Program-made: the position numbers and the translations under genes
The notes under the pieces: model-generated
The model's input: only the letters and a program-made list of their open reading frames with translations
Databases searched by the model: none
What the model was told of the DNA's origin: nothing
Shown: positions 1-64,000 of the stretch, in pieces
Layout: every line of letters starts with the position of its first letter
Position numbering within the stretch: position 1 is the first letter of the stretch
Source of the DNA: Pseudomonadota bacterium
GTDB lineage: Bacteria; Pseudomonadota; Alphaproteobacteria; Sphingomonadales; Govanellaceae
DNA: 64,000 nucleotides
Direction: 5' to 3'
Assembly (NCBI GenBank): GCA_003577275.1
Contig: QEVO01000006.1
Location: 62,001-126,000, forward strand

Positions 1-12
1 TACTCAGCTGGA

Positions 13-516
13 TTAGAGCCGATCATACACCACAAAGGCATGGGCGGGAAACTCGCCAACGGCGGGATGGGTAACGCGGTCGGTTTCGCGCCAAGTTGCC
101 GGATCAAGCGCGGGAAAGAAGGTGTCTCCTTCCGGCGCGGCGTCAACCTCGGTCAGATACACCCGGTCGGCGAGCGGCAGCGCCAAAGCATAGATTTGGG
201 CGCCGCCAATGATCATCACTTCATCCACTCCCTTGGCCTCGGCCAGACGCGCCCCAACCTCCAAGGCGCTCTCCACGGTGGGCACCACGGTGACGCCGCC
301 GGCATCCCAGCGCCGTGAGCGTGAGACGACGATATTGTCACGGCCGGGCAGCGGCCGGCCCAGGGACTGGAAGGTCTTGCGTCCCATGACGATGGGTTTG
401 CCCCAGGTCAGTTCGCGAAAGTGCTTCAAGTCACCCGGCAAGCGCCAGGGCAGCTTGTTGTCCTTGCCGATGACGCCATTTTTGGCCACCGCCACCACTA
501 ACGCCACGCGCGTCAT
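13..516 (-). CDS. folA: Dihydrofolate reductase
   Basis: Reduces dihydrofolate to tetrahydrofolate with NADPH in the cytoplasm, recycling the dihydrofolate made by thymidylate synthase. The 167-residue protein has the DHFR opening (GVIGKDNKLPWRLPGDL near residues 14-30) with the catalytic acid at Asp29, then the NADPH-binding stretch VMGRKTFQSLGRPLPGR and a late GGAQIYALAL motif. Length is close to the usual 160-170. It lies one base downstream of thyA on the same strand, the common thyA-folA operon, so translation is probably coupled. The start is the ATG at 514-516. Nothing unusual. Confidence 0.97.
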   Translation of the reverse strand: MTRVALVVAVAKNGVIGKDNKLPWRLPGDLKHFRELTWGKPIVMGRKTFQSLGRPLPGRDNIVVSRSRRWDAGGVTVVPTVESALEVGARLAEAKGVDEVMIIGGAQIYALALPLADRVYLTEVDAAPEGDTFFPALDPATWRETDRVTHPAVGEFPAHAFVVYDRL

Positions 517-517
517 G

Positions 518-1312
518 TCAGACCGCGACCTTGGCCGGAATGTGGGGATGGAAGCGGTAGTTCTCCAAGGCGAAATCCTCGAAGGAAAAGGCGAAGATGT
601 CCGTCACCGCCGGATTTAGCCGCATGCGAGGCAGCGGGTAGGGCGCGCGGGCAAGCTGCAGTTCCGCCTGCTCCACATGGTTGAGGTAGAGGTGGGCGTC
701 GCCGAAAGTATGGATGAACTCGCCGGGCTTGAGGCCCGTCACTTGCGCCACCATCAAGGTCAGCAGGGCGTAGGAGGCGATATTGAACGGCACGCCGAGG
801 AAGATGTCGGCGCTACGCTGATAAAGCTGGCAACTCAAGCGGCCGTCGGCGACATAGAACTGAAACAGGCAATGGCAGGGCGGCAGCGCCATGCGTCCCA
901 CCTCGGCGACATTCCAGGCGCTGACGAGGAGGCGGCGGGACTCCGGGTTGGCGCGGATCTGGGCGATCAGTTGCGCGATCTGGTCGATCTTGCCGCCGTC
1001 CGGCGTCGGCCAGGAGCGCCATTGATGGCCATAGACCGGCCCCAGATCGCCCGCCGCATCCGCCCACTCGTTCCAGATGGTCACTCCATGGTCATTGAGA
1101 TAGCGGATGTTGGTATCGCCTTTAAGGAACCAGAGCAGTTCGTAGATGATTGATTTTAAATGGAGTTTCTTGGTGGTCAGCAGCGGAAAGCCGGCCGCCA
1201 AGTCAAACCGCATCTGGTGGCCGAAGATGCTCAAGGTGCCGGTGCCGGTGCGGTCCTCCTTGCGGCTGCCCTGGTCGAGCACAAGGCGCAGCAGATCAAG
1301 ATATTGTTTCAT
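518..1312 (-). CDS. thyA: Thymidylate synthase
   Basis: Methylates dUMP to dTMP using methylenetetrahydrofolate as both carbon donor and reductant. I start it at the ATG at 1310-1312, giving [10 protein letters not shown] and 264 residues, the same length as the E. coli enzyme. The open frame extends 23 codons further upstream, but that part has no family similarity. Visible motifs are [11 protein letters not shown] near residue 21, the catalytic cysteine at 146 in [31 protein letters not shown], and the folate-site end [10 protein letters not shown]. It is the first gene of a thyA-folA operon and is divergent from the tmRNA gene. Confidence 0.96.
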
Positions 1313-1396
1313 CAAGAACCATCCGGCGCAGATATCGTGGGTGATCTTCCTTATGTATGCGATTCGGGGCGGAGGAGGCAAACGATCCGCGAGGTC

Positions 1397-1425
1397 TTTT
1401 AAAATGCCCCGCCTTTCCCTATATT
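1397..1425 (+). promoter_or_regulatory. Candidate promoter of the tmRNA gene
   Basis: A TATATT hexamer at 1420-1425 sits 6-7 bases before the first hairpin of the tmRNA precursor, where a -10 box would be expected. The hexamer 17 bases upstream (TTTTAA, 1397-1402) is a poor -35. The -10 is convincing by position; the -35 is not. Confidence 0.45.
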
Positions 1426-1430
1426 AGAGC

Positions 1431-1698
1431 CGTCGGGCAACCGACTATGGCGATAAACGGCCCTGCGTAATAGACGTTTCGGACCCGGGGGCGGTACCCG
1501 GCGCCTCCACCATTACCCTGATCTTGCATCTTGGGGGGCGAACTAGGATCGACGAGCGTTGAAAGGCTTGGCTTTTGCCCGGAATGATACCACCGTGACG
1601 GGTCAAAACCTAGAAATGCCAACGACAATGATGTCATGGCGCTTGCTGCGTAAGCAGTAGGCGGGGTTCGGAGGGCACCTAGCAACAGAAGCCCTCCA
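1431..1698 (+). ncRNA. ssrA: Circularly permuted two-piece tmRNA
   Basis: Rescues stalled ribosomes and tags truncated proteins for degradation. The gene has the permuted alphaproteobacterial layout. The acceptor piece comes first: a GNRA-capped hairpin at 1432-1445, then the 3' acceptor strand CGCCTCC at 1502-1508 followed by encoded ACCA at 1509-1512. After a short linker to be removed, the coding piece starts with GGGGGCG at 1534-1540. The two strands form a 7-bp acceptor stem whose third pair is G-U, the alanine identity signal. The tag frame at 1618-1653 reads ANDNDVMALAA then TAA, with the usual AND start and ALAA end. A stem (1670-1676 with 1691-1697) around a CACCTAGCAACAGAAG-type motif closes the coding piece. 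Outer boundaries are approximate. Confidence 0.9.
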
Positions 1699-1706
1699 CT
1701 TACCCC

Positions 1707-2438
1707 TTAATCAAAATCCTCGGCGATTTCTTCCAGCTTGTCGAACTCTCTGATGACCACCCGGCTGCGCTCGGGCAGGGCGATGACGCCATCGCCCTTA
1801 AGCTTGGTGAAGGTGCGGCTCACCGTTTCTATGGTCAGACCAAGATAGTCGGCAATATCTTCCCGGGTCATCGACAGCTCGATGGTGTCCACCGGCCGCT
1901 CCCAGCGGGCGTTGTTGCTCGACAGGCGCAAGAGGAACGACGACAGCTTGGCCAGTGGCGTCTTTCTGCCCAACAGCAGCATCTGTTCCTGAGCCACCGT
2001 CAGTTCATCGTTGGCCCGTTCCAGCAGCCGCGATTTGACGGTCTCGAAGCGGTCGACCAAGGATTTGAAGGCGGCGGAATCGAACTGGCAGAGGTTGACC
2101 TCGGTCACCGCTTCGGCGCCGTAGGCATAGGCTTTGGGAGAGGCCAAGCCCAAGAAATCGCCCGCAAACAGAAAGCCGGTGATCTGCCGCCGGCCGTTGG
2201 GCAGGAGCTTATAGATCCGCACCGTGCCTGAAGCGACGTTATAAAGGGAGCGCGCCGGCTCCCCTTCCTCGAAAATCATCTCCCCCGGCGCCAGCGAGCG
2301 ATAGCGGGTGATCGCCATCATGGCGGCCAGTTCTTCCTCCTTCAAGACCGCGCAGATGGCGAGACGCCGGATCTCGCAATGAATGCAGTCCTCGGGCGCT
2401 TCGTCTAAAGAGTGCCCTTTGGGCGCGGTGGAGTGCAT
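1707..2438 (-). CDS. FNR/FnrN-type oxygen-sensing transcription regulator
   Basis: Crp/FNR-family activator that probably carries an oxygen-labile [4Fe-4S] cluster and switches genes at low oxygen. From the ATG at 2436-2438 it has 243 residues. Cluster ligands would be Cys18, Cys21 and Cys29 (C-x2-C-x7-C, the FnrN/FixK1 spacing) plus Cys117 in EVNLCQF. The cyclic-nucleotide-fold domain spans about 30-150, followed by a dimer helix and an HTH with IETVSR, whose E..SR residues read TTGAT half-sites in this family. The frame is open up to 2531 with other ATGs at 2495 and 2531. I prefer 2438 because an FNR box at 2518-2531 overlaps the longest start. Convergent with the tmRNA gene. Likely the regulator of the FNR boxes elsewhere in the window. 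Confidence 0.9.
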   Translation of the reverse strand: MHSTAPKGHSLDEAPEDCIHCEIRRLAICAVLKEEELAAMMAITRYRSLAPGEMIFEEGEPARSLYNVASGTVRIYKLLPNGRRQITGFLFAGDFLGLASPKAYAYGAEAVTEVNLCQFDSAAFKSLVDRFETVKSRLLERANDELTVAQEQMLLLGRKTPLAKLSSFLLRLSSNNARWERPVDTIELSMTREDIADYLGLTIETVSRTFTKLKGDGVIALPERSRVVIREFDKLEEIAEDFD

Positions 2439-2517
2439 GGGCAAGGTCTTCTTTGATCTTCTGTGCGTGCATTGGCTGCTCGGCGAAAGGTCCATGTTTG
2501 GCCGCCGCCGGCGGAAT

Positions 2518-2531
2518 TTGATCAGGATCAT
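2518..2531. promoter_or_regulatory. FNR box upstream of the FNR-type gene
   Basis: TTGAT-CAGG-ATCAT matches the FNR palindrome TTGAT-N4-ATCAA at nine of ten positions. It lies in the divergent region between the FNR-type regulator (minus) and the small protein gene at 2597 (plus), so it could serve either. Its position suggests autoregulation, as known for E. coli fnr. Confidence 0.65.
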
Positions 2532-2596
2532 AGCTAGGCAGCGGCAGCGAAGCTAGCTTTTTAGAAAAATGTTAGGGGGAAGGTTGAGGGGGCGAT

Positions 2597-3016
2597 ATGG
2601 GCCAATCATTTCGCTGCGTGCCGCTGGACGAGGCCTTGATTGACCAGGTATTTCCGCTACTGGCCGTCCATGAACCCTGGCTGACGCCGGAGTCCTGGCG
2701 TAAGGAGGCCCGTCGATGGCTGGCCGCATCAAGCGCGCAAGGGGCGTTCGTGGCTTTACGCGATGAATTCGCCCGCGGCATTCTTCTTTATGACGTGATG
2801 CCGGAAGCGGTGGACGGCCGGCGCTGCCCGGTGCTGCGCATCACCGCGGTTCTGGTCTTTGACCTTCTGTTCGCCAATGACATTGCCGGGGCGCTGGTCG
2901 AAGCCGCCGAACGGTATGCCTGCGTTATGGGGTATGCCGGGGTGGCCGTCTCAGCGTTCTGCCCCCGCGACAAGCCGGCGCTGCGCGGCCTCCATGTCGC
3001 CGGGCCGGTGGCGTAA
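2597..3016 (+). CDS. Uncharacterised 139-residue protein
   Basis: I do not recognise the family. The product is soluble, with no signal peptide or membrane helix. It has a hydrophobic middle (RCPVLRITAVLVFDLLFANDIAGALVEAAERYACVMGYAGVAV) whose strand-helix-strand pattern, with an AAERYAC helix followed by a beta strand, recalls the core of small GNAT acetyltransferases, but no acetyl-CoA loop is evident. A purine-rich ribosome site (GAGGGGG) precedes the ATG. It is divergent from the FNR-type gene and shares the intergenic region holding an FNR box, so low-oxygen control is possible. The coding call is well supported by base composition and codon pattern; function is open. Confidence 0.7.
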   Translation: MGQSFRCVPLDEALIDQVFPLLAVHEPWLTPESWRKEARRWLAASSAQGAFVALRDEFARGILLYDVMPEAVDGRRCPVLRITAVLVFDLLFANDIAGALVEAAERYACVMGYAGVAVSAFCPRDKPALRGLHVAGPVA

Positions 3017-3105
3017 ATGGCGGTAAAGCCAATGGATAATCATTCATCGCCTGTTCAATCATCCTCGTTTATGATCGTCGGCCATCATCAAGAGGGTGAA
3101 TGCCG

Positions 3106-3720
3106 ATGTCCGTATTGCGATTTTTGATGCTGTGTTGCGCCCCCATATTGCTGTCCGCCTGCGCCAGTTCGTTGACCGCCGATGTCACCCGCTTCCATCA
3201 GTTGCCGGGCGCGTCGGGGGAAAGCGTACAGGTGCGGCCCGCCGATCCGGCGCGCGCCGCGTCCCTGGAATTCAACCGCTATGCCGATTTGGTGGGCGCG
3301 AAGCTGGCGGCATATGGCTACACCCCGCCGGTGGCCGGCCCGCCCTCGACCCTCATTGCCGAAATCGACTGGAGCGTCAGCGAAAGCGGTGATCTGCGTG
3401 GCGGCGATGACAGCCCGGTGTCGGTGGGCGTCGGGGTTGGCGGCGGCAGCGGCGGCCGTCACAGCGGCGTCGGCGTCGGGGTCGGCGTTTCCACCGGCTT
3501 TAACGTCGGCGGCGGCTCGGGGACAAGCTACATCCGCCGCCTCAGCCTGATCCTGATCCGACAATCAGACGGCGCGCGCCTGTTCGAAGGCCGGGCGGTC
3601 AGCCGCGGCGAAAGCGGCGACATGCTGGCCGTCATGCCCTATCTGGTGGACGCCCTGTTCAAGGACTTCCCGGGCAAGAGCGGTGAGACCATCAAGGTCA
3701 AGTTGCCGGTGAACAAGTAG
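3106..3720 (+). CDS. DUF4136-like lipoprotein
   Basis: Probable outer-membrane or periplasmic lipoprotein. The N-terminus is a type II signal peptide ending in the lipobox LLSAC (cysteine near residue 18), followed by a mature domain resembling DUF4136 (VTRFHQLPG..., then FNRYADLVGAKLAAYGYTPP). The middle is a very glycine-rich stretch of alternating VGVGVG and GGGSGG, a low-complexity beta segment. I chose the ATG at 3106 because AGAGGG at 3091-3096 is then 9 bases away; the in-frame ATG at 3100 would leave only 3. Role unknown; envelope maintenance is the usual guess. It is followed closely by an oligopeptide-binding protein but no functional link is apparent. Confidence 0.75.
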   Translation: MSVLRFLMLCCAPILLSACASSLTADVTRFHQLPGASGESVQVRPADPARAASLEFNRYADLVGAKLAAYGYTPPVAGPPSTLIAEIDWSVSESGDLRGGDDSPVSVGVGVGGGSGGRHSGVGVGVGVSTGFNVGGGSGTSYIRRLSLILIRQSDGARLFEGRAVSRGESGDMLAVMPYLVDALFKDFPGKSGETIKVKLPVNK

Positions 3721-3735
3721 CAGTTGCACAGCGCC

Positions 3736-5334
3736 ATGCCAACCGCAGCGCGCTCGGTCATCCGGGTCTGCCTCGCCGTCTTTTTGGCGCTCGGCGGCGT
3801 CCCGTCCGCCGCCGCCGAGGTGGTGCTGCACCGCGGCAATACCAACGAGCCCAATACCCTTGACCCGCATCGCACCTCCGGCACCTGGGAAAGCCATATC
3901 CTGCGCGATCTGTTTTTGGGGCTGACCAGTTTTGACGCCCATGGCGCAACCATCCCCGGCGCCGCCGAACGCTGGGACGTCAGCGCCGACGGCAAAGTTT
4001 ACGTCTTTCATTTGCGGCGCGGCCTCTTGTGGTCGGACGGCGTCCCGTTCACCGCTGACGATGTGGTGTTCTCCATCCGCCGGTTATTGGACCCCAAAAC
4101 CGCCTCGGACTATGCCTCCAATTTTTACATTCTGGTCAACGGCCGGGAGGCCAATACCGGCAAGCTGCCCGTGGATCAGGTGGGCGCGCGGGCGCTGGAC
4201 GTCCGCACGGTGGAGATGCGGCTCCACACCCCGGTTCCCTACCTTCTGGAACTGTTGACCCATGTCTCGACCTACCCGGTACCCCGCCATGTGGTGGAAC
4301 GCTATGGGCGGGACTGGGCGCGGCCAGGGCGGATGGCGTCCAGCGGCGCCTATATGGCAGACGCCTGGGAGCCGCAGGCCTACGTGCGGGCGGTCAAAAA
4401 CCCGCGCTTCTACGACGCCAAAACAGTCGCCATCGATACCATTTATTACTACCCCCTCGAAGATCAGCAGACGGCGCTCAAGCAATTCCGTTCGGGCCAG
4501 CTCGACCTCAATAATTCATTTCCCTCGCGGCAGTACGCCTGGCTGAAGGCCAACATGCCCAACGCGGTCAAGGTCTCGCCGTGGCTGGGGGTCAATTATA
4601 TCGCCTTTCACACCCGGCATCCGCCCACCAACGATTGGCGGGTGCGGCGGGCGCTGTCGCTGGCCATCCCGCGCGAGGCGATCACCGATAAGCTCCTCAA
4701 TTACGGTCTGGTGCCGGCCTATTCCTTTGTGCCGCTGGGCATCGCCAACTATCCCCAGGTGGCCGAGACGGATTTCAAGCACTGGCCCTGGGACAAGCGC
4801 TTGGCCGAGGCGCGCCGGTTATTGGCCGAGGCCGGTTACGGGCCGAAGCATCCTTTGAAGATCGTGTTTAGCTACAACACCGATAAAGACATGAAAAAGA
4901 TTGCCCTTGCCGCCGCCGACGGCTGGCGTCAGATCGGGGTCAAGACCGAGCTTTTCAACAGTGAGGGCAAGGTTCATTACAACGACTTGAAAGTCGCCAA
5001 TTTCCAGGCGGCGCGGGCGGCCTGGATCGCCGATTACAACGACGCCGAGAATTTTCTCTTTTTGATGGACAGCCGCACCGGCGCCTTGAACTACAGCCGC
5101 TACGTCAACCCCGCCTTCGACCAACTGATGACCGCGGCATCCAAGACCCTTAATCTGGAACAGCGCGCCGGTCTTTTGCGTCAGGCCGAGGCCATCGTCA
5201 TGCGCGATGCGCCGGTGACGCCCATTTACTACTATGCCGCGCGCAATCTGGTGCAGCCCTGGGTCAAGGGCTGGCACGCCAACATCAATGACGCTCACCT
5301 GACGCGTTACATGCGCATCGAGGAGCGCCCTTAG
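3736..5334 (+). CDS. Extracellular solute-binding protein, family 5 (OppA-like)
   Basis: Periplasmic receptor of an ABC transporter for oligopeptides or related solutes. From the ATG at 3736 it has 532 residues with a Sec signal peptide ending near AAA-EVVLHRG. The family signature is clear: NTNEPNTLDPHRTSGTWESHILRDLFLGL, then AAERWDVSADGKVYVFHLRRGLLWSDGVPFTADDVVFSIRR. It resembles MppA/OppA rather than DppA by overall pattern. No permease or ATPase genes are adjacent, so it is an orphan receptor that must use a transporter encoded elsewhere. An in-frame TTG at 3724 is possible but has no better ribosome site. Convergent with tldD, with 3 bases between the stop codons. Confidence 0.9.
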   Translation: MPTAARSVIRVCLAVFLALGGVPSAAAEVVLHRGNTNEPNTLDPHRTSGTWESHILRDLFLGLTSFDAHGATIPGAAERWDVSADGKVYVFHLRRGLLWSDGVPFTADDVVFSIRRLLDPKTASDYASNFYILVNGREANTGKLPVDQVGARALDVRTVEMRLHTPVPYLLELLTHVSTYPVPRHVVERYGRDWARPGRMASSGAYMADAWEPQAYVRAVKNPRFYDAKTVAIDTIYYYPLEDQQTALKQFRSGQLDLNNSFPSRQYAWLKANMPNAVKVSPWLGVNYIAFHTRHPPTNDWRVRRALSLAIPREAITDKLLNYGLVPAYSFVPLGIANYPQVAETDFKHWPWDKRLAEARRLLAEAGYGPKHPLKIVFSYNTDKDMKKIALAAADGWRQIGVKTELFNSEGKVHYNDLKVANFQAARAAWIADYNDAENFLFLMDSRTGALNYSRYVNPAFDQLMTAASKTLNLEQRAGLLRQAEAIVMRDAPVTPIYYYAARNLVQPWVKGWHANINDAHLTRYMRIEERP

Positions 5335-5337
5335 GGT

Positions 5338-6771
5338 TCACATCGCCGTGCCGCCGACGGTGAGGCCGTTGACCCGCAAGGTCGGCTGGCCGACTCCCAC
5401 CGGCACCGATTGCCCGCCCTTACCGCAAGTGCCGACGCCGGTATCGAGCTTTAGGTCATTGCCAATGAGCGCCACCTTGGTCAACACCTCGGGGCCGTTG
5501 CCAATCAGCGTTGCGCCCTTGACCGGCGCGCCGATCTTGCCGTTCTCAATCAGATAAGCCTCGGTGCAGGAAAAGACGAACTTGCCGGAGGTGATGTCCA
5601 CCTGGCCGCCGCCGAAGTTGACGGCATAAAGGCCCTTTTTCACCGACGCCAGGATCTCCTCGGGCGTCTTGTCGCCCGCGAGCATGTAGGTATTGGTCAT
5701 GCGCGGCAGGGGGGCGTGGGCGTGGCTTTGCCGGCGGCCGTTGCCGGTGGGCTTGACCCCCATCAGCCGGGCATTGAGGCGATCCTGCATGTAACCTTTA
5801 AGGATGCCGTCCTCGATGAGCACGATCTGTGAGGTCGGCGTTCCTTCGTCGTCGATGGTCAGCGAGCCGCGCCGGCGGTCGAGGGTGCCATCGTCAACTA
5901 CAGTAACGCCGGGGGCGGCGACCCGCTGGCCCAAGAGGCCGGAGAAGGCCGAGGTCTTCTTGCGGTTGAAGTCGCCTTCCAGGCCATGGCCGATGGCCTC
6001 GTGGAGGAGCACCCCCGGCCAGCCCGGTCCCAGCACCACGTCCATCTCGCCGGCCGGGGCGGGGACCGAGTCCAGATTGACGAGGGCCTGACGCAGCGCC
6101 TCGTCGGCCTCGGCCTGCCACAATTTGGGGTCGAAGAAATGCGCCATGTCGTAGCGCCCGCCCGACCCCTGATAACCCGACTCCTGGCGATCGCCCAGGC
6201 CGGCGACGACGTTGACGTTCAGCCGCACCAGGGGGCGGATGTCGCGCCGCCGCTCGCCGTCGGCGCGGATGATTTCGATCACCTGCCACTCGCCGCTTAA
6301 CGACACCGAAACCTGGCGAACGCGGTTGTCGCGGCCGCGCAGATAGGAGTCGATATCCTGCAAGAGTTTGATCTTTTGGGAGAAATCGACGCCTGCGACG
6401 GGGTTGTCATCGCCGTAGAGCCGGCGGTTGGTGGGTTCCGGGCCGAGCGACATGGCGCCGCCGCGGCCGGCGCGCACCGACTGTACGGTGGCGGCGGCGC
6501 GGCGCAACGCCGCCTCGGACACCTCGGAGGCGTGGGCGTAGGCGGTGGTCTCGCCGGTCACCGCCCGCAGGCCGAACCCCCGGGAGACGTCGAAATTGGC
6601 GGCCTTCAGGCGGCCGTCGTCAAACACCAGGCTTTCCGATTGCACGTATTCGAGAAAAAGCTCGCCGTCGTCCATGCCGGCCAGCGCTTCCGCCGTCAGC
6701 CGGCTGGCCTGATCGCGGCTTAACCCTTCCGCGGCGAAGAACAGATCGTCAGCATCGCTATTTATTATCAT
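5338..6771 (-). CDS. tldD: Metalloprotease TldD
   Basis: Zinc-dependent endopeptidase that with TldE/PmbA unfolds and cleaves small peptides, for example in microcin maturation and CcdA turnover. From the ATG at 6769-6771 the protein has 477 residues, against about 481 in E. coli. The metal motif HEAIGHGLEGD lies at residues 257-267 (HExxxH, His257 and His262), followed by KKTSAFSGLLGQRVA and the conserved tail GICG-like region GVGTCGKGGQSVPVGVGQPTLRVNGLTVGGTAM. The open frame runs 60 codons further upstream but that part is not TldD-like. Its start region is divergent from the oxidase operon. The partner tldE is not in this window. Confidence 0.95.
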   Translation of the reverse strand: MIINSDADDLFFAAEGLSRDQASRLTAEALAGMDDGELFLEYVQSESLVFDDGRLKAANFDVSRGFGLRAVTGETTAYAHASEVSEAALRRAAATVQSVRAGRGGAMSLGPEPTNRRLYGDDNPVAGVDFSQKIKLLQDIDSYLRGRDNRVRQVSVSLSGEWQVIEIIRADGERRRDIRPLVRLNVNVVAGLGDRQESGYQGSGGRYDMAHFFDPKLWQAEADEALRQALVNLDSVPAPAGEMDVVLGPGWPGVLLHEAIGHGLEGDFNRKKTSAFSGLLGQRVAAPGVTVVDDGTLDRRRGSLTIDDEGTPTSQIVLIEDGILKGYMQDRLNARLMGVKPTGNGRRQSHAHAPLPRMTNTYMLAGDKTPEEILASVKKGLYAVNFGGGQVDITSGKFVFSCTEAYLIENGKIGAPVKGATLIGNGPEVLTKVALIGNDLKLDTGVGTCGKGGQSVPVGVGQPTLRVNGLTVGGTAM

Positions 6772-6808
6772 ATTTTCCCGTTGGCTGGCGTTGATAAGGG
6801 CAGGGCGC

Positions 6809-6836
6809 TTGTGGCAGCGGTTTTTTCTGGTATAAC
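6809..6836 (+). promoter_or_regulatory. Candidate promoter of the aa3 oxidase operon
   Basis: TTGTGG (6809-6814) and TATAAC (6831-6836) are separated by 16 bases, which would place the transcription start near 6843 and leave a leader of about 70 bases before the ctaC start. No regulator site is recognised nearby. Confidence 0.45.
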
Positions 6837-6913
6837 ATGCCCCAGAGATGTGGGAAAGCCGACCAGCGAACCCACCGGGGGATATCAACCTTTTAAATAA
6901 TAAAGAGGTGATC

Positions 6914-7780
6914 GTGAGCACAGCGATTAAGAAAGCGATGGCATATGCCACGCTTGTAATGGCCGCGCTTTTGTCTGTTGGCGGCTATGCCGCGGCGGCG
7001 GAGCAAACGGGAACAGGGCAGCCGTATCCGTGGCAATTGGGGCTGCAGGCAGCCGCCTCGCCGGTGATGGAGCGGATTACCGATTTTCATAATCTGCTTT
7101 TGGTCATCATCACGGCAATCGCCGCCTTCGTGCTGCTGTTGTTGCTGATCATCATCTTCCGCTTCAACAGCAAGGCGAACCCGACGCCGTCGAAAACCTC
7201 CCACAACACCCTGTTGGAAGTGGTGTGGACGCTGGTGCCGGTGCTGATCCTGGTGTTCATCGCCGTACCCTCCTTGAAACTCCTCTATTTCCAGGACAAG
7301 GCGGAAAACGCCGATATGACCATCAAGGCCATCGGTAGCCAATGGTACTGGTCCTATGAATACCCCGACCATGGCGACATCGCCTTCGATTCGATCATGC
7401 TGAGCGACGAGGAGGCGGCCGCCGCCGGTGCGCCGCGCACGCTGGCCACCGATACCCATCTGGTGGTGCCGGTGGGCAAGTCGGTGCGGCTGTTGGTGAC
7501 CGCCAACGACGTCATCCACTCATGGGCCATCCCCGCCTTCGGCGTCAAGATCGACGCTGTTCCGGGGCGGATGAACGAAACCTGGTTCAGGGCCGACAAA
7601 GAGGGGCTCTATTACGGCCAGTGCTCGGAGCTGTGCGGCATCAAGCACGCCTTCATGCCCATCGTCGTCGAGGTGGTGAGCGAGGAACGCTTCGCCCAAT
7701 GGGTGGAAGAAGCGAAAGCCGAATATGGTTTTAATGATAATAGCGCGGCGCCGACGCAGATCGCCGCCGCTGTGCAGTGA
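6914..7780 (+). CDS. ctaC: Cytochrome c oxidase subunit II
   Basis: Carries the CuA centre that receives electrons from cytochrome c in the aa3-type oxidase. I start it at the GTG at 6914, 5 bases after AGAGG at 6904-6908, giving 288 residues; the frame is open to an ATG at 6848 but without a ribosome site. It has a signal peptide ending AAAAEQ, two membrane helices (LLLVIITAIAAFVLLLLLIII and LVPVLILVFIAVPSLKLLYF), and the periplasmic cupredoxin domain with DVIHSWAIPAF and the CuA ligands in YYGQCSELCGIKHAFMPIVVEV. The aromatic electron-entry motif GSQWYWSYEYPD is present. First gene of the cluster, 21 bases before ctaD. Confidence 0.97.
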   Translation: MSTAIKKAMAYATLVMAALLSVGGYAAAAEQTGTGQPYPWQLGLQAAASPVMERITDFHNLLLVIITAIAAFVLLLLLIIIFRFNSKANPTPSKTSHNTLLEVVWTLVPVLILVFIAVPSLKLLYFQDKAENADMTIKAIGSQWYWSYEYPDHGDIAFDSIMLSDEEAAAAGAPRTLATDTHLVVPVGKSVRLLVTANDVIHSWAIPAFGVKIDAVPGRMNETWFRADKEGLYYGQCSELCGIKHAFMPIVVEVVSEERFAQWVEEAKAEYGFNDNSAAPTQIAAAVQ

Positions 7781-7801
7781 ATTTAGACGGGAGTCAGGTA
7801 A

Positions 7802-9430
<1,629 letters not shown>

Positions 9431-9447
9431 CAGTGTCTGTAGTTCAA

Positions 9448-9481
9448 GGTTTGGCCGCATCATGCGGCCAAACCGCCTTTT
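9448..9481 (+). terminator. Hairpin between ctaD and ctaB, terminator or attenuator
   Basis: A perfect 12-bp stem (9448-9459 with 9463-9474, loop of 3 bases) begins 18 bases after the ctaD stop and is followed by four T at 9478-9481. The ctaB start lies at 9494, so it sits inside the cluster and would reduce rather than stop transcription of the assembly genes, or stabilise the upstream mRNA. Confidence 0.65.
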
Positions 9482-9493
9482 GGAACTATCGGT

Positions 9494-10399
9494 ATGAATG
9501 ATCGCGCGCTGACAATGGAGCATACGGCTGATGAGGCGAGCATCGCCTCCGCCGCCGATTTCTTGGCGCTCCTCAAACCTCGGGTCATGTCGCTGGTGGT
9601 GTTCACGGCGCTGGTCGGCCTTCTCCTGGCGCCGGGCGAAATACATCCGGTGATCGCCTTTACCGCCATCATGTGCATCGCGGTGGGAGCCGGCGCATCG
9701 GGCTGCCTTAACATGTGGTACGACGCCGACATCGACGCCCGTATGCGTCGCACCCGTGGCCGTCCGGTGCCGGCGGGCCGCATCAGCCGCGGCGAAGCGC
9801 TGGGCTTCGGCGCTACCCTATCCGTCGCCTCCGTGGTGATGATGGGCCTCGTCGTCAATCTGGTGGCGGCGGGTCTGTTGGCGTTGACCATCGCTTATTA
9901 TCTCTTCATTTATACCATGTGGCTGAAGCGGCGCACGCCGCAGAACATCGTCATCGGCGGCGCAGCGGGAGCGTTTCCGCCGATGATCGGCTGGGCGGCG
10001 GTCACCGGCTCTGTGAGCGTGGAGTCGCTGATCCTGTTCGCCATCATTTTCTTCTGGACGCCGCCGCACTTCTGGGCGCTGTCGTTGTTCATCAGCGACG
10101 ACTACAAGGCGGCGGGGGTGCCGATGCTGCCGGTGGTGGCCGGCCCGCTGGAAACGCGGCGGCAGATTTTCTTCTATTCGCTGCTCTTGGCGCCATTGGG
10201 CGTAGCGCCGTTCGCCATCGGCATGAGCGGTCTGCTCTATGGCATTGGCGCGGCGCTGCTGGGCGTGGCGTTCCTGGCGCTGGCGGCGCGGGTATGGCGG
10301 CGGGGCGAGACGATGGACGCGCGCCGATTGTTTCTGTTCTCGATTGTCTATCTGGCGGCGCTGTTTCTGCTGCTGCCCCTCGACAAGGCATTGTCTTGA
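9494..10399 (+). CDS. ctaB: Heme O synthase (protoheme IX farnesyltransferase)
   Basis: Integral membrane UbiA-family prenyltransferase that adds a farnesyl group to heme b to make heme o, the precursor of heme a for the aa3 oxidase. The 301-residue protein has the allylic-diphosphate motif [19 protein letters not shown] near residues 74-92 and a second loop [26 protein letters not shown], with about nine hydrophobic helices. A second ATG at 9515 is possible; the ATG at 9494 is kept as the longer start. It precedes coxF and ctaG, the standard alphaproteobacterial order. Confidence 0.97.
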
Positions 10400-10404
10400 C
10401 CAGC

Positions 10405-10524
10405 ATGGCCATCAGCGACGAACATAAAAAGCGGCGTGGACGCAATTATGCGCTGGGGGGCGTATTGCTGGGGCTGGTGGTGCTGTTTTTCTTCATCACC
10501 ATCGCCAAGATGAGCGGTAATTGA
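10405..10524 (+). CDS. Small CoxF-like membrane protein
   Basis: A 39-residue protein with a charged N-terminus (MAISDEHKKRRGRNYALGG) and one membrane helix (VLLGLVVLFFFITIAKM). The position between ctaB and ctaG and the KKRRGRN...ALGG...VVLFFFITI pattern match the small CoxF-type protein found at this place in alphaproteobacterial oxidase operons. It presumably helps oxidase assembly but its exact role is not settled. It starts 5 bases after the ctaB stop and ends 4 bases before ctaG. Confidence 0.8.
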   Translation: MAISDEHKKRRGRNYALGGVLLGLVVLFFFITIAKMSGN

Positions 10525-10528
10525 AACG

Positions 10529-11083
10529 ATGACGGCGACAGCGGCTCCCCATAATCGCAATCTGCGCACCGCGCTTGTGATGGGCGCGCTGGCGCTTGCC
10601 ATGGTGGGCTTGGCGTTCGCCTCCGCGCCGCTTTATCGTCTGTTCTGTCAGGTGACGGGCTACGGCGGCACGACGCAAGTGGCGACCAACGCCTATGACG
10701 CGCCCATTCTGAACCGCCAGATGACGGTCAGCTTCACCGCCGATGCCGCGCCCGCGCTGCCCTGGCGCTTCGAGCCGGTGCAAAAGCATGTGCGCCTCAA
10801 GGTCGGCGAGGAAGCGCTGGTTTTCTATCGCGTCACCAATTTGAGCGATGAGGAAATGGTGGGCACGGCGACGTTTAACGTCACACCCCACAAGGCGGGG
10901 CCGTACTTCAGCAAGATCGAGTGTTTTTGCTTCACCGAACAACGCCTGGCGGCGGGTGAATCGCGGGAAATGCCGGTGACTTTCTTCATCGATCCGGCGA
11001 TCGCCGACGACGCCAATCTCGATGAAGTTAAGGAAATCACGTTGTCCTATACGTTCTTCAAAGCTAAACAAGTAGTAGAGTGA
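10529..11083 (+). CDS. ctaG: Cytochrome c oxidase assembly protein CtaG (Cox11)
   Basis: Membrane-anchored copper chaperone that delivers copper to the CuB site of subunit I. The 184 residues comprise a short cytoplasmic tail, one membrane helix (TALVMGALALAMVGLAFASAPLYRLFCQVTGYGG) ending in the conserved cysteine of YRLFCQ, and a periplasmic immunoglobulin-like domain with the copper motif FSKIECFCFTEQ. The DPAIADD and ITLSYTFFKAK segments are typical of the family. It follows coxF by 4 bases and precedes ctaE. Confidence 0.96.
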   Translation: MTATAAPHNRNLRTALVMGALALAMVGLAFASAPLYRLFCQVTGYGGTTQVATNAYDAPILNRQMTVSFTADAAPALPWRFEPVQKHVRLKVGEEALVFYRVTNLSDEEMVGTATFNVTPHKAGPYFSKIECFCFTEQRLAAGESREMPVTFFIDPAIADDANLDEVKEITLSYTFFKAKQVVE

Positions 11084-11085
11084 GA

Positions 11086-11111
11086 TGGGGCAGGCCGAAA
11101 GGTCTGACCCA
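11086..11111 (+). other. Hairpin between ctaG and ctaE
   Basis: An 11-position stem (11086-11096 with 11101-11111) with one mismatch and a G-T pair closes on a GAAA tetraloop. No T-run follows, so an mRNA-processing or stabilising role is more likely than termination. Confidence 0.45.
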
Positions 11112-11149
11112 GGGGGATTATAAGTAAAACTTCAAGGAGCAAGATCATC

Positions 11150-11956
11150 ATGGCCGATGCACACGCCAGAGATCACGATTACCATCTCGTAGACCCCAGC
11201 CCATGGCCGGTTATCGGCTCGCTTTCCGCCTTCATCATGGCGGTGGGCGCTATTGTCGCCATGCATGACGGCCCCTCGTGGGTGTTCTATCTGGGCGTCG
11301 CTGGCGTTCTTTACACCATGTATGCATGGTGGCGCGATGTGGTCAACGAAGGCGAGTTCCAGGGCTTTCACACCCCGGTGGTGCAGATCGGCCTGCGCTA
11401 CGGCATGATCCTGTTCATCGCCTCCGAGGTGATGTTCTTCCTGGCCTGGTTCTGGGCGTACTTCAACGCCTCCCTGTTTCCCAATGAGGCCATGGGCAAC
11501 ATCTGGCCGCCGCAAGGCATCGAGACCTTCGATCCCTGGCACCTGCCGCTGGTCAATACCCTGATCCTCTTGCTGTCGGGCACCACGGTGACCTGGGCGC
11601 ACCATGCGCTTCTTCACAACAACCGCAAGGGCTTGGTGCAAGGGCTGGTATGCACGGTGCTTCTGGGCGCCGCCTTCACGGCGATCCAGGCCTACGAGTA
11701 TCAACATGCGGCCTTTTCGTTTGCCGGCAACATCTATGGCTCGACCTTCTTCATGGCCACCGGCTTCCACGGCGCGCACGTCATCATCGGCACCATCTTC
11801 CTGGCGGTTTGTCTGCTGCGGGCCATCAAGGGCCATTTCAAGCCCGACCATCATTTCGGCCTTGAAGCAGCGGCCTGGTATTGGCATTTCGTCGACGTGG
11901 TGTGGCTGTTCCTGTTTGCCTGCATCTACGTTTGGGGCAGCGGCGCCGTTGGCTAG
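11150..11956 (+). CDS. ctaE: Cytochrome c oxidase subunit III
   Basis: Seven-helix membrane subunit that stabilises the aa3 oxidase and its proton-uptake path. The 268 residues include [19 protein letters not shown] at the start, [33 protein letters not shown], and the closing helix [21 protein letters not shown], all family hallmarks. The ATG at 11150 follows AAGGAGCAAG by 6-7 bases, a good ribosome site. It is the last structural subunit of the cluster and is followed by DUF983 and SURF1 genes. Confidence 0.97.
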
Positions 11957-11968
11957 GCGAGGGACGCC

Positions 11969-12343
11969 ATGGGCGCGGGCAGGATGACAACCGTCTCGCC
12001 CGTGGCGGCTGGCCTGAAATGCCGATGCCCGCGCTGCGGCGAAGGCAAGCTCTATTCTAAATTTCTTACCGTCGCGCCCGCATGCACCGCCTGCGGGCTC
12101 GATTTTTCCAAGGTCGACACCGGCGACGGACCGGCGGTGTTCGTCATTCTCATTTTGGGTTTTCTGGTGGTCGGCGGTGCTCTGGCGCTTGAGATGACCA
12201 TTGCGCCGCCCTACTGGGTCCATTTCGTGCTGTGGCTGCCGTTGACGGTGCTGGGCGTTTTCGTCATGCTGCCGCCGTTCAAGGCGACGCTGATTGCCTT
12301 GCAGTACAAGCACAAGGCGGCCGAGGGTCAGCTCGATGATTAA
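11969..12343 (+). CDS. DUF983 family membrane protein with zinc-ribbon start
   Basis: A 124-residue protein of the DUF983 family. Residues 13-40 form a zinc-ribbon-like knuckle pair (CRCPRCGEGKLY ... CTACGLDF), followed by two membrane helices (VFVILILGFLVVGGALALEM and WVHFVLWLPLTVLGVFVMLPPF). Genes of this family are regularly found between ctaE and surf1 in alphaproteobacteria, implying an oxidase-related but undefined role. Its end overlaps the SURF1 start by 8 bases, so the two are translationally coupled. Confidence 0.85.
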   Translation: MGAGRMTTVSPVAAGLKCRCPRCGEGKLYSKFLTVAPACTACGLDFSKVDTGDGPAVFVILILGFLVVGGALALEMTIAPPYWVHFVLWLPLTVLGVFVMLPPFKATLIALQYKHKAAEGQLDD

Positions 12344-13025
12344 GCGCCTGCTGTGGCCAAGTCTCATCACCTTGGCAGCGTTTGCCCTCCTTACCTTCCT
12401 GGGGCTGTGGCAACTGGAGCGGCTGCAATGGAAGCGGGCGCTCTTGGCTGACATCCATGCCGGGCTGAGCGCGCCGGCGGCGGCGCTGCCCGATGAGATC
12501 GTCGATCCAACATCCTGGAATTACCGCCGGGTGATCGTTGAGGGGCGGTTCGACCACCGCTCGGAACTATATCTTAATGCCATCGGACCGGAAGGCGCGC
12601 CGGGCTACCACGTGCTGACGCCGCTGTTGCGCGGCGAGGCGATGCCGGTGCTCATCAATCGCGGCTGGATCCCCTTGAATGCCAAAACGCCGGGGAAAAG
12701 GGCCGCAGGTCAGGTGACCGGCCCGGTGACGGTGCATGGCGTCGCCCGCGTCCCGCCGCCCGTTCCCTGGCTGGCACCGGCCCCGGATTTGGACGCCGAT
12801 CTGTGGTTCGCCGTTGATTTGGACGCCATGCGCTCGGCGGTGGGATTGCCCTTGGCTCCCCTCATCGTCGAGGCGGACGCGACGCCCAATCCCGGTGGGC
12901 TGCCGCTGGGCGGCCAGACCCGGGTCAACCTGCCCAACAATCACTTGTCCTATGCCATCACCTGGTTCTCGCTGGCCGTTGCGGTGGTGGTCATTTATGT
13001 TGTTTACGCCCGCCGTCGCCGTTAA
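12336..13025 (+). CDS. SURF1 family cytochrome oxidase biogenesis protein
   Basis: SURF1/Shy1 proteins bind heme a and assist its insertion into subunit I. From the ATG at 12336 the protein has 229 residues. It has an N-terminal helix (LLWPSLITLAAFALLTFLGLWQLERLQWKRALL) and a C-terminal helix (HLSYAITWFSLAVAVVVIYVVYARRRR) around a periplasmic domain with YRRVIVEGRFDH, GPEGAPGYHVLTPL and VLINRGWIP, the usual signatures. The open frame begins 42 bases earlier, but that would lie further inside DUF983. Last gene of the oxidase cluster; thrC follows after a short gap. Confidence 0.93.
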   Translation: MIKRLLWPSLITLAAFALLTFLGLWQLERLQWKRALLADIHAGLSAPAAALPDEIVDPTSWNYRRVIVEGRFDHRSELYLNAIGPEGAPGYHVLTPLLRGEAMPVLINRGWIPLNAKTPGKRAAGQVTGPVTVHGVARVPPPVPWLAPAPDLDADLWFAVDLDAMRSAVGLPLAPLIVEADATPNPGGLPLGGQTRVNLPNNHLSYAITWFSLAVAVVVIYVVYARRRR

Positions 13026-13061
13026 TCTACGCCCCGTTTTTTTTTGCCAAGGAGACCTCCG

Positions 13062-14462
13062 GTGCGATACGTCAGCACCCGCGGCCAAGCGCCCGCCCTC
13101 GATTTTGCCGATGTAACCCTCGCCGGACTTGCCCGGGACGGCGGCCTTTATGTGCCGGAGCTGTGGCCGAGCTTTTCCAAAGGCGATATCGCACAGCTTG
13201 CCGGCAAATCTTACGCGGAAGCGGCGGTGCGGGTGATGCGGCCGTTCGTGGCCGGCGCGTTGAGCGAAGAGACATTGGCTGATCTCGTCACGAATGCCTA
13301 TGGCGGTTTTCGTCACGCGGCGGTCGTGCCGCTAGCCCAACTGGACGCCAACGATTGGCTCCTGGAGCTGTTCCATGGTCCGACGCTGGCCTTCAAGGAC
13401 GTGGCGCTCCAGCTTTTGGGCCGGCTGTTCGATCATTTCCTCACCGCCCGGGGCCAGCGGGTGACCATCGTCGGCGCGACCTCGGGCGATACCGGATCGG
13501 CCGCCATCGAGGCCTGCCGCGACCGATCGGCGATCGAGATTTTCATGCTCCACCCGGCGGGCCGGGTATCCGAGGTGCAGCGCCGACAGATGACCACGGT
13601 GTTGTCGCCCAATGTGCACAACATCGCCATTGACGGCACGTTTGACGATTGCCAGGCCATGGTCAAGGCGATGTTCAATGACCTCGCCTTCCGCGACGCC
13701 ATGCAGCTCTCGGCGGTCAATTCCATCAACTGGGCGCGGGTGATGGCGCAGGTGGTTTATTACTTTACTTCGGCAGTGGCCTTGGGCGCGCCGTACCGCC
13801 CGGTCGCCTTCTCGGTGCCGACGGGAAATTTCGGCGATGTCTACGCCGGCTATGTCGCCGCCTGCATGGGGCTGCCGGTGGACAAGCTCATCGTCGCCAC
13901 CAATATCAACGATATCCTGGCCCGCGCCTTGCAGTCGGGCGCTTACGCCAAAGGGGAGGTTTATCCCACCATCACCCCGAGCATGGATATCCAGGTATCG
14001 AGTAATTTCGAACGGCTGATCTTCGATCTCTACGACCGCCAGGGCAAGGCAGTGTCCGATCTGATGGACGCCTTCCAGCGCACCGGGGCGATCACCTTGG
14101 GCGCGGCGCACCTTAAAATGGCGCAGCGGCTGTTTGTCAGCGCGCGGGTCGATGAGGCGGATACCAAGGCGGCCATCGCCGAGGTCTACCGGCGCTCGGG
14201 CGTCCTGATCGATCCCCACACCGCGGTGGGCATCGCCGCCGGTCGGCGGCAGCGGCCCGATCGGGCCGTCCCTCTGGTGTCGCTCGCCACCGCCCATCCG
14301 GCGAAGTTTCCCGAGGCGGTGGCGGCATCGAGCGGTATCGCGCCGAAGCTACCGGCCCATCTGGCCGATCTTCTTAGCCGTCCGGAACGCTGCGCCTCCT
14401 TGCCTAATGACCTTAATCGCGTTCAAGTGTACATTCGCGACACGGTCACAGCGAAAGCGTAA
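13062..14462 (+). CDS. thrC: Threonine synthase
   Basis: PLP enzyme converting O-phosphohomoserine to threonine. The GTG at 13062 is chosen because AAGGAG at 13049-13054 lies 7 bases upstream; a TTG at 13044 in frame has none. The 466-residue protein shows the N-terminal VRYVSTRGQAPALDF, the PLP-lysine motif HGPTLAFKDVALQLLGRLF, the phosphate loop GATSGDTGSAAIEAC, and SVPTGNFGDVYAGY. This is the longer gammaproteobacterial/fungal-like class. A run of nine T at 13037-13045 precedes the ribosome site. The stop overlaps the next gene by one base. Confidence 0.95.
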   Translation: MRYVSTRGQAPALDFADVTLAGLARDGGLYVPELWPSFSKGDIAQLAGKSYAEAAVRVMRPFVAGALSEETLADLVTNAYGGFRHAAVVPLAQLDANDWLLELFHGPTLAFKDVALQLLGRLFDHFLTARGQRVTIVGATSGDTGSAAIEACRDRSAIEIFMLHPAGRVSEVQRRQMTTVLSPNVHNIAIDGTFDDCQAMVKAMFNDLAFRDAMQLSAVNSINWARVMAQVVYYFTSAVALGAPYRPVAFSVPTGNFGDVYAGYVAACMGLPVDKLIVATNINDILARALQSGAYAKGEVYPTITPSMDIQVSSNFERLIFDLYDRQGKAVSDLMDAFQRTGAITLGAAHLKMAQRLFVSARVDEADTKAAIAEVYRRSGVLIDPHTAVGIAAGRRQRPDRAVPLVSLATAHPAKFPEAVAASSGIAPKLPAHLADLLSRPERCASLPNDLNRVQVYIRDTVTAKA

Positions 14463-15724
14463 TGAAGCTTCAGCAAAGCACTCTGCCCAATGGCCTGCGG
14501 GTCGTAACCGAGACGGCGCCCCATTTGGAAAGCGCCACTATCGGCGTATGGGCGGATGTCGGGGCGCGGCACGAGCCGGAGGAGATCAACGGCGTCGCTC
14601 ATATGCTGGAGCACATGGCCTTCAAGGGCACCGCCCGCCGCAGCGCCCGCGCCATCGCCGAGGAGATCGAGGCGGTGGGCGGCTATTTGAATGCCTATAC
14701 CTCCCGCGAGCACACCGTTTATTACGCCCGGGTGCTCAAAGACAATGTGGCGCTGGCTGTTGACCTCCTGTCCGACATTCTACTGCATTCGACCTTCGAC
14801 CCTGACGAGTTGGAGCGCGAACGGCACGTCATCCTCCAGGAAATCGGCCAGGCGCACGATACCCCTGATGATCTGGTGTTCGATCTGTTGCAGGAGGCGT
14901 CCTACCCCGGCCAGGCCATGGGCCGGCCGATCCTGGGCACCGCGCAGACCGTCTCGGCCATGGGGCGGAGCGATCTTGACGGCTATCTGAAAACTCATTA
15001 CCGCGCCGACCGGCTGGTGGTGGTGGGGGCCGGGCGGATCGAGCATCAGGCGCTGGTGGAAATGGTGGCGAATACCCTGGGCAGCGTGCCGGGGCAGCCG
15101 CGGCCGGCGGCGGCGGCGGCGCTATATAACGGCGGCGAGCGGCGGCTGGCCCGTGATCTGGAGCAGGTGCATCTGACCCTGGCCTTTCCCGGCGTATCCT
15201 ATGGCGATCCTGACTATTTCGCCTATCAGGTTTACGCCACGGTCTTGGGCGGCGGCATGTCGTCGCGGCTCTTTCAGGAGGTGCGGGAAGCGCGCGGTCT
15301 GGCCTATTCGGTCTATGCCTACGCCCAATCCTACGTTGATGGCGGCGGGGTTGGCATCTATGCCGGCACCGGGCCGGCGGAGGTGGCCGAGCTGGTGCCG
15401 GTGATCGCCCAGGAAATGCACGCCTTGACCGTCACCGCCAACGAGCCGGAAATCGCCCGCGCCCGGGCGCAATTGAAGGCCGGACTCCTGATGTCGCTGG
15501 AAAGCTCGTCCTCGCGCATGGATCAGATCGGTCGCCAAATGCTGGTCTACGGCCGGGTGCTGCCGATCGAGGAAATCGTTGCCGCCATCGATGCAGTGGA
15601 TGCGGCGGCCGTGCATAAGGTGGCGGCGCGGACCTTAAGCGCCGCGCCCTTGACCCTGGCCGCCATCGGGCCGCTCTCTCAGTTGGAGAGCTACGACGCC
15701 ATCCGCCGGCGCTTCGCCGCCTAA
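14462..15724 (+). CDS. M16 family zinc peptidase (processing-peptidase-like)
   Basis: Insulinase-family metallopeptidase resembling mitochondrial processing peptidase beta. The inverted zinc motif HMLEHMAFKGT has His47, Glu50 and His51, with the third ligand expected in the downstream ERHVILQEIGQAHDTPDDLVFD helix. The C-terminal half has the conserved GGGMSSRLFQEVREARGLAYSVYAY. The 420 residues are normal for the bacterial single-chain form. Its ATG overlaps the thrC TAA, so thrC and this gene are coupled, an arrangement common in alphaproteobacteria. Substrate is unknown. Confidence 0.94.
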   Translation: MKLQQSTLPNGLRVVTETAPHLESATIGVWADVGARHEPEEINGVAHMLEHMAFKGTARRSARAIAEEIEAVGGYLNAYTSREHTVYYARVLKDNVALAVDLLSDILLHSTFDPDELERERHVILQEIGQAHDTPDDLVFDLLQEASYPGQAMGRPILGTAQTVSAMGRSDLDGYLKTHYRADRLVVVGAGRIEHQALVEMVANTLGSVPGQPRPAAAAALYNGGERRLARDLEQVHLTLAFPGVSYGDPDYFAYQVYATVLGGGMSSRLFQEVREARGLAYSVYAYAQSYVDGGGVGIYAGTGPAEVAELVPVIAQEMHALTVTANEPEIARARAQLKAGLLMSLESSSSRMDQIGRQMLVYGRVLPIEEIVAAIDAVDAAAVHKVAARTLSAAPLTLAAIGPLSQLESYDAIRRRFAA

Positions 15725-15746
15725 TGGAATATCAGGCTGTCTGGCC

Positions 15747-16385
15747 TTACTCCAGTGCCGTCGCGATATCCATGAACTGTTCGCTGTCGAAGTAGACGTG
15801 ACGGCACATCAACTCCTCCACCTCCTTGGAACGACCACCCAGAATATGCGCAACAATTAGCCGGTGATCTGCCATGGTCTTTTCTATCCATCCGGGTTTA
15901 TGGTGCTGCTGGCGTATAAAGGGTGCTAATCGTTCGCCAAAATAAGTCACTTGTTCAATGAGCACATCATTGTGAGATGCCGTATAGATCACCTGGTGTA
16001 ATTCGATATTGGCATTATAATAGGCATCTGGGTTGTTGGCTTCCGCTGTGGCCGCACATACCTCTAGGGCCTTCAAAAGACTTTCTTTCTGGTTCGCTTT
16101 GATGCGCTTGGCGGCAAGATTGCCGGCCAGTCCTTCCAGCCCACCCAGCACCTCCATCATCTGTACGATACGCCGCAAAGTAACTCCCCGGACAATGGAA
16201 CTTTGCCGCTTGCGGCGCTCCACCAAGCCAATTGCTTCAAGCTTCATCAGCGCTTCGCGTACTGGTGTTCGCGATACCCCATGAGCTGCCGCAATTTCGG
16301 TCTCATCAAGCTTTGTTCCAGGCTTTAATTGGCCGGACACAATCTGCAGCTCTAATGCGGTTTTGATGCGTTCAGCTTGACTCAT
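15747..16385 (-). CDS. GntR-family (FadR/FCD-type) transcription regulator
   Basis: One-domain HTH plus ligand-binding FCD domain repressor of 212 residues. The winged helix at about 5-65 includes GTKLDETEIAAAHGVSRTPVREALMKLEAIGLVERRKRQSSIVRGV, typical of the subfamily. The all-helical FCD domain follows with NANIELHQVIYTASHNDVL and HRLIVAHILGGRSKEVEELMCRHV, which carry the metal-binding histidines. It is divergent from a TonB-dependent receptor gene, with two TTGT...ACAA palindromes in between that fit FadR-type operators. Local base composition is more AT-rich than the flanks. Likely controls the adjacent catabolic genes; ligand unknown. Confidence 0.93.
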   Translation of the reverse strand: MSQAERIKTALELQIVSGQLKPGTKLDETEIAAAHGVSRTPVREALMKLEAIGLVERRKRQSSIVRGVTLRRIVQMMEVLGGLEGLAGNLAAKRIKANQKESLLKALEVCAATAEANNPDAYYNANIELHQVIYTASHNDVLIEQVTYFGERLAPFIRQQHHKPGWIEKTMADHRLIVAHILGGRSKEVEELMCRHVYFDSEQFMDIATALE

Positions 16386-16483
16386 GGTACCTCACACAGC
16401 CCATCGTGCCCTTTCACCCCACTCAGCATTCATCGCCCTTTCCTCACGGCCTTGGACTCCGTTTATAGGCCGTATCAGCCAAT

Positions 16484-16539
16484 TTGTTATTATACAATGA
16501 TTATTTTTTTGTATGGAAAAATCATATTTGTGTACACAA
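16484..16539. promoter_or_regulatory. Candidate GntR operators upstream of the TonB receptor
   Basis: A perfect 12-bp palindrome TTGTGTACACAA lies at 16528-16539 and a looser TTGT-N6-ACAA at 16484-16497. A TATACT at 16555-16560 with TGTACA 18 bases upstream inside the palindrome could form the receptor promoter. Binding there would block it. Confidence 0.55.
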
Positions 16540-16598
16540 GAAAATAATATTTAGTATACTTGAACTTGCCGAATCATAAAATTTGGGAGCGATCCACC

Positions 16599-18740
16599 AT
16601 GAAACGTTCATCCGCCTTCCTGCCCTCAGCCGTCTCGCCCACTGTCTTGTGCATCTATCTAATCATCAGCCCCACTCCCGTTGTCATGGCGGCAGATACG
16701 TCATCGGTTTGGTTGGAAGAAATTGTCGTTTCTTCCCGCAAACGGGAAGAAAACCTGCAAACAGTACCTGACGCCATTACAGCATTTTCCGAACGGGCTA
16801 TCGAAAGTGCTGGTATCGAGAAGGTGGATGATTTTCTGGCGTTGACGCCCAACTTCGAAATCCGCAACGATCAGCAACCTGGTGTTTTCACGATGACGGT
16901 ACGCGGTGTCAGCCAAGTCCGTAACGGTGAGCCGCCAGTGGCGTTCGTTATCGATGGCGTGACCCTGCCCAGCGTCAACGCCTTCACCCAAGATCTTTAT
17001 GACGTAGAGCGCATTGAAGTTTTAAAAGGTCCACAAGGCGCGCTTTATGGCCGTAATGCCATCGGCGGCGCCATTAACGTCATCACCAAACAACCCAGTA
17101 ATGAATTGGAAGGTTTCGTCAAAGCCCGTGCCGGGAAGGGCAATGACTTTAAAGTCTCTGCTGGCGTATCTGGGGCAATTGTGGAAGACAAGATCCTGGC
17201 CCGTGTATCTGGATATTATCACAACAGTGACGGGTTGCTGAACAACGTCTATCTAAATCAGGATGCCGATTGGGAAGAAAGCGGCGGCTTCCGCGCCCGA
17301 GTGGTCACCTATCTGAATGATAACTTAACGTTGGATGTACGTGGTTCTTATAACAAACTCGAAGCCGGAAGCGCTTATTACGTCAATACGGAATCCACTT
17401 TCATCGGCAATGCTGTGGGCATCATCCAAAGCGATGTGGCTGGAGAGGCGGACGTGGAAATGTGGGACATTTCCGCCAAGCTTGATTGGGAGACATCCGC
17501 TGGAACCCTGACATCGATCACCGGCTATAACGATGTGTACGAACTAAACTATCAGGACATAGACTGGACGCCAATATCGTTTCTGGAAGGGTACTTGCTG
17601 GATGATGTACAAGGATTTACACAGGAAATCCGCTTTACTTCCCCCAGCGATCAACGGTTCCGCTGGTTTGTCGGTAGTTTCTACCAGAATATCGACAAGT
17701 ATCGCCTGACGGATGCCTATGTGAACTTGAATTTTATTCTGAATGGCGACGGGGATCCGGCGGATAAAATACTGGTGCCCGCCGCGTATGCTCCGCAAGA
17801 ACAGGATTATGTGACATATTCTCTGTTTGGCCAGATCAACTACGACATCACTGATCAGTTGGAACTGACACTGGCGCTGCGCTGGGACCGGGACGAGCGG
17901 AACGATTTCCAGGCCAATGCCATACCCGGTGGCCTTGCCAGTTCAGCAACATTCGAGGAAATACAACCCAAGGTGTCGCTGGCATATAAACCAAACGATG
18001 ACCTGTTGTTGTACGCTACTGCCGCGCGCGGCTACCGACCAGGCGGTTTCAACCCGCCGAACACCATTCAGGATGCCTATGGCAAGGAAACGCTTAACAG
18101 CTATGAATTGGGGGTGAAGTCCACCCTGGCCGAAGGCCGCGTCCGCTTCAATGCTGCGGCATTCTATGTGGATTACAGCAATCAGCAGTTCTTCCTGTTG
18201 GAAGTGACGCCTAGCGGCGGGTTGGTGCAATTGCTGGCCAATGGCCAAAGCAGCGAGACTTATGGTTTTGAAGCCGAGCTAACCGCCAGCGTGTTAGATG
18301 GCCTGGATCTGGCCGCAGGCTTTGGCTATACTGACGGTAAAATTAAGGATTTTGGCAGTTTCGCCACCTTTCCTGGCGGCACGGATCGCTTTGATGGCAA
18401 CAAATTACCCAACACCAGCAAATATACCCTTAATCTTTCCGTCCAGTATACCCTGCCGCTTAACGACGAGTTGAACCTTGTGAGCCGCATCGACTTCCGT
18501 CGCATGGGGAAAACCTATTGGGCGCTGGATAATGTCGATACCCAGGGCGGATATAATCTTGTTGACTTGCGGATGGGTATCGAAAACGATGCATGGCGTT
18601 TGACCGCTTATGGGAAAAATGTATTTGACGTAAAGTATACGGAGCAGGCTTTCATTAAAGAATTTTCAGGCTTCGTGACAGATACGGCGTGGCCGTCGAA
18701 ACCAGCATCATGGGGGATTGAAGGCTCTTATAAATTCTAA
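16599..18740 (+). CDS. TonB-dependent outer-membrane receptor
   Basis: TonB-gated 22-strand barrel for import of a scarce or large substrate. From the ATG at 16599 (GGGAG at 16585-16589) it has 713 residues. A signal peptide ends around VVMAADTS, then a TonB box-like EIVVSSRKREENLQTVP. The plug domain at about 45-155 includes GVSQVRNGEPPVAFVIDGVTLP and VERIEVLKGPQGALYGRNAIGGAINVITKQP. The barrel ends in a C-terminal phenylalanine (GIEGSYKF), as required for assembly. It is like the receptors usual in sphingomonad-like catabolic loci. Lower GC than the flanks. It sits between the GntR gene and two hydrolase genes, suggesting uptake of their substrate. Confidence 0.95.
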   Translation: MKRSSAFLPSAVSPTVLCIYLIISPTPVVMAADTSSVWLEEIVVSSRKREENLQTVPDAITAFSERAIESAGIEKVDDFLALTPNFEIRNDQQPGVFTMTVRGVSQVRNGEPPVAFVIDGVTLPSVNAFTQDLYDVERIEVLKGPQGALYGRNAIGGAINVITKQPSNELEGFVKARAGKGNDFKVSAGVSGAIVEDKILARVSGYYHNSDGLLNNVYLNQDADWEESGGFRARVVTYLNDNLTLDVRGSYNKLEAGSAYYVNTESTFIGNAVGIIQSDVAGEADVEMWDISAKLDWETSAGTLTSITGYNDVYELNYQDIDWTPISFLEGYLLDDVQGFTQEIRFTSPSDQRFRWFVGSFYQNIDKYRLTDAYVNLNFILNGDGDPADKILVPAAYAPQEQDYVTYSLFGQINYDITDQLELTLALRWDRDERNDFQANAIPGGLASSATFEEIQPKVSLAYKPNDDLLLYATAARGYRPGGFNPPNTIQDAYGKETLNSYELGVKSTLAEGRVRFNAAAFYVDYSNQQFFLLEVTPSGGLVQLLANGQSSETYGFEAELTASVLDGLDLAAGFGYTDGKIKDFGSFATFPGGTDRFDGNKLPNTSKYTLNLSVQYTLPLNDELNLVSRIDFRRMGKTYWALDNVDTQGGYNLVDLRMGIENDAWRLTAYGKNVFDVKYTEQAFIKEFSGFVTDTAWPSKPASWGIEGSYKF

Positions 18741-18761
18741 ACTCTTTTTGGGAGAAAACCG

Positions 18762-19601
18762 ATGACAGGCACAAGGTTCACGGTTTGCTGGTCTTTCGAC
18801 TTTGACGCCATGTCTGTATGGATCGGTTCGGCAAAATCCAATAACCCCAGCATGATCTCGCGGGGGGAATTCGGGGCTGTGGCCGTGCCCCGCATTCTGG
18901 CGCTGTTGAAGAAATACAATGTCCAGTCCACCTTTTTCATTCCCGGCCATACAGCGCTTGCCTTTCCGGATCTGGTCAAACATATCCTGGATCATGGGCA
19001 TGAAGTCGGCCATCATGGTTGGATTCATGAAAATCCGGCTGATTTTGATCTGGCTGGAGAACGCGCAATCATTGAAAGGGGCCTGGACGCTCTGGAGAAG
19101 ACTGGCGGCCCGCGTCCCATCGGCTACCGGTCGCCGGCGTGGGATTTAAGCCCACATACACTGGATCTATTGAAGGAATACGGCTTCCTTTACGACTCCA
19201 GCTGCATGGCCAACGACTATTCGCCCTATTATTTGCGCAGTGGCGATAAATGGTCGGTGGATAAGCCTTATGAATTCGGAAAACCGACGGACATGGTGGA
19301 GTTGCCGGTATCCTGGAGCCTGGATGACTTTCCAACCTTCGAATTTGTCATGGGAGTGATGGGTGCTCTGAATTCTCCTTGCATTGTGGAAGACTCCTGG
19401 CGGGGTGATTTTGAATGGGGATACGAAAATGTTCCTGGCGGCGTTATGACCATCACACTTCATCCGCAAGTAATCGGCCGTGGAGCACGTATGCTAATGC
19501 TAGAGCGGCTAATTCAGACCATGCAGGAACGCGAAGGCGTAACCTTCAGCTCAATGGCTAACGTTGCCCAGAAGTGGAAGGCAGCCAACCCCTCCAGTTG
19601 A
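18762..19601 (+). CDS. Polysaccharide-deacetylase-family hydrolase (HpPgdA/imidase-like)
   Basis: Cytoplasmic NodB-fold metal hydrolase of 279 residues with no signal peptide. Metal and catalytic motifs are CWSFDFDAM near residue 12, the histidine pair in GHEVGHHGWIHENP, GYRSPAWDLSPHTLDLL, and TLHPQVIGRG at the end. This set is that of the HpPgdA/PuuE branch, whose members include enzymes acting on cyclic imides and allantoin as well as a reported peptidoglycan deacetylase. Next to an amidase and without a signal peptide, ring-opening of a cyclic imide is more likely than wall modification; that is inference. It starts 21 bases after the TonB receptor. Confidence 0.88.
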   Translation: MTGTRFTVCWSFDFDAMSVWIGSAKSNNPSMISRGEFGAVAVPRILALLKKYNVQSTFFIPGHTALAFPDLVKHILDHGHEVGHHGWIHENPADFDLAGERAIIERGLDALEKTGGPRPIGYRSPAWDLSPHTLDLLKEYGFLYDSSCMANDYSPYYLRSGDKWSVDKPYEFGKPTDMVELPVSWSLDDFPTFEFVMGVMGALNSPCIVEDSWRGDFEWGYENVPGGVMTITLHPQVIGRGARMLMLERLIQTMQEREGVTFSSMANVAQKWKAANPSS

Positions 19602-19672
19602 GTAGTTCCTAATTTCGATCTGACGGATTTTAGTCCGTTACGCTGTTAGACCTCTAATGTAGAGTTTGCTTT

Positions 19673-21160
19673 GTGAAATTTACCGACTATATCGAACATG
19701 ATGCAACCGGCATAGCAGGACTGATCACCAGAAAAGAGATTACCGCGCAAGATGCTTGCCAAGTCAGCCTGCAAGCGGTCGAGCGTCTTAACCCCATTCT
19801 CAATGCCGTGGTGGAAGTCTGGACGGATGTAGTGCCGCCGACCGGTAATATGACATCCAGCTCGACAACATCCGTGTATGCCCCTTTCCAGGGTGTACCC
19901 TTTATGATCAAAGATCTGGTGCTGCAAAGGCGTAACCGCAAGATCGAGATGGGCAGCCGACTGGCTAAAGGTTTCACGGCGCCGCATAATTCCTTTCTAA
20001 TGGACATTATTGACAGCTTGGGGTTTGTCACCCTGGGAAGAACCTCCACGCCGGAGCTGGGACATAGTTGCACGACGGAGCCTGTTGCTAATGGTGCGAC
20101 CCGCAACCCCTGGAACTTGGATTACAGCGCAGGCGGTTCCAGCGGCGGAGCTGGCGCTGCCGTGGCATCCGGCATTATCCCGCTTGCACACGCTAATGAT
20201 GGTGCTGGGTCCATCAGGATTCCCGCAGCTTGCTGTGGCCTGCTGGGATTAAAGCCATCACGCGGTAGAGTGTCGGCTGGTCCCGATGCTGCAGAAGGTC
20301 TATTTGGCATGGGTGTCGAGTTGGCTATCGGCCGATCTGTACGAGACATGGCAGCCTTTCTGGACGGCGCCGCCAAACCTATGCCTGGTGATCCTTTCGT
20401 GATCTTGAAGGCCTGTGATAGCTTCCAGACAGCCATTAAACGCCCGCCGCCCCGGCTGCGCATAGCCTTTACAGTAACACCTTGGTACGATGCCCCTATC
20501 AGTTCGGAGATAACACAAGAAACCTACAATGCCGCTGCATTGTGCGCGGAGTTGGGTCATGCCGTAGAAGAGGCTAGCCCTAGTTTTGATTATCACGCCA
20601 TGAGAGCCGCTTGCATGATGTCTTGGGCGTCAGGGATCAAGAAGTGGGCGGATGGACTTGCCGCGGCCAGTGGTCGGCAAATAAACCAAGATACACTGGA
20701 AGCGGCGACGCTTGCCATGTATCACTACGGGGCATCCCTCACTGCTGGTGATCTATTGAAAGCAATGGATGGCCTAAATGCCGTATCGCGGGCCATCGGG
20801 CCATTTTTTGAAACCTATGATGTACTGATCACTCCTACCACGGCCCAACCGGCGCCGCGGTTGAAAACCTACGACCAGAACCGCGCCAATATCACCCATG
20901 ATCAGTGGTTTGATCATAAAGGCAAGTTTCCACCCTTTCTGGCGGCATTCAATGTCACCGGTCAGCCCGCCATGTCGGTACCGCTTGGTATGTCCAAGAC
21001 AGGATTGCCCATTGGCATCCAATTTGTGGGAAAGTTTGGTCGGGAGGACATACTGCTGGCGCTGGCGGCACAGTTGGAACAGTCCAAGCCTTGGCAATAC
21101 CGACTTCTGACTATGCAACGTGAACTATGGGAAAAGGCGAACCGGCTTGATGTGAATTAG
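19673..21160 (+). CDS. Amidase-signature hydrolase
   Basis: Ser-cisSer-Lys amidase hydrolysing a carboxamide. The 495 residues contain the catalytic lysine in FMIKDLV, the cis-serine in the glycine-rich [16 protein letters not shown], and the nucleophile in [24 protein letters not shown]. The C-terminal [28 protein letters not shown] is also standard. The start is a GTG at 19673. It follows the deacetylase-fold gene by 71 bases in the same AT-richer block; the pair would suit stepwise opening and deamidation of a cyclic imide. Its stop codon overlaps that of algH on the other strand. Confidence 0.93.
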
Positions 21161-21729
21161 GCATGGCCGGAGAAGCTCGACAACATGGAAATGTCGATCC
21201 CGAGCTTGGCCATGGCGCGCGGCCATTTCATGTGAATATCGGTGTGAAAGACCAGGTCGAGATCAGCCTCGGCGGTTAGCCAGCCGTTTTTCTGGATTTC
21301 CTCTTCCAGTTGTCCGGGTCCCCAGCCGGCATAGCCGAGCGCGATCAGGTTTGAGCGTGGACCACGATTTTCGGCGATGGCGGTCAGGATATCCACGGTG
21401 GCGGTGAGGGCGATGGTTTCGCTGACCACCAGGGTCGATTCCTGGACATAATCGGCGGAATGAAGCACGAAGCCGCGCCCCATCTCCACCGGACCGCCGC
21501 CGTAGATCGGCACCTGCGGCACCGGCCCTTTGGTCTCGATCCCCAATTGCTCCAGAAGAGAAGGGAAGGCGATAGAGGAATTCAAGCGGTTGACCACCAG
21601 CCCCATGGCCCCTTCTGAGGTATGGGCGCAGATATAAATGACGCTGCGCGCAAAGCGGGGGTCTTCCATGGCGGGCATTGCCAACAGAAGCTGTCCGGTC
21701 AGATAGCCTTCGTCGTGCGGCGCTTTCAT
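21157..21729 (-). CDS. YqgE/AlgH family protein (DUF179)
   Basis: Conserved soluble protein of unknown biochemical role, once linked to alginate regulation in Pseudomonas. From the ATG at 21727-21729 it has 190 residues. Family signatures are [58 protein letters not shown]-like [19 protein letters not shown], and [20 protein letters not shown]. Typical length. An in-frame ATG at 21750 adds seven non-conserved residues. Marks the return to GC-rich core sequence after the acquired block. Confidence 0.93.
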
Positions 21730-21877
21730 ATTTAAACTATATATTACCACGATTATCTAAAGCATGGGGGTTATCGCCGATCTTCGCAAGTCCTATGACG
21801 GATCGGAAAAGACCGCGGCCTCACGCGGCTGTGACGTGAGGTGACATGGCTTTTGCAGGGCGGCGTACTATAGTGCC

Positions 21878-22741
21878 ATGATGATGAAAACCATCGGCTT
21901 GATATTAGGACTGTTTTTGATGCTGGCCCCGGCCGCCTTGGCGGCCGGTTCGCCGTCGGCGGCAAGCCCCTGGCAATCCACCCCTTATGGCCGCACCCGG
22001 CTCATTGCCGCTATGGACGGGGTGGGGCCAGGCGCGCAAGCCCTGGCCTTCGGCTGGCAGGTGGAGCTGGCGGACGGCTGGAAAACCTACTGGCGCTCGC
22101 CCGGCGAGGCCGGCCTGCCGCCGCGCTTGCAATGGCGTCAATCAGGCAATATCGCCGGTCTGACGGTGGCCTGGCCGCTGCCCGAGCGCTATTCGCTTTA
22201 TGGCTACGATACGGCGGTTTACCGGGGCGAGGTGGTGCTACCCTTGACGGTCGCCTTGCGGGAGCCGGGCAAGTCCGCAACGCTTGATCTGGCCGTTGAT
22301 TACATGGTGTGCAAGGAGGTCTGCGTGCCGTTGCAGGCGCGCTACGTCCTCAGTCTTCCGGCCAAGGAGGCGCCGGCGCAAAGCCGGGAAAGCCATGCTA
22401 TTGCCGCCTATGCCGCCGCCGTGCCCAAGATGGGCTTGGCGGAGGTCAAGCGCGTCGCCTTCGATCCGCAATCCTCGGCGTTGCTCATTGAGGCGGCGTT
22501 GCGCTTGCCGTCCCGACGCATCACCGATGTTTTCGTCATCGGCCCGGATGACCTGGCCTTTGGCCGGGCGTCCGGCAATGGCGGCAGTCCGTTGCAGGTG
22601 CCGGTCATGGGGCGCAGCCCGGCTGCGGTGGCCGGCCGCACCATTACCCTGGTCTTTGCCGATGATCAGGGGGCGGGCTACGCCTGGAGCGGCGCCGTAG
22701 CCGCAACGGCATGTCTGTCGCCGTCGCTTCAGCAGTGCTGA
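21878..22741 (+). CDS. Stand-alone DsbD-alpha/ScsB-like periplasmic domain protein
   Basis: A 287-residue secreted protein with a signal peptide ending APAALAAGSP. It resembles the N-terminal domain of DsbD/ScsB thiol-disulfide reductases: WQVELADGWKTYWRSPGEAGLPP, then the redox pair YMVCKEVCVPLQARYVLSL (C-x3-C). Full-length family members continue into eight membrane helices and a C-terminal thioredoxin domain; here translation stops after about 290 residues with no such sequence downstream. It may therefore be a separate redox partner or a remnant. It is divergent from algH, and a peroxiredoxin gene follows. Confidence 0.8.
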   Translation: MMMKTIGLILGLFLMLAPAALAAGSPSAASPWQSTPYGRTRLIAAMDGVGPGAQALAFGWQVELADGWKTYWRSPGEAGLPPRLQWRQSGNIAGLTVAWPLPERYSLYGYDTAVYRGEVVLPLTVALREPGKSATLDLAVDYMVCKEVCVPLQARYVLSLPAKEAPAQSRESHAIAAYAAAVPKMGLAEVKRVAFDPQSSALLIEAALRLPSRRITDVFVIGPDDLAFGRASGNGGSPLQVPVMGRSPAAVAGRTITLVFADDQGAGYAWSGAVAATACLSPSLQQC

Positions 22742-22822
22742 GGGCTGATTTTTATAGCGGCGGTTGTCTGATGTGATTACAATTTGCAACTATGTTCCCA
22801 CCCATAACAGAGAGGATGAGCC

Positions 22823-23305
22823 ATGACCATCAACGTAGGCGATAAACTTCCCCAAGCGACCCTGACCAAGATGACCGCCGCCGGGCCGCAGCCGGTCAAT
22901 ACCAGCGATTTGTTCAAAGGCCGGAAGGTGGTGCTATTCTCGGTGCCGGGCGCCTTTACTCCCACCTGTTCAGCCAAGCACCTGCCGGGCTTCGTCGAGA
23001 AGGCGGACGCCATCAAGGCCAAGGGCGTAGATGAGATCGTGTGCATCGCCGTCAATGACGCCTTCGTCATGGACGCCTGGAGCAAGAGCCAGCACGCCGA
23101 CGGCAAGGTAACGCTCTTGGCCGACGGCAACGGCGATTTTTCCAAGGCCCTGGGCTTGACCATGGACGCCAGCAAATTCGGCATGGGAACCCGCGGTCAA
23201 CGCTTCTCGCTGATCGCCGAGAATGGCGTGGTGAAAAAACTCAACGTCGAAGCGCCGGGCGAATTCAAGGTATCAAGCGCCGACTTCGCGCTGACGCAGC
23301 TTTGA
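22823..23305 (+). CDS. Peroxiredoxin, Prx5-like
   Basis: Thiol peroxidase of 160 residues reducing H2O2 and organic peroxides. The peroxidatic cysteine is Cys49 in VPGAFTPTCSAKHLPGF, with the conserved Pro and Thr of the active-site loop, followed by CIAVNDAFVMDAWSK, a Prx5/AhpE-like signature shared with bacterial glutaredoxin-coupled forms. No glutaredoxin domain is fused. A good ribosome site (GAGAGGATG region, 22810-22819) precedes the ATG. It is followed by a palindromic intergenic repeat and the convergent ccrM gene. Confidence 0.95.
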   Translation: MTINVGDKLPQATLTKMTAAGPQPVNTSDLFKGRKVVLFSVPGAFTPTCSAKHLPGFVEKADAIKAKGVDEIVCIAVNDAFVMDAWSKSQHADGKVTLLADGNGDFSKALGLTMDASKFGMGTRGQRFSLIAENGVVKKLNVEAPGEFKVSSADFALTQL

Positions 23306-23375
23306 CGTCATCAGTTATTCTGAGTTTCTACGCACGACTCATCAATTGAGGATTGCAGATTCTCGAAGGATGAAT

Positions 23376-23525
23376 TGTCATTGCGTGGAGGCCTTAAGGC
23401 CGACGACGCAATCCAGGACTTGTACGTTGCTTCGATTTCTGGATGCTTCGTCGGCCTGCCGCGGCGTGTAGGGCCTTATTATTAATTTGCGCGTAACGCG
23501 CGCGGGTGGCCTCCTCGCAATGACA
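23376..23525. repeat. Palindromic intergenic repeat (MITE-like)
   Basis: An element of about 150 bp with 18-bp terminal inverted repeats (23376-23393 and 23508-23525) that differ at one position and begin TGTCATTGCG. A second, imperfect inner repeat (GACGACGCAATCCAG near 23402 against a CTGGAT...TCGTCGGCC stretch near 23441) makes a nested foldback. It lies exactly between two convergent genes and could act as a bidirectional terminator. TGTCATTGCGAGGAG-type ends are known in dispersed intergenic repeats of several proteobacteria. Confidence 0.7.
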
Positions 23526-23546
23526 GTCTGAAGTTTAGGCAGCCTT

Positions 23547-24804
<1,258 letters not shown>

Positions 24805-25447
24805 ACACCCACCATGTCTAGTGCGCGCTGGTGATCGGCAGTACCATATCCTGCATTTCTGGCCCAGCCGTAGCCGGGGGCGGATTGGTCGAGCGCGGCC
24901 ATCACGCGGTCGCGATGAACCTTGGCGATGATGGAGGCGGCGGCGATGGATAACGACCGTCCGTCACCCTTGACGACGCAAGTAAGGGGCGCGTCGAGGG
25001 GCGGGCGCTGGTTGCCGTCCACCAGAACATGGCAGGGTGTTACGCCAAGCGCCGCCACGGCGCGGCCCATGGCGATGAAGGTGGCGGCGAGAATGTTGGC
25101 GCCGTCGATTTCCTCCACCGTAGCCTCGCCGATGCCGACGGCGGCGGCCGAGGCGACGATCAGGTCATAAAGTTTTTCCCGGGCCTCGCGGGAGAGCTTC
25201 TTGCTGTCGTTGATGCCGGACGGGATCGCCTCGGGCTTTAAGATCACCGCGGCGGCCACCACCGGCCCCGCCCACGCGCCGCGCCCGGCCTCGTCGACGC
25301 CGGCCACCGGACCCTGCCATGATCGCTCAAGATCAAACGTGGGTCGCGTGGGCAGGCTCAGGCCGGGAAGTTCAACTTGCCGTTGGTTACGCCGCATGAA
25401 GCGTGTGTAGCGGCTTTAAGGCGATCTTCGCAAGGGTCAGGTTGGCT

Positions 25448-26563
25448 CTAAAACAAACTCAACTGTGGCGACGGGGCGCGGGGCGGCGTGAAGCGGCTGC
25501 AATCCAAGGGCAGGTTTGATTTGTTGAGGCCAAGGCGCTTGACCGCCTGATGAAAGCGCAAGGACAGCAGGTCGGCTTCGACCCCTTGGCCGCGCATGCG
25601 CCGGCCGAACGCAGAGTCGTTTTCCTGGCCGCCGCGCATGGCGCGCAGGCGGGAGAGCACATGTTCGGCGCGATCGGGGTAGTGTTCGCGCAGCCATTCG
25701 GTGAAAAGCTCTCGTACTTCCAAGGGCAGGCGCACCAGGATATAGCCGGCAGACGCGGCTCCCGCCGCAGCGGCGGAGCGCAGGACGTTTTCCATTTCAT
25801 GATCGTTCAAGGCCGGAATGACCGGCGCGAACATGACGCCCACGGGAATGCCCGCCGCGGCCAGCGTGGCGATCGCGTCCAGTCGTTTCGTCGGCGTGGC
25901 GGCGCGCGGCTCCATGGCGCGGGCAAGTTTCAGATCCAGCGTGGTCACCGACAGAAAGACCCGTACCAGATTGCGCCGCGCCATGTCGGACAGGATATCG
26001 ACATCGCGGGTGATCAAGTGCGATTTGGTGACGATGCTCATGGGATGCCCGGTTTCGGCGAGCACCTCCAGGATGTCACGCATGATGTGGAGGCGCTTTT
26101 CCAACGGCTGATAAGGATCGGTATTGGTGCCCATGGCCATTGGCGCAACGCGGTAGCCGGGCTTGGCCAATTCCTCACGCAGGCGCGCCGCCGCGTCAGG
26201 CTTGGCGAAGATGCGGCTTTCAAAATCAAGGCCGGGCGACAGGCCGAGATAGGCGTGGCTTGGCCGGGCGAAGCAATAGACGCAGCCATGCTCGCAACCG
26301 CGGTAGGGATTGATGGAGCGGTCGAACGGGATGTCGGGCGAGGTGTTGCGGGCAATCACCGTGCGGCTGGCGTCCTTGAACACCTCCGTCTTGAGCGATG
26401 CCGGTTCTTCATCCAAGCCGCCCCAGCCATCGTCGAACGAGGCGGCGTGAAAGCGATCGAAGCGGGTAGTGGGATTGGCGGTGGCCCCCCGGCCGCGCCG
26501 GGCGTCGGGCGGCCGCCAAGTGCCGAGCGTGGAGCGCGCCTTGATCAGCAGGGGAGTGGCCAT
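25448..26563 (-). CDS. PA0069-family radical SAM protein
   Basis: Radical SAM enzyme of a widespread uncharacterised family (PA0069/Rv2578c type). From the ATG at 26561-26563 it has 371 residues. The cluster motif is CEHGCVYC (Cys90, Cys94, Cys97), in the setting NPYRGCEHGCVYCFARPSHAYLGL that defines the family. SAM-barrel strands follow (MAMGTNTDPYQPLEKRLHIMR, MSIVTKSHLITRDVDIL, VFLSVTTLD, GVMFAPVIPALNDHEM). The frame is open to 26689 but that region overlaps a small gene in another frame. Substrate unknown; family members resemble spore photoproduct lyase. Probably cotranscribed with the 39-residue gene just upstream. Confidence 0.92.
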   Translation of the reverse strand: MATPLLIKARSTLGTWRPPDARRGRGATANPTTRFDRFHAASFDDGWGGLDEEPASLKTEVFKDASRTVIARNTSPDIPFDRSINPYRGCEHGCVYCFARPSHAYLGLSPGLDFESRIFAKPDAAARLREELAKPGYRVAPMAMGTNTDPYQPLEKRLHIMRDILEVLAETGHPMSIVTKSHLITRDVDILSDMARRNLVRVFLSVTTLDLKLARAMEPRAATPTKRLDAIATLAAAGIPVGVMFAPVIPALNDHEMENVLRSAAAAGAASAGYILVRLPLEVRELFTEWLREHYPDRAEHVLSRLRAMRGGQENDSAFGRRMRGQGVEADLLSLRFHQAVKRLGLNKSNLPLDCSRFTPPRAPSPQLSLF

Positions 26564-26564
26564 T

Positions 26565-26684
26565 TCAGAACATCTCGCCGAGGAAGATATGCTCATCGTC
26601 GATGATGACCACATAGCGGTCCTCAATCGCCTTGATTTCGATTTTGTGCATTTTGCCGTCCTCAAATTCCGCCGGATTGAACAT
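26565..26684 (-). CDS. Uncharacterised 39-residue protein
   Basis: A small acidic protein starting MFNPAEFEDGKMHKIEIKAIED and ending in DDEHIFLGEMF. The ATG at 26682-26684 has a clear GGAGG ribosome site about 8 bases upstream. The stop is one base before the radical SAM gene, so the two are probably translated together. I do not recognise the family; the compact strand-rich pattern (KIEIKAI, YVVIIDD) looks like a folded microprotein rather than a leader peptide. The ribosome site and spacing are the main support. Confidence 0.65.
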   Translation of the reverse strand: MFNPAEFEDGKMHKIEIKAIEDRYVVIIDDEHIFLGEMF

Positions 26685-26776
26685 GTCAACGCCTCCGCTT
26701 TCTCGCCTCTCGATTCGATAAAAAGAGCATATCACAGAATAAGAACAAAACAAGAACATTCAGGGAGATTGGCAGA

Positions 26777-27472
26777 ATGCCCGTGGCTCGCCATGATGGG
26801 CTCATGCTCAGTGTGGTGATCCCCACCTTGAATGCCGGCGCAACCCTGGCGGCGACGCTATCGTCCTTGCCGGCGGGGCTTGCCGACGAGGTGATCGTCA
26901 GCGACGGCGGCAGCATCGACGACACCCAGGCCATTGTCGAGCGCTTAAGTGCGCGGGTGGTGACGGGTGATAAGGGCCGGGGTCAGCAACTGGCGCGGGG
27001 CGCGGCGGCGGCCAAGGGCGACTGGCTGCTCTTTCTTCATGCCGACACCCGACTGGGGCATGGCGCGGCCGAGGTGGTGCGGGTGTTCACGAATGAGCCG
27101 GCCAATGCTTGGCGGGCAGGGGTATTTCGCTTCCGCCTCGACGATGCCGCGTGGCGCGCCCGGTTGGTGGAGATGGGCGTAGCGGTGCGCAGCCGTTGCC
27201 TCAAGCTGCCTTATGGCGATCAGGGATTGCTGATCTCCCGCGCGCTTTATGACGCGGTGGGTGGTTTTAAACCCATGCCGCTGATGGAGGATGTGGACCT
27301 GGTGCGGCGGCTGAAAGGCCGGCTGCGTCTGCTGCCGGCGGATGCCATCACTTCGGCGGCTCGTTACCAACGCGACGGTTATGCGCGGCGGGTGGCGCGC
27401 AATCTGTCCTGCCTTGCGCTTTATGGTCTGGGCGTTGCCCCGTCGCGCCTTCAGAAATGGTATGAAAAATGA
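26777..27472 (+). CDS. GT2-type glycosyltransferase, TIGR04283-like
   Basis: Family 2 nucleotide-sugar transferase of 231 residues. The N-terminus has the GT-A core LSVVIPTLNAGATLAATLSSLPAGLADEVIVSDGGSIDDT, then LLFLHADTRLG with the DxD-equivalent, and ED-type acceptor motif MPLMEDVDLVRRL. The pattern is that of the TIGR04283 family, annotated as arsenosugar-related because of gene neighbourhoods in some bacteria. Here no arsenic genes are present, so the substrate is open. The frame may start at 26777 or at the internal ATG at 26804. It overlaps the next gene by 4 bases (ATGA). Confidence 0.88.
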   Translation: MPVARHDGLMLSVVIPTLNAGATLAATLSSLPAGLADEVIVSDGGSIDDTQAIVERLSARVVTGDKGRGQQLARGAAAAKGDWLLFLHADTRLGHGAAEVVRVFTNEPANAWRAGVFRFRLDDAAWRARLVEMGVAVRSRCLKLPYGDQGLLISRALYDAVGGFKPMPLMEDVDLVRRLKGRLRLLPADAITSAARYQRDGYARRVARNLSCLALYGLGVAPSRLQKWYEK

Positions 27473-28068
27473 GCTCCAATACGCTCATTTTGTTTGTTAA
27501 AGCGCCGGTATTGGGCCGCGTGAAAACCCGTCTGGCGCAAGACATCGGGATGGTTCCGGCAACCGTTTTGTACCGCCGCCTGAGCGCTCGGCTGCTACGT
27601 GCTGTCGCCGGTGATCGGCGCTGGCGGACAACCCTTGCCGTCACCCCCGATCATGCCGTCAGCGCCGGGTTTTGGCCCCGTCAATTAACGCGCATCGCCC
27701 AGCGCGGCGGCGACCTTGGGGAGCGCATGCGCCGCGCCCTGGCGGGCGCGTCGGGGCCGGCGGTGATCGTCGGCAGCGACATTCCCGGCATTGATCGTCG
27801 CCACATCGCTACGGCGTTTCAATTTCTGCGCTCCCATGATGTGGTGATCGGCCCGGCGCTGGACGGCGGTTATTGGCTCATTGGCGTGCGCTGCCCCGCC
27901 TACGCGCGGCGCTTATTTTATGACGTGCGCTGGTCGAGCGCGCATACCCTTGCCGATACCCTGACAGGATTGCCGGCATCCGCCCGCGTCGCTTATCTGC
28001 CGGTGTTGCGTGACATCGACGATGCAGCGGATTTATCGGCAATCAGCGCTCGGTCAGGCGCGGCATGA
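27469..28068 (+). CDS. TIGR04282/DUF2064-like nucleotidyl/glycosyl transferase
   Basis: A 199-residue GT-A-fold protein with [22 protein letters not shown] at the start (nucleotide loop), [15 protein letters not shown], and [15 protein letters not shown], the DUF2064 signatures. It regularly pairs with TIGR04283 proteins as seen here, where it overlaps the preceding gene by 4 bases. The two probably work together on a sugar modification of an unidentified small molecule. Its 3' end overlaps the convergent moaB by 26 bases. Confidence 0.88.
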
Positions 28069-28573
28069 TCTCGACGAAATTGCAGGGGCGATGGCGGTAA
28101 TCGAGCTGATCTTTGAGGATCAGGTCCCAGCCGTCGCGGCAGGCTCCGGTGCTGCCGGGCAGGGCGAACAGGTAGGTGCCGCCGGCGACCCCGGCGGTGG
28201 CCCGCGACTGGATGGTCGAGGTGCCGATATTCTTGAAGCTCAGCATGCGGAATAGTTCGCCGAAGCCTTCGATTTCCTTCTCATAAACCTGGCGGAAGGC
28301 TTCCGGCGTTACATCGCGGCCGGTAACCCCGGTGCCGCCGGTGGAGATCACCACGTCAATGGCGGGGTCGGCGATCCATTTTTTCAGCTGAGCGACGATC
28401 GAAGGAATATCGTCCTTGACGATAACGCGGTCGGCCAGCTTGTGGCCGGCCTCGGTCAGGCGATCCACCAGGGTCTGGCCGGAGGTGTCGTCGGCCAGCG
28501 TGCGGGTGTCGGAGATGGTCAATACCGCGATGTTGACCGGCATGAAGGCGCGGCTCTGATCAATGCCAGCCAT
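28043..28573 (-). CDS. moaB: Molybdenum cofactor biosynthesis protein B
   Basis: MogA/MoaB-fold protein that binds molybdopterin and probably adenylates it before molybdenum insertion. The 176 residues include [49 protein letters not shown] (the molybdopterin loop), and [37 protein letters not shown], all conserved. It would serve the nitrate reductase encoded later in the window. It is separated by 9 bases from the lytic transglycosylase upstream, so it is likely in a three-gene minus-strand operon. Confidence 0.93.
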
Positions 28574-28582
28574 GATCTGTCC

Positions 28583-30331
28583 TTAGCTTTTCTTGTCGTC
28601 GAGAGGCTTGTAGACCGGCCATTGCCCTTGCGCAAGGGCGTCAAGCTCCGGCGTCGGCTGCCCCATCCGCATGCGGTAGGCCCACAGGTTGGTCAGCACC
28701 CTGGTAACGTAAAGCCGCGTCTCCTCCAGGGGGATGGTTTCGATGAACAGGAACGGATCATCGGAAAAATTGCCGCGCTGCAGCCAGCGGTTGACGTTGC
28801 CCGGCCCGCCGTTATAGGCGGCGGCGGTCAACAACAAATTGCCCTTCATATTGCGGTCTTCCAAGAGATGCTCGATGTAGCGCTGACCCAGCGCGATGTT
28901 GAGCGTCGGGTCATTGAGCTTGGTCGAGGTGGGCGATTTCAAGCTGCGGTCGCGGCCGATGAAACTGGCGGTGGCCGGCATCAACTGCATCAGGCCGCGG
29001 GCGCCGGCGGAACTGACGGCCAGGGTATTGAACTCCGACTCCTGGCGCATGAAGGCGAAAATGACCGCGCGATCGATGGAATAGCCGCCCGTGGGCGTAA
29101 AATCGGGCACTGGGTAGAGCGCGCTGTCGACCATCGTCATTTCCCGCCGCTCCATCAGCTTGGCGGCGCGCACTTGGGTGCTCGGCAGATTGAGCCGGGA
29201 CGCTAAGCCGAGTATTGCCTGATGGCGGTCGTCCTCCGAGCGCTGCCAGACATAGCGCAGCTCCACATCCGCCCAGTCGATGCGGCCGACCTGGCTTAAA
29301 GCGACGGCTCGCCGCACGCCTGGCAAGTCAGATATGGTGCGATAATCCTTCCAAGGAAACGGCGGGTGCTCCCAGGAGAAAACAATGTCGCGACCCAACT
29401 GGCGGGCGGCGATCATGCCGTAGAAGGTGCGGTTGTTGTAGGCCGCTCGGTCGAGAAGGCGGGCCACCGCTTCGGGCTGGCGGCAGGCCAGGCGGGCGCG
29501 GGCCGCCCAGAATGCCGCCGCCGAGGCATCCCATGGCCGCTCGCTGGCGGCCACCGTGGCGCGTTCGAAATGACCGGCCGACAGCGCGCAGTTACCCTGA
29601 CGCCAGGCGGCCAAGCCGCCCACCCAATTGCCGGCAAAGCGCCCGGAGCCTTCGCCGGCGGCGCTCAAGGTGGCGAGCGAAAGCGCCTTGGCGTCGTTGC
29701 CGGCGTGAAAGTAGCTGGCGGCGACCCTGGACAACAGAGTGGTGAAATTTTCCTTTTCGAACAAGGCGCGCTCGTTGGCCGCCCACAGTTGCTTTTCTGC
29801 AAGTTCCGGCTGCGCCTGTTTAAGGTGCTGGTTGATCGCCGTCTGGGCTTGATAGCGGGCGCGTCGCAGGTCGAGTTCTTTTTTAGTCAACTGTTCCTGG
29901 GGCTCCGGCGGCGGCTGCTTGCGGGTAGGTACCGGCAGGCGAGGGGCGGCATGGCCCTTCGGCCGGCGCTTGGCGGCCAGCCGGTACAATCGCTCGGCGC
30001 CCGGCTGATCGGCGTAGTTTTTCATCCACCGCGCCAGCTCGCCATAACTTGAGCGGTAGGCGTTGGGGTGCATGTAGCGCTCATAAAGCACGTGGCCGAG
30101 CAGAATGCGATCCTTCAACCGGCGGATCAGCCGATCAGCCTCGGCCCAATCGGCGCGCGCCTGGGCGGCGAAAATCTTCTGGTAGAGCTCGATGTCCGAA
30201 GGCTCGAGGACGGCGATGGCGAAGGCTTCGCTGGCATCCTCCGGAGCGGCTTTGGTGGGACCGCCGACCAGGCTCATCAGGAGCAGCAGGAAAAGAGCGG
30301 CAAGGTGAAAGTATGGTCGCGGAACCGTCAT
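28583..30331 (-). CDS. Soluble lytic murein transglycosylase, Slt70-like
   Basis: Periplasmic muramidase that cleaves peptidoglycan with 1,6-anhydro ring formation. The 582-residue protein has a signal peptide ([22 protein letters not shown]), a long helical superhelix domain rich in alanine repeats (about 40-410), and a C-terminal SLT domain with the catalytic glutamate in [36 protein letters not shown] and [14 protein letters not shown]. It overlaps the upstream uracil-DNA glycosylase gene by 4 bases. Family and domain order are normal. Confidence 0.94.
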
Positions 30332-31140
30332 GACGAGAGTTCCCGCAGCCGCGCCGCGATGGCTAGAAAATCGCGCCAGGCGTCGCCTTTAAGCGCCGGC
30401 TGGCGCAACAGGTAAGCCGGGTGATAGGTCGGCATCACCGGCACTTGGACGCCATGCTCGCCATCCTCGTATTCGAGCCAATGGCCGCGCAGGCGGGTGA
30501 TGCCCTTATTGGTGTTGAGGAGCACGGAAGCGGCCGAACCGCCGAGGAATACCAAGAGCTTAGGCTTCACCAGCGCGATGTGACGGCGGACGAAGGGCTG
30601 GCAGGCAAGGGACTCCTGCGGCGTCGGCTTGCGGTTGCCCGGCGGACGCCAGAACAGCACGTTGGTGATATAGGCCGTCTGCCGGTCGCGGCCGATGGCG
30701 GCCAGCATGCGGTTGAGAAGCTGGCCGCTGACGCCAACGAAGGGCTTGCCCTGGCGGTCTTCGTCGGCGCCCGGGGCTTCGCCAATAAACATCAGCCCGC
30801 TCAAGGGGTTGCCGTCGGAGAAGACGGTGGACATGGCGGTTTTTTTCAGGGCGCAGCCGTCAAAGGCGCGCACCGCCGCTTCCAGCTCGGCCAAGGTGGC
30901 GGCGGCGCGGGCGGCGCTGACCGCCGATTCGACCATCTCCCCCCCCGATTGCAGGGCAAGGGGACGGGCCGGCTGGGCGGGAACGGCACGCCCCGCCGTC
31001 GGCTCGGCGGCGGCAATGAAGCGATTTAACGGAGCCTCTTCAATGGCCTCGTCCGCCCCCAGCTCTATGAGCCAGCGTAAGGCGGCGGCGGCTTCCGCCG
31101 CGGCTGCCTCATCCGGCGCTGTATCGATGCCCTGGGTCAT
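30328..31140 (-). CDS. Uracil-DNA glycosylase superfamily protein, family 4-like
   Basis: Removes uracil from DNA. From the ATG at 31138-31140 it has 270 residues. Catalytic and uracil-binding motifs are [50 protein letters not shown], and [13 protein letters not shown]. The N-terminal 90 residues are an alanine-rich helical extension. Family 4 enzymes usually carry four cysteines for a [4Fe-4S] cluster with a Cys-x2-Cys pair; here the corresponding place reads GCALKKTA with one cysteine, so the cluster may be altered or absent. Overlaps the transglycosylase gene by 4 bases. Confidence 0.88.
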
Positions 31141-31301
31141 GATGTTAAGGCCTACCAGATTGCATCCCAGTGACGAAACCATTTTGTACCCTGACCGTCA
31201 TCATGTCATGGAATGGTTGACGCCTCGTTGACCGGCTCCCCCCGACCGGGCATAAACATAGCGATATTTTTCATAACGGCAGAACAACAGGCACCAAGAC
31301 C

Positions 31302-32963
31302 ATGGAACGGGAATCGATGGAATTTGACGTCGTCATCGTCGGCGGCGGGCCGGCGGGGTTATCGGCGGCGATTCGCTTAAAACAACTGGCGGCCGAGAAG
31401 GGCGGCGAGGTCAACGTCTGCGTCATCGAGAAGGGCTCGGAGATCGGCGCGCACATTCTCTCCGGCGCGGTCATCGACCCCATTGCCTTGAATGAACTCA
31501 TTCCCGACTGGAAGGAAAAGGGCGCGCCTTTGCTCACGCCGGTGACGGACAATCATCATTGGGTGCTGAGCGAAAAGAAACGCTTTGATATGCCGCATGT
31601 TTTCCTGCCGCCCTTGATGAGCAACAAGGGAGCCTACATCGTCAGCCTGGGCAATGTGTGCCGCTGGCTGGCGCAAGAGGCGGAAGCGCTCGGCGTGGAA
31701 ATTTATCCCGGCTTTGCCGCAGCGGAAGTACTTTATAATCAAGACGGCAGCGTGCGCGGTATCGCCACCGGCGACATGGGCCTCGCCAAGGATGGCTCCC
31801 GCAAGGACGGCTTTACGCCGGGCATGGAGCTCGTAGCCAAGTACACGCTGTTCGCCGAAGGCTGCCGCGGATCATTGAGCAAAGGATTATTCCACAAATT
31901 CAATCTGCGCGATGGCGTCGATCCACAGACCTTCGGCCTTGGCGTCAAGGAGCTATGGGAGGTTGCGCCCGAACATCACAAATCGGGATTGGTGATCCAT
32001 ACCCAAGGTTGGCCCTTGGACAGCAAAACCGCGGGCGGCGGTTTCATCTATCACTTGGAAAACAATCAGGTGGCGGTCGGATTCGTCGTCGCGCTCGACT
32101 ATGAAAATCCTTACCTGTCGCCGTTCGAGGAAATGCAGCGCTTCAAGACTCATCCGGCGATTGCGCCGATGTTCGAGGGGGGGCGTCGCATCGCCTATGG
32201 CGCGCGCGCCATCAATGAAGGCGGTCTGCAATCGATCCCCAAATTGATCTTCCCCGGCGGCGCGCTCATCGGCTGCGCCGCCGGCTTCGTCAACGTGCCG
32301 CGCATCAAGGGCAGCCACAACGCCATGAAGACCGGCATGTTGGCGGCCGAGGCGGTGTTCGAGGCGCTGTCGCGCGGCTCAACCGGCGGCGAGGAATTGA
32401 CGGCTTACGCTGACGCTTTCCGCAAGTCGTGGGTCTATCAGGATCTTTATCGCGTTCGCAATGCCCGGCCGTCGCTGGCGAAATTCGGCATTACCTTGGG
32501 TACGGTTTATTCCGGCATCGACATGTGGCTGCACAACATCGGTCTAGGGTTCCTGGTGCCGTGGACGTTGCGCAATCACGCCGACCATGCCGCGCTGAAG
32601 AAGGCGCGCGAATGCAAACCGATCCAATACCCCAAGCCGGACGGCAAATTGACTTTCGACCGTCTGTCGTCGGTGTATTTGTCCAACACCAATCACGAGG
32701 AAGATCAGCCCTGTCATTTGACATTAAAAGACGCCGGCGTGCCGATCCGCATCAATCTTGCCGAATATGATGCGCCCGAGCAACGCTATTGCCCGGCCGG
32801 CGTTTATGAAATCGTGCGCAATGCCGACGGCGCCAACCCGCGCCTGCAAATCAACGCGCAAAACTGCGTACACTGCAAGACCTGCGACATCAAGGATCCG
32901 ACCCAGAACATCAACTGGGTGACGCCCGAAGGTGGCGGCGGGCCGAATTATCCCAACATGTAA
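31302..32963 (+). CDS. Electron transfer flavoprotein-ubiquinone oxidoreductase
   Basis: Inner-membrane-associated FAD and [4Fe-4S] enzyme that passes electrons from ETF to ubiquinone, linking fatty-acid and amino-acid oxidation to respiration. The 553 residues start with [21 protein letters not shown] (FAD site), carry the ubiquinone-binding region and [30 protein letters not shown], and end with the cluster ligands [33 protein letters not shown]. Full length. No etfAB genes in this window. Divergent from the glycosylase operon. Confidence 0.96.
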
Positions 32964-32969
32964 CTTGGC

Positions 32970-34703
32970 ATGACGCATTTGTTGCGATTGTTCTTCTCCT
33001 TTTGTCGTCATCGCCTGGGCTATCGCTCGCCGGCGGCGTTGTTGCTGCTGGCGCTATCGGCTTGCGCCTCAAGTTCGCCGCCGACGCCGCTGGCGTCATC
33101 ATCGGACATGGCGATGGGCAGTTATCTGGCGGCGCAACATGCGCGGCGCAGCGGCGACACCACCGCCGCCGCCAACTATTTCCTCGACGCCATCGCTGCC
33201 GATCCCGACAATGTGCTCTTGCTGCAGCAGGGGTTTTCCTACGCCGTCGCCGACGGCCGCTATAGCGACGCCAAGCGCATCGCCGAGCGGCTGGCCGACA
33301 CCGACATGAACTACAGCCTGCCCGAACTGTTTCTGGTTCTGCACCAGATCAAGGATGGGCATTACGGCAAGGCGCTGGATAAATTGCAGCGTGTTCCCGA
33401 CGCCGGGTTGAACCGCCTCCTTAAACCTCTGGTGCAGGCATGGGTCCTGGTCGGCATGAAAAAAACCGATGACGCGCTGATGGTGCTGGAGCCATTGCGC
33501 GAAACGCCGGCATTCATGCCGTTTCTGCTCAATCATCGCGCCTTCCTCTTGGATTATGCCGATGACCCGCGCGCCGCGGCGATGTACGCCGATGTCGCAG
33601 CCGCCGACCGTTATGGCAGTTTGCGCGCGGTGATCGGTCATGCCGGCCTGCTGACGCGACAGGGCAAGAAGGACGAGGCGCTTGCCGTCATTGCCGCCGC
33701 GAGCAAGCGGTTTCCGCAGGCGGCGTCGATCAAGCTGGCGGCGGCGCGGGCGGCGGCGGGAGAACTCGGCGGCAAGGTAATCAACTCGCCCGCCGACGGC
33801 ATCGCCGAGGCGTTTTATAGCGGCGCGTCCGCTCTGGCGCAGGAAAGCGCTGCCGGTCTGGCGGCGTTTCATCTCCGTCTGGCGCTTTATCTTAAACCTG
33901 ATTTCGCCGAAGCGCGGCTCTTGTTGGCTAATCTCTTCGAACAGGAGGAACAGCACGAAGCCGCGCTCGCCATTTACCGCACCGTGCCTGATGATTCGGA
34001 CGTTGCCGATCAGGCGCGGCTCCGGGAGGTCTGGGTTTTGAACGCGCTTAATCGCACCGAGGAAGCGTTGCAGGCGGTGGAGGTTCTTCTGCAGCGCGGA
34101 CCCGACGAGGTCGAGGTGGTGGCGGCGTTGGCCGATCTGTTGCGCCAGGAAAACCGCCACGATGAAGCCATTGCCCAATATACCCGGGCGATCGAGCTGT
34201 CGGGCGACGCGCCATGGTCGCTTTATTATGCGCGCGCCATCGCTTTCGATCAGGCCAAGCGCTGGGGGCAAGCCGAGGCCGACCTGAAGATGGCGTTGCA
34301 GATCAGCCCCGAAGAAGCGGAGGTGCTGAATTACCTCGGCTATTCCTGGGTCGATCGCGGCATCAACCTTAAGGAAGCCGAGGACATGATCAAACGCGCC
34401 GTGCTGGCGCGGCCGGATAACGGCTATATCGTCGATAGTCTGGGCTGGGTTCTCTATAAGCTCAGGCGCTATGGGGAAGCGGTGGAGCACTTGGAGCGGG
34501 CGGTGCTGTTGCGCCCGGAAGACCCCACCATCAACGACCATCTGGGCGACGCCTATTGGCGGGTCAATCGGCGCATTGAGGCCAGATTTCAGTGGAGCCA
34601 CGCCTTGTCCTTAAAACCCACCGATGAGCAGGCGGCGGCTTTGCGCGAAAAGCTCGAACATGGCCTGAATGTAGCGGCCAAGCCGCGCCCAACCAAGGAT
34701 TGA
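32970..34703 (+). CDS. TPR-repeat lipoprotein
   Basis: A 577-residue envelope protein with a lipoprotein signal (LLLLALSACASSS; lipobox cysteine near residue 31) followed by tandem tetratricopeptide repeats over almost the whole length. The clearest repeats are in the last third: EEALQAVEVLLQRGPDEVEVVAALADLLRQE, EAIAQYTRAIELSGD, NYLGYSWVDRGINLKEAEDMIKRAVLARPDNGYIVDSLGWVLYKL. Such proteins commonly scaffold envelope assembly. The function here is unknown. Close packing with ETF-QO (6 bases) and ispE (6 bases) suggests cotranscription without implying a shared pathway. Confidence 0.88.
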   Translation: MTHLLRLFFSFCRHRLGYRSPAALLLLALSACASSSPPTPLASSSDMAMGSYLAAQHARRSGDTTAAANYFLDAIAADPDNVLLLQQGFSYAVADGRYSDAKRIAERLADTDMNYSLPELFLVLHQIKDGHYGKALDKLQRVPDAGLNRLLKPLVQAWVLVGMKKTDDALMVLEPLRETPAFMPFLLNHRAFLLDYADDPRAAAMYADVAAADRYGSLRAVIGHAGLLTRQGKKDEALAVIAAASKRFPQAASIKLAAARAAAGELGGKVINSPADGIAEAFYSGASALAQESAAGLAAFHLRLALYLKPDFAEARLLLANLFEQEEQHEAALAIYRTVPDDSDVADQARLREVWVLNALNRTEEALQAVEVLLQRGPDEVEVVAALADLLRQENRHDEAIAQYTRAIELSGDAPWSLYYARAIAFDQAKRWGQAEADLKMALQISPEEAEVLNYLGYSWVDRGINLKEAEDMIKRAVLARPDNGYIVDSLGWVLYKLRRYGEAVEHLERAVLLRPEDPTINDHLGDAYWRVNRRIEARFQWSHALSLKPTDEQAAALREKLEHGLNVAAKPRPTKD

Positions 34704-34709
34704 TCGGCG

Positions 34710-35570
34710 GTGGACGCGATCGTCGAGCGGGCGCACGCCAAGATCAATCTCTATCTTCATCTCACTGGACGGCGACCGGACGGCTATCATCTCCTGGACA
34801 GCCTGTTTGTCTATGTCGAGCTGGCTGACATCTTGACCATACGGCCGGCGGCCGACTTGACCCTGGCGGTTCAAGGCCCCTTCGCCGCCGGGCTGACTGG
34901 CGACGACAATCTGGTAGGGCGCGCCGCCCGGCGTCTTGGCGAGGCGTTGGGTATAGCGCCCAGCGGCGCCATCACTTTGGACAAGGAAATCCCACTTGCG
35001 GCGGGGCTCGGCGGCGGTTCGGCGGACGCGGCGGCCATGCTTCGGGTCTTGCCCAAGCTGTGGCGGCGAGAGGCGTCGCACGCCACCCTTGAGGAGATCG
35101 CGCTGCGTCTCGGCGCCGATGTGCCGGCGGCGCTCGACCAACGGCCGGTCTACGTCAGCGGCATCGGCGAGCTCAGACGGCCGGCGGCGCGGCTGCCTGA
35201 GTTCTACTTGGCGCTCGCTAATCCCGGCATCACCTTGCCGACGGCCGCGGTCTTTAAGAGATGGGCAGGGATGAACCTGCCCTTTTCAGAGCCGCTTACT
35301 GCCCCCTTGCCGGAGGATTTTGCGGGCCTTATTGCCGCGCTGCGTGCGGGCCGCAACGATCTGGAGACGGCGGCGATGATGATCGCGCCTGAGGTCGGTG
35401 ACGTGCTGAAAGCCCTGGCCGGCCTGCCCGGCTGTCGGCTGGCCCGGATGTCCGGCAGCGGCGGTACCTGCTTTGGGGTGTTTGAACGGCGCGGTGAGGC
35501 CGAGGCGGCGGCGTTGTCGCTGGCCGTCGATCGGGGATGGTGGAGCTGGGCCGGAGGCCTTGTAAAATAA
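34710..35570 (+). CDS. ispE: 4-diphosphocytidyl-2-C-methyl-D-erythritol kinase
   Basis: GHMP kinase of the MEP isoprenoid pathway, phosphorylating CDP-methylerythritol. The 286-residue product starts at a GTG with AAGGAT upstream. Motifs are ERAHAKINLYLHLTGRRPDGYHLLDSLF, the ATP loop EIPLAAGLGGGSADAAAMLRVL, and RMSGSGGTCFGVF near the end. Normal length. Essential in organisms relying on the MEP pathway, as most alphaproteobacteria do. Last gene of a run starting at ETF-QO. Confidence 0.95.
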   Translation: MDAIVERAHAKINLYLHLTGRRPDGYHLLDSLFVYVELADILTIRPAADLTLAVQGPFAAGLTGDDNLVGRAARRLGEALGIAPSGAITLDKEIPLAAGLGGGSADAAAMLRVLPKLWRREASHATLEEIALRLGADVPAALDQRPVYVSGIGELRRPAARLPEFYLALANPGITLPTAAVFKRWAGMNLPFSEPLTAPLPEDFAGLIAALRAGRNDLETAAMMIAPEVGDVLKALAGLPGCRLARMSGSGGTCFGVFERRGEAEAAALSLAVDRGWWSWAGGLVK

Positions 35571-35703
35571 TAGAACATAGATCCATTAATTTATGGGCCC
35601 GAACCTTAGCCTTTGTCTTTGACCCATGAATCGCCTGTGTTATTTTGCCTGCCCAAGAGCGGGATAGAAAAACCCGGTATGTGGTACAAAAGGACAGCGA
35701 AGC

Positions 35704-38502
35704 ATGAAGGATACGGGGGCGGACGCGAAGGCAGGGTTGAGGGCGCACGGCCGACGTCTTTTCTCCTGGCTGGCTGTCATGGCGGTTGGCGCTTTCTTGT
35801 GCGGCGCTCCTGCGGACGCGCAAACCGTAGATCCCGCGTTATTAAGACAACTTCAACGCGCCCAAGCGGAACAGGGGCCGCTTCATCAACCCTCGCCGGT
35901 TGATCAGGCACGGGAAGAGTCGTTGCGGGAACCGATGATGCGGGACGCCGCCGCACCGACTACCACAAGAGCAGCGCCTTATCCGGAGCCCTTGTCTCGC
36001 CTCGAGCTCGACTATCAGAAGCGAACCGGCCAGGAAATCCGCCAATATGGCTATGATCTGTTCGCCAGTCCGGCGCAGCCTTCCACCGGCATGGTTGGCC
36101 GCATTGCCGACGACTATGTGCTGGGCGTCGGCGATGAGGTGGTGCTGATCCTGCACGGCTCCACCGAGCGCGCGGTGACCACTGCCGTCGATCGCGAGGG
36201 CCGGATCATCGTCGAAGGATTGCCGCCGATCACTGCTGCGGGCCGCACCTTCGGCGAAGTGCGTGATGAAATTGAGGCGCGGACGTCGAAAGCCTTCATC
36301 GGCACCGAGGCGTTCGTCTCCTTGGGCGGTTTGCGCCAGCTATCGGTCTACGTGGTGGGTGAGGTCAAACGCCCGGGCCTTTACCGGCTGACCAGCTTGT
36401 CGACGGCGCTGGACGCGCTCACGGCTGCCGGCGGAGTCAACCGCTCGGGCTCGCTCAGAAAGATCAAGATCGTCACCGGCAGTCAGACCCGCATACTTGA
36501 TCTCTACCGTCTGATGGACGGGCAGGGGGGCGATCTGCGCCTCAGTGACGGCGCCCGTATCGTGGTGCCGGTGATCGGCGGCACGGCGGCGGTCTATGGC
36601 GAAGTGCTGCGTCCCGGCATTTACGAATTACCGACGGAAGGAAACAGCGCCAAGGAATTGCTGGCCTTTGCCGGCGGCACCATTCGCCCGACGGGTTATG
36701 CCTATGTCCTCACCCGGGTTGGCGCGGAAGGGCATCAACAGGTCGAGACGCTGGCGAATCTTAATGGCAGGGTTGCCGATGGCGATATTTATAATGTCGG
36801 CTTGCGGCGCGATGTCTGGGTGGGGGCCGTCGAGCTTCTCGGTCATGTCAGGGCCCCCGGCATCCGCTCCATCGGCGAGTCGCCGACGCTAAGCGCCCTG
36901 CTTGGCGATGTGGAGACCTTCAAGGATTATCCCTATCTGCTGTTTGGCGCCATCGAGACCACCGATCCGGTAAGCCGGGCGCGGGTGCTGGAGCCATTCA
37001 GCCCGGAAAAAGTGCTGTTTGGCGGCGCGGACCGCAAGCTGCGCGATAAGGATCGGGTGATTCTGTTCGGCCGCAGCGATATTGATTTTCTCTCCGCCAG
37101 CAGCACTCGCCGGGTGGTGTTGACCGGCTCCTACACGCCGACGCCGATGCCCGGCGAGAAAGTCGCTCAGCGTTGCATGCCGCTTGACGAGCTGGCGCGG
37201 TTGGTGGGCGATACGCGCTCGGAACGCTATGCGACGGCGGTGCGGGCGGTATTTTCCCAACTTGACGTCACCAAAGTTGAAGAAGCCGCCGATATTGAAG
37301 CCGCGCGCCAGCAACGCGAGGCGGCGCAAATCAGCGCCGAGGCGCGGATTGACAGCAATGGCCGCAAGGTTGTGACGCGGGATGAATTTGGCGCGCGTGA
37401 AATGGACGTTCAGGGTAAAACCCAAGCTCCTGATCAGAATCAGGACGACCCGATGTGTCCGAAAGTTTATCGGGCGGTCGCCAATCTTCTGCCCTTCACC
37501 CTGGAATACGTAGCCTCCGCCGATGGCGCGGTGCGGACGCCCGGCGTTTATCCGCTTGCTGAAGCAACTTCGGTGGGTTCACTGATCGCCGCTGCCGGCG
37601 GCGCGACATTCGGCGCTGATTACGGCACCATCGAGGTGCAATCCTCCACGGCGAACGGCACGCCCGGCATGCGGCAGCGCGTTGATGGCCGAGCCACTGA
37701 TCTGGCCACGGTCACGATCGGTCCTGCCGGCGGCATCCGCCTCAATACGGTTTATCGCGCAGAGGAGGGCGGCGCCGTTCTGCTCTCCGGTGAGTTCAAG
37801 CACCCCGGCGTCTATTCGATCAAGCGTGGCGAGAAATTGTCTGAGCTCATCGAGCGCGCCGGCGGCTTGAGCGATCAGGCTTATCCATATGGCGCTGTTT
37901 TCACGCGCAACCGAGTCAAGGAAGCGCAGCAGGCGGGCTTGCAGCGCACGGCCCGCGAGCTGAACGCCGGTCTGGCGACCGCCGCGTTGAAGAACCGGGA
38001 GATGAGCGCCGATGTGTTGATGGCGGCGCAGAAGCTGGCGGAAAGCATCGCCACCGTGGACATGGTTGGCCGGGTGGTGATCGAGGCGGACCCGCGGGTG
38101 CTGGCGGAGCGTCCTGATCTTGACACCGCCCTGGAGGGTGGTGATGAAATTCACATTCCCAAGCGGCCGAACTACGTTCTGCTGATCGGTGACGTGCTCA
38201 ATCCGGGGGCGTTGCAGTTCGTGGCCGGCAAGAGCGTGAAAGCCTACCTGCGCGAAGGCGGCGGCATACAGAGCACCGCCGACGATGACCGCATTTTCGT
38301 GGTCTACCCCAACGGCGCAGCAAAGCCGGTCAAGCTGTCCTCCTGGGGCTTCAATACCGGGGTGATGGTGCCGCCGGGCACGGCCATCGTCGTGCCCAAG
38401 GACGTGCAGCCCATCGATACCCTCAATCTCGTCAAGGACATCAGCACCATCATCGGCCAACTGGCGGTATCGGCGGCCTCCATCGCCGTAATCAGCCGTT
38501 AA
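35704..38502 (+). CDS. Polysaccharide export protein with repeated SLBB domains
   Basis: Outer-membrane or periplasmic polysaccharide exporter of the Wza/BexD group but far larger: 932 residues against about 380 for Wza. A signal peptide ends APADAQTVD. The export domain (DDYVLGVGDEVVLILHGSTERAVTTAVDREGRIIVEGLPPITAAG) is at about 138-190. Several SLBB ubiquitin-like repeats follow (VYVVGEVKRPGLYRLT; VYGEVLRPGIYELP; ADGAVRTPGVYPLAEA; LLSGEFKHPGVYSIKRGEKLSELIERAGGL; LLIGDVLNPGALQF). It pairs with a YjbH-like gene 13 bases downstream, as in yjbEFGH-type and other alphaproteobacterial exopolysaccharide loci. Confidence 0.93.
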   Translation: MKDTGADAKAGLRAHGRRLFSWLAVMAVGAFLCGAPADAQTVDPALLRQLQRAQAEQGPLHQPSPVDQAREESLREPMMRDAAAPTTTRAAPYPEPLSRLELDYQKRTGQEIRQYGYDLFASPAQPSTGMVGRIADDYVLGVGDEVVLILHGSTERAVTTAVDREGRIIVEGLPPITAAGRTFGEVRDEIEARTSKAFIGTEAFVSLGGLRQLSVYVVGEVKRPGLYRLTSLSTALDALTAAGGVNRSGSLRKIKIVTGSQTRILDLYRLMDGQGGDLRLSDGARIVVPVIGGTAAVYGEVLRPGIYELPTEGNSAKELLAFAGGTIRPTGYAYVLTRVGAEGHQQVETLANLNGRVADGDIYNVGLRRDVWVGAVELLGHVRAPGIRSIGESPTLSALLGDVETFKDYPYLLFGAIETTDPVSRARVLEPFSPEKVLFGGADRKLRDKDRVILFGRSDIDFLSASSTRRVVLTGSYTPTPMPGEKVAQRCMPLDELARLVGDTRSERYATAVRAVFSQLDVTKVEEAADIEAARQQREAAQISAEARIDSNGRKVVTRDEFGAREMDVQGKTQAPDQNQDDPMCPKVYRAVANLLPFTLEYVASADGAVRTPGVYPLAEATSVGSLIAAAGGATFGADYGTIEVQSSTANGTPGMRQRVDGRATDLATVTIGPAGGIRLNTVYRAEEGGAVLLSGEFKHPGVYSIKRGEKLSELIERAGGLSDQAYPYGAVFTRNRVKEAQQAGLQRTARELNAGLATAALKNREMSADVLMAAQKLAESIATVDMVGRVVIEADPRVLAERPDLDTALEGGDEIHIPKRPNYVLLIGDVLNPGALQFVAGKSVKAYLREGGGIQSTADDDRIFVVYPNGAAKPVKLSSWGFNTGVMVPPGTAIVVPKDVQPIDTLNLVKDISTIIGQLAVSAASIAVISR

Positions 38503-38515
38503 CGGCGTCATTGCC

Positions 38516-41500
38516 ATGGCGCGGTGGGCGCTATCCCTGGCGGCGGTGGCGACCCTTGCCGGCCCGGTTCATGCCGAGGGCATCCTTGAAGGATCGACAG
38601 CGTATCGCGCGATGGGCGGCGTCGGCTTGATTGAAATGCCCACCGCGCGCATGAGCGCGGATGCGACCCTTGCCGCCGGCGTCGGGTATCTTGATCCCGT
38701 CGGCCATGCCTTCGTCACCTGGCAGGCGACGCCCTGGCTGGAAGCGACGGCGCGGCTCTCGGACGTGCGCGGCGTCGCTGATGATCTCGATCGTTCGCTG
38801 GATATAAAAGTTCGCTTGCTCCCGGAAACCGGTTCGTGGCCGGGTGTGGCAATCGGCTTTCAGGACATTTTGGGCCATGGGGCGACCTCGGCGGAATATC
38901 TGGCGGTCTCCAAAAGCTGGGGCGATGTCGATGTCACGCTTGGGCTGTCCTGGGGCTATCTTGGCAGCCGCGGCGGCGTCGGCAATCCCGCCAAGTGGTT
39001 CGGCAATAGCTTCGATGTCCGCGATCAGACAAAATCCGGCGTGCCGGCATTCAAGAATTTCTTTGCCGGCGATCGCATGGGCGTCTTCGCCGGCGTTGCT
39101 TACCGCACACCCATCGATGGTCTGGAAGTGAAGGCCGAATATAGCGGCGTCGATGTGGACAAGGCTGCCTTCGGCCGCGCCATCAAGGACAAGTTCCCGG
39201 TCAACGTCGGCATGAGCTATCGACCGTTACGCTGGCTGGAGGTGGGGGCCGGATTCATTCGCGGCGATACGGTTGCCGTAAATCTGGTGCTTCGCGCCGA
39301 ACCGCCGCGATTGTCGGGCGTGCGGAAAGCCAAGACGCCGCCGACGCAGGCGCTGACGCCACGACCGGCAGCCGCCGATCTCTCTGCGAGGGGCATGGAG
39401 ACGATTCCGATGCCGGCGGCTGTGGTTTCCCGTCATAACGGCGCTGCCCTTACGCAGGTTTCAAAAGCGTTGTTTGACGCCGGCATCGAGGCGCCGCTGT
39501 TTGAACTGAACGGCAACGAGGCGTATTTATCCGCCTCGCTGCCGCCGGCCACGGCGTCGCATCAATCACTGCTGGCGGCCTATCTGGTGTTTGCGCATAC
39601 CTCACCGGATGTCGATCGCCTCACCCTTCGTAATCGCCTGTCCGATGATCTGGGCGTCGAGGGTCAGGTATTCACCCGCGACCTGGTGATCAAACTTGTT
39701 CGCGCCGACGCCGCCTTTAATGACCTCTTGAAGGCCGGCGGGGTGACGGCGGTGACGATGACCGGCAAGGATGTCACTGCCCGCATCGCCGAACCATTGC
39801 CGCCCGATGAGGCAACCGTATCGGCGTTGGCAGATCTCGCTCCCGCCGCCGGCGGTTTGGCGACGGTCCGGTCGGCGGCCGGCACGGAAGGGACGGCCTC
39901 CCTTGCCGAGTTGAAGCGGGCGCGGGCGGCGGAGCAGGCCAAACGGTACTTGGCCGAGGCAGGGCTTCAGGTGAGCGATATCGCGGTCAAGGACGGCGTT
40001 GCAGTGGTAGAGGCGTCGGCGGCCGGGCCATTAAGCGAAAGCGTTTTACGAGAAGCAGCGGCGGCAACGCTGACCATCCTTGCCGAGAGCGGCGATGCCA
40101 TCGCCGCCGCAAAGCTGAGCATCGCGCGCGGCGGCGCGGTCGTCGCCACCGTGGAGGCCCCCAGCGGCGCCATTGTCGCCAAGGATGGCGCGGTGAGCAA
40201 GGGTGGCAGGCAGACGCGGCCGGGCATGCGTTACTTGCCGCTTTACGGTTATGTGCCGTGGAGCGCGCCGCAACCATCTCGTCCGATGATTTCCGAAGTT
40301 TCCGCGCCGCTGACGGCGGGCGAGGCGGCGCAGATATTCGCCGCCGCCGAACGCCAGGGGCTCGTCCCCATCGCCGCCCGCAGCCGGAACGGCGTTACCG
40401 AATTGGCGGTGGCCAATGACGCCTTCCATAATACCGCCACCGCCGTCGGCCGCGCCGGTCGGGCCATTGCCGCGGCAGCGCCGACGGGGGCTGAGCGCAT
40501 CGCCGTCACCCAGATCGATCATGGCGTGGCCTTAGGGCGGGCCAGCTTGTGGCGCGGCGACCTGGAAAAGGCGGCCAATCACGTCGGCAGCCCCGAGGAG
40601 GTATGGCTTCATACCGCCATCGACCGCGGTGCAACGCCCTCCGGCGAGGATTGGTTGAAGGCGGATGCTTATCCGCGCTTTTCCTGGGCGGTCTTGCCGG
40701 AAGTCAAACAGCACTTCGGCGCGGGCTCCGAGGGCGGCTACAAGGCGGCGCTTTACGCCACCCTGGCCGGGCGCGTGGAGCCGTGGCCGGGATTGGCGCT
40801 TGAGGGGGCCATAAGCCAGGAGTTGATCGGCAATCTGGACGACATCCAACCACGCACCAGCAGCGCCGAGCCGAGAGTCAGGAGCGATATCGCCCGCTAT
40901 GCCGATGAGGGCAAGACGGCGATCAGTCGCCTGATCGGCAGTTGGACGGCGCGGCCGTTGAAAAATCTTTTCCTGCGCGCCAGCGCCGGGTTGTTCGAAC
41001 CCATGTACGGCGGCGTCGGCGTCGAGGCGCTGCTGCGCCCGGTGGATAGCGCCTGGGCCTTGGGCGCTGACGTCAATTGGGTCAAGCAGCGGGATTTCGA
41101 CCAATTATTGGATTTTCGCGGCTACCGCGTCTGGACCGGGCACGTGAGCCTCTATCGCCAGTGGCCGCGCTCGGGTTTCTTGGGCGTCATGCGCGTCGGC
41201 CGATACCTGGCAGGCGACGTCGGCGCCACCGTGGACCTGTCGCGACAATTCGCCAATGGCATCCGGATCGGCGGCTGGGCGACGTTGACCGATATGAAGC
41301 GGCGGGATTTCGGACCCGATAGCTTCGCCAAGGGGCTTTATATCTCCATCCCCCTGGACTTGTTCCTGCCCTGGTCATCCCGGGGGGCGACCACGGCGCC
41401 CTTTACGGTGCTGAACCGCGACGGCGGTCAGCGGCTCGACCGGGGGCCGGATCTTTACGATCTGACCACGCCGGGCACGGCGGATGCCTTGGAGGCCGGA

Positions 41501-41521
41501 TGGGGCAGCCTCTTGCGCTGA
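38516..41521 (+). CDS. YjbH-like exopolysaccharide outer-membrane protein
   Basis: A 1001-residue YjbH/DUF940-type protein, predicted outer-membrane beta barrel. After a short signal (LSLAAVATLAGPVHAEG) it has the family opening GVGLIEMPTARMSADATLAAGVGYL and the barrel strands WLEATARLSDV and SWGYLGSRGGVGNP. A central linker is rich in alanine and threonine. The C-terminal half holds the second conserved block, ending GGWATLTDMKRRDFGPDSFAKGLYISIPLDLFLPWSSRG. YjbH is thought to guide polysaccharide through the outer membrane. It is downstream of the SLBB exporter and most likely in one operon with it. Confidence 0.9.
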   Translation: MARWALSLAAVATLAGPVHAEGILEGSTAYRAMGGVGLIEMPTARMSADATLAAGVGYLDPVGHAFVTWQATPWLEATARLSDVRGVADDLDRSLDIKVRLLPETGSWPGVAIGFQDILGHGATSAEYLAVSKSWGDVDVTLGLSWGYLGSRGGVGNPAKWFGNSFDVRDQTKSGVPAFKNFFAGDRMGVFAGVAYRTPIDGLEVKAEYSGVDVDKAAFGRAIKDKFPVNVGMSYRPLRWLEVGAGFIRGDTVAVNLVLRAEPPRLSGVRKAKTPPTQALTPRPAAADLSARGMETIPMPAAVVSRHNGAALTQVSKALFDAGIEAPLFELNGNEAYLSASLPPATASHQSLLAAYLVFAHTSPDVDRLTLRNRLSDDLGVEGQVFTRDLVIKLVRADAAFNDLLKAGGVTAVTMTGKDVTARIAEPLPPDEATVSALADLAPAAGGLATVRSAAGTEGTASLAELKRARAAEQAKRYLAEAGLQVSDIAVKDGVAVVEASAAGPLSESVLREAAAATLTILAESGDAIAAAKLSIARGGAVVATVEAPSGAIVAKDGAVSKGGRQTRPGMRYLPLYGYVPWSAPQPSRPMISEVSAPLTAGEAAQIFAAAERQGLVPIAARSRNGVTELAVANDAFHNTATAVGRAGRAIAAAAPTGAERIAVTQIDHGVALGRASLWRGDLEKAANHVGSPEEVWLHTAIDRGATPSGEDWLKADAYPRFSWAVLPEVKQHFGAGSEGGYKAALYATLAGRVEPWPGLALEGAISQELIGNLDDIQPRTSSAEPRVRSDIARYADEGKTAISRLIGSWTARPLKNLFLRASAGLFEPMYGGVGVEALLRPVDSAWALGADVNWVKQRDFDQLLDFRGYRVWTGHVSLYRQWPRSGFLGVMRVGRYLAGDVGATVDLSRQFANGIRIGGWATLTDMKRRDFGPDSFAKGLYISIPLDLFLPWSSRGATTAPFTVLNRDGGQRLDRGPDLYDLTTPGTADALEAGWGSLLR

Positions 41522-41648
41522 CGGTTGAGGGATTGTTAAGTCTCTCATCGTAAAGAGGGTTTCATCTATTCTGGCGACATTTGCTTTCGCCGGTACGAGT
41601 GACTAGGGTAAGGACGTTTCATTCATACAAGGGTTACAACGGCTTCCC

Positions 41649-42932
41649 ATGAGCAGCATCTCAGCAAAAACCAAAGTTGCAGTCATCGGTCTTGGATATG
41701 TGGGCCTGCCGCTGGCGGTGGCCTTGGCCAAGCATTTCGACACCACTGGCTTCGACATCAGCGCCCGCCGTGTCGATGAGTTGAAAAAAGGTCATGACCG
41801 CACCGGCGAGATCGAGAGCAAGAAGCTGAAAGCCAGCACGCTGAAGCTCACCTCATCGGCCGGCGACATCAAGGGGTTTGATATTTATATCGTCACCGTG
41901 CCGACGCCGGTGGACCAGAACAACAAGCCTGATTTGACCCCAGTTCGCTCCGCCTGCAATACGGTCGCGCCCTTGATCAAGAAGGGCAGCATCGTGGTAT
42001 TTGAAAGCACCGTCTATCCCGGCGTCACCGAGGAGGTGTGCGGACCTTTGCTGGAAAAAGGCTCAGGGCTTAAATGCGGCAAGGATTTCTTCCTTGGCTA
42101 TTCGCCGGAGCGCATCAATCCCGGCGATAAGGAGCATACCGTCGATCGCATCACCAAAGTGATCTCCGGTCAGACGCCGGAGGTGGTGGATGCGCTTGCG
42201 GATCTTTATGGGTCGGTGACCTCCGGAGGCACTTTCCGCGCCGCCAACATTCGCGCCGCGGAAGCGGCGAAAGTGATCGAGAATGCGCAACGCGATATCA
42301 ACATCGCTTTTATCAACGAGATCACCATGATCTTCCAGAAGCTCGGTCTGTCGGCTTATGACGTGCTCGACGCGGCGGGCACCAAATGGAATTTCCTGAA
42401 CTTCAAGCCCGGTCTGGTGGGCGGTCATTGCATCGGCGTCGACCCGTTTTATCTCGCCGAGCGCGCCAAGGAGATCAATCACAACCCGGAAATCATTCTT
42501 TCCGGCCGCAAGATCAATGATGGCATGGGCGACTTCATCGCCGAGCGTATCACGGCGCAGATCAACGGCGGCGGCCGAGTGCTGGTGCTGGGGCTGACGT
42601 TCAAGGAAAACGTGCCTGACTTGCGCAATTCGAAGGTGATCGATGTCATCCGCGGCTTGGAGCGGCGCGGTTTTCGCGCCCACGTGCACGACCCCCATGC
42701 CGATGCCGAGGAAGCGCATCATGAGTACGGCGTCGATCTGTTGCAGGGATCGCTCGGCGATGTCAATGGCGGCTACGACGGCGTGGTGGCGGCGGTCATG
42801 CATCAGGAATACGCGGCGCTGACGCCCAAGGAGTTGGCCGGCATGGTGCGCAAGGACGGCCTCATCGCCGATATCAAGGGCATGTGGCGGGGTAAGAAGT
42901 TTCCCGCTGGTGTGCGCTATTGGACGCTTTAA
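41649..42932 (+). CDS. UDP-N-acetylhexosamine 6-dehydrogenase (TviB/WbpA-like)
   Basis: Oxidises UDP-GlcNAc or UDP-GalNAc to the uronic acid in two NAD-dependent steps for polysaccharide synthesis. The 427-residue protein has the NAD loop VAVIGLGYVGLPLAVALAKHF, VPTPVDQNNKPDLTPV, STVYPGVTEEVCGP, SPERINPGDKEHTV, and the catalytic cysteine in GGHCIGVDPFYLAERA. The pattern is of the TviB/WbpA group rather than UDP-glucose dehydrogenase; substrate remains an inference. It follows the yjbH-like gene by 127 bases, with a stem-loop and repeat after its stop. Confidence 0.92.
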   Translation: MSSISAKTKVAVIGLGYVGLPLAVALAKHFDTTGFDISARRVDELKKGHDRTGEIESKKLKASTLKLTSSAGDIKGFDIYIVTVPTPVDQNNKPDLTPVRSACNTVAPLIKKGSIVVFESTVYPGVTEEVCGPLLEKGSGLKCGKDFFLGYSPERINPGDKEHTVDRITKVISGQTPEVVDALADLYGSVTSGGTFRAANIRAAEAAKVIENAQRDINIAFINEITMIFQKLGLSAYDVLDAAGTKWNFLNFKPGLVGGHCIGVDPFYLAERAKEINHNPEIILSGRKINDGMGDFIAERITAQINGGGRVLVLGLTFKENVPDLRNSKVIDVIRGLERRGFRAHVHDPHADAEEAHHEYGVDLLQGSLGDVNGGYDGVVAAVMHQEYAALTPKELAGMVRKDGLIADIKGMWRGKKFPAGVRYWTL

Positions 42933-42938
42933 AGGAAA

Positions 42939-43037
42939 CCTTCTCTTTGAGGAGAAGGCGCCGCGTACAAGCGCGGCGGATGAGGTGAATTGGCAACGAC
43001 GTTCCCCTTACCCCGGCCCTCTCCTCGAAGGGGAGGG
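42939..43037. repeat. Two stem-loops in the gap between convergent genes
   Basis: The first stem is CCTTCTC (42939-42945) with GAGAAGG (42952-42958). The second pairs 43017-43024 with 43030-43037 (eight pairs, one G-T). The GC-poor spacer is 58 bases. The arrangement looks like a decayed intergenic palindrome of the common CCCTCTCC/GGAGAGGG sort; it may serve as terminator for both flanking genes. No direct T-run follows either stem. Confidence 0.5.
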
Positions 43038-43074
43038 AGAAAAAGAAAAGCCCCCTTATCGAAGGAAAGAAGGG

Positions 43075-43860
43075 TCACGACTTAGGAAAGAGTTCATCCG
43101 ATCGCCCGGTCACATAATACGCCACCAAGCCAATCCATTCGTGCATGGCAAGGTCGCTGATGCGCAAATTTTCAGCAACGTCGAAGTTCCAGACATTGAC
43201 GCCGTTACCTGATGAGCGATAAGCAACCGGATAAGCAATGACCGTCATGCCGGCGCGCTGGAACGCGCCCATCGCGCGCGGCATATGAAACGCCGAAGTG
43301 ACGAGCAGCCATGGCTCAGCCGCTCGCTTCCCCAGCATTTTCTGGGTGTAGATGGCGTTCTCGGCGGTGTCCTGGGACTGGTCTTCCAACAGCAGTCGCG
43401 TTCCGGCGATGCCGACGCCGAGCAAAAAATCTCGCGCCACATCGGCCTGTGTCGCGCCGCCGGGTTCGCGATAGCCGCCGCTATAGAGCACGGGTTTGTC
43501 GGCTAAGCGATGGGCGAGCGCCGCCGCTCCGGCCAGGCGCGCCGCCTCGAACCCTAAGGAAGGTTCGCCGCGAGAGCGCGTCATGCCCGGCTGTTCCGTG
43601 CCGCCAAGAACGATGAGGCCGGCGGCCGTCTTGATGGCCTCATCGGACGGGCGCGCAAAACGCGCTTCCAAGGGCGCGATCAGCCATTGGCCCGTGGGTA
43701 GAATGCCGAAGATGACCAGAAGCATTCCCGCTGCGGCAAGCAGCGTCAGCCCCAAACGCCGCCAGATCATGAGCGTTATAAGACCGCTTGCCGCCAGGAT
43801 CGCCGCCAGATTGCTTGGCTGAAACAACGCCCAGAAAATCTTGGCGGCGACGAAGAACAT
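43075..43860 (-). CDS. YdcF-like DUF218 membrane protein
   Basis: A 261-residue protein with two N-terminal membrane helices (NLAAILAASGLITLMI and LGLTLLAAAGMLLVIFGIL) and a DUF218 domain beginning AAGLIVLGGTEQPG. The family includes YdcF, SanA and ElyC, linked to envelope polysaccharide and peptidoglycan metabolism. The domain ends VWNFDVAENLRISDLAMHEWIGLVAYYVTG. Its ATG at 43858-43860 lies 3 bases from a MITE end, so its ribosome site, and perhaps its promoter, come from the MITE. The gene probably once followed the epimerase directly; see the MITE entry. Confidence 0.9.
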   Translation of the reverse strand: MFFVAAKIFWALFQPSNLAAILAASGLITLMIWRRLGLTLLAAAGMLLVIFGILPTGQWLIAPLEARFARPSDEAIKTAAGLIVLGGTEQPGMTRSRGEPSLGFEAARLAGAAALAHRLADKPVLYSGGYREPGGATQADVARDFLLGVGIAGTRLLLEDQSQDTAENAIYTQKMLGKRAAEPWLLVTSAFHMPRAMGAFQRAGMTVIAYPVAYRSSGNGVNVWNFDVAENLRISDLAMHEWIGLVAYYVTGRSDELFPKS

Positions 43861-43863
43861 GTC

Positions 43864-44134
43864 TAGGGCCTGTTGACAGTCATCGCGTGGCCGTGACGCT
43901 GCCGGATTTGGTCAGTCCAGCAGGAGCCGGGCGAAGTGCGATGTGGGGCATCGGGCAAGCCCGGCGACGCCCTGGATGGCCAAATCCGGCGCGCCCCTTC
44001 GGGGTGGGGCGAAAATGGCCATCTGGCGCGGCGAAAAGCTCGACCGTATTGCCGATACGCTCTGCGCTTTTCTTCTCCCATATGGCCATTTTTGCTCCCA
44101 TCGCGGCTCATGTGATGACTGTCAACAGGCCCTA
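43864..44134. mobile_element. 271-bp MITE with 21-bp perfect terminal inverted repeats
   Basis: Ends 43864-43884 and 44114-44134 are exact reverse complements over 21 bases; the sequence starts TAGGGCCTGTTGACAG. Internal inverted repeats (43901-43911 with 43980-43990; 44012-44022 with 44082-44092) give a long foldback. There is no significant gene inside. TA bases at both borders fit a TA target duplication, as made by IS630/Tc1-like transposases, but other families are possible. It sits between the UDP-glucuronate epimerase and the YdcF-like gene. The right repeat contains the epimerase stop codon (44132-44134). Removing the element and one TA leaves the stop and the next ATG two bases apart. 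Confidence 0.85.
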
Positions 44135-45130
44135 TAGCCTGTTGTGGTAGCGCTGGTACCAGTCGACAAAGCGCGGAATGCCGACGTCGATGGGCGTGGT
44201 CGGTTTAAAGCCGATGGCGGCGGTCAGATCGTCGATATCAGCATAGGTTTCCTTGACGTCGCCGGGCTGCATCGGTTCGAAAATCTTTTCCGCTTTCTTG
44301 CCGAGCGCGTTTTCCAAGATCTCGATCATATGCGTCAGCTTTTCGGAGCGGTGATTGCCGATGTTGTAGACGTGATGCGGCGCGGTCGAACCATTGGCGT
44401 GGATCGAGCCGTCATCCTTCGGCGGGTTATCCAGGGTGCCGATAACGCCGGTCACGATGTCGTCGATGTAGGTGAAATCGCGGCGCATGTCGCCATGGTT
44501 GAAAACGTGAATGGGCTTGCCGGCGAGAATCGATTCGGTAAATATCCACAGCGCCATGTCCGGCCGCCCCCAAGGGCCGTAGACGGTAAAGAAGCGCAGG
44601 CCCGTCTGCGGCATGCGGTAGAGATGAGCGTAGCACTGGCTCATCAGCTCGTCGGCGCGCTTGGTGGCGGCATAGAGTGATACCGGGTTATCCACCCGAT
44701 CCCTGGTGGAGAAGGGGAGCTCGGTGTTGCCGCCGTAGACCGAGCTGGAGCTGGCGTAGACCAGATGCTCGAAGCCGTCCGTATGGCGGCAGAATTCCAT
44801 GATGTTTAAATGTCCGATCAGGTTCGACTGGGCGTAGACGAAGGGGTTGGTCAGCGAATAGCGCACGCCGGCCTGGGCGCCCAGGTGCACCACCTTCCTG
44901 ACCTTGAGGCCGGCAAGGGCCGCTTTCAGCGCCGCGAAATCAGAAAAGTCCACCTTCTTGAAGGTGAAGTTCGCCTGACCTTCCAGCTCGCCCAAGCGGG
45001 CCTTCTTCAGGTCCACCGAATAATAGTCGTTCAAGTTGTCGATGCCGACCACCCGCTCGCCCCGCGCCAGCAGGCGCTGAGCGGTGTGGAAGCCGATGAA
45101 GCCGGCAACGCCGGTAACGACGATGGTCAT
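44132..45130 (-). CDS. UDP-glucuronate 4-epimerase (CapI/LspL-like)
   Basis: Short-chain dehydrogenase fold enzyme interconverting UDP-glucuronate and UDP-galacturonate for capsule or lipopolysaccharide. The 332 residues start with TIVVTGVAGFIGFHTAQRLLARGERVVGIDNLNDYYSVDLK (NAD loop and the NDYYSV signature of CapI-type enzymes), then HLGAQAGVRYS, and catalytic SSSSVYGG with YAATK. Normal length for the family. The stop codon is inside the terminal repeat of a MITE, but the C-terminus (PRFVDWYQRYHNRL) looks complete. On the minus strand and upstream of the YdcF-like gene. Confidence 0.93.
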   Translation of the reverse strand: MTIVVTGVAGFIGFHTAQRLLARGERVVGIDNLNDYYSVDLKKARLGELEGQANFTFKKVDFSDFAALKAALAGLKVRKVVHLGAQAGVRYSLTNPFVYAQSNLIGHLNIMEFCRHTDGFEHLVYASSSSVYGGNTELPFSTRDRVDNPVSLYAATKRADELMSQCYAHLYRMPQTGLRFFTVYGPWGRPDMALWIFTESILAGKPIHVFNHGDMRRDFTYIDDIVTGVIGTLDNPPKDDGSIHANGSTAPHHVYNIGNHRSEKLTHMIEILENALGKKAEKIFEPMQPGDVKETYADIDDLTAAIGFKPTTPIDVGIPRFVDWYQRYHNRL

Positions 45131-45235
45131 GCAAAACCCCTTAATCCTGGCGGGCTTGAAAGCAGGCCCTTTATGGTCGATTTGTCGTTTTAGGGCAACG
45201 GGGTTGCGGGGGCGTTAACGGGCGGCTTTGGAGGA

Positions 45236-45264
45236 TTGCATCGGCTGGGGAAGCAGTCTATGTT
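45236..45264 (+). promoter_or_regulatory. Promoter of tRNA-Gln
   Basis: TTGCAT (45236-45241) and TATGTT (45259-45264) with exactly 17 bases between them, 35 bases before the tRNA. Both hexamers are close to the housekeeping consensus, and the predicted start near 45271 leaves a short leader. Confidence 0.6.
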
Positions 45265-45298
45265 CCCCACCGCTAAAAACCGGCCATAGGGCCGCGGA

Positions 45299-45373
45299 TG
45301 GGGCGTAGCCAAGTGGTAAGGCAGCGGATTTTGATTCCGCCATTCCCAGGTTCGAATCCTGGCGCCCCAGCCA
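45299..45373 (+). tRNA. tRNA-Gln (anticodon TTG)
   Basis: A complete 75-base cloverleaf: acceptor TGGGGCG (45299-45305) pairs with CGCCCCA (45363-45369), discriminator G, encoded CCA at 45371-45373. The anticodon stem GCGGA/TCCGC encloses a loop with TTG, reading CAA glutamine codons. The T arm has GGTTCGAATCC. A toxin-antitoxin operon follows on the other strand 29 bases away. Confidence 0.96.
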
Positions 45374-45401
45374 GTTTACGCTCAAATCCGCTCAAGCTCG
45401 A

Positions 45402-45701
45402 TTATGCGGCCGGCTTGAAGCTCAAACGCAATCCCAGCGCGTGAGCGACCTTTACAATCGTGGCAAAGCTGGGATTCCCATCCTCGGAAAGCGCCTTGTA
45501 GAGCCCCTCGCGGCTCATTCCCGCATCGCGTGCGAGCTGGCTCATATTGCGCGCGCGGGCAACCACGCCAAGCGCGCGCGCGATATAGGCGGGATCGTCG
45601 TCGCCTTCTTCCATTACCGCTTCCAGGTAAGCGATGATGTCTTCCTCACTTTTGAGATAGTCTGCCGTATCGTAGCGGCTGAAGGTCTTGCTGTTCATCA
45701 T
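45402..45701 (-). CDS. Antitoxin of a type II module, HigA-like
   Basis: Helix-turn-helix antitoxin of 99 residues from the ATG at 45699-45701 (a second ATG follows directly). The N-terminus (MMNSKTFSRYDTADYLKSEEDIIAYLEAVMEEGDDD split here for clarity at the acidic stretch) resembles the DUF-type addiction antidotes, and the C-terminus is an HTH: ALGVVARARNMSQLARDAGMSREGLYKALSEDGNPSFATI. It follows the toxin gene with one base between stop and start. The toxin-first order is that of HigBA. It neutralises the toxin and represses the shared promoter. Confidence 0.88.
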   Translation of the reverse strand: MMNSKTFSRYDTADYLKSEEDIIAYLEAVMEEGDDDPAYIARALGVVARARNMSQLARDAGMSREGLYKALSEDGNPSFATIVKVAHALGLRLSFKPAA

Positions 45702-45702
45702 T

Positions 45703-45999
45703 TCAATCCTTCCACTGCGCGGCAATTTCCTTGGCCTTGGCGATGTCGGACTGTTGAGAAGATTTGTCGTCGCCTGAAAGCAGGATGACAACGACGGGTC
45801 CTCTTTGCATGTAATAGACCCTGTAGCCGGGGCCATAATCGATCCGCATCTCGGAAATTCCGCTGCCTAAAGCTTTGATATCGCTGGGATTTCCAATTAC
45901 AAGCCGATCAAGCCTCGCCTGAATGCGCGCTCTGGCCCGCCTGTCGCGTAAGCCCCGGAGCCAACGGTCAAAAGCGACACTCTTGATCAACTCGATCAT
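45703..45999 (-). CDS. RelE/ParE-superfamily toxin, HigB-like
   Basis: A 98-residue putative addiction killer protein. It has the RelE-like core FDRWLRGLRDRRARARIQARLDRLVIGNPSDIKALGSGISEMRIDYGPGYRVYYMQRGPVVVILLSGDDKSSQ, presented here in its typical order of helix pair then YGPGYRVYY strand; such proteins cleave mRNA on the ribosome or poison gyrase. Which activity applies cannot be read off. The upstream ATG region has no clear ribosome site; a palindrome AACTATAGTT lies 6 bases before it. It is the first gene of the operon. Confidence 0.88.
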   Translation of the reverse strand: MIELIKSVAFDRWLRGLRDRRARARIQARLDRLVIGNPSDIKALGSGISEMRIDYGPGYRVYYMQRGPVVVILLSGDDKSSQQSDIAKAKEIAAQWKD

Positions 46000-46232
46000 A
46001 TGTGAACTATAGTTATCATTTTCATGAGTGTCAACCTTGGTTATCAGAGTAAATCTATATGCTTACGCCTCCTTCAGCCTTCCCAGTCCCTCTGTAAGCA
46101 CCTTCATTTTCGCCAAAGGAGTCCTAAATGCTTCCAGGAACCCCAGCCAACATTGTCAAAATATTCACGTTTATTAGCTCTTCTCGTCTGGCCATGGCGC
46201 CCCTCACCGTGGGAGTGCGTCTGTGATAGAAC
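46000..46232. other. Intergenic region between the TA operon and the porin
   Basis: No gene is supported in this stretch. It contains the perfect 10-bp palindrome AACTATAGTT (46005-46014), a likely operator and -10 region of the toxin gene on the minus strand. The remainder is low in structure and more AT-rich than average. A short open frame at 46024-46236 has no ribosome site or recognisable product. Confidence 0.5.
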
Positions 46233-46274
46233 TTGACAGCGGTCAAGTAACAAGGCGGGCAATGGCGCTATAGC
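46233..46274 (+). promoter_or_regulatory. Crp/FNR-type class II promoter of the porin gene
   Basis: TTGAC-AGCG-GTCAA at 46233-46246 is a perfect 10-base palindrome of the DNR/NNR/FNR type. TATAGC at 46269-46274 lies exactly where the -10 box falls if the site is centred at -41.5, giving a start at about 46281 and a 25-base leader to the ATG at 46306. Activation by one of the Crp/FNR proteins in this window is therefore likely. Confidence 0.75.
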
Positions 46275-46305
46275 TCGCGCCACCCGCCCCAAGGAGGAAA
46301 CGAAC

Positions 46306-47520
46306 ATGAAATGGAACTCTGCTCTGCTGACCATTGCCGCAACCGCCATCGCCACGCCGGCCGTGGCGGGCGACGCGACGGCGTTCATCAACGACGCCAA
46401 GCCTTACGTCGATGCCCGCTACCGCTATGAATTCGTCGACCAGAAGGGACTTTTACACAATGCCAACGCCTCGACGCTGCGCGTGCGCGCCGGCGTGCGC
46501 TCCGGCGTGGTGGCGGGGTTCAGCGTGGTGGCGGAAGGCGAGGCGATCGTCACCGTCGGCAGCGAGAACTTCAACGACACCATCAACGGCAAGGTGACGT
46601 ATCCGGTGGTGGCCGATCCCGAGGACGTGGTGCTCAATCAGTTGGCGGCGCGCTGGAACGGCATCAAGGAGATCGATGTCATCGGCGGCCGTCAGACCAT
46701 CAATCTTGGCAATCAGCGCTTCATCGGCTCGGTGGGCTGGCGGCAGAATGACCAGACCATGGACGCCGGCATGGTGACGGTCAGCGCGTTGCCCGGCCTG
46801 AAGGCGACCTATGCCTACGCCTGGCGGGTCAACCGGGTGTTCGGGCCGGATTCCCCGGTGGGTATCTGGCGCGACAACAACATCCATCTCCTGCACGCGG
46901 AATACGACGCCAAGGCGCTGGGCGTGCTCACCGCCTACGGCTATTTCCTCGACATTCCCGATGCCCCCGGCTCGTCGTCCAAGACCTTTGGCGCGCGGCT
47001 GGCCGGCAAGGCGCAGTTGGCCAATGCCGTCGCCGCGCTCTATGCGCTGGAGTTCGCCCATCAGACCGAGCACGGCGATAATCCGGCCAACTTCGGCCTC
47101 GATTATTTCCTGATTGAGCCGGGCCTAGCCTGGAAAAGCCTGACCTTAAAGGCGGGCTATGAACGCCTGGAGGGCAACGGCTCGGTGGCGTTCCAGACGC
47201 CGCTTGCCACCTTGCATGCCTTTAACGGCTGGGCCGACAAGTTCCTGACCACCCCGGCCAACGGCCTGGAGGACATCTACGTCGACGTGACCTACAAGCA
47301 CGCCGGTAATGACTTCCTGGCCGGCACCACGTTCAAGGTGGTCTATCATGATTTCTCGTCCACCGAAAACAGCATCGACTATGGAACCGAGTGGAATGCC
47401 TTGATTTCCCGGGGCTTTGGCCCGCATGTGACGGTCACCGCCAAGCTTGCCGACTATAACGCCGACGGCTTCGCCACCGACACCACCAAGGTCATGCTGA
47501 TGACCGAGGTGAAGTTCTGA
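46306..47520 (+). CDS. Outer-membrane beta-barrel porin-like protein
   Basis: A 404-residue secreted protein with signal peptide ending ATPAVAG. The mature part is a series of amphipathic strands (YVDARYRYEFVDQKGL, STLRVRAGVRSGVVAGFSVVAEGEAIV, RQTINLGNQRF) and resembles the alginate-export/porin-like barrels; it ends in a C-terminal phenylalanine (VMLMTEVKF). The ATG follows GGAGG within CCCAAGGAGGAAACGAAC. Placed between a Crp/FNR-type site and the NIT-Crp regulator of a nitrate locus, it is a candidate outer-membrane pore for nitrate or nitrite; substrate is inference. A GC-rich hairpin follows its stop. Confidence 0.82.
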   Translation: MKWNSALLTIAATAIATPAVAGDATAFINDAKPYVDARYRYEFVDQKGLLHNANASTLRVRAGVRSGVVAGFSVVAEGEAIVTVGSENFNDTINGKVTYPVVADPEDVVLNQLAARWNGIKEIDVIGGRQTINLGNQRFIGSVGWRQNDQTMDAGMVTVSALPGLKATYAYAWRVNRVFGPDSPVGIWRDNNIHLLHAEYDAKALGVLTAYGYFLDIPDAPGSSSKTFGARLAGKAQLANAVAALYALEFAHQTEHGDNPANFGLDYFLIEPGLAWKSLTLKAGYERLEGNGSVAFQTPLATLHAFNGWADKFLTTPANGLEDIYVDVTYKHAGNDFLAGTTFKVVYHDFSSTENSIDYGTEWNALISRGFGPHVTVTAKLADYNADGFATDTTKVMLMTEVKF

Positions 47521-47527
47521 TCATCCT

Positions 47528-47555
47528 GGCCTCGCCGGTTATCCCCGGCGGGGCC
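47528..47555 (+). terminator. GC-rich hairpin after the porin gene
   Basis: An 11-bp stem with one G-T pair (47528-47538 with 47545-47555, 6-base loop) starts 8 bases after the stop codon. No T-run follows, so it may be a weak terminator or mRNA-end stabiliser. Confidence 0.5.
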
Positions 47556-47672
47556 ATCTACTTATCCGCTTAAGCTTGCCATACCGTTTAGAATCGACCA
47601 ATCTGCCGGGAACTTCTATAACAAACCGCGCTACGGCGGTTATACTGATGATTGGTCACTGAGGGATACGGA

Positions 47673-49187
47673 ATGGCGGCGACGATAGTCCCCTTATGCA
47701 AGTTCGTGCATGAGGCGCAACGGGAGCGGGGGCTGGCCATGCTGTGTTCCGGCCCCGGTGGCGATACCTATGCCGACGCCTACCGGCGACAGAACGGCAT
47801 CGTCGATGCCGCCTGGCGGGCGGTTACCGTGGTTGCCGATCTTTCCGACGATCATATCGAACAGGTCAGCGGGCTGATGCCCGAGCTGGCGCGGCGGCGG
47901 GCGGGCGTGCTCAAGGGCAAGGCCGAAACCGGCGACCTGATAGCCTTCTACAGCCGGTCGCTGATCGAGCCGGCGCTGGAGGCGGCCGCGGTCGCCGCCA
48001 CCCTCGACCCCTTGAATGACCCGTCGCGGGTCAGCGCTTTTGTTAATCTTCTCAAATGGAAAGAGCGGGTAGGCCAGGTCCGGGCGGTGGGCGCCGCTCC
48101 GGGCGAGGATGGCCCGGCGGTGTGTGATCGCGCCAATCGCCTCAAACCCATCGTCGCCGAATTGAAGGCCTATGAGCGGACGTTTCTCGCTCTTTGCGGC
48201 CCAGCTCAGCGCCAGCATTACGATAGCATGGTCGGTCGGGCGCCGGAGGCGCGCCGGGTCAATGCCATCGAGGGCGCCATTGTTGGCGGCGACAGCGCGG
48301 AAGAACTTAAAAAGGCCTCCCCCGAAGCTTGGTTTGACCTCATCAGCACCAAGATGGATATGCTGCAGCAGGTAGTGCTGTATTTCGCCGATAATCTGGC
48401 GGTGGCGGCAGATGGGCCCAACTGCCGGGTGGTGCCGCGGCTGCCGGCGGAAATACAGGCCCGTCTCGGGGTGATTTGCGATTCGCCGCTGTTCGCCGGC
48501 TTGAGCGAGCAGGCGCTGGGGGAAATTTTATCCCAGGGACGCATCGTCAGCCATCCCCGCGGCGCGGTCATCTTCCTTCATGGCGAGCCGGTGGAGCGGT
48601 TCTATCTGGTGCTGCAAGGCTGGGTGAAGCTGTTGAAGGGCAACGCCGAAGGCGAGGAATCGGTGTTCGAGGTGCTGACCACCGGCGACGGCTTTCCCGA
48701 TACGGTGATTTTCAAGGACGCCATCTACCCGGTCACCGCCCAGGCGGTGGAGGCCGTGGAGCTCTTGTCGCTGCCCGCCTCGGTGGTGCGCGAGCGGGTC
48801 AAGAACGACCAGGAATTCGCCCTCAACATGCTGGCGGCGGCGGCCAACCGCTCCAAGGCGCTGATCAGTCAGTTCGAACAGTTGACCTTGAAAAAGGTGA
48901 CGGAGCGGGTGGGGCGGTTCCTCTTAAAGCAGTTCATCGCCGCCGGCGACAGCCGCACCACCCTTGAGTTGCCGCTGGAGAAATCGGTGATCGCCTCCTA
49001 TCTCGGCATGAAGCCCGAGACCTTTTCGCGCACCTTGCAGGCATTGCGGGAGGAGGGGATCGACATCAACCGCAACGTGGTGACGCTGCCGGATACCTTC
49101 GCGCTGTGCACCTATTGCGATGTCGACTTGGCCACCACCTGCTTTCGTAAATCCTGCCCCGAATGTCCGTTCCATAACGAGACCTAA
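47673..49187 (+). CDS. NIT-domain/Crp-FNR fusion regulator with five-cysteine tail
   Basis: A 504-residue fusion. Residues about 8-235 look like the nitrate/nitrite-sensing NIT domain: FVHEAQRERGLAML (QRERG at 16-20) and KERVGQVRAVG (130-140) match the QxERG and KExxGQxRAxG signatures that carry the ligand arginines in NasR. About 265-390 is a cyclic-nucleotide-fold domain (FLHGEPVERFYLVLQGWVKLL), followed by an FNR-like HTH (SVIASYLGMKPETFSRTLQALREEGI). The tail has C479-x2-C482-x7-C490-x4-C495-x2-C498, able to hold a metal or cluster. Usual NIT proteins use histidine kinase, ANTAR or chemotaxis outputs. The ATG at 47673 follows GAGGG; a TTG at 47652 is less likely. Neighbours are a porin, mobA and the nar operon. 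Confidence 0.82.
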   Translation: MAATIVPLCKFVHEAQRERGLAMLCSGPGGDTYADAYRRQNGIVDAAWRAVTVVADLSDDHIEQVSGLMPELARRRAGVLKGKAETGDLIAFYSRSLIEPALEAAAVAATLDPLNDPSRVSAFVNLLKWKERVGQVRAVGAAPGEDGPAVCDRANRLKPIVAELKAYERTFLALCGPAQRQHYDSMVGRAPEARRVNAIEGAIVGGDSAEELKKASPEAWFDLISTKMDMLQQVVLYFADNLAVAADGPNCRVVPRLPAEIQARLGVICDSPLFAGLSEQALGEILSQGRIVSHPRGAVIFLHGEPVERFYLVLQGWVKLLKGNAEGEESVFEVLTTGDGFPDTVIFKDAIYPVTAQAVEAVELLSLPASVVRERVKNDQEFALNMLAAAANRSKALISQFEQLTLKKVTERVGRFLLKQFIAAGDSRTTLELPLEKSVIASYLGMKPETFSRTLQALREEGIDINRNVVTLPDTFALCTYCDVDLATTCFRKSCPECPFHNET

Positions 49188-49208
49188 AATCCCGCCTTTA
49201 TCGCCGAC

Positions 49209-49222
49209 TTGATCTTAAACAA
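49209..49222 (+). promoter_or_regulatory. Possible FNR-type site upstream of mobA
   Basis: TTGAT-CTTA-AACAA matches the FNR palindrome at nine of ten positions. A GATAAG at 49243-49248 lies about two bases from the expected -10 position. Weaker than the porin and narK sites. Confidence 0.4.
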
Positions 49223-49286
49223 GTGATCGCGCGGCTTTTCCCGATAAGCGTCAAACTGGGGAAGAGTGTTCTATTTGGGGCGCAAA

Positions 49287-49910
49287 ATGCACGATCGCAG
49301 CGATCTGAATTCCCAGAAAGACGCGCCGGGCGCGTTCGGCATTCTGCTGTTGGCCGGCGGCCGTTCGCGGCGCATGGGCTGCGACAAAGCTCAGCTCTCC
49401 TACCACGGCCGGCCCTTGATCGAGCACATGCAGCGGCGGCTGGACGCCATGGGCCCGGCGCGCCTGGTCATCGGCGGCCGTTTGCCGGGGCTGCGCGATC
49501 TGGTGCCTGATGGCGGACCGGTGGCTTCGATCTGCGCGTTGGCTCAGAACCTGGCGCTCAGCGGCGGGCTTGAGCAGTGGCTTATCGTGCCGGTGGATAT
49601 GCCGCTTCTGGCCCCGGATCTGCTCTTCAGGCTGCTCTCAGATCCGGCGCCCGCCGCTTATTTTATCGCCCATCCCTTGCCGGCGGCGCTGCGGCTCGAC
49701 AACGATGTTAAAGCATTTCTGAAAGTCGCGGCGCGGGACTTGAAGGCGGGACGAGGGGTGCCGGTCAAGCGCCTGTTGGCGGCCGTCAAGGCCAGCGCCG
49801 TCATGCCCACCGCCGAGGAGGTGGGCAAGCTATTGAACATCAATACGCCGGAGGAATGGGCGGCGCTGCTGTCCCGGGAAGAGGGCATTAATACGCAGGG
49901 TCGTCGATAA
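49287..49910 (+). CDS. mobA: Molybdenum cofactor guanylyltransferase
   Basis: Attaches GMP to molybdopterin to give the bis-MGD cofactor that nitrate reductase needs. From the ATG at 49287 the protein has 207 residues. The nucleotide loop ILLLAGGRSRRMGCDKAQLSYHGRPLIEHM and the acid-containing LIVPVDMPLLAPDLLFRLL are clear, and it ends NINTPEEWAALL, a MobA signature. A GTG at 49266 in frame would add 7 residues. It is placed directly before the nitrate reductase cluster, a sensible pairing. Its 3' end overlaps the convergent Crp/FNR gene by 23 bases. Confidence 0.92.
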   Translation: MHDRSDLNSQKDAPGAFGILLLAGGRSRRMGCDKAQLSYHGRPLIEHMQRRLDAMGPARLVIGGRLPGLRDLVPDGGPVASICALAQNLALSGGLEQWLIVPVDMPLLAPDLLFRLLSDPAPAAYFIAHPLPAALRLDNDVKAFLKVAARDLKAGRGVPVKRLLAAVKASAVMPTAEEVGKLLNINTPEEWAALLSREEGINTQGRR

Positions 49911-50586
49911 GCGGGATTGGCTTGGCGATGGTTTCCAAGCCGGCGATATCCGACAACTGAATGTCTCTGCCCGTCACCTTGACGCCATGGGCGGCCAGCG
50001 CTCCGAAGGAGCGGGACAGATTTTCCGAAGTCATGCCCAGAAGGGAGGCCAATGTTTGCTTCTCGGTGGGCAGCGTGAGGTTGCCGGTAGCGCCCTGAGT
50101 TTGATGTTCCTGCAGCAGGTAGTTGGCCAACCGCTCGATGGCGGTGCGCAACTTTTGATTGTTCAGCGCCTTCATGGTCCGGCGATAGGCCGACGCCAGT
50201 TCAAGGGCAAATGCTTTGGCGAAAGCAGCATCGCCGGCAAAGGCGGCGCGCACGCTTTCTCCCGGGATCATCAACACGCGGCTCTGCTCCACCGTTCTGG
50301 CCGACAGCAGATAATTGCCGTCGCGCAAAACCGCGGCGGCGGCGAAGGACGAAACCGGACGGACAATGGCCGCCGTGCTCTGTTTAGGCCCGGCATTGGC
50401 GAAAAGCTCGATGCAGCCTTCCAGAACGACATAGAAAAAGTCCGCCGGCTGATCTTCGCTAATCAGCTCGACCTGCGCCGGGAAGCGCTGAAGAAAACTG
50501 GCCTGGAGCAGCTTCTCAACTGTCATCTCGCTCGCTCCCGCGAATAACGGGAGAGTGCGAACGAGGGGAGCATCCTCCTGGCGCAT
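49888..50586 (-). CDS. Crp/FNR-family regulator without N-terminal cysteines (DNR/NnrR-like)
   Basis: A 232-residue regulator from the ATG at 50584-50586. It has the cyclic-nucleotide-fold domain (about 15-130, FYVVLEGCIELFANAG) and an HTH with LASLLGMTSENLSRSFGALAAHGVKVTG, whose E..SR keeps the FNR-like recognition residues. It lacks the FNR cysteine cluster, so it is not an iron-sulfur oxygen sensor; heme-dependent NO sensing as in DNR, or another input, are options. The open frame runs to 50658, but a perfect FNR box at 50623-50636 occupies that extension, supporting the shorter start. Divergent from narK and adjacent to mobA. Confidence 0.88.
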   Translation of the reverse strand: MRQEDAPLVRTLPLFAGASEMTVEKLLQASFLQRFPAQVELISEDQPADFFYVVLEGCIELFANAGPKQSTAAIVRPVSSFAAAAVLRDGNYLLSARTVEQSRVLMIPGESVRAAFAGDAAFAKAFALELASAYRRTMKALNNQKLRTAIERLANYLLQEHQTQGATGNLTLPTEKQTLASLLGMTSENLSRSFGALAAHGVKVTGRDIQLSDIAGLETIAKPIPLIDDPAY

Positions 50587-50622
50587 GGGTGATTCTCTTA
50601 AGCCTACCTGAGCAAAGGTTAC

Positions 50623-50636
50623 TTGATATTTATCAA
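50623..50636. promoter_or_regulatory. Perfect FNR box near the Crp/FNR gene start
   Basis: TTGAT-ATTT-ATCAA matches the FNR palindrome at all ten positions. It lies 37-50 bases upstream of the 50586 start of the minus-strand regulator and about 178 bases upstream of the predicted narK start, in the divergent region. It probably controls the regulator; a second function for narK is possible. Confidence 0.75.
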
Positions 50637-50759
50637 GCGGTTTATTTTTGTGTGTCAATCCATAGCAAGGAAGCTAGCAAGAAACAACAAAAACAGCCCC
50701 GGGTAACCGGCTTTTCAACGTTTTTAAGCTCGAAAATCAGCCATCTGCCGCCGCCTGGC

Positions 50760-50801
50760 TTGACCCTCATCAAGTGAAGGCCATGCAACTTTGGCGATAA
50801 T
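50760..50801 (+). promoter_or_regulatory. FNR-type class II promoter of narK
   Basis: TTGAC-CCTC-ATCAA at 50760-50773 matches the FNR palindrome at nine of ten positions. GATAAT at 50796-50801 is the -10, exactly at the spacing for a site centred at -41.5. The predicted start near 50808 leaves about 49 bases of leader before the narK ATG at 50857. Confidence 0.78.
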
Positions 50802-50856
50802 GCGGACCATGACGATCCGGCGCTCTTGCCGGCTCTCGTCCCATATGAGGTTGACC

Positions 50857-53595
50857 ATGCATCATCTCGACAAGGTGACATCAAGCGATCAGAACCGCGT
50901 GCTTGGCATGAGCACGCTGGCCTTCACGGTATGTTTTGCCGTGTGGACAATTTTTTCCATCATCGGGATACGGATTAAGGATGAGCTCGGCTTATCGGAA
51001 ACCGAATTCGGCTTGCTGGTCGGTACGCCGATCCTGACCGGTTCGCTGGTGCGAATTTTCCTTGGCATCTGGACCGATCAGTATGGCGGCCGCATCGTTT
51101 ATACCCTGGTCATGCTCTTTGCCGCGTTGGCGACTTTTTTATTATCCTATGCCGACACCTACGAGATGATCCTGCTGGCGGCCTTGGGCGTCGGCCTCGC
51201 CGGCGGCTCGTTCGCCGTCGGCATCGCTTACGTCTCCAAATGGTACCCTAAGGAAAAGCAGGGAACGGCGCTCGGCATCTTCGGCGTCGGCAACGTCGGC
51301 GCGGCGGTGACCAAGTTCATCGCGCCGTTCGTGCTCGTGGCGTACGGCTGGACGACGGTGGCGCAGGTGTGGGCGGCGGCGTTGGTGGTCATGGCGGCGA
51401 TCTTCTGGATCACCACCAAGGATGACCCGGAACTGGTGGCGCGCCGGGAAAAAGGCGAAAAGGCGCGCGGCACGCTGTTGCAGCTTGAACCGTTAAAGAA
51501 ACAGCAGGTATGGCGCTTCGCGCTTTATTATTTCTTTGTGTTCGGCGCCTTCGTGGCGTTGGCGCTGTGGCTGCCGCGTTACCTGATCGGCGTCTATAAT
51601 GTGGATATCAAGACGGCGGGCATGCTCGGCGCCCTCTACTCCATACCGGCGAGCCTGTTTCGCGCCTATGGCGGCCATCTCTCCGATCGCTTCGGCGCGC
51701 GTAAAGTAATGTACGCGACGTTCGGCGTCTCTCTCGTCTGCCTGTTCATGCTGTCTTATCCCAATACCGACTACGTCATTCACGGCATACGCGGCGACAT
51801 CACTTTCTCCACCAGCATGGCGCTGGCGCCGTTCATCGTTACGGTATTCGTTCTCGGCTTTTTCATGTCGCTGGGCAAGGCGGCAGTCTATAAGCACATC
51901 CCCGTCTATTATCCCGAGCACGTCGGCGCGGTCGGCGGCCTTGTGGGCATGATCGGCGGCCTGGGCGGTTTCATATTGCCCATCCTGTTTGGCGCCATGA
52001 ACGATCTGACCGGCATTTGGACAAGCTGTTTCGTGCTGCTTTTTGCCATTGTCGGCGTGGCGACGGTGTGGATGCACATTGCCGTGCGCCAGATGGAGCG
52101 CGAAGCTACAGGCGCGGAACTGGCGCAACTACCGCAATTTCCAGAACTGCGGGAAATTCACGAGCCCAAAAAGCATGCGGCGGCGTCGCCCATCGTGCTT
52201 ACCGATTGGCGGCCCGAGGATGAAGCGTTCTGGGAGGAGAAGGGCCGGCGCATCGCGCAACGGAACCTGTGGATATCGATCCCCTGCCTGCTGCTGGCCT
52301 TCTCGGTATGGATGGTGTGGAGCGTGGTGGTGGCGAAACTGCCCTCCATCGGCTTTAACTACACCACCGATCAGCTTTTCTGGCTGGCGGCGCTGCCGGG
52401 GCTATCGGGAGCGACGCTCAGGATCTTCTACTCCTTCATGGTGCCGATCTTCGGCGGCCGTCTGTGGACGACCATGAGCACGCTGTCGCTGTTGATCCCG
52501 GCGTTCGGCATCGGCTATGCGGTGCAAAATCCCAACACGCCGTATTTCCTGTTCCTGGTGTTGGCGTTGCTGTGCGGCTTCGGCGGCGGCAACTTCGCGT
52601 CGTCCATGGCCAACATCAGCTTCTTCTTCCCCAAGAGCCAGAAGGGCAACGCGCTGGCCTTGAATGCGGGTCTCGGCAATGCCGGCGTCAGCATCATGCA
52701 GTTCGCGGTGCCGCTGGTGATCACCGCCAGCATCTTCGGCGCGATCGGCGGCGCACCGCAAGAAGCAGCGGACGGCACGAAATTATGGCTGCAGAACGCC
52801 GGCTTCATCTGGGTGCCGTTTCTCATTCTTTCGGCGGCCCTCGCCTGGTTCGGCATGAACGACATCGCTGCGGCCAAGGCTTCGTTCTCCGAGCAATCGG
52901 TGATCTTCCAGCGCAAGCATAACTGGATCATGTGCTGGCTTTATACCGGCACCTTCGGTTCTTTCATCGGCTATTCGGCGGGCTTTCCGCTGCTGGCAAA
53001 GACGCAGTTTCCCGATATCAATTCGCTGAAGTACGCCTTCCTCGGGCCCTTGATCGGCGCACTGTCCCGCGCCGGAACGGGGTGGATTTCCGACAAGTTC
53101 GGCGGCGGCCGTGTCACCTTCTGGGTCTTCATCATGATGATCGTAGGCGTCGCCGGCGTGCTTTACTTCCTCGGCATCAAGGATCAGCCGGGCGCGTTCT
53201 GGGGCTTCTTCGCCATGTTCATGGTGCTGTTCTTCGCCGCCGGCGTCGGCAACGCCTCGACCTTCCAGATGATCCCCATCATCATGCGCAAGGAAATGAG
53301 CCGCCTGATGCCGCGCTCCACCGAGGCGGAACGCTTGCGCCATGCCGAGAAGGAGTCGGCGGCGATCATCGGCTTCACCTCGGCCATCGCCGCTTATGGA
53401 GCATTCTTCATCCCCAAAGCTTACGGCACGTCCATCGCCGCAACAGGCAGTCCCGAGGGCGCGCTGTGGGGATTCCTGCTCTTTTATGTAACCTGCGTGC
53501 TGGTGACATGGTTCGTCTACACCCGGCGCGGCGGCATGCTCTATGACATTGAGCACAAACGCAGCGGCGCAGCCGCACCGCAATTCGCACAGTAA
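50857..53595 (+). CDS. narK: Fused NarK1-NarK2 nitrate/nitrite transporter
   Basis: Two NarK-type major facilitator domains in one chain of 912 residues, about 24 membrane helices. Domain 1 (about 15-430) has FSIIGIRIKDELGLSETEFGLLVGTPILTGSLVRI and GNVGAAVTKFIAPF; domain 2 (about 470-900) has MVWSVVVAKLPSIGFNYTTDQLFWLAALPGLSGATLRIFYSF and FNASSMANISFFFPKSQKGNALALNAGLGNAGVS-like motifs. In Paracoccus-type fusions the first half is a nitrate/proton symporter and the second a nitrate/nitrite antiporter. The ATG at 50857 follows GAGG by 7 bases and lies downstream of the predicted transcript start, which rules out the TTG at 50791. Eleven bases before narG. Confidence 0.95.
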   Translation: MHHLDKVTSSDQNRVLGMSTLAFTVCFAVWTIFSIIGIRIKDELGLSETEFGLLVGTPILTGSLVRIFLGIWTDQYGGRIVYTLVMLFAALATFLLSYADTYEMILLAALGVGLAGGSFAVGIAYVSKWYPKEKQGTALGIFGVGNVGAAVTKFIAPFVLVAYGWTTVAQVWAAALVVMAAIFWITTKDDPELVARREKGEKARGTLLQLEPLKKQQVWRFALYYFFVFGAFVALALWLPRYLIGVYNVDIKTAGMLGALYSIPASLFRAYGGHLSDRFGARKVMYATFGVSLVCLFMLSYPNTDYVIHGIRGDITFSTSMALAPFIVTVFVLGFFMSLGKAAVYKHIPVYYPEHVGAVGGLVGMIGGLGGFILPILFGAMNDLTGIWTSCFVLLFAIVGVATVWMHIAVRQMEREATGAELAQLPQFPELREIHEPKKHAAASPIVLTDWRPEDEAFWEEKGRRIAQRNLWISIPCLLLAFSVWMVWSVVVAKLPSIGFNYTTDQLFWLAALPGLSGATLRIFYSFMVPIFGGRLWTTMSTLSLLIPAFGIGYAVQNPNTPYFLFLVLALLCGFGGGNFASSMANISFFFPKSQKGNALALNAGLGNAGVSIMQFAVPLVITASIFGAIGGAPQEAADGTKLWLQNAGFIWVPFLILSAALAWFGMNDIAAAKASFSEQSVIFQRKHNWIMCWLYTGTFGSFIGYSAGFPLLAKTQFPDINSLKYAFLGPLIGALSRAGTGWISDKFGGGRVTFWVFIMMIVGVAGVLYFLGIKDQPGAFWGFFAMFMVLFFAAGVGNASTFQMIPIIMRKEMSRLMPRSTEAERLRHAEKESAAIIGFTSAIAAYGAFFIPKAYGTSIAATGSPEGALWGFLLFYVTCVLVTWFVYTRRGGMLYDIEHKRSGAAAPQFAQ

Positions 53596-53606
53596 ACGAG
53601 GGCGTC

Positions 53607-56600
53607 ATGAGTCATCTCTTGGATCGTTTGAACTTTTTCGCCAAGCGCGAGGTCGGCGCTTTTTCCGACGGACATGGCGTCACCACCGAGGAAGACCGCA
53701 CCTGGGAGGACGGTTATCGCAAGCGTTGGCAGCATGACAAGATCGTCCGCTCCACCCACGGCGCCAACTGCACCGGCTCGTGCTCGTGGAAGATCTATGT
53801 CAAAGGCGGCATCGTCACCTGGGAGACGCAGCAGACGGACTATCCGCGCACCCGCCCCGAGCTGCCCAACCACGAGCCGCGCGGCTGCGGCCGCGGCGCC
53901 AGCTATAGCTGGTATCTCTATTCGGGAAATCGGGTGAAGTATCCGCTGGTGCGCTCGCAATTACTCAAGCTGTGGCGGCAGGCGCGCGTCACCTTGCCGC
54001 CGGTGGCGGCGTGGGCTTCCATCGTCAAGGATCAGAAGAAACGCGACTCTTATACTAAAAAGCGCGGGCTGGGCGGTTTTGTGCGCGCCGACTGGGATGA
54101 GGTGAATGAAATCGTCGCCGCCGCCAACGCCTATACGATTAAGGATCATGGTCCCGACCGTATCATCGCTTTCTCGCCCATTCCGGCGATGTCCATGGTG
54201 TCCTATGCGGCGGGCTCGCGCTATGTCTCGCTGCTGGGCGGCGTGTGCATGTCGTTCTACGATTGGTATTGCGATCTGCCGCCATCGAGCCCCATGACCT
54301 GGGGCGAACAGACCGACGTACCGGAATCCGCTGATTGGTATAACGCCGGGTTCCTTATGCTGTGGGGCTCCAACGTGCCGCAGACCCGCACGCCCGACGC
54401 CCACTTTTATACCGAGGTGCGCTATCGCGGCACCAAGAGCGTGGTGGTCTGCCCCGACTATTCGGAAGCGGCGAAGTTCGCTGATCTGTGGCTCAACCCC
54501 AAGCAAGGCACCGATGCGGCGCTGGCCTTGGCCATGGGCCATGTGATCTTGCGCGAATATCATCTCGACCGTCAGGCCGGCTACTTCGAGCGCTACGCCC
54601 GGCAATACACCGATATGCCGATGCTGGTGCGGTTGGTCAAGCGCGGCAACGATTATGTGCCGGAGCGCCTGCTGCGCGCCGCCGACTTCGAGGGTGCGTT
54701 GGGGGAGAGCAACAACCCCGAATGGAAGACGGTGGCGGTTGACGGCAAGACCGGCGCCATCGTCGCGCCGCAAGGCTCGGTGGGCTTCCGCTGGGGCGAG
54801 CAGGGCAAATGGAACCTGGAAGAAAAGGACGCCGCCGGCAATGAGGTGTCGCTGCGGCTGACCAACATTCTCGACGATGATCATGACGATGTGGTCGATG
54901 TGGCGTTCCCTTACTTCGGCAACCGCGAGCATGATTATTTCGAGGGCACGGATCATCCCGATATCCTGTTGCGCAAGGTGCCGGTCAAGGCGCTGAAATT
55001 GAAGGATGGCGACTCGCTGGTCGCCACCGTGTTCGATCTTTTCGTCGCCAATTACGGGCTTGATCGTGGGCTGGGCGGCGAAAACGTCGCCGCTTCTTAC
55101 GACGATAACGTGCCCTATACGCCGGCCTGGGCGGAGCGCATCACCGGGGTGCCGCGCAATCATATCGTGACGGTGGCGCGGGAATTCGCCTCCAACGCCG
55201 AGAAGACCCATGGCAAATCCATGGTCATCATCGGCGCGGCGATGAACCACTGGTATCACATGGACATGAACTATCGCGGCGTCATCAATCTGTTGGTGAT
55301 GTGCGGCTGCATCGGCCAATCGGGCGGCGGCTGGTCGCATTACGTGGGCCAGGAGAAGCTGCGGCCGCAATCGGGCTGGCTGCCGCTGGCCTTCGGGCTG
55401 GATTGGAGCCGCCCGCCGCGCCAGCAGAACTCCACCTCGTTCTGGTATGCGCATACCGATCAATGGCGGTACGAGACTTTAGAGGCGTCGGAGATTCTGT
55501 CGCCCACTGCGCCGGAAGGGCCGTGGGACGCCGCGATGATTGATTTCAACGTCCGCGCCGAACGCATGGGCTGGCTGCCGTCCGCGCCGCAACTGGAGAC
55601 CAATCCGCTCGATATCGCCAAGGCGGCGGCCAAGGCCGGGCAGGAGCCCAAGGATTATCTGGTCTCGGCGCTTAAATCCGGCGAGGTCAAACTGTCCTGC
55701 CATGATCCCGACAATCCCAAGAACTGGCCGCGCAATATGTTCGTCTGGCGCTCCAATATTCTGGGTTCGTCGGGCAAGGGCCATGAGTATTTCTTAAAGC
55801 ATCTCCTGGGTACCTCGCATGGCGTGCAGGGCAAGGATCTGGGCGGCATGGGGATCGCCAAGCCCAAGGATGTGGTGTGGCATGATGAGGCGCCGGAAGG
55901 AAAACTGGATCTGCTGGTGACCATCGACTTTCGCATGTCCACTACCTGCGTTTATTCCGACATCGTGCTGCCTACCGCGACGTGGTACGAAAAGAACGAT
56001 CTGAATACCTCCGACATGCACCCCTTCATTCATCCCTTGACCGCCGCGGTCGATCCGGTGTGGGGCGCCAAGAGCGATTGGGAAATCTACAAAGGCTTTG
56101 CTAGTAAGTTTTCCGAGATCGCGCCGGAAGTGCTGGGGGTGGAGAAAGATACGGTGTTGACGCCTATCCTCCACGACACGCCGGCGGAAATCGCCCAGGC
56201 GCTGGACGTCAAGGATTGGACAAAAGGCGAGATTGAAGCCATTCCCGGCAAAACCATGCCGCAGATCACCGTGGTCGAGCGCGATTATCCCAATCTTTAT
56301 AAGCGCTTCACCGCCTTGGGCCCGCTGATGACCAAGATCGGCAACGGCGGCAAGGGCATGGCGTGGAATACCGAACACGAGGTAGAGCTTCTAAAAGGCT
56401 TGAACGGCGTGGTCGATGACGAGGGACCGAGCAAGGGCTTGGCTCGCATCGAGACCGATATCGATGCGGCGGAAGTGATCCTCATGCTGGCGCCGGAAAC
56501 CAACGGCGAGGTGGCGGTCAAGGCTTGGGAATCTCTGTCGAAATTCACCGGCCGCGAGCACGCCCATCTGGCGCTGCCGAAGGAAGACGAGAAAATCCGC

Positions 56601-57332
56601 TTCCGCGATGTGGTGGCGCAGCCGCGCAAGATCATTTCCTCGCCCATCTGGTCGGGCCTGGAATCGGAGAAAGTGTGCTATAACGCCGGCTATACCAATG
56701 TGCATGAGCTGATCCCCTGGCGTACGCTGACCGGTCGTCAGCAGCTTTACCAGGATCATCTGTGGATGCGCGCCTTCGGCGAGGCATTGTGCGTCTACCG
56801 TCCGCCCATCGACACCAAGACGGTCAAGCCGATGCTCGATCGCGCCGGCGGTAAGCACGTGGTGTTGAACTTCATCACGCCGCACCAGAAATGGGGCATC
56901 CATTCCACCTATACCGATAACTTGCTGATGCTGACCTTGTCGCGCGGCGGTCCCATCGTGTGGCTGTCGGAAGTTGACGCGGCCAAAGCCGGCATCGTCG
57001 ATAACGATTGGGTGGAAGCCTTCAACGTCAACGGCGCGCTGGTGGCGCGGGCGGTGGTGTCGCAGCGCATGAAGGAAGGCACCATCTTCATGTACCACGC
57101 CCAGGAGAAGATCGTGAACGTGCCGGGATCGGAAATCACCGGCCAACGCGGCGGCATTCACAATTCGGTCACCCGGGCGGTATTGAAGCCCACCCACATG
57201 ATCGGCGGCTATGCCCAGCAGTCCTACGGCTTCAACTACTACGGCACGGTGGGATCGAACCGCGATGAGTTTGTGATTGTGCGCAAGATGAGTGAAGTCG
57301 ACTGGCTGGATCAGCCGGCGGCGGCAGAGTAA
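53607..57332 (+). CDS. narG: Respiratory nitrate reductase alpha subunit
   Basis: Molybdenum bis-MGD subunit that reduces nitrate to nitrite on the cytoplasmic face of the membrane. The 1241-residue chain has the FS0 cluster ligands His51, Cys55, Cys59 and Cys94 (HGANCTGSCSW and RGCGRGASY), the molybdenum aspartate region SFYDWYCDLPPSSPMTWGEQTDVPESADWYN, and the C-terminal cofactor-binding LNFITPHQKWGIHSTYTDNLLML. An amino-terminal twin-arginine remnant (SDGHGVTTEEDRTWEDGYRKRW) is usual for the family. It follows narK by 11 bases and precedes narH, in the conserved narKGHJI order. Confidence 0.98.
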   Translation: MSHLLDRLNFFAKREVGAFSDGHGVTTEEDRTWEDGYRKRWQHDKIVRSTHGANCTGSCSWKIYVKGGIVTWETQQTDYPRTRPELPNHEPRGCGRGASYSWYLYSGNRVKYPLVRSQLLKLWRQARVTLPPVAAWASIVKDQKKRDSYTKKRGLGGFVRADWDEVNEIVAAANAYTIKDHGPDRIIAFSPIPAMSMVSYAAGSRYVSLLGGVCMSFYDWYCDLPPSSPMTWGEQTDVPESADWYNAGFLMLWGSNVPQTRTPDAHFYTEVRYRGTKSVVVCPDYSEAAKFADLWLNPKQGTDAALALAMGHVILREYHLDRQAGYFERYARQYTDMPMLVRLVKRGNDYVPERLLRAADFEGALGESNNPEWKTVAVDGKTGAIVAPQGSVGFRWGEQGKWNLEEKDAAGNEVSLRLTNILDDDHDDVVDVAFPYFGNREHDYFEGTDHPDILLRKVPVKALKLKDGDSLVATVFDLFVANYGLDRGLGGENVAASYDDNVPYTPAWAERITGVPRNHIVTVAREFASNAEKTHGKSMVIIGAAMNHWYHMDMNYRGVINLLVMCGCIGQSGGGWSHYVGQEKLRPQSGWLPLAFGLDWSRPPRQQNSTSFWYAHTDQWRYETLEASEILSPTAPEGPWDAAMIDFNVRAERMGWLPSAPQLETNPLDIAKAAAKAGQEPKDYLVSALKSGEVKLSCHDPDNPKNWPRNMFVWRSNILGSSGKGHEYFLKHLLGTSHGVQGKDLGGMGIAKPKDVVWHDEAPEGKLDLLVTIDFRMSTTCVYSDIVLPTATWYEKNDLNTSDMHPFIHPLTAAVDPVWGAKSDWEIYKGFASKFSEIAPEVLGVEKDTVLTPILHDTPAEIAQALDVKDWTKGEIEAIPGKTMPQITVVERDYPNLYKRFTALGPLMTKIGNGGKGMAWNTEHEVELLKGLNGVVDDEGPSKGLARIETDIDAAEVILMLAPETNGEVAVKAWESLSKFTGREHAHLALPKEDEKIRFRDVVAQPRKIISSPIWSGLESEKVCYNAGYTNVHELIPWRTLTGRQQLYQDHLWMRAFGEALCVYRPPIDTKTVKPMLDRAGGKHVVLNFITPHQKWGIHSTYTDNLLMLTLSRGGPIVWLSEVDAAKAGIVDNDWVEAFNVNGALVARAVVSQRMKEGTIFMYHAQEKIVNVPGSEITGQRGGIHNSVTRAVLKPTHMIGGYAQQSYGFNYYGTVGSNRDEFVIVRKMSEVDWLDQPAAAE

Positions 57333-57344
57333 GGAGAGTAGGTC

Positions 57345-58871
57345 ATGAAAGTTCGCGCCCAAGTCGGCATGGTCTTGAACCTCGATAAATGCATCGGCTG
57401 TCATACCTGCTCGATCACCTGCAAGAACGTGTGGACCAATCGTGAAGGCATGGAGTACGCCTGGTTCAACAACGTCGAATCGAAGCCCGGCGTCGGCTAT
57501 CCCAAAAATTGGGAAAGCCAGAAGCAGTGGAACGGCGGCTGGCTGCGTACCGCCGCCGGCAAGCTTCGTCCCAAGATCGGCGGCAAATTGCAGGTGCTGG
57601 CGAAAATTTTCGCCAACCCTGATCTGCCGCAGATCGACGATTATTACGAGCCCTTCACCTACGATTACGAGCACCTGCAAAAAGCGCCGGAGATGAAGGC
57701 CATGCCGACGGCGCGGCCGCGCTCGCTGATTACCGGCGAACGCATGGAGAAGATCGAGAGCGGACCGAACTGGGAGGAAATCCTCGGCGGTGAATTTTCC
57801 AAGCGCTCCAAGGACTATAACTTCGAAGGGGTCGAGAAGGAAATCTACGGCCAGTTCGAAAACACCTTCATGATGTACCTGCCGCGGCTGTGCGAGCATT
57901 GCTTGAACCCCACTTGCGTCGCCGCTTGTCCCTCGGGCGCCATTTATAAGCGCGCCGAGGACGGCATCGTGCTCATCGACCAGGAGAAGTGCCGGGGCTG
58001 GCGGATGTGCGTTTCCGGCTGTCCCTATAAGAAGATTTATTACAACTGGAACACCGGCAAGTCGGAGAAGTGCGTGTTCTGTTATCCGCGCATCGAATCG
58101 GGGCAGCCGACGGTGTGTTCGGAAACCTGCGTCGGGCGGATCCGCTATCTGGGCGTTCTCCTTTATGACGCCGACCGCATCGAGGCGGCGGCAGCGGTGA
58201 AGGACGAGAAAAATCTTTATGAAGAGCAGTTGGAAATCTTCCTCGATCCCCATGATCCCGAAGTGATCGCGCAAGCGCGCAAGGACGGTGTGCCGGACGC
58301 TTGGCTGGAGGCGGCGAAAAAATCGCCGGTCTACAAGATGGCGTGCGACTGGAAGGTGGCCTTCCCCCTCCATCCCGAATACCGCACCCTGCCCATGGTG
58401 TGGTACGTGCCGCCGTTATCACCCATTCAGCAGGCCATGGAGGCCGGCAAAATCGGCGGCGATGGCGAGATGCCCGATGTGCGCTCGCTGCGCATTCCGG
58501 TGCGTTATCTCGCCAACATGTTGACCGCCGGGGATGAAAAGCCGGTGGTGCAGGCCTTGGAGCGCATGATGGCGATGCGCGCTTATATGCGCAAGAAAAC
58601 CGTGGACGGGGTGACGGATGAGACCGTCGCCAAGCGCGTGGCTTTAAGCGGCCGCCAGATCGAGGACATGTACCACGTAATGGCGATCGCCAACTACGAG
58701 GACCGCTTCGTCATCCCCACCAGCCACCGCGAGGTCAGCGAGGACGCCTATGACGTGCGCGGCGGCTGCGGCTTCTCGTTCGGCAACGGCTGTTCGGATG
58801 GGTCAAGCAAGGCCAATCTCTTTGGCGCGCCCAAGCGGCCGCGCATCAAAACGCCGACGGAGGTGATGTGA
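57345..58871 (+). CDS. narH: Respiratory nitrate reductase beta subunit
   Basis: Iron-sulfur electron-transfer subunit linking NarI to NarG, 508 residues. Four cysteine groups are visible: CIGCHTCSITCKNVW, CEHCLNPTCVAACPSGAIY, CRGWRMCVSGCPYKKIYYNW and KCVFCYPRIESGQPTVCSETC. In the third group tryptophan replaces a cysteine, giving the [3Fe-4S] centre typical of NarH. Its stop overlaps the narJ ATG by one base. Confidence 0.98.
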   Translation: MKVRAQVGMVLNLDKCIGCHTCSITCKNVWTNREGMEYAWFNNVESKPGVGYPKNWESQKQWNGGWLRTAAGKLRPKIGGKLQVLAKIFANPDLPQIDDYYEPFTYDYEHLQKAPEMKAMPTARPRSLITGERMEKIESGPNWEEILGGEFSKRSKDYNFEGVEKEIYGQFENTFMMYLPRLCEHCLNPTCVAACPSGAIYKRAEDGIVLIDQEKCRGWRMCVSGCPYKKIYYNWNTGKSEKCVFCYPRIESGQPTVCSETCVGRIRYLGVLLYDADRIEAAAAVKDEKNLYEEQLEIFLDPHDPEVIAQARKDGVPDAWLEAAKKSPVYKMACDWKVAFPLHPEYRTLPMVWYVPPLSPIQQAMEAGKIGGDGEMPDVRSLRIPVRYLANMLTAGDEKPVVQALERMMAMRAYMRKKTVDGVTDETVAKRVALSGRQIEDMYHVMAIANYEDRFVIPTSHREVSEDAYDVRGGCGFSFGNGCSDGSSKANLFGAPKRPRIKTPTEVM

Positions 58872-59569
58872 TGGCGAAAACCTTCAAGGCGCTCTCCCTG
58901 CTTCTCAGTTATCCGACGGCGGAAATCCAGGCCGCCGCCGGCGATATCGCAGCAGCGATCAACAGCGAAGGTCTGATCCAAGAACCGCTGTCGCGCGGCG
59001 TGCAGGACGTTGCGCAAGAGCTGGCGTCGAGCGATCTTTATGATCTTCAGGAACGCTATATATTACTGTTTGATCGCACCCGTTCGCTGTCCTTGCACCT
59101 CTTTGAACACGTGCATGGCGAAGGTCGCGACCGAGGGCAGGCGCTGGTGGATTTGAAAGCGCTTTACGAACAAAACGGCCTGGAAATCGGGACGAGCGAG
59201 CTGCCGGATTTCCTGCCGCTATTCCTCGAATTTCTATCGATGCTGCCGGAGGCGGAAGCGCGCGACCTGTTGGGTCAGCCGGCGCATATCTTGAATGCAC
59301 TGAAAGACCGCCTGCGGCAGCGCGGCAGCAGCTATGCGGTCTTGTTGGCGGCGCTCCTGTCGCTGGCGAATACGGACAACGCGCAGGCCGGCGATCTTAT
59401 CGAGGTGGGCGATGATAATCCCCACGATTTGGCGGCGCTCGACCGGCAATGGCAGGAGGAGGCCGTCACCTTCGGCCCGCCGACCGAGGGCGCGGGGTGC
59501 CCACGCATGGCGGATATCGTCAAGACCCTGAAGCCGTCGGAGATCGTAGGACAGGGAAGGGAAGGGTAA
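58871..59569 (+). CDS. narJ: Nitrate reductase assembly chaperone
   Basis: Cytoplasmic NarJ/TorD-family chaperone that inserts the molybdenum cofactor and holds NarGH until it docks on NarI. The 232 residues are all helical with the family opening KTFKALSLLLSYPTAEIQAA and the conserved YILLFDRTRSLSLHLFEHVHGEGRDRGQAL. A GTG three bases upstream in frame could also initiate. Translation is coupled to narH, and narI follows with a 3-base gap. Confidence 0.95.
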   Translation: MAKTFKALSLLLSYPTAEIQAAAGDIAAAINSEGLIQEPLSRGVQDVAQELASSDLYDLQERYILLFDRTRSLSLHLFEHVHGEGRDRGQALVDLKALYEQNGLEIGTSELPDFLPLFLEFLSMLPEAEARDLLGQPAHILNALKDRLRQRGSSYAVLLAALLSLANTDNAQAGDLIEVGDDNPHDLAALDRQWQEEAVTFGPPTEGAGCPRMADIVKTLKPSEIVGQGREG

Positions 59570-59572
59570 GTC

Positions 59573-60271
59573 ATGGAAAATTTCTTCAACACCCTGGTTT
59601 TCGGCATCTATCCTTACATCTGCCTGGCCGTGTTGGCGCTCGGGTCCATCTTCCGCTACGAGCGTGAGCCCTATAGCTGGCGTTCCGGCTCCAGCCAGTT
59701 GCTGCGCCGCCGTCAGTTGATGGTGGGCTCCAACCTATTTCACATTGGCGTACTGGTGATCTTCCTCGGCCATCTCGTCGGTCTGTTGACGCCCATTGCG
59801 GTCTATGACTTCTTCGGCATACCCCATGGCGCGAAACAGGTTATGGCGATGGCGGTGGGCGGCGTTGCCGGCGTGCTGGCGTTCATCGGCGCGTCCATGC
59901 TCCTTCATCGCCGGCTGAGCGACTCGCGCATCCGCACAACGTCGAGCTTCGGCGACATTGCCATCCTGGCGCTGTTGTGGTTGCAATTGCTTTTGGGACT
60001 TGGCACCATTACCGTCTCGCTCGATCATCTGGATGGCCATGAGATGGTGAAATTCATGTCCTGGGCGCAAGGTATATTCACGTTCGATGCGGCGGCGGCA
60101 AGCTACATCGCCGAGGTGCATCCCATCTTCAAGCTGCACCTGTTCCTGGGGCTTACCATCTTTCTGGTGTTTCCGTTCACCCGGCTGGTTCACTTCTTGA
60201 GCGCGCCGGTGCGGTATGTGTGGCGCACGGGTTATCAGGTGGTGCGCGCCCGGCCGTCATCGGGCGAGTGA
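59573..60271 (+). CDS. narI: Respiratory nitrate reductase gamma subunit
   Basis: Membrane cytochrome b that oxidises quinol and anchors NarGH. The 232 residues form five helices with heme-ligand histidines: SNLFHIGVLVIFLGHLVGLLTP, and IFKLHLFLGLTIFLVFPFTRLVHFLSAPVRYVWRTGYQVVRAR with both C-terminal ligands. The N-terminal NFFNTLVFGIYPYICLAVLALGSIFRYEREPYSWRSGSSQLL is also canonical. The hemerythrin-like gene follows after 12 bases. Confidence 0.97.
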   Translation: MENFFNTLVFGIYPYICLAVLALGSIFRYEREPYSWRSGSSQLLRRRQLMVGSNLFHIGVLVIFLGHLVGLLTPIAVYDFFGIPHGAKQVMAMAVGGVAGVLAFIGASMLLHRRLSDSRIRTTSSFGDIAILALLWLQLLLGLGTITVSLDHLDGHEMVKFMSWAQGIFTFDAAAASYIAEVHPIFKLHLFLGLTIFLVFPFTRLVHFLSAPVRYVWRTGYQVVRARPSSGE

Positions 60272-60283
60272 GGGGGCGGGCCG

Positions 60284-60835
60284 GTGCGGTATCCTGGCCA
60301 CATCGGACCCATGCCGGCGGCGCTGCTGGGCGAGCCGTTGCAGTTCATTGCCGCCGATCACGAGCGCCAGCGGTTGCTGTGCGTGCTGTTGGACTCGATC
60401 GCCGATGCCGAGGTTGTCCAGGCCAACGCCGTTGCGGATGCCGTGGCCTATATGGGTCATGATATGCAGACCCATATCATCGACGAGGAGGAGGATCTGT
60501 TCCCGCTGTTGCGGCGGCGGGCGCGGCCGAATGATGAAATCGACGAGGCGCTGGGTCGGCTCGCCGCCGACCATGCGACGGATGCGCGCCTGGCCGAGGT
60601 CATCATGCGCGGGCTTCAGGCGTGGCAAGATCATCCCAAGCCGGTGATGAGTACAAGTTTGCGGGAAAACCTGCGCGCCTTCGCCGAAGGTCAGCGCCAG
60701 CATCTGGCGCTGGAAAACGCCATTATTCTGCCCATGGCGCGGCTTCGCTTGACCGCTCCTGATCTTGCCAGTCTGGCGGCGCGCATGGCGGCGCGGCGCG
60801 GTTTGGCGTTAGAGCAAAGGGTCGTCCATGCTTAA
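60284..60835 (+). CDS. Hemerythrin-like HHE-domain protein
   Basis: A 183-residue soluble four-helix protein with the HHE cation-binding pattern: AADHERQRLL, HDMQTHIIDEEEDLFPLL, AADHATDARL, and QRQHLALENAIILPMA. It is likely a di-iron protein sensing or binding O2, NO or iron; relatives such as YtfE/DnrN protect iron-sulfur proteins under nitrosative stress. The start is a GTG at 60284 with GAGGGGG upstream; an ATG at 60311 is an alternative. Its place directly behind narI suggests protection against NO produced by nitrite reduction. It overlaps the carbonic anhydrase gene by 8 bases. Confidence 0.87.
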   Translation: MRYPGHIGPMPAALLGEPLQFIAADHERQRLLCVLLDSIADAEVVQANAVADAVAYMGHDMQTHIIDEEEDLFPLLRRRARPNDEIDEALGRLAADHATDARLAEVIMRGLQAWQDHPKPVMSTSLRENLRAFAEGQRQHLALENAIILPMARLRLTAPDLASLAARMAARRGLALEQRVVHA

Positions 60836-61424
60836 GGATTTATTCGCCCGCAATCTGGAATGGGCGCGCGCTCATGTCGCCGCCGACCCGGAATATTTTC
60901 GCCGGCTGGCGGCGCAGCAGGCGCCGGAATACTTATGGATCGGCTGCGCCGACAGCCGGGTGCCGGCCAACGTCATCACCGGCCTTGACCCTGGCGAGGT
61001 GTTCGTTCATCGCAATGTCGCCAATCTCGTTCATCCGGCTGATATGAATTGTCTGGCCGTGCTGCAGTTCGCCGTCGAGGTGCTCAAAGTGCGCCACATC
61101 ATCGTCTGCGGCCATTACGGTTGCGGCGGCGTGCACGCGGCCATGAGTGGGGAAGGCAACGGGCTTCTCGACCACTGGCTGGAGCCGATCCGCGAACTGG
61201 CGCGTCAGCACGACGGCTCGCTGACGCCGATCCAGGACCAGGGGGTGCGGCTCAACCGGCTGTGCGAGCTTAATGTGGCGGCGCAGGTCCGCCGGGTGGC
61301 GGAAACGCCCATCGTCCGCCAGGCGTGGGCGCGCGGGCACGGTCTGGCCATCCATGGCTGGGTCTATGGCATTAACGACGGCCTGCTGCGCGATCTTGAG
61401 TGCGGCGTCGGCGGCGCTTCATAA
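60828..61424 (+). CDS. Beta-class carbonic anhydrase
   Basis: Zinc enzyme interconverting CO2 and bicarbonate, 198 residues. Zinc and active-site motifs are WIGCADSRVPANVITGLDPGEVFVHRNVANLV (Cys with the Asp-Arg dyad) and HIIVCGHYGCGGVHAAMS (His and Cys). It is cytoplasmic with no signal. It begins inside the hemerythrin-like gene, so the two are coupled. A link to nitrate respiration is not established; pH or bicarbonate supply during denitrification is one possible reason. Confidence 0.95.
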   Translation: MLKDLFARNLEWARAHVAADPEYFRRLAAQQAPEYLWIGCADSRVPANVITGLDPGEVFVHRNVANLVHPADMNCLAVLQFAVEVLKVRHIIVCGHYGCGGVHAAMSGEGNGLLDHWLEPIRELARQHDGSLTPIQDQGVRLNRLCELNVAAQVRRVAETPIVRQAWARGHGLAIHGWVYGINDGLLRDLECGVGGAS

Positions 61425-61480
61425 AATCTGCCAAGCGGTTTAAGATGCTTCCATCCCCTCATCTAAGGGAAGGAGGCTTT

Positions 61481-61903
61481 ATGACCAACTTCACCCCCCT
61501 GCCGGCCTTGATTGGCGGCGTTCTCATCGGCCTTGCGGCCGTTCTTCTTCTCTACCTGAATGGTCGGGTCGCCGGCGTCAGCGGCATCATGGCGGGCGTC
61601 ATGCGCATGGGCGGCGCGGAGCGCTGGTGGCGGTTCGCTTTTGTCGCCGGTCTGGTGCTGGGCGGCGGCCTCTATCTGGCGCTCGGCGGCAATCCGGTCA
61701 TCACCATCGAGGCGGCCAGCGCCTATATCATCCCGGCGGGCCTCCTGGTTGGTTTCGGCACGCGGCTTGGCAATGGCTGCACCAGCGGCCATGGCGTTTG
61801 CGGCGTGGCCAGATTATCGGCGCGATCGCTCATCGCCACCGCCGCCTTCATGGCGACGGCGATAATCACCGTGTTCATCGTCCGCCATATGATCGGAGGG
61901 TAG
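61481..61903 (+). CDS. YeeE/YedE-family half-transporter, first subunit
   Basis: A 140-residue membrane protein with about four helices and the family signature [35 protein letters not shown]. The GNGCTSGHG cysteine is the one that binds sulfur compounds in the thiosulfate-uptake relatives (TsuA-like). The ATG at 61481 has a strong AGGAGG site. The open frame extends upstream to 61400, but that part overlaps the carbonic anhydrase. Paired with a second half 4 bases downstream. Sulfur-compound transport is the family role. Confidence 0.9.
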
Positions 61904-61907
61904 GGCC

Positions 61908-62330
61908 ATGCCGCAGATATTTGCCGCCTTGGCGTCGGGCATCCTGTTTGGCCTCGGGCTTGGCGTCTCCCGCATGATCGATCCCTCGAAGGTGCAGGGT
62001 TTTCTCGATGTCGCCGGCGCCTGGGACGCCACCCTCCTGGTGGTCATGGTCAGCGCGCTGGCGGTCTACGCCGTCGGCTATCGCCTGGTGATGCGGCGGC
62101 CGAAACCGATCCTTGGCGATGTCTTCCATGTGCCGACGCGCCGTGACGTGGACGCCCGCCTGGTTCTTGGCGCGGCGATCTTTGGCATCGGCTGGGGATT
62201 GGCCGGCTTTTGTCCGGGGCCGGCGCTGACGGCGCTGGTGCTGGGCCGTACCGAGGTCTTGTTGTTCGTCGTCGCCATGCTGGTCGGCGCGGCGCTGCAT
62301 GATGTGCTGATCGAGCGCGGCAAGGCCTGA
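61908..62330 (+). CDS. YeeE/YedE-family half-transporter, second subunit (DUF6691-like)
   Basis: A 140-residue membrane protein with about four helices: [52 protein letters not shown] and [48 protein letters not shown]. The GFCPGPA cysteine complements the GNGC motif of the preceding subunit. The two halves together make the usual full-length transporter. Last gene of the co-directional run beginning at narK. Confidence 0.9.
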
Positions 62331-62907
62331 TTTTCCCTAGCCTTCCGCTGTTGTAAATAGGTCACATCATAAGCGCTATCCGCTTGATTTCAGATTCCGT
62401 CCCAAGCATGACGGCCGTCATACTATTGACAATCAATGATAGCTAATAACCTTATTTTACTAATTAATTTTGTATTTTTATCTAAACCAAACGCCGCCGG
62501 TTTGATGGAAGGCGTGACTATGAACTAAAATCGTATTCAGTAAAAAAATTACTTTTTATAATCGGTTGTGGGTAATTTTTTTATCTACTCGGCTGCACGC
62601 CGCCTATGCCGTGTGGTTGGGTCGCCAACGATTCGCCATGGTTCACGACAATCAGTGATAGTAATGCTCACTTATGATAATATTGAAACCAGTTTTAAAT
62701 TGGGGGTTGTCCACAGAGTGTTGCGTTCGGGCAACATAATTTTAGAAAAAAAATTCAAAATTACTCAAGCGCAGGCGGTTTTGGGACTTCTTTCTTGACC
62801 ATGAATCAGGCTCGGAACTAGCGTTTAACCAGCCTTGGGAGGGGCAATTCAGCAAAAGCTCGATCCAGGGTGCCCGGGTTTCGGGCATGTCACATCGCCG
62901 GTTGGGT
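62331..62907. other. AT-rich intergenic region
   Basis: About 580 bases with strikingly higher AT content than the flanks, especially 62420-62760, rich in A and T runs. No gene is supported; a 76-codon frame at 62568-62798 lacks a ribosome site and recognisable product. Several weak -10-like sequences (TATAAT-type near 62555 and 62685) may serve the downstream TonB receptor. It may be a landing site for nucleoid proteins or a remnant of transferred DNA. Confidence 0.5.
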
Positions 62908-62975
62908 TCTCGGAGGGCCGCCACCCTCCGAGACTTCAGCCGCAAATGTCCAACGGGAGGAGTGTCCGCTCCTCC
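62908..62975 (+). promoter_or_regulatory. Two tandem hairpins in the leader of a TonB receptor
   Basis: A perfect 10-bp stem (62908-62917 with 62924-62933, 6-base loop) is followed 22 bases later by a 7-bp stem (62956-62962 with 62969-62975, 6-base loop). Neither has a T-run. They lie 20-90 bases before the start codon, placing them in the transcript leader; translational or mRNA-stability control is possible. Confidence 0.6.
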
Positions 62976-62995
62976 ATAAAGAAAGGTTGAGGAAA

Positions 62996-64000
62996 ATGAT
63001 TAAACGACGACACATGGGAGGCACCCGGCAACGGGTGTTGATGTCCAGCGCCGCCATGGCGCTGGCCATGACGACGGTGGCAGCAAATGCGCAGCCCGTT
63101 GCGCAACCGGTAGTCGAGGAGGTGCTGGTCACCGGCACCCGCATTATGCGCTCAGACTTGACCAGCGCGGCGCCGATTTCGGTATTGGATGAAGAAGTCT
63201 TCGCGCAAAAAGGCCTGCTGTCCATTGCGGACATATTGCAGGAAATCCCGCAGATGAGCGGTTCTCAGACAACTGCCCAAACCAACAATGGCGGCCGCGG
63301 CGTATCCTCCATTAACTTGCGCGGACTTGGTTCTCAACGCACGCTCATTCTCGTCAACGGCCGCCGCATGGTGGCGACCGATAACCTCGGCACCTCGCTG
63401 ACCGTTGACTTGAACAACATTCCGCAGGCGATCATCGAGCGGGTCGAGGTCTTACGCGACGGCGCTTCGGCGATCTATGGCTCGGACGCTATCGGCGGCG
63501 TCATCAACATCATCACCAAGCAGGACTTCGAAGGCCTGTCGATCAATGGCCAGGTCGGCACCTCGGAAGAAGGCGATGGCGAACAGTATGGCGCAGACAT
63601 GACCGCCGGCGGCAAGTTCGCCGATGGTCGCGGCAAGGGCTGGGTCAACGTCAGCTATTATAAGACCAAGCCGATTTACTCTAAAGATCGCAAGTTCTCA
63701 GCATTTCCCAAGGACGCCGATCTCCTCGATGACGGCACCGTCGATGTCTACAGTTTCGGCAGTTCGTTCACCCCCACCGGTACGGCATTCCGCTTGGAAA
63801 CCGGCGACGCGGTGGTGATGGATCCTGATGGCGAAGGCTTCTCGCCGCTGTCCAACGACAATCGGTTCAACTATTCCGATTATATGTACATCTTTGCGCC
63901 GCAGGAGCGGAAAACCATTTCCGGTCAGGTCGAATATGAGCTGATGGATAATGTTTCCGTCTATGCGGAAGGTCTTTATGTCAAGCGCGAATCGCAACAG
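62996..64000 (+). CDS. TonB-dependent receptor, N-terminal part (cut by window edge)
   Basis: The first 335 codons of a TonB-dependent receptor that runs off the right edge. A signal peptide (VLMSSAAMALAMTTVAANAQ) is followed by EEVLVTGTRIMRSDLTSAAPISVLDEE (TonB-box region) and the plug: ILQEIPQMSGSQTTAQTNNGGRGVSSINLRGLGSQRTLILVNGRRMV, IERVEVLRDGASAIYGSDAIGGVINIITKQ. This is the long-loop type common in sphingomonads and other alphaproteobacteria for large substrates. The ATG at 62996 follows GAGG. Tandem hairpins precede it. Confidence 0.95.
   Translation, partial: MIKRRHMGGTRQRVLMSSAAMALAMTTVAANAQPVAQPVVEEVLVTGTRIMRSDLTSAAPISVLDEEVFAQKGLLSIADILQEIPQMSGSQTTAQTNNGGRGVSSINLRGLGSQRTLILVNGRRMVATDNLGTSLTVDLNNIPQAIIERVEVLRDGASAIYGSDAIGGVINIITKQDFEGLSINGQVGTSEEGDGEQYGADMTAGGKFADGRGKGWVNVSYYKTKPIYSKDRKFSAFPKDADLLDDGTVDVYSFGSSFTPTGTAFRLETGDAVVMDPDGEGFSPLSNDNRFNYSDYMYIFAPQERKTISGQVEYELMDNVSVYAEGLYVKRESQQ

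Follow-up and report, generated by a model that had tools for sequence, protein, structure and literature searches.

A TA-inserting mobile element on an epimerase stop codon carries a two-armed structural core that recurs behind different terminal repeats

Positions 43864–44134 of the window (the whole 64,000-nucleotide stretch analysed here, from a Govanellaceae contig) are a non-autonomous TA-inserting mobile element (a MITE) with IS5-type ends, inserted exactly at the stop codon of an NAD-dependent epimerase gene, and its interior is a structural core common to elements with different ends. The reading that accounts best for the data as a whole, namely a TA-inserting element on the epimerase stop with a two-armed core, is likely (probability of about 0.82). 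The common view of MITEs is that of decayed insertion sequences (IS) in which nothing but the ends is conserved; a conserved core behind variable ends is unusual for such an element. Taken by itself, the element of the window would be ordinary, and the new part is the conserved core with its changing ends.

The element (Table 1) is 271 nt long and contains spurious frames only, without a transposase gene; the net gain resulting from its insertion is 269 nt, i.e. 271 less one TA. It satisfies the MITE criteria: it is short, lacks a transposase gene, has perfect 21-nt inverted ends and displays a TA duplication when compared to the empty site of a second genome of the same genus (G001); there are two copies in the source genome and two in G001, with reciprocal empty sites, the copy number being low; and its ends are shared with autonomous elements, since identical ends of 15–20 nt are found on IS elsewhere. 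The epimerase stop reads CTA-TAG, the final TAG being made up of the duplicated target TA and the G with which the element begins. Note that the native sequence preceding the insertion, CAACAGG-CTA-TAG, resembles the element's own end, CAACAGG-CCC-TA (window 43855–43863 and 44112–44140), so that after insertion an identical AACAGG again stands 8 nt ahead of the ydcF ATG; we regard this recreation at an equal distance as due to chance.

Table 1. Coordinates of the element, its parts and the flanking genes in the window
Feature	Position	Strand	Remarks
Whole element with both TA borders	43864..44134	.	core 43866-44132 plus one TA duplication
Left terminal inverted repeat, TAGGGCCTGTTGACAGTCATC	43864..43884	+	perfect over 21 nt against the right end; IS427-type
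Right terminal inverted repeat	44114..44134	-	first bases TA + G (minus strand) form the epimerase stop TAG
Core arm 1	43898..43994	+	covariance-model score 89.8 bits (training sequence)
Small CCCC-TTC-GGGG hairpin between the arms	43994..44004	.	limits approximate
Core arm 2, inverted relative to arm 1	44004..44100	-	80.3 bits (training sequence)
NAD-dependent epimerase gene, upstream neighbour	44132..45130	-	stop TAG rebuilt by the element end
YdcF/ElyC-like DUF218 gene, downstream neighbour	43075..43860	-	intact; Pfam/NCBIfam

The source genome (G000; 3.25 Mb, 14 contigs, 88.6% complete) contains a second full-length copy (G000:C4:54260-54531, 95%), and G001 contains a full-length copy on contig C42 (94%) and a shorter one, with an internal deletion, on C56. 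A search of 99 genomes returned complete or nearly complete copies from these two only and short partial matches from four others, and the end pattern is confined to the same two among 396 genomes of the order. The uninterrupted G001 junction, CACAACAGGCTATAGGCATG, differs from the joined flanks of the source genome, CACAACAGGCTATAGACATG, by one substitution and has exactly one TA; over 527 nt, the joined flanks and the empty site are 92.4% identical. The distance from the epimerase TAG to the ydcF-like ATG is 2 nt in G001 versus 271 nt in the source genome. Six of the seven other genomes compared have the epimerase immediately upstream of the ydcF-like gene and lack the element there; the seventh locus (L034) shows no epimerase in the 3.8 kb examined. 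Since the epimerase stop is separated from the start of the aligned region by 2 nt in G001 but by 22 to 79 nt in the other genomes, tight coupling characterizes the genus. Conversely, the C42 insertion site of G001 is empty in the source genome (98% over 403 nt, one TA). The C4 site of the source genome corresponds to the C56 site of G001 and is occupied in both; the element therefore predates the split of the two species, and the reciprocally empty C42 and epimerase–ydcF sites imply that it moved after it. G001 also displays two solo ends without a partner. One (G001:C38:32612, L026:1501) supplies the TAG of a 419-codon frame that we take to be moeA-like (from its translation, without a family search), at a locus with no match in the source genome; the other (G001:C9:32186, L024:1520) lies just after the stop of an ELFV-dehydrogenase gene and is absent from the orthologous place in the source genome.

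Scanning the 20-nt end against 84,980 species genomes yielded at least 118 stretches. Paired ends enclose either elements of about 39–471 nt or elements of 843–875 bp, and ends identical over 15–20 nt occur on 843–875-bp IS of Burkholderia sp. OK233, a Magnetovibrio MAG and an Entotheonella MAG. Where examined, these long elements carry two frames, DUF4096 (PF13340) and DDE_Tnp_1 (PF01609), and match NCBIfam NF033580, i.e. the IS5 family; the criteria of the IS5 family and IS427 group (DUF4096 plus DDE transposase, two frames, TA target) are satisfied by these autonomous partners. The name IS427 rests on the length, the 2-bp duplication and the two frames as tabulated for Paracoccus (PMC3281130), not on an ISfinder comparison. 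There, IS427-group elements such as IS1248, ISPpa6 and ISPze1 measure 832–865 bp, with 13–21-bp ends and a 2-bp TA duplication. Like our partner IS, they have two transposase frames (overlapping in Paracoccus), and they share the TA duplication with the window element; the latter differs from them in its 271 nt, in the absence of a transposase frame and in an interior unlike the IS. In Burkholderia sp. OK233, two tandem 852-bp IS copies have one TA in common (L052:3992-5693), as expected if the CTAG recreated at the IS end is itself a target.

No intact cognate transposase was found in the source genome, only sub-threshold transposase fragments, and no DUF4096 gene was found in any of four genomes (G000–G003), the source genome being only 88.6% complete. 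One fragment on contig C7 of the source genome ends with ATGAATGTCAAC and then diverges from the end of the element, which indicates that a relic of a relative is present. An intact DDE frame at C42:46146 of G001 was discarded as the cognate, none of the end sites recorded matching it. Derivation of the element from an IS of its own genome by internal deletion was likewise not supported: no intact cognate IS was found in the assembly, and none of eight IS loci matches the core model. The interior has no match to the IS427-type IS either.

The preliminary description, made from the sequence alone, had recognized a 271-bp element with perfect 21-bp ends and TA borders, and this held, coordinates included. 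It had also claimed that removal with one TA leaves the epimerase TAG and the ydcF-like ATG two bases apart, as the G001 empty site bears out, and that both proteins are intact with a stop codon within the right end, which is correct. It took the genes to be adjacent and coupled, a claim that related genomes with separated genes or unrelated intergenic sequence would have refuted; it stands, given the exact empty site in the genus and the adjacency in six of seven genomes. Of the searches it proposed, that for copies in the genome found one further copy, and that for a transposase with matching ends found autonomous IS in other bacteria, with none intact in the source genome. The placement of the genes was refined, both being on the minus strand, and the 'polysaccharide' label of the two neighbours rests on Pfam/NCBIfam names only (DUF218/ElyC-like; NAD-dependent epimerase). 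Every claim that it made on the sequence itself proved right; what had been missed is the conserved two-armed interior.

The transcribed strand of the element folds at −160.1 kcal/mol (z −11.5) and the other strand at −186.3 kcal/mol (z −14.3), in a four-way shape formed by the end stem, arm 1, the small CCCC-TTC-GGGG hairpin and arm 2. Each arm follows the motif stem 1; YAGGMR; stem 2; GNRGN; GCG-hairpin-CGG; NCRAG; stem 2; RACGM; stem 1, and the arms stand head to head wherever both were found, usually with a gap of 6–10 nt. In an alignment of 17 arms, which include related copies from the genus, 90.7% of cells are paired in this structure versus 28.7–39.0% when it is slid, and 18 of the 21 pairs show double changes; RNAalifold run without constraint returns the same fold, with 27 pairs, 23 of them with double changes. 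The internal loops (AG, GCG, CG, AG and CG columns) are nearly invariant over the 17 arms, the stems of which are very different. Three further double changes are found between the four genus copies; compensatory changes between copies also affect the outermost stem (pair 16/257). A strict stem-1 pattern, which retrieved seven arms only, was replaced by a looser rule, which retrieved 18 arms from 2.36 Mb and, in a later run over 3.58 Mb, 21 arms, with none in reversed sequence; these counts are not a rate because the loci were partly chosen for the motif. Rfam, searched up to E 1, matched neither the window region nor the elements in L005, L010–L013, L214, L219, L220, L249 and L250; its sole rows were a chance snaR-A match and a real tRNA.

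Besides those of the window element, at least 14 terminal repeats bound elements of about 270 nt that have the same core, and three of these repeats occur in the source genome. Such elements were reached via weak matches, first on contig C1 of the source genome (L005) and in genomes G017, G039 and G079, then on two IMG/VR contigs; further two-armed elements lie on plasmids of Pararhizobium, Terrarubrum, Agrobacterium and Thalassospira, cultured carriers including Pararhizobium qamdonense T808 and Thalassospira marina CSC3H3. They have the same shape and length (mostly 257–305 nt) but different ends, L219 having one arm and 192 nt. When the 15 ends, that of the window included, are aligned from the TA, a median of 10 of 21 positions are common, including the TAGAGC-like start of many. 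A covariance model run over the window and 1.2 Mb of the source genome (1.264 Mb) gave seven matches at 40.8 bits or more, the next best reaching 17.3. Three are training arms and four are untrained (40.8–66.5 bits), namely the second arm of the element at C1:300305-300585, a single arm at C9:182218-182316, and the two arms of a new element at C1:756180-756461, which lies between two co-directional frames and has TTAGACCCTTCTTCGACC ends. Untrained second arms were also found in most of the other elements, and no convincing arm in 400 kb each of G079 and G003 (best 21.1 bits). Of 12 IS427-ended elements of 260–291 nt from outside the genus, 9 carry the core (24.8–36.1 bits; no match for the other three), in MAGs of Rhodobacteraceae, Pelagibius, a betaproteobacterium and Exilibacterium; IS427-ended elements of Beta- and Gammaproteobacteria thus also carry it.

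A search for the element itself on plasmids gave no whole-element match; weak arm matches were seen only in distant plasmids, and none for L011 or L216. Among 28 stretches, regular expression and model recognized the core in L216 and L229 only, the model having been run on none of the remaining 26; the matches of the viral contigs L213, L215, L217 and L218 to the core pattern look like chance occurrences in coding DNA. L229 (IMG/VR 2648501770, classed viral) has two two-armed elements with different ends about 210 nt apart (10740–11006 and 11217–11483), the second with TAGGGTCC ends. In a Rhodobacteraceae MAG, a second arm match (L067:4440-4620, 32.4 bits) lies in a palindrome with ends CTAGGCTCAGGACCCATCAATCCC, which differ from the IS427 type, directly at a TAG.

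Fifty paired insertions, three rows of which come from G001 (one of these a spurious pairing), define the target as YTAR (46/50), most often CTAG (33/50). A TA target followed by an element beginning with G always reads TAG. The C42 insertion of G001 also sits on a native TAG: a nitronate-monooxygenase-like frame ends on the element, and the empty site reads CGG-TAG. We then counted insertions whose restored target is the TAA or TAG that terminates an open frame no shorter than 150 codons, and compared them with sites of the same tetranucleotide. In a first run, 16 of 47 insertions fell on such stops (7.7 expected). A second run was restricted to 62 non-redundant insertions by dropping those with less than 450 nt of flank, without a TA border or with repeated flanks, as well as the genus's own loci: short elements lay at stops in 17 of 32 cases (9.8 expected; 23 of 5000 draws reach 17), IS of at least 800 bp in 4 of 30 (4.3 expected). 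A Pfam-matched frame ends at 15 of the 17 short-element stop sites, L067 and L140 being without. Short elements with IS427-type ends thus seem commoner on the stops of long frames than on matched sites, full-length IS not, with the reservations that the split was made post hoc, after the first run had been seen, and that element type and genome are confounded (one betaproteobacterium, 10 of 16; Entotheonella, 0 of 4). We read the excess as survival bias, young IS showing the raw target choice and older short copies what selection has kept. In the literature searched, no paper had the end sequence and none dealt with stop-codon targeting by name.

The mechanism that we propose is partly inferred, without data on transcription, transposition or structure probing. 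An IS427-like transposase, now lost from the source genome or persisting there only as a relic, would have moved the element in trans into the TA of the epimerase stop codon, turning the 2-nt spacing of the downstream gene into a 271-nt folded leader; the epimerase protein is unchanged because the TA and the element's first base, G, recreate TAG. The interior is a two-armed structural core and not an IS remnant, and it recurs in elements of similar size with unrelated ends; core-bearing elements would move with the help of any TA-targeting IS that suits their ends. Activity of the core would require a single-stranded copy, most probably RNA formed when transcription reads through the element; an RNA role is favoured because head-to-head arms give one sense arm on either strand and because of the stop-codon and intercistronic positions. 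It may stabilize or process the upstream message, which would make insertions at gene ends and between operon genes tolerated. The function of the core remains unproven: action at the RNA level is our inference, and binding of a DNA cruciform is as compatible with the data.

The effect on the ydcF-like gene is a prediction. As the preliminary description had claimed, the element supplies the leader of this gene: it forms the whole of it, and both neighbouring proteins are intact. This held as sequence, and a search of the element found neither a sigma-70-like promoter nor a terminator. The AACAGG before ydcF, the presumed ribosome site, is fully paired with the element in place, partly open in the joined sequence of the source genome and mostly paired in the empty site of G001. 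The insertion is predicted to uncouple translation and probably to lower ydcF expression, transcription reading through; lower ydcF translation remains a prediction only, because AACAGG is also mostly paired in the G001 empty site.

Two alternatives for the core remain possible. In the first, the core is active as DNA and not as RNA: extruded as a cruciform or hairpin, it would bind a transposase or a host protein and thereby promote transposition. Covariation and conserved loops suit any single-stranded fold, the head-to-head arms suit a cruciform, and elements with different ends carry the core; a common protein partner, however, was not identified. In the second, the element is a plain MITE, with functionless palindromic filler between IS427 ends whose arms are kept alike by hairpin-templated repair and whose similar interiors reflect common descent plus drift of the ends. 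All parts would then fold because all are palindromic, and the change at pair 16/257 is what templated repair would give. On the other hand, such repair is not expected to leave near-invariant internal loops in 17 arms, nor does this view fit arms recurring with at least 14 other ends. Maintenance of the arms purely by hairpin templating is still not excluded, and covariation could possibly arise that way without selection. A third alternative, a domesticated regulator whose insertion was selected for giving ydcF its own promoter, terminator or leader, has in its favour that the element is the entire ydcF leader and spares both proteins; it is unlikely, given that no promoter-like site or terminator was found in the element, that the element is absent here from G001 and from five other genomes possessing both genes, and that the same element adjoins unrelated genes elsewhere. 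Finally, one clean TA would fit precise excision of an ancestral insertion in G001 as well as its absence, but this is very improbable in view of the post-split movement seen at C42 of G001, and insertion in the source lineage is simpler because five further genomes lack the element at the gene pair.

Some known systems resemble the element in part. MITEPsy1 of Pseudomonas syringae (PMC3189936) is also a MITE with IS5-family-like ends, inserting at CTAG or YTAA, but it is 100 nt long, has a 4-nt duplication, is related to ISPsy2 and shows no two-armed core in the relevant sections of that paper. The Chunjie MITE of Geobacter uraniireducens differs in length (235 bp) and sequence (review PMC10969869). 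The CIR repeats of Caulobacter and Brucella (PMC2229807) are alphaproteobacterial intergenic repeats whose RNA is proposed to form two arms and a linker; they measure about 110 bp, have GANTC at the loop and lack pairing between the 5' and 3' ends, whereas the window element has about 270 nt, an outer stem formed by the terminal repeats and no GANTC in its arm loops. CIR membership was therefore rejected on length (271 versus about 110 bp) and on the GANTC loop. The pneumococcal RUP and the Correia elements are short, TA-inserting and moved by IS with like ends, and Correia RNA affects neighbouring genes; RUP, however, belongs with IS630 and not with IS5 (PMC2229807). Among the sequences examined here, no IS630 element came up that had the ends of the window element.

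The same folded core, with covarying stems, fixed loops and many ends, thus extends across Alpha-, Beta- and Gammaproteobacteria. If it is functional, such bacterial MITEs would be independent parasites with a structured device of their own. A bolder reading, which we would neither defend nor dismiss on present evidence, is that of an undescribed class of proteobacterial mobile elements of about 270 nt, defined by the core and not by the ends, with a selected single-stranded function (as RNA or extruded DNA), and settling on stops when IS427-ended; coupled with at least 14 TA-type ends, the core would behave like a hitchhiker changing IS vehicles. The literature searched did not cover the core. 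The covariance model makes core-bearing elements findable, and the target data yield a simple rule: an element that targets TA and starts with G can insert into operons and leave the upstream protein whole.

Two minor features of the window remain to be mentioned. Positions 42950–43030, 3' of a UDP-glucose dehydrogenase gene, are a palindrome-rich intergenic stretch (GGAGAAGGCGCCGCG...CCCTCTCCTCGAAGGGGAGGG) that resembles another intergenic repeat, and a tmRNA gene is called at 1417–1744, with the tag ANDNDVMALAA, marked with an asterisk by ARAGORN.

Follow-up and report, generated by a model that had tools for sequence, protein, structure and literature searches.

Gene content of the locus

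The NIT-Crp fusion gene described here lies in a stretch of 64,000 nucleotides (the window), between a porin-like and a MobA-like gene and upstream of a narKGHJI set. The genes concerned are:

46306-47520, + strand: porin-like gene, with a weak Alginate_exp match that is significant in its homologue L101
47673-49187, + strand: NIT-Crp fusion gene (NIT-crp), an open reading frame with ATG at 47673 and stop at 49187, 504 aa
49266-49910, + strand: MobA-like gene (PF12804, 74.1 bits)
49888-50658, - strand: gene for a NarR-type Crp/FNR regulator, divergent from narK (FtrB family model NF006901, 301 bits, cut-off 211)
50791-53595, + strand: narK, encoding a fused double NarK of 934 aa; a homologous MFS-narG order occurs in Tistrella
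53607-57332, + strand: narG (TIGR01580, 2158 bits)
57345-60271, + strand: narH, narJ and narI, with narH matched to narH of P. denitrificans and Tistrella

The narKGHJI set spans 50791-60271, and NIT-crp is not itself adjacent to narK in the window. An earlier note on this DNA named the porin, mobA and narKGHJI as neighbours of the fusion gene, as found here, and overlooked the NarR-type Crp/FNR gene between mobA and narK. An in-frame TTG is present at 47652, upstream of the NIT-crp ATG. Porin and NIT-crp may form one operon, with a G+C-rich inverted repeat (approximately 47527-47556, spotted by eye) intervening, and homologues of the window porin adjoin NIT-crp in relatives too. The window narK is a double-length fusion; most relatives carry two separate narK genes.

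Domain composition of the NIT-Crp protein

The following features were assigned to the protein, with the invariance of residues taken from an alignment of 20 NIT-Crp members:

47703-48398, + strand: NIT domain, residues 11-242 (PF08376)
47718-47732, + strand: QRERG, residues 16-20, first putative nitrate motif (QxxR); Q16, E18 and R19 invariant in 20/20
48060-48092, + strand: KERVGQVRAVG, residues 130-140, second putative nitrate motif (GxxR); K130, E131, G134, R137 and G140 invariant in 20/20
48546-48803, + strand: cNMP-binding fold, residues 292-377 (PF00027, 59.9 bits, above cut-off)
48903-49109, + strand: Crp-type helix-turn-helix, residues 411-479, with recognition helix PETFSR (PF13545 HTH_Crp_2, 48.4 bits, above cut-off)
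49107-49169, + strand: cysteine tail, C479-x2-C482-D483-x6-C490-x7-C498-P499, invariant in 20/20

The earlier note had the open reading frame right (47673-49187, 504 aa), and both of its motifs, QRERG and KERVGQVRAVG, were found at exactly the residues it gave. Its division of the protein into a NIT and a Crp/FNR half is borne out by Pfam, in which NIT, cNMP_binding and HTH_Crp_2 all score far above cut-off; the PF08376 profile search that it suggested returned a match at residues 11-242 (94.4 bits, E 1.9e-26, cut-off 24.9) covering model positions 2-238 of 239. Together with PF00027 and PF13545, the PDB matches, which are Crp/FNR proteins, place NIT-Crp in the Crp/FNR superfamily. In the PDB comparison, 3h3z/3fx3 and DNR come closest to its Crp half. 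The NarR/FtrB-type model NF006901 gave 119 bits, below its cut-off of 211. An ANTAR domain was sought in Pfam without a match, and the Crp helix-turn-helix stands in its place.

NIT-Crp is a cytoplasmic protein, as it has no hydrophobic segment of membrane-spanning length (top 19-residue mean 1.33), and a membrane receptor is thereby ruled out; most NIT proteins found in the class are, unlike NIT-Crp, chemoreceptor-sized. A role as cAMP sensor was also rejected: at the phosphate-cassette position that we take, from comparison with E. coli CRP, to be that of the cAMP-contacting arginine, all 20 members have V, I or L. FNR has N-terminal cysteines that carry an Fe-S cluster, and DNR has haem. 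An N-terminal cysteine cluster of FNR type is absent from the 20-member alignment, where the NIT domain precedes the cNMP fold and holds no conserved cysteines. The structure model of NIT-Crp, computed from only two near-identical sequences (the window protein and a 98%-identical copy), reached a pLDDT of 35.7, too low to be of use.

Distribution and linkage to nar genes

The 98%-identical copy is encoded in a second genome (L001), and scanning genome contigs with the single sequence recovered no other. When 398 genomes of the order were searched, NIT-Crp fusions turned up in several families, so the fusion is not a singleton; the copy in L001 and about 40 more distant ones also rule out a chimeric assembly as its source. 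Among the 39 mapped loci of the order with the fusion, 36 have narK or narG in the same stretch, and at 31 of them NIT-crp and narK are direct neighbours in divergent orientation. A typical locus has narK1-narK2-narGHJI divergent from NIT-crp, with moaA/moeA-like genes (named in relatives from sequence reading) or the window's porin family next on the side of NIT-crp.

Outside the order, NIT-Crp occurs in G1103 and three more genomes of one genus, where L141, from another family, shows the same divergent NIT-crp/narK arrangement, and in G688 on a truncated contig. Among the matches listed from the rest of the phylum, beyond the class, none is a full-length NIT-Crp; viral contigs gave no relative, and on plasmids only the Crp halves matched.

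Co-occurrence with narG is strict. Of a set of 80 genomes from the order, 30 have NIT-Crp, and narG accompanies it in 30/30, against 8/50 among the others; NIT-Crp occurs in 0/42 genomes without narG (Fisher p 6e-15, with p values overstated because related genomes share history and are not independent). Two second paralogues (L095 12151-13716 and L099 654-2219) lie beside hemN-like and cbb3-oxidase-like genes, named from sequence reading rather than family search, and not beside nar.

The putative nitrate pocket

A profile built from the NIT halves of 19 members has NasR (4AKK) as its only significant solved relative (E 1.8e-20), and QxERG and KExxGxxRAxG of the family align with QCERG and KELAGQERALG of NasR. 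Nitrate chemoreceptors and kinases of the NarX/NarQ type have GxxR as their nitrate-binding motif, and in NasR a glutamine stands in for one of the glycines (PMC8199190). NIT-Crp has the pair Q16xxR19 and G134xxR137, invariant in 20/20 members, which fits this motif with the NasR-type glutamine. Outside the pocket, the NIT halves share no more than about 25-38% identity with the window copy.

The same motifs are present in 34/34 other NIT domains examined, and for this reason they permit nitrate binding and are rejected as proof of it. NIT domains from the fusions group as a single clade (100/100) to the exclusion of every other NIT tested, once one mislabelled L089 fragment (L143_25) is allowed for. 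This points to a single recruitment of the NIT domain into the fusions, as judged from the tree. The window's own genome also encodes a second NIT protein (G000:C2:115500-116255, L003) in an open frame of 674 aa, probably a chemoreceptor by its size.

Operator boxes

The recognition helix PETFSR is invariant and of FNR/DNR type, and TTGAT/TTGAC half-sites are therefore predicted. An exact TTGAY-N4-RTCAA palindrome is present in all 31 directly divergent NIT-crp/narK intergenic regions, against an average of 0.075 out of 31 (maximum 1) in dinucleotide shuffles. Towards narK, a -10 hexamer (TAATGT, CATAGT, TAATAT and similar) is matched best, on average, at a distance of 22 bases from the box; the centre of the box then falls at -41.5, the position of a class II activator. 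The exact palindrome occurs 31 times in the 3.25 Mb genome and three times in the 64 kb of the window:

46233-46246, + strand: TTGACAGCGGTCAA, FNR/DNR-type box upstream of the porin, with TATAGC at 46269-46274 at class II distance
50623-50636, no strand: TTGATATTTATCAA, box between the NarR-type gene and narK, an exact palindrome
50760-50773, + strand: TTGACCCTCATCAA, box upstream of narK, with GATAAT at 50796-50801 at class II distance

A box cannot identify its regulator, because FNR and NarR-type proteins, both encoded in this genome, should recognise the same sequence. Exact FNR/DNR-type boxes are present at the porin and narK promoters, which lends weight to the earlier note's suggestion of these as targets; the NarR-type protein and FNR could, however, occupy the boxes too. 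An FNR-like protein with an N-terminal cysteine cluster (CIHCEIRRLAIC) is encoded at approximately 1785-2354 of the window (- strand), from the match G000:C8:63785-64354.

Proposed function

NIT-Crp is probably a one-protein nitrate switch for the adjoining nitrate-respiration genes. The N-terminal NIT domain would bind nitrate and/or nitrite via Q16xxR19 and G134xxR137, and the ligand would shift the conformation of the dimeric Crp-type half, which would then bind TTGAY-N4-RTCAA operators centred near -41.5 upstream of narK. With nitrate present, the most likely outcome would be activation of narKGHJI and of accessory genes, i.e., the porin and genes for Moco biosynthesis. Transcription of narK, and probably of the porin too, would rise under general anaerobic control by FNR, and the cysteine tail perhaps adds anaerobic control of its own. 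In this genome NIT-Crp would work beside the NarR-type protein and FNR, and in most relatives it would replace NarR. We consider this cytoplasmic one-component scheme likely, and hold it with good confidence. A one-component nitrate-responsive regulator, as the earlier note had proposed, is in line with the homology, the invariant pocket motifs, the repeated nar linkage and the conserved operator.

The cysteine tail and a possible second input

The C-terminal tail (CxxCDx6Cx7CP) was overlooked in the earlier note. It is kept in nearly all 46 copies or fragments of the fusion, with small departures in a few, and is possibly an Fe-S or a zinc site. Since Bacillus Fnr has a C-terminal [4Fe-4S] cluster (PMC3520743), an oxygen-sensing cluster on the tail is a reasonable hypothesis; zinc is an equally possible and fair alternative.

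The tail opens a reading in which NIT-Crp has two inputs, nitrate on the NIT domain and, as in Bacillus Fnr, an oxygen- or NO-labile Fe-S cluster on the cysteines, so that nitrate and anoxia would be integrated. This is a real possibility, short of an even chance. It draws on the invariance of all four tail cysteines (20/20), on the precedent in Bacillus, and on Crp proteins that have the same tail and no NIT domain, one beside genes reading as cbb3 oxidase (L144) and one beside nar and ubiU/V-like genes for anaerobic ubiquinone (L145). However, the cysteines of NIT-Crp are spaced x2, x7, x7 and the ligands of Bacillus-type Fnr are C-x2-C-x4-C, zinc would fit the tail as well, and a classical FNR with N-terminal cysteines is already encoded in the genome.

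NIT-less Crp proteins with the same tail are also found divergent from narK in L158, L164 and L165 (G031, G047 and G092), where they adjoin the window's porin family and where relatives in the same genus (g20) carry NIT-Crp. The NIT domain is therefore not essential for nar control, as these three run nar with a NIT-less Crp. In a tree of Crp halves (in which row L008 is a mislabelled fragment of the window protein), NIT-Crp falls near the cysteine-tail proteins with weak deep support, and NarR is on a different branch. Tentatively, the fusions may be a clade-specific family of dual sensors, in which the NIT domain would read cytoplasmic nitrate, a cluster on the cysteine tail would read oxygen, NO or redox state, and one Crp output would control nitrate respiration and have replaced NarR; the NIT domain would have been added once to older cysteine-tail Crps that already controlled anaerobic respiration.

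The NarR-type regulator

How NarR perceives nitrate is, to our knowledge, not settled. In several alphaproteobacteria, Paracoccus denitrificans and Tistrella among them, homologues of the gene at 49888-50658 are divergent from narK-narG, and the gene is called NarR-type here on account of its position and similarity, which are those expected of NarR. NarR is the nitrate/nitrite-responsive nar regulator of Paracoccus (PMC8139620, PMC4771820), and a 2021 review describes alphaproteobacteria as lacking NarXL and responding to nitrate through NarR (PMC8139620). In most relatives, NIT-Crp holds the place that NarR has in other alphaproteobacteria; the window and a sister genome (L088) have both genes.

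An alternative reading is a division of labour, in which the NarR-type protein and FNR would control narKGHJI in this genome, NIT-Crp would act mainly on the porin (and on itself), and the nar role would belong to its relatives. In its favour, two boxes separate narK from the directly divergent NarR-type gene, and NIT-crp adjoins the porin, whose promoter has a box of its own. Set against this, the NIT-Crp of relatives is itself divergent from narK with a box, and the porin and narK boxes of the window are of the same type and have the same class II geometry. We regard this division as doubtful.

The ligand of the NIT half

It is also conceivable, though unlikely, that the NIT half senses another small ligand or only dimerises, which would make NIT-Crp an anaerobic or redox regulator. 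Not every NIT domain is a nitrate sensor, since that of P. aeruginosa PA4520 binds neither nitrate nor nitrite (PMC6381276); the three genomes with a NIT-less cysteine-tail Crp at the same nar position and the cbb3-linked paralogues of L095 and L099 point in the same direction. On the other hand, the pocket is invariant while the rest of the NIT half has diverged, and the fusion co-occurs strictly with narG. The only copy without G134 and R137, i.e., with GxxR lost (L080 8336-9904), lies at a distance from nar, with a carbonic anhydrase gene as its neighbour, and the nar locus of that genome carries a NIT-less Crp; this is a small observation in favour of the nitrate role.

Relation to known systems

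A close parallel to the proposed nitrate switch is NasR of Klebsiella oxytoca (a NIT-ANTAR antiterminator, 4AKK). Like NIT-Crp, it is a one-component protein of the cytoplasm whose NIT domain is N-terminal, and its QxERG and KExxGxxRALG motifs align. The output of NasR is an RNA-binding ANTAR domain that acts by antitermination, whereas that of NIT-Crp is a Crp-type DNA-binding half. With NarR of Paracoccus (FtrB/NF006901-like), NIT-Crp shares the type of regulator and the position divergent from narK-narGHJI, but NarR has neither a NIT domain nor a cysteine tail. FNR and DNR regulators have the same Crp fold, ExxSR-type recognition helix and TTGAY-N4-RTCAA operator type, and differ from NIT-Crp by its N-terminal NIT domain and C-terminal cysteine tail. 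Bacillus Fnr is a Crp/FNR protein with a C-terminal cysteine cluster (PMC3520743), although its cysteine spacing differs and it has no NIT domain. In NIT chemoreceptors, NarX, NarQ and McpN, the sensor is a NIT domain or a related four-helix module that contains GxxR; unlike NIT-Crp, they are membrane receptors that signal through Che or a histidine kinase.

Among the accessible portions of the open literature in which NIT is mentioned alongside Crp or FNR, none reports a fusion of this kind; such an architecture may be catalogued already. While the parts and the logic are known from NasR and NarR, the combination in NIT-Crp, its nar linkage and its cysteine tail appear undescribed in those portions.

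If the proposed function holds, NIT-Crp would provide a direct single-protein path from nitrate to promoter, with a recognised nitrate-sensor domain wired to a CRP-type switch, and would be a compact part for nitrate biosensors. Genus g20 offers a natural comparison of what the sensor contributes, as Crps with the NIT domain (L091-L095) and without it (L158, L164 and L165) occupy the same nar position.
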